Assembly: GCA_041486365.1 (NCBI GenBank)
Contig: JBGPLH010000032.1
Span: 1-17,012 of the forward strand
Length of the DNA stretch: 17,012 nt
Source: JBGPLH01 sp041486365 [NCBI: Thermodesulfobacteriota bacterium]
GTDB lineage: Bacteria > JAUYMQ01
Direction of reading: 5' to 3'
Both the position numbers and the translations under genes were made by a program. Positions 1 to 17,012 of the stretch are shown here, one piece after another (positions within the stretch are counted from its first letter, which is position 1; each line of letters opens with the position of its first letter). The notes beneath the pieces are model-generated. The model ran no database searches. It was given only the letters and a program-made list of their open reading frames with translations, and had not been told where the DNA came from.

Positions 1-808
1 GCCCGCGCACCTGCGGGTTCGGATGGACCGGATAGATCACCTCGACGTCGGGATACCGATCGACGAGATCGCGGAGGGCGGCGCAGATCGATTCGAGCGG
101 CGCGCCGAAGTTCTCGCGGCGGTGGGCGGTGACGAGGATCAGGCGGCGGGATCCCGGGCCCCGCATCGCGGCACCCGAGAGCGGCTTCCTCGCCACGGCG
201 AGCACCGCGTCGATCACGGTGTTGCCGGTGACGAGGATCCGCGACGGATCGATCCCCTCGCGCAGGAGCGCGCGGCGGGCGCGCTCCGTCGGCGCGTAGT
301 GCCAGTCGGCGAGGTGGGAGGTGAGGCGGCGGTTGATCTCCTCCGGGAAGGGATGGAACTTGTCGTAGGTGCGGAGCCCCGCCTCGACGTGCCCCACGGG
401 GACGCGGCGATAGAACGCGGCGAGCGCCGCGGCGAAGGTGGTCGATGTGTCTCCCTGGACGAGCACGAGGTCGGGGGGCCGCTCGTCGAGGAGCTTTCCC
501 AGCCGCTCGAGCGCCCGGGTGGTTATCTGGGTGAGGGACTGGCGCGGGCGCATGATGTCGAGGTCGTGGTCCGGGACGATGCCGTAGAGCGACAGCACCT
601 GATCGAGCATCTCGCGGTGCTGGGCCGTGACGGCCACCCGGGTGCGAATCCGGGGCGCCCGCGCCCGGAGGGCCGCGATGACCGGGGCCATCTTGATCGC
701 CTCCGGACGGGTGCCGAAGATGACGAGCACTTCAAACAGCTTCTGTCGGCCCCCGCTTCCGCCGGGGACCCTCGGCAGCTCCCGTCGGCCCCCGCGCCTG
801 CCTCCCAT
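1..808 (-). CDS. wecB: UDP-N-acetylglucosamine 2-epimerase (non-hydrolysing), 3'-truncated
   Basis: Converts UDP-GlcNAc to UDP-ManNAc in the cytoplasm for surface polysaccharide synthesis (family knowledge). About 269 codons are visible; roughly the last third of the usual ~370-residue GT-B-like protein lies outside the window. Seen in order: VLVIFGTRPEAIKMAPV (residues 27-43), TAQHREMLDQVL, VQGDTSTTFAA, GHVEAGLRT, PFPEEINRR, TGNTVIDAV, TAHRRENFG and YPVHPNPQVRG at the edge. The Asp, two Glu and His of the GDT, VEAGLRT, PEE and HRRE motifs match the residues known to matter in E. coli WecB. The ATG at 808 has a good Shine-Dalgarno (AAGGGAGG), but gives a 26-residue Gly/Arg-rich N-terminal extension encoded by a tandem repeat; family homology begins at the in-frame GTG at 730. 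It is divergent from the nonulosonate operon. The hydrolysing NeuC type is less likely from the motifs, but not excluded. Confidence 0.93.
   Translation of the reverse strand, partial: MGGRRGGRRELPRVPGGSGGRQKLFEVLVIFGTRPEAIKMAPVIAALRARAPRIRTRVAVTAQHREMLDQVLSLYGIVPDHDLDIMRPRQSLTQITTRALERLGKLLDERPPDLVLVQGDTSTTFAAALAAFYRRVPVGHVEAGLRTYDKFHPFPEEINRRLTSHLADWHYAPTERARRALLREGIDPSRILVTGNTVIDAVLAVARKPLSGAAMRGPGSRRLILVTAHRRENFGAPLESICAALRDLVDRYPDVEVIYPVHPNPQVRG
737..795 (-). repeat. Tandem 39-bp-period hairpin repeat inside the wecB 5' end
   Basis: On the plus strand, 737-756 and 776-795 are 20-bp units identical at 18 positions, 39 bp apart (13 codons, so the frame is kept). Read on the minus strand each unit is GC-rich and ends in GGGGGCCGAC plus AGAAGCTG or GGGAGCTG. 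Together with the CCCCGGC stretch between them they encode RGGRREL and SGGRQKL in the WecB N-terminal extension. The core GGGGGCCGAC recurs at 6713-6722, where it is followed by TGTGAT. Confidence 0.7.
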
Positions 809-844
809 GCGCCTCCCTTTTCGCCTTGCCGGACCGGTGCTTCG

Positions 845-873
845 GCCTCCCCCTCCGGAGGGTGGCCGACTGT
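845..873 (+). repeat. Hairpin repeat copy in the wecB-pseB divergent region
   Basis: Contains the perfect 12-bp palindrome CCCTCCGGAGGG (851-862) followed by TGGCCGACTGT. The GGCCGACTGT tail is the same as that of the repeat at 6701-6724, and the hairpin half is similar but degenerate. Read on the minus strand, the tail supplies the TACAGT of the proposed wecB promoter, and the palindrome would fall in the wecB 5' untranslated leader. Confidence 0.5.
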
Positions 874-897
874 AGCGGAGCCCCCGTAACGCCTCAA
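869..897 (-). promoter_or_regulatory. Putative sigma-70 promoter for wecB
   Basis: On the minus strand there is TTGAGG (plus 892-897), a 17-bp spacer, and TACAGT (plus 869-874), a fair match to TTGACA/TATAAT. Transcription would start near 862, giving a leader of roughly 50 nt before the ATG at 808. This is a pattern match only; the organism's promoter consensus is unknown. Confidence 0.4.
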
Positions 898-954
898 GGG
901 GCAACGGGAGGATGCCGAACATTCCCAGAGCCTCTCAAAAGGCGGCCGCATCCC

Positions 955-983
955 TTGCAACTGGGCCTCATCACTAGTAAAAT
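955..983 (+). promoter_or_regulatory. Putative sigma-70 promoter of the nonulosonate operon
   Basis: TTGCAA (955-960), a 17-bp spacer and TAAAAT (978-983) lie just upstream of pseB, in the only AT-richer patch of the region. The start site would be near 990, leaving a short leader with AAGGAG five bases before the GTG at 1017. It is the only convincing promoter seen ahead of the 14 plus-strand genes, so it probably drives the whole run. Confidence 0.6.
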
Positions 984-1016
984 CGCTCGTTCATCCGCAA
1001 CCTTCAAGGAGTTCCG

Positions 1017-1994
1017 GTGAAAACCGTCTTTCAGGACAAGGTCATCCTCCTCACCGGCGGGACCGGCTCCTTCGGCCGGGCCTTCACCCGCGCCCTCGTC
1101 CGGGACCACGCCTTCCGGGCCCTTCGCATCCTCTCCCGGGACGAGCTGAAACAGAGCGAAATGCGGGCCGAGTTCAAGGACGAGCGGCTGCGCTTCCTCC
1201 TCGGCGACGTCCGCGACCGGGACCGGCTCCATCGCGCCATGACGGGCGTCCACATCGTCGTGCACGCGGCCGCGCTCAAGCAGATCCCGGCCTGCGAGTA
1301 CAACCCCTTCGAGGCGGTGAAGACCAACATCCTCGGCGCGCAGAACATCCTCGAGACCGCCATCGACGCCGGCGTCGAGAAGGTGATGGCGCTGTCCACC
1401 GACAAGGCCGTGAACCCGGTGAACCTCTACGGCGCCACGAAGCTGTGCGCCGAGAAGATCGTGATCCAGGGGAACGCCTACACGGGCGGCAGGGGCCCGC
1501 TGATGTCCTGCGTCCGCTACGGCAACGTGGTCGGCAGTCGCGGCTCGGTGATCCCGCTCTTCCGCGAGCAGCGCAAGACCGGCGTGCTCACCATCACCGA
1601 CCCGCGCATGACGCGATTCTGGATCACGCTCGAGCAGGCGGTCGACTTCGTCTCGGGCTGCATCTCCCAGATGCACGGCGGCGAGGTGTTCGTCCCGATC
1701 CTGCCGAGCATGCGGGTCACGGACCTCGCGCGCGCCATGGCGCCCGACTGCCAGATCCGGGAGATCGGGATCCGGCCCGGCGAGAAGCTGCACGAGGTGA
1801 TGGTGACGGAGGACGAGGCGCGGCACACGCTGCAGTTCGACGAGCTCTTCGTCATCGAGCCCGAGCATCCCTGGTGGAAGCGCGAGAAGTGGAAGGGCGG
1901 CAAGCCGCTTCCCGACGGTTTCCGCTACTCAAGCGACAACAACACCGACTGGCTCGACGTGGATCGGCTTCGCAGGATGATAGGCGAAGGCTGA
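1017..1994 (+). CDS. pseB: UDP-N-acetylglucosamine 4,6-dehydratase (inverting), PseB/FlaA1 type
   Basis: First step of pseudaminic-type sugar synthesis: converts UDP-GlcNAc to the UDP-2-acetamido-2,6-dideoxy-beta-L-arabino-4-hexulose intermediate (family knowledge). The 325 residues are the usual length for PseB. It shows the extended-SDR nucleotide-binding loop TGGTGSFG (13-20), GDVRDRDRL (63-71), HAAALKQIP (83-91) and the catalytic stretch LSTDKAVNPVNLYGATK (126-142), with T128-D129-K130, Y138 and K142 matching the FlaA1 active site. The C terminus IEPEHPWW is typical of the family. The start is a GTG with AAGGAG five bases upstream. It leads the operon and stops one base before pseC, which is its usual partner. 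Retaining-type dehydratases such as PglF are much longer membrane proteins, so they are ruled out by size. Confidence 0.95.
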   Translation: MKTVFQDKVILLTGGTGSFGRAFTRALVRDHAFRALRILSRDELKQSEMRAEFKDERLRFLLGDVRDRDRLHRAMTGVHIVVHAAALKQIPACEYNPFEAVKTNILGAQNILETAIDAGVEKVMALSTDKAVNPVNLYGATKLCAEKIVIQGNAYTGGRGPLMSCVRYGNVVGSRGSVIPLFREQRKTGVLTITDPRMTRFWITLEQAVDFVSGCISQMHGGEVFVPILPSMRVTDLARAMAPDCQIREIGIRPGEKLHEVMVTEDEARHTLQFDELFVIEPEHPWWKREKWKGGKPLPDGFRYSSDNNTDWLDVDRLRRMIGEG

Positions 1995-1995
1995 G

Positions 1996-3177
1996 ATGCC
2001 CCGCGATCGGCGCCACGCTCCCATCCCCTACGGTCATCACTGGATCGGCGAGGAGGACATCGCGGCCGTCGCCGCGGCGCTGCGGGCTGACTGGATCACC
2101 CAGGGCCCGACGGGCGAGCGTTTTGAGCAGGCCATCGCGGCCGTGACCGGGGCGCGTCACGCGGTGGCCTTCTCCAGCGGCACCGCGGCGCTGCATGCCG
2201 CCTGCTTCGCCGCGGGGATCGGCCCGGGCGACGAGGTGGTGACCACGCCGCTCTCCTTCGTGGCAAGCGCCAACTGCGCGCTCTACATGGGCGGCCGCCC
2301 GGTCTTCGCGGACGTGAGCCCCGACACGGGAAACCTCGATCCCGATCACGCCGCGCGCGCCATCACGCCCCGCACGAAGGCGCTCCTTCCGGTGGACTAT
2401 GCGGGGCACCCCGCGGACCTCGATGCCTTCCGCGCGCTGGCGCGGGAGCGGGGGCTCCTCCTCATCGAGGACGCGTCCCATGCCATCGGCGCCAGGCTTC
2501 ACGGCCGCCCCATCGGCGCCATTGCCGATCTCACGACGTTCTCCTTCCACCCGGTGAAGACGATCACGACGGGCGAGGGGGGGGCGGTCACGACGGACGA
2601 CGACGCGCGCGCGCGCGCCCTGCGCCTTTTCCGGTCCCACGGGATCACGAAGGCGCCGGAGGATCTCATCGGGGACGATCCGGAGCGGGGACCCTGGTAC
2701 TACGAGATGCAGGCGCTCGGCTACAATTACCGGATCACGGATTTCCAGTGCGCCCTCGGGCTCACCCAGATCGCCAAGCTCGACCGCTTCCTCGCGCGGC
2801 GCCGCGCCATCGTCGCGCGCTACGACGAGACCTTCGGCGCCGATCCCGCGCTCCGGATCCCGGCCCTGCGGCCGGGGGCCGAGCCGGCCTGGCACCTCTA
2901 CCCGCTGCGCATCCGGGCGGAGCGCCTTCGCGCCGGGCGGCGGGCGGTGTTCGAGCGGCTGCGCGAGCGGGGACTCGGCGTGCAGGTGCACTACATCCCG
3001 ACGCCGCTGCAGCCTTACTACCGGAAGAATTTCGGGCACGCGCCGGGCGATTTCCCGAACGCGGAGGCCTACTACGCGGGGGAGATCTCGATCCCGCTCT
3101 ACCCGAGGATGAGCGACGAGGACGTCGGGGACGTGATCGCCATCGTGACGGAAGCGATCGACGAGGTGCGCGCGTGA
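1996..3177 (+). CDS. pseC: UDP-4-amino-4,6-dideoxy-N-acetyl-beta-L-altrosamine transaminase, PseC type
   Basis: PLP-dependent DegT/DnrJ/EryC1 sugar aminotransferase; in the pathway it adds the 4-amino group to the PseB product using glutamate as donor (family knowledge). It has 393 residues, typical for PseC. Visible: YGHHWIGEEDI near the N terminus, VAFSSGTAALH (58-68), VTTPLSFVASANC (82-94), IEDASHAIGA (157-166), and TFSFHPVKTITTGEGGAV (181-198), where K188 is the predicted PLP Schiff-base lysine; the FHPVK and TTGEGG context is the one usual in PseC. LGYNYRITDFQCALG and VHYIPTPLQPYYRKNFG follow. The ATG starts one base after the pseB stop, with AAGG upstream, and the 3' end overlaps the next gene as GTGA. 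SpsC-like transaminases are close relatives, but the adjacent pseB favours PseC. Confidence 0.93.
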   Translation: MPRDRRHAPIPYGHHWIGEEDIAAVAAALRADWITQGPTGERFEQAIAAVTGARHAVAFSSGTAALHAACFAAGIGPGDEVVTTPLSFVASANCALYMGGRPVFADVSPDTGNLDPDHAARAITPRTKALLPVDYAGHPADLDAFRALARERGLLLIEDASHAIGARLHGRPIGAIADLTTFSFHPVKTITTGEGGAVTTDDDARARALRLFRSHGITKAPEDLIGDDPERGPWYYEMQALGYNYRITDFQCALGLTQIAKLDRFLARRRAIVARYDETFGADPALRIPALRPGAEPAWHLYPLRIRAERLRAGRRAVFERLRERGLGVQVHYIPTPLQPYYRKNFGHAPGDFPNAEAYYAGEISIPLYPRMSDEDVGDVIAIVTEAIDEVRA

Positions 3178-3884
3178 CGATCGAGATACCCGGCGAGGCG
3201 TACTACACCGAGCGCATCGTCCCTTTCAACGAATCGGCCAAGGGACGTGGCGAGATCGAGGAGGTGCTGGCGCTCCTCCGGCAGGCCGGCGTGCGGGGGC
3301 GCGTGCTCGACGCCGGGTGCGGCCCGGGGCTCAACGTGGCGCGCATGCGCGAGGCGGAGCCCTCCTGGTCCGTGACCGGTGCGGACTACTCGCCCGCCGG
3401 CGTCGGGATCGCCGCGCGGCGGGCCGGCGGCGCCTTCCTGAACGCCGACGCCCATCACCTGTGCTTTCCCGACGGGATCTTCGCCGGCGTGATCATGACC
3501 CACGCGATCGGCCACGTGGCCGACCCGGCGCGGGTGCTCGGCGAGCTGGCCCGCGTGCTCCGCCCCGGCGGCGCCCTCGTGCTCACCACGCCCAACCGCC
3601 TGTACGTGGAGGTCTACCGCGTCTTCAACGAGCGCGGGCTGATCCCCTACCGGCGCGACACGACCGTGCTCCGCTACTACGACGCCTCCGAGCTCGAGGC
3701 GGCGCTCCAGGCCGCGGGTTTCGCGGTGAAGTCGGTCCGGATCTTCGGCAGCCATCCCGCGCTCGAGCGGCGCCTCGTCGACATGAACCTTCTCCCGCCG
3801 GACGTGCGCGTCGACGATGATGCCCGGCGGGAGCGCATCATCGCCCTCGCGGTCAAGGAGCGCGGACCGGACTCCGTGCTCTGA
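3174..3884 (+). CDS. Class I SAM-dependent methyltransferase
   Basis: A 236-residue Methyltransf_11-type protein. The SAM-binding motif I is VLDAGCGPGLNV (44-55), with the acidic motif II region VTGADYS (67-73), then LNADAHHLCFPDG (89-101), MTHAIGHVADP (108-118) and the post-motif LARVLRPGGALVLTTPN (125-141). The GTG start at 3174 overlaps the pseC stop codon (GTGA), which implies translational coupling; an in-frame ATG at 2748 also exists but would bury most of the gene inside pseC, so it is rejected. The position between pseC and a carbamoyltransferase suggests methylation of the operon's sugar or an intermediate, on O or N; the acceptor cannot be read from sequence. A short duplication sits at its stop codon (3874-3911). 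Confidence 0.85.
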   Translation: MTIEIPGEAYYTERIVPFNESAKGRGEIEEVLALLRQAGVRGRVLDAGCGPGLNVARMREAEPSWSVTGADYSPAGVGIAARRAGGAFLNADAHHLCFPDGIFAGVIMTHAIGHVADPARVLGELARVLRPGGALVLTTPNRLYVEVYRVFNERGLIPYRRDTTVLRYYDASELEAALQAAGFAVKSVRIFGSHPALERRLVDMNLLPPDVRVDDDARRERIIALAVKERGPDSVL

Positions 3885-3911
3885 AAGACGCCCGCGCGCC
3901 GTGCTCTAAAG
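3874..3911 (+). repeat. Short direct duplication at a stop codon
   Basis: CCGTGCTCTGAAAG (3874-3887), which contains the methyltransferase stop TGA, recurs 25 bp downstream as CCGTGCTCTAAAG (3899-3911), carrying TAA in the equivalent place. The second copy supplies the AAAGGA ribosome binding site of the carbamoyltransferase gene. Confidence 0.6.
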
Positions 3912-3919
3912 GATCTCGC

Positions 3920-5617
3920 ATGATCGTCCTCGGAATCACCAACGCATTCGACAGCGGCGCCTCCCTCACCATCGACGGGAGGACGGTGGCCGCGGCCAAC
4001 GAGGAGCGCTTCACCCGGCGCAAGCAGGACGACTCCTTCCCCTGGCGCTCCATCGAGTACGTGCTCTCCGCGGGGGGCGTCCGGGCCTCCGAGATGGACG
4101 CGGTCACCTACGGGTGGGGGCGCGATTTCGACGAGCACAAGATCCTCCCCGCCCTTTCCCAGCGGGTGATCCGCGCCGTGCGGCAGGAGCCCGATTCGGC
4201 CGACGTCGTCATGGCGCGGATCCGCGTGGAGCTCGAGCGCGACCAGGTGCGCCGGGACGAGATGGCGAACATCGCCCGGGAGAACGGATGGGCGGACAAG
4301 CTCCACGTCTACGACCACCATTACTCGCACGCGGGGAGCGCCTACTTCGGGAGCCCCTTCGACCGCGCGCTCGTGTTCACCGGGGACGCGCGGGGCGACT
4401 TCCGGAGCGCCACGGTGCACCTGGGCGAGGGGGACCGGCTCCTCGAGCTCGACTGGCGCTCGTCCTTCGACAGCATGGGGTTCTACTACTCGATCATCAC
4501 CTTCCTGCTCGGGATGCGCCCCGTGCGGCACGAGGGGAAGGTGACGGGGCTGGCGGCCTACGGCGACCCCGAGAAGTGCATCCACGTCATGCGCCAGATG
4601 ATCGGGTTCACGGAGAACACGATCTACGCCAACGTCGGGCGCATGTTCAAGCCGTTCTTCACCGATCCGCCCCCGGCGCTCCGGGAGGCCCTCTCCCACT
4701 ACTCGAAGGAGGACGTGGCAGCGGCCTGCCAGCAGCACCTGGAGGACGTGATCCTCGCCTACGTCCGCCGCTTCCTCGACGAGCAGAAGGCCGCGGGCAC
4801 CCCCGTGGAGAACATCTGCCTCGCGGGCGGCCTCTACGGCAACGTGAAGCTCAACCAGCGGATCTTCGCGCTTCCGGGCGTCCGGAACGTCTTCGTCTAC
4901 CCGAACATGGGCGACGGCGGGCTGTGCGTGGGGAGCACGCTCAACTGGCTCGCCGAGAACGGGCACAAGATCCAGCGGCCGATCGACACGATGTACCTCG
5001 GCCCCTCCTTCACCGACGAGGAGATCAAGCAGGCGATCGACGCCCACGGGGTCCCCCACCGCCGCCTGAGGAACAAGGTGCAGGAGACGGTGGATCTGCT
5101 CGCGCGCGGGAAGGTGGTCGGCTGGTTCCAGGGACGGATGGAGTTCGGGCCGCGGGCGCTCGGATCGCGGAGCATCCTCGTCCACCCGAAGGACCCGACG
5201 GTGAACGACTGGCTCAACAAGCGGCTGCACCGGACGGAGTTCATGCCCTTCGCGCCGGCCACGACGTCGGCGCTGGCGCCCCGCTGCTACGTCGGCTGGC
5301 GGGAGGATCACCTCGCGAGCCGCTACATGACGGTCTGTTACGACTGCACGCCCGAGTTCAAGGAGAACTCGCCGGCCACGGTCCACGTGGACGGCACGGC
5401 GCGCCCGCAGGTGGTCTTCCGGGAGGACAACCCGGACTACCACGACGTGATCGAGGGCTTCCACCGGAAGACCGGGAACCTCTCGGTGATCAACACCTCC
5501 TTCAACGAGCATGAGGAGCCCATCGTCTGCTACCCGGACGACGCCGTCCGCTCGTACCTTGGCAACAACGTCGACTGCCTCGTGATCGGAAACTGGTTCG
5601 TCGGGAAGGAGGATTGA
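3920..5617 (+). CDS. NodU/CmcH/TobZ-type carbamoyltransferase
   Basis: Transfers a carbamoyl group from carbamoyl phosphate through carbamoyl-AMP to a hydroxyl of a sugar or natural product (family knowledge, TobZ/NodU). The 565 residues match the two-domain layout. The N-terminal Kae1-like domain opens MIVLGITNAFDSGASL (1-16) with NEERFTRRKQD (27-37). The metal site is YDHHYSHAGSAYF (131-143), with H133, H134 and H137. EGKVTGLAAYG (205-215), NICLAGGLYGNVKLN (298-312) and YPNMGDGGLCVGS (327-339) follow. The YrdC-like C-terminal domain carries EFGPRALGSRSILVHP (408-423), then FMPFAPA and a late VINTSFNEHEEPIV. The start ATG has AAAGGA seven bases upstream. In this setting a carbamoylated nonulosonate or a precursor of it is the likely product; the acceptor position is unknown. 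Confidence 0.93.
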   Translation: MIVLGITNAFDSGASLTIDGRTVAAANEERFTRRKQDDSFPWRSIEYVLSAGGVRASEMDAVTYGWGRDFDEHKILPALSQRVIRAVRQEPDSADVVMARIRVELERDQVRRDEMANIARENGWADKLHVYDHHYSHAGSAYFGSPFDRALVFTGDARGDFRSATVHLGEGDRLLELDWRSSFDSMGFYYSIITFLLGMRPVRHEGKVTGLAAYGDPEKCIHVMRQMIGFTENTIYANVGRMFKPFFTDPPPALREALSHYSKEDVAAACQQHLEDVILAYVRRFLDEQKAAGTPVENICLAGGLYGNVKLNQRIFALPGVRNVFVYPNMGDGGLCVGSTLNWLAENGHKIQRPIDTMYLGPSFTDEEIKQAIDAHGVPHRRLRNKVQETVDLLARGKVVGWFQGRMEFGPRALGSRSILVHPKDPTVNDWLNKRLHRTEFMPFAPATTSALAPRCYVGWREDHLASRYMTVCYDCTPEFKENSPATVHVDGTARPQVVFREDNPDYHDVIEGFHRKTGNLSVINTSFNEHEEPIVCYPDDAVRSYLGNNVDCLVIGNWFVGKED

Positions 5618-5621
5618 CGTC

Positions 5622-6677
5622 GTGCTTCGCCCCGTGGTCCAGGTGGGAGGTAAGTCGATCGGCGACGGGCATCCGTTCTTCGTGATCGCCGAGGCCTCCT
5701 CCAACCACAACCGCGACATGAAGACCGCGCTGGGCCTGATCGACGCGGCCGCGGCCGCAGGCGCCGACGCGGTGAAGTTCCAGGCCTTTACGGCGGACAA
5801 GATCGTCGCGCGCATGCGCGAGAAGCATCCCTACATCGAGCATATGTTCCCCCACGCGGGAAGCATGCACGAGGTCTACGCCTCGATGGAGCTCCCGCGG
5901 GAATGGCTCAAGGATCTGAAGGCGTACAGCGACGAGCGGGGCCTGATCTTCCTGTGCACCCCCTTCGACGAGGAGGCGGTGGATCTTCTCGAGTCGCTGG
6001 GAATGGCCGCCTACAAGATCGCCTCCTACGAGCTCTGGCACCTCCCGCTGATCCGCCACGCGGCGAGGACGGGCAAGCCGCTGCTGATCTCCACCGGCAT
6101 GGGCAACCTCCAGGCGATCGAGGAGGCGCTCGGCGCCGTCGCGGCCGAGGGGAACGAGCAGGCCGCCCTCTTCCATTGCGCGATCAACTACCCGCCGCCC
6201 TTCACCGAGCTGAACCTCCGGGCGATCCGCACGATGAAGACGGCCTTCGGCGTCCCGGTGGGCTACAGCGATCACTCGACGGGCATCACGGCCGCCATCG
6301 CCACGGTCGCCCTCGGCGGGAACCTCTTCGAGAAGCACTTCACCCTCTCGGCGTCCATGCCCGGCCCGGATCACCCCTTCTCGATCGAGCCCGAGGGGCT
6401 GGCGGCGCTCGTGCGCGGGGTACGCGAGTGCGAGCAGGCGCTCGGATCGCCGATCAAGCGGATGCTCGAGAGCGAGCGGGCCGGCTACCTGATGGGCCGC
6501 CGGTCGATCTTCGCGGCGGCGGATATCCCGGCCGGCGCGCGGATCACACGCGAGATGCTCGCGATCCTGCGGCCGGGGACGGGGCTGGAGCCGAAGCACC
6601 TGGACAAGGTGATCGGGCGCCGCGCGGCCACGGACATCCGCGCCCAGGATCCGATCACCTGGGAGAAGATCGCGTGA
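5622..6677 (+). CDS. pseI: Pseudaminic acid synthase / NeuB family, canonical copy
   Basis: Condenses a six-carbon N-acylated sugar with phosphoenolpyruvate to give a nonulosonic acid (family knowledge). The 351 residues make a NeuB TIM barrel plus a C-terminal SAF (antifreeze-like) domain. Visible: FFVIAEASSNHNRD (19-32) with E24; ADAVKFQAFTADK (48-60) with K52; FLCTPFDEEAVDLLE (110-124); YKIASYEL (131-138) with K132 and E137; LISTGM (155-160); LFHCAINYPPP (183-193); GYSDHSTG (214-221) with H218; FEKHFTL (236-242) with H239. H218 and H239 match the metal-binding histidines of known NeuB. The SAF domain runs from about 288 with RRSIFAAADIPAGARIT. The GTG start has AAGGAGG nine bases upstream. 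HCAINYPP and the pseB/pseC context favour PseI over true sialic-acid NeuB. A duplicate-start region follows its stop. Confidence 0.9.
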   Translation: MLRPVVQVGGKSIGDGHPFFVIAEASSNHNRDMKTALGLIDAAAAAGADAVKFQAFTADKIVARMREKHPYIEHMFPHAGSMHEVYASMELPREWLKDLKAYSDERGLIFLCTPFDEEAVDLLESLGMAAYKIASYELWHLPLIRHAARTGKPLLISTGMGNLQAIEEALGAVAAEGNEQAALFHCAINYPPPFTELNLRAIRTMKTAFGVPVGYSDHSTGITAAIATVALGGNLFEKHFTLSASMPGPDHPFSIEPEGLAALVRGVRECEQALGSPIKRMLESERAGYLMGRRSIFAAADIPAGARITREMLAILRPGTGLEPKHLDKVIGRRAATDIRAQDPITWEKIA

Positions 6678-6727
6678 AGCCCGTCACTCTCGCCGGAGGT
6701 CCCCCGCGAAGCGGGGGCCGACTGTGA
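6674..6727 (+). other. Vestigial start of the second NeuB gene (17-codon remnant ORF)
   Basis: A GTG overlapping the pseI stop (GTGA) opens a 17-residue frame, MKPVTLAGGPPRSGGRL, ending at TGA 6725-6727. Its first six residues and upstream DNA closely match the true gene start 76 bp later (MKPVSLDGKP at 6750). The hairpin repeat (6701-6724) makes up the rest of the remnant. This looks like the old translationally coupled start, cut off by the repeat; that history is inference. Confidence 0.5.
6701..6724 (+). repeat. Hairpin repeat copy between the two NeuB genes
   Basis: CCCCCGC (6701-6707), loop GAA, GCGGGGG (6711-6717) form a 7-bp GC stem, followed by CCGACTGTGAT. The stem and GGGGGCCGAC tail match the repeat in the wecB 5' end (reverse strand) and the GGCCGACTGT tail matches 864-873. 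No T-run follows, so it is not an intrinsic terminator; it might still attenuate transcription or protect RNA. Confidence 0.6.
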
Positions 6728-6749
6728 TAGTGCAGGGAGAGAAGGTGCT

Positions 6750-7760
6750 ATGAAGCCCGTCAGCCTCGACGGCAAGCCCGTCGGTCCCGGAGAGCCGATC
6801 TACGTCATCGCCGAGGGGGCCAACAACCACGCCGGCGATCACAAGATCGCGATGCAGATGGTCGAGGCCGCGGCCACGACGGGCGCCGACGCGGTGAAGT
6901 TTCAGTGCATGGACGCCGACGAGTTCGCCGTGCCCGCCTACGAGTGGTACAAGGTCTACCAGCAGCTGAAGTTCTCGAAGCAGCAGTGGAAGGATCTCAA
7001 GGATCGCGCCGCGGAGCTGGGGATCTCCTTCTGTGTCGACGTGCTCGACCCGCCGAGCGTGGATCTCCACGTGGACATCGGCACTCCCTTCTTCCGCCTG
7101 CACGCGGGCGACCTCGTGAACCCCTTCCTGCTGAGATACGCGGCGCAGGCGGACCGGCCCCTCCTCCTGCACACCGGCATGACCACGATCGGCGAGATCG
7201 AGTTCGCGATCGACTGCATCACGGCCGCGGGGAACGAGCAGATCGTGCTCCTCCACGGCTTCCAGGACCATCCGTCCCTGCACGCCGACATGCACCTGCG
7301 CGTGATCCGCACCTACCAGGAGATCTTCGACCGCCCCGTGGGCCTGAACGATCACACGACCGACACCGTGGCCGCACTGGCGGGCCTGGGCGCGGGCGCC
7401 ATGGCCATCGAGAAGCACTTCACGACGGACCGGGCCGCGAAGCGATACGACTGGGTTTCGGCGCTCGAGCCGCAGGAGTTCCGGAAGATGGTCGAGGATC
7501 TGCGCAGCGCGGAGACCTGCATGGGCAACGCGCTCCGCGAGCCCTCGGCGAAGGAGCTGGCCTGGCGGGAGACCACCCGCAAGTCGCTCGTAGCCCGGGA
7601 GGACCTCCCCGCCGGGACGATCCTCACCGAGGAGAACGTCGCGATGAAGCGGCGCACCCCGCTGGGGATCGGGCCGCTGGACGCCCCGTCGATCTTCGGA
7701 AAGCGCCTGGTCCGGGCCGTGAAGCGCAACGATCTTCTCACCCTCGAGGATCTGGCCTGA
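6750..7760 (+). CDS. Second NeuB-family synthase, divergent active site
   Basis: A 336-residue NeuB-like TIM barrel plus SAF domain. Conserved: YVIAEGANNHAGD (18-30) with E22; ADAVKFQ (46-52) with K50; HTGM (141-144); GLNDHTTD (198-205) with H202; IEKHFT (220-225) with H223; and the SAF domain from about 276, RKSLVAREDLPAGTILT. Compared with the canonical copy just upstream, YKIASYEL is FRLHAGDL (115-122: Lys to Arg, Glu to Asp) and LFHCAINYPP is LLHGFQDHPS (167-176). The metal and PEP-side core is thus kept while the substrate side differs, so a different six-carbon substrate or another function is likely. SpsE-like enzymes are the nearest comparison: the order NeuB-type, SpsF-type, PseG/SpsG-type is that of Bacillus spsE-spsF-spsG. 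The ATG has GAGAAGG upstream. Confidence 0.85.
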   Translation: MKPVSLDGKPVGPGEPIYVIAEGANNHAGDHKIAMQMVEAAATTGADAVKFQCMDADEFAVPAYEWYKVYQQLKFSKQQWKDLKDRAAELGISFCVDVLDPPSVDLHVDIGTPFFRLHAGDLVNPFLLRYAAQADRPLLLHTGMTTIGEIEFAIDCITAAGNEQIVLLHGFQDHPSLHADMHLRVIRTYQEIFDRPVGLNDHTTDTVAALAGLGAGAMAIEKHFTTDRAAKRYDWVSALEPQEFRKMVEDLRSAETCMGNALREPSAKELAWRETTRKSLVAREDLPAGTILTEENVAMKRRTPLGIGPLDAPSIFGKRLVRAVKRNDLLTLEDLA

Positions 7761-7800
7761 CATGCCCCCGCCTGACACGCCCTCGCCTGTCGTGAGCCCG
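7756..7800 (+). repeat. Three imperfect 15-bp tandem repeats at a gene junction
   Basis: CCTGACATGCCCCCG, CCTGACACGCCCTCG and CCTGTCGTGAGCCCG follow one another without gaps. The first contains the stop of the preceding gene and the ATG of the next; the other two extend that gene's N terminus by ten Pro-rich codons before the conserved domain starts. Confidence 0.6.
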
Positions 7801-8589
7801 CGGGTCGTCGCCGTGATCACCGCCCGCATGGGATCGGATCGCCTCCCCGGAAAGGTCCTGATGGATCTGGCCGGCAAGCCCGTGACCACGCACATGGTGG
7901 AGCGCCTCCGCCACGTGCGGGGCATCGACGGGGTCTGGCTCGGCACCTCCGTGAGCGCGAACAACGCCCCTTTGGTCGCCCTGGCCCGGGAGCTGGGGAT
8001 CGAGGTGTACCAGGGAAGCGAGGAGGACGTGCTGGAGCGGCACGTGACGATCGCCGACCGGAGCGGGGCTGATCACGTGGTGCGCGTCACGGCCGACTGC
8101 CCGCTGTTCGACATCGAGCTGGCCTCTCGCATGGTGGCCCACCACCGCGGGGCGAAGGCCGATTTCACCTACGTCCCGGCGGTGCTCTCCGTCGGCGTCC
8201 TCGTCGAGGTGATCAGCCGCCGCGCGCTCCATGTGGTCCACGAGCGCTACCAGGGCGAGCTGATCACCGTGCCGATCAAGGAGCACCCCGAGGATTTCCA
8301 TATCGAGCCCTTCGGAGTCCAGCAGGGACTGGACCCGCGCCTGATCCGGCCTGAGTTCCGTCTCACGCTCGACGAGGCGGCCGACTACGAGCTGCTGAAA
8401 CGCATCTACGGCGCGCTCTACCGTCAGGGGAAGCCCGTCGACGTCATCGAGGCCCTCGCGTTCCTCGACGCGCACCCCGAGGTAGCCGCCATCAACGCCC
8501 AGGTGCGGCAGAAGACCGGGAACCTCTACGCCCAGGAGCTCGACGCCCGCGTGCTCGCCGCCCGGCGCGACGGGCCGGCGGCGGAATGA
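7762..8589 (+). CDS. spsF: SpsF-type cytidylyltransferase (CMP-nonulosonate activation candidate)
   Basis: A 275-residue nucleotidyltransferase of the acylneuraminate cytidylyltransferase superfamily. The signature is ITARMGSDRLPGKVL (19-33), where true PseF/NeuA enzymes have the GGSKxxxxKN form; this RMGSxRLPGKxL version is that of Bacillus SpsF. RVTADCPLFD (108-117) carries the metal-binding Asp, and RLTLDEAADYELLKRIY (200-216) is the usual SpsF C-terminal element. The likely role is CTP-dependent activation of the nonulosonic acid, since no other cytidylyltransferase is in the window; this is inference. The first 14 residues are Pro-rich and come from a 15-bp tandem repeat, so a start at GTG 7792 is possible, though no Shine-Dalgarno supports it. 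The gene begins one base after the previous stop and overlaps the next as ATGA. Confidence 0.85.
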   Translation: MPPPDTPSPVVSPRVVAVITARMGSDRLPGKVLMDLAGKPVTTHMVERLRHVRGIDGVWLGTSVSANNAPLVALARELGIEVYQGSEEDVLERHVTIADRSGADHVVRVTADCPLFDIELASRMVAHHRGAKADFTYVPAVLSVGVLVEVISRRALHVVHERYQGELITVPIKEHPEDFHIEPFGVQQGLDPRLIRPEFRLTLDEAADYELLKRIYGALYRQGKPVDVIEALAFLDAHPEVAAINAQVRQKTGNLYAQELDARVLAARRDGPAAE

Positions 8590-9650
8590 GCCTCCTCGTC
8601 CGGGCCGACGGGAGCCGCGCCATCGGCCTCGGCCACCTCATGCGCTGCCACGCCCTGGCCCAGGAGGCGCGGCGGCGGGGCCACCCGGTCTACTTCCTCA
8701 CGCGCCCCCTCGACCACACGGGCATCGCGAAACTCCGGTCCCTGGGCGAGAGCTCCATCCCCCTAGTCGGCCCGGAGGACCCTCCCTCCGACCTCACGGC
8801 CACGCTGGGCGCGCTCCGACTCGCCTCTCGCGGCGGACTGCCCCGGCGCCCGATCCTCGTCACCGATCACAACGACCTCGACGCCGCCTGGCTCCGCGGC
8901 GCGCGAGAGGCGGGCCCCGTCGTGGTGAGCCTGAACGACCTCCCCCGCATCCGCTACGCCTCCCACCTCGTCGTGAACGGGAACGTCGGCGCCCAGAAGC
9001 TCGCCTACGAGACGGAGCCGGACGTGCGCCTCCTCCTCGGGCCCGCCTACTTCTTCTTCCGCGACGAGTTCCTCTCTCCGGGAGCAGCCCGGACGGATCA
9101 GCCGGAGGCCGCGCGGCGGATCGTCGTGACGCTCGGCGCGGGTGATGCGGGCAACGTGACGCAGCGGGCGCTGGAGGCGCTGGAGGGGTCGGCGGCGACG
9201 CTCGACGTCACGCTCGTCGCCGGGGCCGCCTACGGCCACGTCGCGGCACTCGAGGCCGCCGCGGCACGCTCGCGGCACCGCGTGCGCATCGAACGGGATC
9301 CGCCGGGCCCCGCCCGCGTCTTCGCGGCGGCGGATCTCGCCCTGTGCGCGGGAGGCTCGACCGCCTACGAGATGGCCATCCTCGGCGTGCCGTCCGTCGT
9401 CCTGATCCTCTCCGACACGCAGGCGGACGCCGCGCGGGCGCTGGACGACGAGGGCATAGCATTGTGCGCGGGAGAGCCGGACGCTGGACGGATCCTGGAC
9501 GCGGTCGAGCTCCTCCGGAGGGACGGGAAGCGCCGCCGGGATATGGCGGCGCGGGGCCGCGCGTGTTTCGACGGGCTCGGGCGCATGCGGGTGATCCGGG
9601 AAGCGGAGGCACTCGCGGGCGGGCCGCGCGAGGGAGAGGCCCTTGCCTGA
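8586..9650 (+). CDS. pseG: UDP-2,4-diacetamido-2,4,6-trideoxy-L-altropyranose hydrolase, PseG/SpsG type
   Basis: Removes UDP from the 2,4-diamino-trideoxy sugar so that the free hexose can enter the PEP condensation (family knowledge). The 354 residues form a GT-B-like fold. RADGSRAIGLGHLMRC (6-21) contains H17, the catalytic histidine position in Campylobacter PseG. LVTDHNDLDAAWLR (91-104), LLGPAYFFFRDEF (150-162), VTLGAGDAGNVT (181-192) and LCAGGSTAYEMAILGVPSV (253-271), the nucleotide-binding element, follow. The ATG overlaps the previous stop (ATGA). The last 8 nt overlap the TTG start of the next gene. Some related proteins fuse a GNAT acetyltransferase domain here; none is visible, so the PseH step is unassigned. 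Confidence 0.9.
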   Translation: MSLLVRADGSRAIGLGHLMRCHALAQEARRRGHPVYFLTRPLDHTGIAKLRSLGESSIPLVGPEDPPSDLTATLGALRLASRGGLPRRPILVTDHNDLDAAWLRGAREAGPVVVSLNDLPRIRYASHLVVNGNVGAQKLAYETEPDVRLLLGPAYFFFRDEFLSPGAARTDQPEAARRIVVTLGAGDAGNVTQRALEALEGSAATLDVTLVAGAAYGHVAALEAAAARSRHRVRIERDPPGPARVFAAADLALCAGGSTAYEMAILGVPSVVLILSDTQADAARALDDEGIALCAGEPDAGRILDAVELLRRDGKRRRDMAARGRACFDGLGRMRVIREAEALAGGPREGEALA

Positions 9651-11082
9651 CGTCGATGACATCGACGCCGTCGTCGCCGAATACGACCGGACCTTCGGCG
9701 GGATCCTCGTCGAGGGAATCGACCTGGCCGCGGCCAATCGCCTCTCCTTCTACGGCATGATCCACGCCCGCACGGGCTGCGCGTCCGCGTCCCGCCGATC
9801 ACGCTGGCTCGACGCGTTGAACGACCAGGCGGTCCTCCTGCGAGACAGGCTGCGCCGGACCGCCCCCTCGTCTCCGCCGCTTCCCGCCCCCGGGCCGCCC
9901 CGGACGCTCTTCTTCTTCGAAGCCATGAACCCCTCCGTCCATGCCACCCTCCGCCCGGCTCTCGAGGAGTTCTCGCCCGCCGAGGCCCGCGTCGCTTTCG
10001 TCCAGGGCGCTCACGTCCCGGAGGGAAGCGCTCACGAGACGCTGGTGGTGAAAGACTGGATCCCGCGGGGGATGGCGCACCGCTGCCCGGATCTCCCCGC
10101 CGCCCTCCGCACCCGGCAGCGCGAGGCGCGGATGGCGATCCTGCGCCGGGAATCGCTCCGCACGTGGCTCCTCCGGATGTCCCTTCGCACCGCCGACGCC
10201 GCGCGCGCGTTCACGAGAATCTACGACGCCTTTCCGACCACGGTCCTCGTCACGGCCTCCGACACGTCGTTCTGGGGATACTGCGCCACGGTGGAGGCAC
10301 GCCGGCGGGGAATCCCCTCCGTGACTCTTCAGCACGGAATGATGGTGGGCGCGGCAGGGTATGTGCCCGTCGTCTCGTCCCTCATCGCCGCCTGGGGCGA
10401 AGCCAGCGCCCGCTGGTTGCGGGAGAGGGGCGTCCCTCCGGAGAAGATCGTCGTCACCGGGGCGCCGCGCCTGGACGGGATAGTCAGAGGGACGCGGTGT
10501 CCCAGGGAGGTCCTTGCGGCCGGCCTCGGCGTGGATCCCGGGCGTCGATGGGTGGTCCTCGCGACCAACCAGATCCCCTTCGAGCGGAACGCGGCGCTCC
10601 TCGCGACCGCGCGCAAGGGGGTGATAGACTGGGGCGAGCCCGCGATCCTCCTCGTGAAGCTCCATCCCTCGGAGGATCCGGCTCCCTATCGGTCGGCCAT
10701 CGAGGGCGATCCGGACGTGGTGGTGGTTCCCCATGGCAAGGTGGATCTCTATGACTTGCTCGCCGCGGCCGACGCCGTCCTCACCTTCCACTCCAGCGTG
10801 GGCCTGGAGGCCATGGCCTTCGATCGTCCCGTGGTGAGTCTCGAAGCCTTCGGCGAGGAGAACCCTCTGCCCTATGCCCGGACCGGCGCGGCCGCAGCCG
10901 CGCGCTCGACGGAGGAGCTCGCCCGCGCACTTCGGGAAGACGTGGCGGACGGGGTGAGGACACTGGAGCGCCGGTCCGCGCGCGCAAGGTACGTGCGCGA
11001 CAACCTTCTGGCGACTGACGGGAAGAGCAGCCGGCGGGTCCGGGATCTGGTGGTGTCCCTCGCGCCGGGGAGACGCGCGTGA
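9643..11082 (+). CDS. GT-B glycosyltransferase, copy 1 (candidate nonulosonate transferase)
   Basis: A 479-residue cytoplasmic protein with no signal peptide. It opens MPDVDDIDAVVAEYDRTFGG. Motifs: LVTASDTSFWGYCATVEA (202-219), TLQHGMM (228-234), VTGAPRLDG (271-279), LVKLHPSEDP (337-346), TFHSSVGLEAMAFDRPVVSL (381-400) and FGEENPLPY (403-411). The LQHG, KLHP and HSSVGLEA elements resemble GT-B polymerases and transferases such as CDP-glycerol glycerophosphotransferases and capsule enzymes; HP and S-S motifs are also shared by bacterial sialyltransferases, which suits a CMP-nonulosonate donor. Donor and acceptor are inferred, not shown. The start is TTG with GGGAGAGG upstream, overlapping the pseG stop by 8 nt; the paralog at 11761 starts the same way, which supports this choice. 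Confidence 0.75.
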   Translation: MPDVDDIDAVVAEYDRTFGGILVEGIDLAAANRLSFYGMIHARTGCASASRRSRWLDALNDQAVLLRDRLRRTAPSSPPLPAPGPPRTLFFFEAMNPSVHATLRPALEEFSPAEARVAFVQGAHVPEGSAHETLVVKDWIPRGMAHRCPDLPAALRTRQREARMAILRRESLRTWLLRMSLRTADAARAFTRIYDAFPTTVLVTASDTSFWGYCATVEARRRGIPSVTLQHGMMVGAAGYVPVVSSLIAAWGEASARWLRERGVPPEKIVVTGAPRLDGIVRGTRCPREVLAAGLGVDPGRRWVVLATNQIPFERNAALLATARKGVIDWGEPAILLVKLHPSEDPAPYRSAIEGDPDVVVVPHGKVDLYDLLAAADAVLTFHSSVGLEAMAFDRPVVSLEAFGEENPLPYARTGAAAAARSTEELARALREDVADGVRTLERRSARARYVRDNLLATDGKSSRRVRDLVVSLAPGRRA

Positions 11083-11768
11083 GCCTTCGCCGCCGAATCC
11101 TCTTCCGCCTGGGGCGGGCGCTGGACCGCTCGGGCATCCCCGCCTTCGCGAACTCGGTCCTCGGCGGCCTGTACACCATGTACAAGGCCAAGGATCTGGG
11201 CGCCTTCGGGAAGGGAAGCACCATCCGACCCTTCTGCATCTTCCAGGGGGCGCGTCACATCCGGATTGGTTCGAGCACCCACGTCCGCGCGGGATGCCAT
11301 CTTCAGGCCGTCGAGTCCTACGCCGGCGCGCCGGAGGGAGGCGCGCCCCGAGGGACGCCCGAGATTCTCGTCGGGGACAGGACGCTGATCGGGCGGTTCT
11401 GCCATATCACCGCGGTTCGCCGAATCGAGATCGGTCAGGGCGTGTTGTTCGGCGAGGGCGTGTTGATCGCCGATCACGATCACGGCTTCGAGGATCCGGC
11501 GGCGGCGCCCCGCGATCAGCATCTGTCTCCAGGGCGGCCCATCCGGATCGGCGACGACTGCTGGCTGGGGGATCACGCCGCGATCCTGGCGGGTGTCACG
11601 CTGGGAAAGCATGCGATCGTGGGCGCCAACGCCACCGTCACCCGGGACGTCCCGGATTACACGGTCGTCGCCGGCAACCCCGCGCGCCCCGTATCCCGGT
11701 ACGATCCCGATCGGAAGATCTGGGTCGCCCTCGCCGGGGTGGGAAGCGCGGGAGAAGATCTTGCCTGA
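11079..11768 (+). CDS. Left-handed beta-helix acyltransferase (WbbJ/LacA-like), copy 1
   Basis: A 229-residue hexapeptide-repeat protein that probably O- or N-acetylates a sugar from acetyl-CoA. An amphipathic N-terminal stretch (1-50) precedes a coil of hexapeptide turns: GARHIRIGSSTHVRAGC, ILVGDRTLIGRFC, IEIGQGVLFGEGVLIADHDHGFED (with the catalytic-loop signature DHDHGFED at 132-139), then IRIGDDCWLGDHAAILAGVTLGKHAIVGANATVTRDVPDYTVVAGNPAR toward the end, in the usual order. The GTG start overlaps the glycosyltransferase stop (GTGA), with GGGGAGA upstream. Pairing with that transferase implies action on the same glycan. N4-acetylation of the PseC product (the missing PseH role) is an alternative. 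Motif runs quoted here are read in pieces of the one coil. Confidence 0.85.
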   Translation: MSLRRRILFRLGRALDRSGIPAFANSVLGGLYTMYKAKDLGAFGKGSTIRPFCIFQGARHIRIGSSTHVRAGCHLQAVESYAGAPEGGAPRGTPEILVGDRTLIGRFCHITAVRRIEIGQGVLFGEGVLIADHDHGFEDPAAAPRDQHLSPGRPIRIGDDCWLGDHAAILAGVTLGKHAIVGANATVTRDVPDYTVVAGNPARPVSRYDPDRKIWVALAGVGSAGEDLA

Positions 11769-13188
11769 CATCGACGCCTACGTCGCAGACTACGACCGGT
11801 TCTTCGGCGGTATCGACGTGGAGGGAATCGATCTCGCCTCGGCCAACCGGACGTCCTTCTATATCTCGATCCTGTCGGGGGAGCGGTTCCTGACAGGCTC
11901 TCTCCTCGCGCGGGCGCGGGAGACGCTGCTCGCCCACGCGGTCTTCGCGCGCGAGTTCTTCCGGAAGGAAGCCGCCCGGCGGGATCCACGCCCTGCCCGA
12001 TCGCCGAAGGTGCTCTTCTTCGTGGAGGGGGTGAACCCCGCGGTGGAGGGCACGATCCGGAGCGTCCTCGCGCAGTTCCCCGCCGACGAGGCGCGCGTGG
12101 CGCTGGCCTACGCGGAGGGGGAGCGGTTCCCCGGGCAGTACGATGTGGTGATCCTGGGCGAGTTTCTCGCGCGCGGCGCCCCCTGGTCGCTCGCCACGCT
12201 CCCGGGGGCGATTCTCGCCCGCCAGCGCCGGGCCGGTCTCCCGGTGCTCCGCCGCGCGTCGTTCCGCGCGTGGCTCCTGCGCCACTCGCTCCGCACGGCG
12301 GCGGCGGCCCACGCCCTCCCGCGACTTTACGACGCCTGGCCCGCGACCGTGCTCGTCACTGCCTCCGACACCGGGTTCTGGGGCCGCTGCGCCACGCTGG
12401 AAGCGAAGCGCCGGGGAATCGCGACGCTCACGCTCCAGCACGGGATGATGGCCGATGCGGCGGGTTACGTGCCCGTCGTCTCCGATCGCTTCGGCGCATG
12501 GGGCGAGGCAGGCGCGCGCTGGTTGCGAGAGCGCGGCGTCCCGGCGGAGAAGATCGCCGTCGTCGGAGCACCACGCCTGCCGGATCCGGACTCGGCGCCC
12601 CGAAGGGATCGCACCGCGCTCGCGGCCGGCCTGGCCATCGATCCGGCGCGCCGCTGGGTGATGCTGGCGACGAATCCGATCTCCCTGGGAAAGAACGCGG
12701 CGATGCTCGAGGTGGCGCGGGCGGGGGTGCGCGCCTGGGAGGCGAAGGCGATCCTCGTTCTGAAATTGCACCCGTCGGAGGACCCGGCGGCCTACCGCGC
12801 GATTCTGGGCTCCGATCCGAACGTCGTCCTGGTTCCGCACGGCGAGGCGCCGTTGTATGATCTGCTCGGAGCGGTCGACGCAGTGCTCACGTTCCACTCG
12901 AGCGTCGGCCTGGAGGGGATGCTCTTCGATCGCCCGATCGTGAGCCTCGAGCCCTTCGGGGAAGAGAACCCGCTCTCCTACGGGCGCGAGGGCGCCGCGG
13001 CCGTCGCCCGCGGGGCGGACGAGCTGGCTCGGGCGCTCGCCGCGGACGTGCCGCCGGGCTCGAACGCCGGGGCCCGCCGCGCCGCCCGCGAGCGTTACCT
13101 GAAGGACAACCTCGACGCCGTCGGGGAGAAGAGCGCGGCCCAGGTCCGGGCCCTGATCCGGGTGCTGGCGTCGGAGAAGACCCCTTGA
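11761..13188 (+). CDS. GT-B glycosyltransferase, copy 2 (candidate nonulosonate transferase)
   Basis: A 475-residue paralog of the protein at 9643. It begins MPDIDAYVADYDRFFGGIDV and continues VEGIDLASANRTSFY, matching copy 1. Motifs: LVTASDTGFWGRCATLEA (198-215), TLQHGMM (224-230), VVGAPRLP (267-274), LKLHPSEDP (334-342), TFHSSVGLEGMLFDRPIVSL (377-396) and FGEENPLSY (399-407). A longer frame runs upstream to 11593, but the TTG at 11761, with GGGAGAAG before it and the same 8-nt overlap with the preceding stop as copy 1, is the better start. The residues after the first 40 (40-130) and the tail differ most between copies, so the acceptor specificity may have split. The 3' end overlaps the next gene as TTGA. 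Confidence 0.75.
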   Translation: MPDIDAYVADYDRFFGGIDVEGIDLASANRTSFYISILSGERFLTGSLLARARETLLAHAVFAREFFRKEAARRDPRPARSPKVLFFVEGVNPAVEGTIRSVLAQFPADEARVALAYAEGERFPGQYDVVILGEFLARGAPWSLATLPGAILARQRRAGLPVLRRASFRAWLLRHSLRTAAAAHALPRLYDAWPATVLVTASDTGFWGRCATLEAKRRGIATLTLQHGMMADAAGYVPVVSDRFGAWGEAGARWLRERGVPAEKIAVVGAPRLPDPDSAPRRDRTALAAGLAIDPARRWVMLATNPISLGKNAAMLEVARAGVRAWEAKAILVLKLHPSEDPAAYRAILGSDPNVVLVPHGEAPLYDLLGAVDAVLTFHSSVGLEGMLFDRPIVSLEPFGEENPLSYGREGAAAVARGADELARALAADVPPGSNAGARRAARERYLKDNLDAVGEKSAAQVRALIRVLASEKTP

Positions 13189-13799
13189 GCCGCCGACGAT
13201 CGCTACTCTCCCTGATACGCATCCGCTTACGGTCCGCTTTCCTCCGCGCGCGCCTGGCGCGCATGGGCCAGGCCACGACGTTCCAGGCTCCCGGCCCATG
13301 GATCGTCGGGGGCGGGCGAATCGCACTGGGGAACGCCGTCTTCGGGCGTCCCTTCGTCCGTCTCGAAGCCATCACCTCTTCCCGCTCCCCGGCCCGGGGG
13401 CCGATCCTCACCGTGGAGGATCGCGCCTACCTGGGCTTCCACGTGTCGGTGTTCGCCACGCGGGGCGTCACGATCGGCCGGGACGTCTATCTCAACGGCC
13501 ACGTGACGATCTACGATCACTACCCGCCACTCGATTCGGAGGACGCGGGCGCGCCCGGACCGGCGGACGAGCGGGTGGGCGAGGTGTCCCTCGGCGATCA
13601 GTCGTGGATCGGCTGGGGCGCCGTCGTGATGCCCGGCGTGCGCATCGGGACCCACAGCGTGCTCGGCGCCAACAGCGTGGCGATCGAGGACGTCCCCGAT
13701 CACTGCGTCGCCGTGGGGAACCCCGCGGTGGTCGTCCGGCGCTACGACGCGCCGTCGAAGCGCTGGGTGAGCGTGGAGCCGGATGGGGGCGGGCCATGA
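13185..13799 (+). CDS. Left-handed beta-helix acyltransferase, copy 2
   Basis: A 204-residue hexapeptide-repeat protein, probably a sugar acetyltransferase. The first 40 residues are basic and amphipathic (MSRRRSLLSLIRIRLRSAFL), as in copy 1. The coil includes GGGRIALGNAVFGRPFVRLE, LTVEDRAYLGFHVSVFA, VTIGRDVYLNGHVTIYDHYP (loop YDHYPPLDSED, 110-120), VSLGDQSWIGWGAVVMPGV, IGTHSVLGANSVAIEDVPDH and AVGNPAVVVRRYD. The catalytic-type His sits in the YDHYP loop, where copy 1 has DHDHGFED. The start is a TTG overlapping the previous stop (TTGA), with GGAGAAG upstream. Its place after the second glycosyltransferase mirrors copy 1, so it probably modifies that transferase's product. Confidence 0.82.
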   Translation: MSRRRSLLSLIRIRLRSAFLRARLARMGQATTFQAPGPWIVGGGRIALGNAVFGRPFVRLEAITSSRSPARGPILTVEDRAYLGFHVSVFATRGVTIGRDVYLNGHVTIYDHYPPLDSEDAGAPGPADERVGEVSLGDQSWIGWGAVVMPGVRIGTHSVLGANSVAIEDVPDHCVAVGNPAVVVRRYDAPSKRWVSVEPDGGGP

Positions 13800-14308
13800 A
13801 GCCGCGGGCGCGCTTCGGCGCCATGGGCGAGGGTTGCGCGATCGAGAGGCCGGGGCCCTTCCTGTGGAACGCCGACCGGATTCGCCTGGGGTGCCGCGTC
13901 CGAATCGGTCGCGAAGCCCGTCTCCAGGTGAACCTCCATGACGGCCATGCGGTCCACTGGATCGATATCGAGGACGACGTCGTGATCGGCTCCGCCTCCC
14001 AGCTCAGCGCGAGCCTCGGGATCACCATCGGCCACGGCACGCGGATCGGCGAGGAGGTGCTGATCACCGACAACATGCACTGCTACGAGGACGTCTCGAC
14101 GCCGATCCCGCTCCAGACGGTGCGCCCGGTGGGACCGGTGCGCATCGGGGCGAACGCCTACATCGGCCGCGGCGCCGTGATCCTCGGCGGGGTGACGATC
14201 GGAGACGGCGCCGTGGTCGTGGACCGCGCCGTTGTCCAGCGAGACGTGGCGCCGGGCGAATGGGTCGCCGGCTGCCATACGGGCCAGATCACGCTTCGCC
14301 GCCCCTGA
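13796..14308 (+). CDS. Left-handed beta-helix acyltransferase, third and shortest
   Basis: A 170-residue hexapeptide-repeat protein lacking the basic N-terminal stretch of the other two. Coil elements: IRLGCRVRIGREARLQVNL, IDIEDDVVIGSASQLSASLG, ITIGHGTRIGEEVLITDNMH (loop ITDNMHCYEDV, 89-100), VRIGANAYIGRGAVILGGVT, IGDGAVVVDRAVVQRDVAPG and EWVAGCHTGQI. H95 in the NMHCYED loop is the candidate catalytic residue. The ATG at 13796 overlaps the previous stop (ATGA); a longer reading frame upstream to 13298 lies inside the previous gene and is rejected. An acetyl group donor is assumed from the family. It is the third acyltransferase in three kilobases, which points to a multiply acylated glycan. 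Confidence 0.82.
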   Translation: MKPRARFGAMGEGCAIERPGPFLWNADRIRLGCRVRIGREARLQVNLHDGHAVHWIDIEDDVVIGSASQLSASLGITIGHGTRIGEEVLITDNMHCYEDVSTPIPLQTVRPVGPVRIGANAYIGRGAVILGGVTIGDGAVVVDRAVVQRDVAPGEWVAGCHTGQITLRRP

Positions 14309-14346
14309 AGGAACGCCGTCCCGCCATCCCCCTGTCCGGAGCCCGC

Positions 14347-15042
14347 GTGGAAGATCGCTCTTCGTTCTGGGTCCGCTACTACCGTGAAATCGTCGCGCGG
14401 AAGAATCCCTGGCTCGACTACTCCAACGAGCGCGTCCAGGCCCAGACCTTCGCGCTCTCGCTGGAGGCGGCCGGGCCGGTGCACGGGCGCCGCTGCCTCG
14501 ACGTGGGATGCGGCTGGGGCCAGTTCTCGCTGTGCCTCGCGGCGCTGGGGGCTTCGAAGGTGACCGGCGTCGATGCGATGGAAGATCTGATCGCGCATCA
14601 CCGGAAGAGCCACCCCGACCATCGCTGGACCACGGGGGACGTCCTGAACCCCGCCTTCCGCCAGAGCCTCGGCGCCTTCGACCTCGTCTTCCTGCTGGAG
14701 GTCCTCCAGTACATGCCGATCCGCGAGGCAATCCACGGCCTGTGGGAGAGCCTTTCTCCCGGCGGTCGCATCGTGGCCATGGTCCCCAACCGCGAGTGTC
14801 CGATCATCCAGGGGGCCGTCGCGCGATTCGAAGGGAAGTACGCTCCTCCCTCTCCCGCCGAGCTGGTCGCCGTGCTCGACGACTTGCCCGCCCGCCACTT
14901 CTGGCACATCCGCGGGCTCACCTTCCAGGAGGACCAGCGGCACCTTCCCTACGGCGTCTCCCCGTGGACGACCCGTCCCGCCTGGGACGCGCCTCCGAAC
15001 CGGCTGCTGGTCGTTGCGGAGAAGGCGGCCGAACAAGCCTAG
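14347..15042 (+). CDS. Class I SAM-dependent methyltransferase, second copy type
   Basis: A 231-residue protein, last gene of the operon. Motif I is CLDVGCGWGQFSL (50-62), followed by VTGVDAMEDLI (72-82, acidic D76), WTTGDVLNP, FDLVFLLEVLQYMP and the post-motif LSPGGRIVAMVPN. It is not closely similar to the methyltransferase at 3174 beyond the fold motifs. The GTG at 14347 has CGGAG five bases upstream and leaves a 38-nt gap; the frame is open to an ATG at 14260, but that start lacks a ribosome binding site and would overlap the acyltransferase by 49 nt. The N-terminal FWVRYYREIVARKNPWLDYSNE resembles small-molecule and sugar methyltransferases. The acceptor is unknown; a terminal or nonulosonate residue of the same glycan is the natural guess. 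Confidence 0.82.
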   Translation: MEDRSSFWVRYYREIVARKNPWLDYSNERVQAQTFALSLEAAGPVHGRRCLDVGCGWGQFSLCLAALGASKVTGVDAMEDLIAHHRKSHPDHRWTTGDVLNPAFRQSLGAFDLVFLLEVLQYMPIREAIHGLWESLSPGGRIVAMVPNRECPIIQGAVARFEGKYAPPSPAELVAVLDDLPARHFWHIRGLTFQEDQRHLPYGVSPWTTRPAWDAPPNRLLVVAEKAAEQA

Positions 15043-15051
15043 GGCGTTCCG

Positions 15052-15071
15052 GCCCGGGTGCACCTCCGGGC
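15052..15071. terminator. Weak hairpin in the convergent intergenic gap
   Basis: GCCCGG (15052-15057) and CCGGGC (15066-15071) can pair around an 8-nt loop in the 55-bp gap between the converging operons. Neither strand has a T-run after it, so this is at best a non-canonical bidirectional terminator. Confidence 0.2.
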
Positions 15072-15097
15072 TTGCCGGGGCGGGGGACGATCCTTCC

Positions 15098-16357
15098 TCA
15101 GCATGTCCTTGGGCGAAGGGCGCTCATCCGACCCAGGAATTCCCCAAAAAAAAGAATGAACACGAACAGGATCGGATAGGCGAAGCGCGGAGAGCCGTAG
15201 GTGACGAGGTGCACTAGGGTCCAGTAGATCACCAAGAGGCCGAACACCGTTTTTGGCCCGTGCCGGATCTGGATGTAGCCCAGGAGGCCTCCCGCGAGGA
15301 TCAGGAGGTGAAACAATTCCAGCGCGACTTTCTCGAAGATCGAGTACTTCTTCGGGACGGCGAGATAGGGGGCCCAGTACAGATCGAAGAACTTTCGGGG
15401 CATGCGCCGGAAGAAACCCACGGGATCTGCTGCGATACTTTTCACCGCCAGATCCCTGAATGCCCTGTCCCGTCTCAAGGCCAATCGGCCTTCGTAGGGC
15501 TCCGGCGCACCGGCCTTCGACTGCCCCTCGTATTCCTGAAACTCCGGGTGCTCGAGGAGGAACCGCTGGAAAAGCGGACTTCGCTTGGGGAGGTACCGCC
15601 CTCCCGAGTAGGGGTTGTTCCCGGCCCAGAGCACATCCCCGCCGTTCGTTGCATAGAGCGCCGGCCGTTCGAAGGTCACGAAGTTCCGGACCAGCCAAGG
15701 AGCGATCACGCCTGCGTAAGCCGCCAGGAAGGCCAGACCGTATGAAATGCGACGGCCTCGTTGCGCAAGCAGGAGGGCCACGACGAAACCGAAGGGCAGG
15801 AGGCCACCGCGGGTGAGATCGGCCAAGCCGATCAGGACACCCGCGACCACGGACCTTCTTCCCCTGGGCTCCGTGAGCGCGCGGGTGATCGCGAACATCG
15901 TCGCAATCAGAAAGAAGGTGAAGACCAGTTCGGAGTCGACGACGCCACAGGCGAGGATCGACGGAACGAAGAACGCGTAGAGGATCGGCGGCGCATACAG
16001 GGCGGCAGCCTGACCTCGACTCCCGTAGAACAGCCGTGCAAGCAGCCAGAGAAGCCCGCAGGCCAGGGTGTCCAGCATGGCCTGCGCGACGAGAATGCCG
16101 CGTACGCCAGGTCCAAACAATACCATGACCATCGAGATGAAAACCGGATAGACGGGCAGCCGGTGAAGCGTCGGGAGTCCCTCGACGATCGCGTAGCTCC
16201 CCCGGAGCAAGTTCCCCCCGATTGCGTAGTACTGCGACGCGTCCCTAGATATCTCGGGGAGCGGATTCCAAACGATTGCAGCGAGCCGGATCAGAAGGGT
16301 CGCCAGGAGGATAAGCGAGATGGGAATCCAGGATCGTTCGGCAGAGGATTCTGTCAT
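15098..16357 (-). CDS. GT39/PMT-type integral-membrane glycosyltransferase
   Basis: A 419-residue polytopic membrane protein that would move a sugar from a polyprenyl-phosphate donor to an acceptor on the outer face of the cytoplasmic membrane (family knowledge, ArnT/PMT_2). A first membrane helix (about 12-30) is followed by the extracytoplasmic loop ISRDASQYYAIGGNLL, where D39 is the expected catalytic Asp, and by HRLPVYPVFIS (65-75). Further hydrophobic helices follow at about 73-95, 97-110, 118-137, 143-160, 171-197 and 205-222. WLVRNFVTFERP and TNGGDVLWAGNNPYSGG are characteristic of this GT39 subgroup. The last helices are 340-410. The ATG overlaps the upstream gene's stop (ATGA), so the two are co-transcribed. 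The coding sequence is less GC-rich than the operon it faces and holds an 8-T tract near its 3' end. Confidence 0.85.
   Translation of the reverse strand: MTESSAERSWIPISLILLATLLIRLAAIVWNPLPEISRDASQYYAIGGNLLRGSYAIVEGLPTLHRLPVYPVFISMVMVLFGPGVRGILVAQAMLDTLACGLLWLLARLFYGSRGQAAALYAPPILYAFFVPSILACGVVDSELVFTFFLIATMFAITRALTEPRGRRSVVAGVLIGLADLTRGGLLPFGFVVALLLAQRGRRISYGLAFLAAYAGVIAPWLVRNFVTFERPALYATNGGDVLWAGNNPYSGGRYLPKRSPLFQRFLLEHPEFQEYEGQSKAGAPEPYEGRLALRRDRAFRDLAVKSIAADPVGFFRRMPRKFFDLYWAPYLAVPKKYSIFEKVALELFHLLILAGGLLGYIQIRHGPKTVFGLLVIYWTLVHLVTYGSPRFAYPILFVFILFFGEFLGRMSALRPRTC
15142..15153 (-). repeat. C4A8 homopolymer tract in the GT39 gene 3' end
   Basis: The plus strand has CCCC then eight A; in the coding direction this is TTTTTTTTGGGG, within ILFFGEF. 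It lies about 15 codons from the stop. In otherwise GC-rich DNA this is the longest A/T homopolymer seen in the window and a candidate slippage site. Confidence 0.6.
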
Positions 16358-17012
16358 CCGTCACCCCCTCGAACGGGCGGCGTACCCCCGCCGGCTCCTC
16401 CGGAGGGCACGGCAGAGGAGGAATCGAGGATCGGGCGGTTGACGCGGTAGACGATGGTCTCCGGGCCCCGCTCCACGTGCACGACCTCGAACAGCCGGGG
16501 GTAAGCGGCGATCACCGGGCGCAGGAACTTCTCGCTCTCCCAGTGCCAGTGGCTGTCCTCGATCACGTAGGCAACGTGGTGCCGTCGGATCACGTCGATT
16601 GCCTCCCTGGGGTCCCGGCTGAAGGGATAGCAGGTGGTCCGGTGCCCGGTGAGCAGGTAGCTGTTCCAGGGCTTGCTGTCCATGATCACGGCTTCCTTCG
16701 GCGCGTTCGCGTCGATCCATGCCCCCGCCCGCACGTAGGCCGACGCGCCCCTATCCACGCGATCGTAGAGGTTTGCCGCGCCCCGCGGACCGAAGTCGTC
16801 CTGGATCGTGAAGCGCGCCTGCCGTGCCAGGAGCAGCGTCGAGAGCAGGACCGCCAGGACGAGCACGGCGAGCCCGGCCGGGCCCGCGGGGCCGGTCACG
16901 GGCGCCGGTCGCCTCCTGATCCATCCCGCGACGGAATCGGTCCCGCGCATCATGTAATAGAGCGCCAGCGGCATCACGGGGAGAACGTACCTGGCGCGCA
17001 CCGCCGGGTAGA
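16354..17012 (-). CDS. GT39-like membrane glycosyltransferase, C-terminal part only
   Basis: The gene enters from the right edge, so its start and most membrane helices are missing; 218 residues are visible. The first visible stretch, YPAVRARYVLPVMPLALYYM, is the R-x-RY-LP-x-x-P helix usual near the end of the GT39/PMT membrane domain. A last hydrophobic segment (GLAVLVLAVLLSTLLLARQA) follows. After it comes a soluble domain of about 130 residues (DANAPKEAVIMDSKPWNSYLL, HHVAYVIEDSHWHW, ETIVYRVNRP) that many GT39 proteins carry outside the membrane, and a Gly/Pro-rich tail. Its stop overlaps the start of the next GT39 gene (ATGA). GTG 17001 is not a real start, because the frame stays open to the edge with family-like sequence. 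Confidence 0.8.
   Translation of the reverse strand, partial: YPAVRARYVLPVMPLALYYMMRGTDSVAGWIRRRPAPVTGPAGPAGLAVLVLAVLLSTLLLARQARFTIQDDFGPRGAANLYDRVDRGASAYVRAGAWIDANAPKEAVIMDSKPWNSYLLTGHRTTCYPFSRDPREAIDVIRRHHVAYVIEDSHWHWESEKFLRPVIAAYPRLFEVVHVERGPETIVYRVNRPILDSSSAVPSGGAGGGTPPVRGGDG

What the first reader, a model, noticed from the sequence alone, without database searches (positions are those of the whole stretch)
5622..7760. Adjacent NeuB paralogs, the second with altered active-site residues
The first copy has YKIASYEL and HCAINYPP; the second has FRLHAGDL and HGFQDHPS at the same places, so Lys becomes Arg, Glu becomes Asp, and the substrate-side loop changes, while E22, K50, H202 and H223 are kept. 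A pair like this could make two different nonulosonic acids in one pathway, act in succession, or form a hetero-oligomer.
Basis: partly seen in the sequence, partly recalled or inferred. Interest (0 to 1): 0.65.

Follow-up and report, generated by a model that had tools for sequence, protein, structure and literature searches.

The report
NeuB paralog coupled to a cytidylyltransferase
Next to a normal enzyme for sialic-acid-like sugars lies an old, remodelled copy that kept its metal site but changed its phosphoenolpyruvate pocket, and in related loci this copy sits beside or is fused to the likely sugar-activating enzyme, pointing to an undescribed step in the pathway.

Summary
In detail: two adjacent NeuB-fold genes (NeuB1 5622-6677, NeuB2 6750-7760) lie in a pse/sps-type nonulosonic acid (NulO) operon, and NeuB2 carries the reported substitutions. 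The tree does not support a recent duplicate. NeuB2 groups with 14 other "G[FM][QS]-type" NeuBs, 13 from genomes drawn within Bacteroidota and one from an IMG/VR contig, with the motif columns left out. All 15 keep the metal/sugar end (E25, H215, E234, H236, D247; N. meningitidis numbering), have a remodelled PEP end, and lack the loop linked to sugar C4-C6. In 14 of 15 loci the gene is fused to (7) or directly beside (7) an SpsF-like cytidylyltransferase, with a canonical NeuB in the same locus; 8 of 46 distinct canonical-NeuB windows have SpsF nearby. In 5 of 13 genomes that SpsF is the only non-KdsB CTP_transf_3 found. I conclude that NeuB2 forms a module with SpsF in the pathway fed by NeuB1, most likely handling the nine-carbon product before CMP activation. 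A second PEP synthase using another aldose remains the main rival. Chemistry is untested. New variant of a known kind.

The parts
5622..6677 (+). NeuB1: canonical NulO synthase (SpsE/PseI-like), key catalytic residues kept, SAF domain
   Evidence: PF03102 2.7e-87, PF08666 9.2e-13; best solved relative SpsE 1vli 236 bits; residue table
6750..7760 (+). NeuB2: G[FM][QS]-type NeuB paralog; metal/sugar end kept, PEP end remodelled, C4-C6 loop missing, SAF domain present
   Evidence: PF03102 3.1e-54, PF08666 1.4e-9; residue table; tree; AF2 model pLDDT 89.4
6897..6930 (+). KFQ motif (K50, Q52) followed by the short loop where most canonical NeuBs have about 15 more residues (Nm positions near 74)
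   Evidence: alignments
7092..7115 (+). FRLHAGDL motif: R for K129, H at 131, A for S132, D for E134
7254..7277 (+). HGFQDHPS motif: G-F-Q at positions 182-184
7762..8589 (+). SpsF-like cytidylyltransferase, starts directly after the NeuB2 stop; homologs are fused to NeuB2 elsewhere
   Evidence: PF02348 4.4e-18; fusions
1017..1994 (+). PseB, UDP-GlcNAc 4,6-dehydratase (inverting)
   Evidence: TIGR03589 476 bits, cut-off 408
1996..3177 (+). PseC aminotransferase
   Evidence: TIGR03588 482 bits, cut-off 424
3174..3884 (+). SAM methyltransferase
   Evidence: PF13489 3.1e-25
3920..5617 (+). carbamoyltransferase (NodU/CmcH type)
   Evidence: PF16861 1.1e-57, PF02543 3.2e-41
8586..9650 (+). PseG, UDP-sugar hydrolase
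   Evidence: TIGR03590 171 bits, cut-off 154

Best explanation
NeuB2 belongs to an old, divergent NeuB lineage that works as a module with an SpsF-like cytidylyltransferase in the same NulO pathway that NeuB1 feeds. Shown by sequence: the lineage, the kept metal/sugar end, the changed PEP pocket, the lost C4-C6 loop, and the fusions or adjacency to SpsF. Inferred: NeuB1 condenses PEP with the 6-deoxy-diamino-hexose; NeuB2, still metal-dependent but no longer built to bind PEP phosphate, binds the nine-carbon alpha-keto acid (or its open-chain form) in the joined sugar-plus-PEP cavity, acts on its constant C1-C4 end (for example ring opening/mutarotation, epimerisation or a retro-aldol check), and hands it to SpsF for CMP activation.
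For: (a) NeuB2::SpsF fusions, NeuB2 first each time, in 7 loci and direct adjacency in 7 more, of 15; fused and separate states need at least 3 changes on the tree. Control: 9 of 53 canonical-NeuB windows (8 of 46 distinct places) have an SpsF-like gene within about 1.5 kb. (b) Positions listed around PEP in PMC7371886 (section 7): 110 is T/S in 65 of 65 canonical rows and 0 of 15; 131 small (P/A/G) to His in 11 and Gln in 3; 132 S 65/65 to 5/15; 182 C 62/65 to G 15/15; 184 mostly T/S to Q 12/15. Also S154 65/65 to 1/15 and S213 65/65 to 1/15. E25, H215, E234, H236, D247 15/15. (c) The loop the same paper links to C4-C6 specificity is absent in 15/15, and the gene occurs in both pse and leg loci, so it should act on the part the sugars share. 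(d) In 5 of 13 genomes SpsF is the only non-KdsB CTP_transf_3 found, and SpsF divergence tracks NeuB1 (partial r 0.46, p 0.001 for 13 loci, 0.004 for 10), as expected if SpsF activates the NeuB1 product. PMC7439481 (passages): in B. subtilis spsF is not needed to make Leg but is needed for its transfer to the spore surface, and is proposed as the CMP-Leg step; complementation of that mutant failed.
Against: SpsF-like genes also stand beside canonical NeuBs with no G[FM][QS] gene in view, and the passages of PMC7439481 name no second NeuB in B. subtilis, so NeuB2 does not look needed for activation as such. Each of the 15 keeps at least one basic residue of 53/129, which could still hold PEP. 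The window's NeuB2 keeps K53, has Arg at 129, and is the G[FM][QS] row nearest to canonical. NeuB2-SpsF co-divergence is strong with one distance measure (partial 0.59 for 13 loci, 0.41 for 10) but weak with ML rank distances (0.24, p 0.026; 0.13, p 0.20 for 10 loci). The G514 locus has a second CTP_transf_3 gene, and 8 of 13 genomes have other candidates or no SpsF by the gene. G490 has no SpsF in view, at a contig edge. 6ncs, with canonical PEP residues, lacks the same loop, so loop loss alone says little.
Confidence: 0.42

Rival explanations
1. NeuB2 is a second PEP-dependent synthase that takes another, simpler aldose from central metabolism and makes a second ulosonic acid; SpsF activates it (alone or together with the NeuB1 product).
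For: NeuB fold and metal site kept; at least one basic residue of 53/129 kept in 15/15; loss of the C4-C6 loop also fits a smaller aldose; in the G514 locus NeuB2::SpsF and PseI have a second CTP_transf_3 gene, NeuA-like by eye, beside them.
Against: T/S110, S154, S213 and mostly S132, invariant or nearly so in canonical enzymes, are lost. I saw no second sugar pathway in most of the loci listed (ORFs were named only by similarity to window and L051 proteins). In 5 of 13 genomes only one non-KdsB cytidylyltransferase was found.
Confidence: 0.3
2. NeuB2 is a regulatory or structural subunit of NeuB1 (hetero-oligomer), lending its SAF domain or interface.
For: A canonical NeuB lies in the same locus in 14 of 15. 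The R314 column holds Arg in 11 of the 12 rows long enough for a SAF domain (Pfam SAF was tested only for the window). Plain NeuB2-NeuB1 distance correlation 0.37, p 0.003, for 13 loci.
Against: Fused members without a SAF-length stretch exist (L069, G007, G012; NeuB2 parts of 287-304 aa). The partner NeuB1 rows keep K53, K129, S132, S154 and S213; of them only c_G007 and c_G012 differ at 55 and 314. NeuB2-NeuB1 partial correlation given SpsF about 0 or 0.13, p 0.14. A mere scaffold need not keep five metal/sugar residues in 15/15.
Confidence: 0.13
3. NeuB2 is an ordinary synthase isozyme from recent duplication of NeuB1 with altered specificity.
For: The genes are adjacent, same strand, 34% identical; the AU rejection is borderline.
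Against: AU test against win1+win2 as one clade p 0.037; NeuB2 lies on the G[FM][QS] side of a 95/78 branch with motif columns left out.
Confidence: 0.07

Closest known systems
NeuB / PseI / LegI / SpsE NulO synthases (PF03102 + SAF)
   Same: TIM-barrel fold (AF2 model to 1xuu Z 36.8 over 335 residues, rmsd 6.4), SAF domain, metal and sugar-end residues
   Different: PEP-end residues replaced, C4-C6 loop missing, coupled to SpsF; below both NCBIfam equivalog cut-offs (NeuB1 is also below both, by less)
Leptospira borgpetersenii sialic acid synthetase 6ncs
   Same: best fold match (Z 38.8, 2.4 A over 280) and best sequence match among solved chains; also lacks the N74 loop
   Different: 6ncs keeps K129, S132, S154, S213, T110 and the HC..YP motif; the 290-residue chain is too short for a SAF domain
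Bacillus subtilis SpsE-SpsF-SpsG legionaminic acid pathway (PMC7439481, passages)
   Same: SpsF-like cytidylyltransferase and PseG/SpsG-like hydrolase in one pathway with a NeuB
   Different: no second NeuB is named in the passages read
Vibrio sp. B9-25K2 SpsF::aldo-keto reductase (PMC7371886, section 8 read)
   Same: SpsF-like domain in a pse locus, proposed there to replace the missing NeuA
   Different: fused to an aldo-keto reductase, not to a NeuB paralog

Membership tests
NeuB fold family (PF03102) | profile match over the curated cut-off | tested here: met
   184 bits against 22.1
NeuB fold family (PF03102) | fold match to solved NeuB | tested here: met
   Z 36.8-38.8
PEP-dependent NulO synthase (NeuB/PseI/LegI/SpsE) | metal and sugar-end residues E25, H215, E234, H236, D247 | tested here: met
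   all kept
PEP-dependent NulO synthase (NeuB/PseI/LegI/SpsE) | conserved PEP-pocket residues (T/S110, K129, S132, C182) and S154, S213 | tested here: not met
   D, R, A, G, H, N in NeuB2
PEP-dependent NulO synthase (NeuB/PseI/LegI/SpsE) | NCBIfam equivalog cut-offs TIGR03569 / TIGR03586 | tested here: not met
   237 against 400 and 198 against 340 bits; NeuB1 scores 357 and 330, also below
PEP-dependent NulO synthase (NeuB/PseI/LegI/SpsE) | PEP condensation activity | not testable with these tools
   needs enzymology
G[FM][QS]-type NeuB lineage (named here) | G-[FM]-[QS] at 182-184, no N74 loop, altered 110 | tested here: met
G[FM][QS]-type NeuB lineage (named here) | beside or fused to SpsF, canonical NeuB nearby | tested here: met
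   NeuB2 stop 7760, SpsF start 7762, NeuB1 at 5622-6677
G[FM][QS]-type NeuB lineage (named here) | groups with the lineage when motif columns are left out | tested here: met
   95/78 branch, below the starred level; win2 is the member nearest to canonical (97/88 branch)

The most novel reading that the evidence does not exclude
A NeuB-fold metalloenzyme that no longer uses PEP but processes the finished nonulosonic acid at its constant keto-acid end and forms, with SpsF, a bipartite CMP-NulO synthetase used by pse, leg and other NulO loci in bacteria and at least one IMG/VR contig.
Probability: 0.33. Interest if true: 0.75.

Novelty: new variant of a known kind. Interest (0 to 1): 0.58.

Why it matters
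NeuB-type genes are commonly annotated as N-acetylneuraminate or pseudaminic acid synthase (as in the hits), and PMC7371886 (sections 7 and 8 read) predicts NulO products from NeuB sequence and gene content. A second NeuB that is probably not a normal synthase would mislead such predictions and hides an undescribed step between synthesis and CMP activation of sialic-acid-like sugars on bacterial surfaces. The natural fusions give single proteins that can be tested directly.

Tried and rejected
Recent tandem duplication: disfavoured (AU p 0.037 is borderline). Pseudogene or neutral decay: rejected, five metal/sugar residues are kept in 15 of 15 divergent sequences. Fully separate pathways for the two synthases: weakened by the cytidylyltransferase census, not excluded.

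Led nowhere or limited: no whole genome is held for the window, so a second cytidylyltransferase of the window's organism, if any, is unknown. The single genome-contig scan used too narrow a query and gave one canonical NeuB; its genome G001 (Bacteroides oleiciplenus) became the only centre, so apart from L069 the relatives come from draws within that phylum; that G490's contig is foreign is only my impression. Plasmid searches gave hits below 60% identity only; I checked the motifs of four plasmid loci, all canonical. Phage-record searches gave 3 and 2 weak hits, motifs not checked. IMG/VR scans: 3 loci, canonical, with the same match figures, L069 (again as L070), none. The HGFQ DNA pattern had hits in 9 of 395 genomes, 2 of them in NeuB genes. 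Co-divergence tests disagree in strength; I do not lean on them for NeuB2-SpsF. Prevalence: at least 9 of 395 drawn genomes have the type (G164, G228, G170, G007, G012, G125, G071, G278, G364); 60 further hits were read and none is of the type (50, 10), as are 4 more; the remaining matches were not read. The canonical control has 53 loci, 7 of them repeat places (46 distinct), chosen by similarity, 3 from genomes that also carry the type elsewhere. The 65 canonical rows include 2 repeats. A second structure job (fusion, alignment A4) was prepared but not run. Roles of S154 and S213 in phosphate binding are recalled, not read; PMC6795526 (passages) lists S213, T110 and K129 among residues close to the ligand. 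That SpsF joins CMP at C2 is general knowledge of CMP-NulO synthetases.

Full report
The observation. Two NeuB-fold genes follow each other in a 69% GC window: NeuB1 5622-6677 and NeuB2 6750-7760. They lie in a run of same-strand genes for a pseudaminic/sps-type pathway: PseB, PseC, methyltransferase, carbamoyltransferase, NeuB1, NeuB2, SpsF-like cytidylyltransferase (from 7762), PseG, then glycosyltransferase-like and hexapeptide acyltransferase genes.

A lineage, not a recent copy. I gathered relatives from genomes drawn within Bacteroidota, plasmids and IMG/VR. A 56-row tree built without the motif columns puts the 15 on one side of a branch (95/78); the window's NeuB2 is the member nearest to the 41 canonical rows (97/88 separates it, with the canonical rows, from the other 14). 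A tree joining NeuB1 and NeuB2 is disfavoured (AU p 0.037, borderline). Several branches are long and the program warns of joins between them, so the inner order is unsure.

What was kept and what was changed. In 65 canonical rows (63 distinct), including four solved references, K53, K129, S132, S154 and S213 never vary and 110 is T or S. In 50 more aligned canonical hits the same holds but for one S154A. In the 15, E25, H215, E234, H236 and D247 never vary, whereas 110 is never T/S, S154 and S213 remain in 1 of 15 each, S132 in 5, K129 in 9, K53 in 11; 182 is always G, 183 F or M, and 131 is His in 11. PMC7371886 (section 7 read) lists 110, 129, 131, 132, 182 and 184 as surrounding PEP, and positions 70-85 as bearing on C4-C6 of the sugar; the residues around 74 are missing in all 15 (and also in 6ncs and three of the canonical rows shown). 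So the metal end stayed, the PEP end was rebuilt, and the part that tells Pse from Leg precursors is gone. Against a clean loss of PEP binding, each of the 15 still has at least one basic residue at 53 or 129.

The company it keeps. In 7 of 15 loci NeuB2 and SpsF are one ORF, NeuB2 first (G071, G364, G419, G514, G007, G012, IMG/VR L069); in 7 they are neighbours (window, G164, G228, G396, G125, G170 with NeuB2 first; G278 with SpsF first). G490 shows none but lies near a contig start. Fused and unfused states need at least 3 changes on the tree. A canonical NeuB is in the same locus in 14 of 15. Of 53 canonical-NeuB windows (46 distinct places) 9 (8 distinct) have an SpsF-like gene within about 1.5 kb; this control set was chosen by similarity, not at random. 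By similarity to window and L051 proteins the loci are pse-type (window, G170, G071, G364, G419, G514), leg-type (G164, G228, G396, G125, G278) or neither (G007, G012, L069).

One activating enzyme. Over the 13 genomes with the type, G164 and G228 have a single CTP_transf_3 match, the SpsF beside NeuB2; G278, G364 and G419 have that SpsF plus one protein over the KdsB cut-off. So in 5 of 13 the only visible candidate to activate the NeuB1 product is the SpsF tied to NeuB2. The other eight have further candidates (G396 a PseF over its cut-off, near a second canonical NeuB; G514 a second match in the locus; G007, G012, G125, G071 and G170 one or more others) or no SpsF seen by the gene (G490). 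Genomes may be incomplete. Distances of SpsF follow those of NeuB1 (partial r 0.46, p 0.001 for 13 loci, 0.004 for 10). NeuB2 follows SpsF strongly by one measure (partial 0.59 and 0.41) and weakly by another (0.24, p 0.026; 0.13, p 0.20 for 10 loci). NeuB2 and NeuB1 correlate plainly (0.37, p 0.003 for 13 loci; 0.13, p 0.20 for 10) but not once SpsF is held fixed (0.13, p 0.14).

Structure. An AlphaFold2 model of NeuB2 (pLDDT 89.4, six-row alignment) matches 6ncs best (Z 38.8), then NeuB (Z about 37) and PseI (Z 34), a TIM barrel plus, in the last two, a SAF domain. The fold shows kinship, not activity.

Reading. The firm part is that NeuB2 belongs to a lineage coupled to SpsF within a NulO pathway that already has a complete synthase. 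The inferred part is the chemistry. A cavity that once held sugar plus PEP, now without the hydroxyl side chains of the PEP end and without the C4-C6 loop, could hold the nine-carbon product; acting at its common keto-acid end would explain use across pse and leg loci and the tie to SpsF, which by analogy joins CMP at C2. The main rival is a second PEP synthase for a simpler aldose. Searches for such a pair, fusion or second NeuB in the paper library listed nothing that I recognised as describing it, from titles, abstracts and the passages opened; PMC7371886 describes an SpsF::aldo-keto reductase fusion (section 8 read) and strains with two NeuBs of the Neu and Pse pathways (passage), and PMC7439481 (passages) places spsF after Leg synthesis in B. 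subtilis.

Noticed in passing
window 3920-5617 and L097 10768-12465: A carbamoyltransferase (46% identical between the two) sits in both pse loci with NeuB2, suggesting a carbamoylated NulO.
   Followed up: partly
L016 1453-3249 and L102 6813-8612: An opposite fusion exists: an N-terminal SpsF-like part ahead of a canonical (QCTSQYP) NeuB.
   Followed up: partly
L098 8477-10056 and L099 4764-6310: The canonical NeuBs here have a long insert after the first helix, Ser at 314 and Thr at 55, and are followed by a HAD phosphatase-like gene (named by eye), perhaps a phosphorylated-sugar route.
   Followed up: no
L100 6321-8231 and L101 6400-8409: NeuB ORFs of 637 and 670 aa with some 300 residues beyond the stretch that aligns to NeuB plus SAF; nature of the extra part not looked at.
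   Followed up: no
window 9643-11768 and 11776-13799: A glycosyltransferase-like gene followed by a hexapeptide acyltransferase occurs twice in a row; the two glycosyltransferase-like proteins are 56% identical, the acyltransferases 31%, so the first at least looks duplicated.
   Followed up: partly
L134 886-1977: HGMQ-type NeuB in genome G490 with no pse/leg or SpsF gene recognised on its 13.6 kb contig; K53 is Gln.
   Followed up: partly
window 3677-5815, minus strand: A 712-aa antisense ORF over the carbamoyltransferase gene, most likely a by-product of high GC.
   Followed up: no
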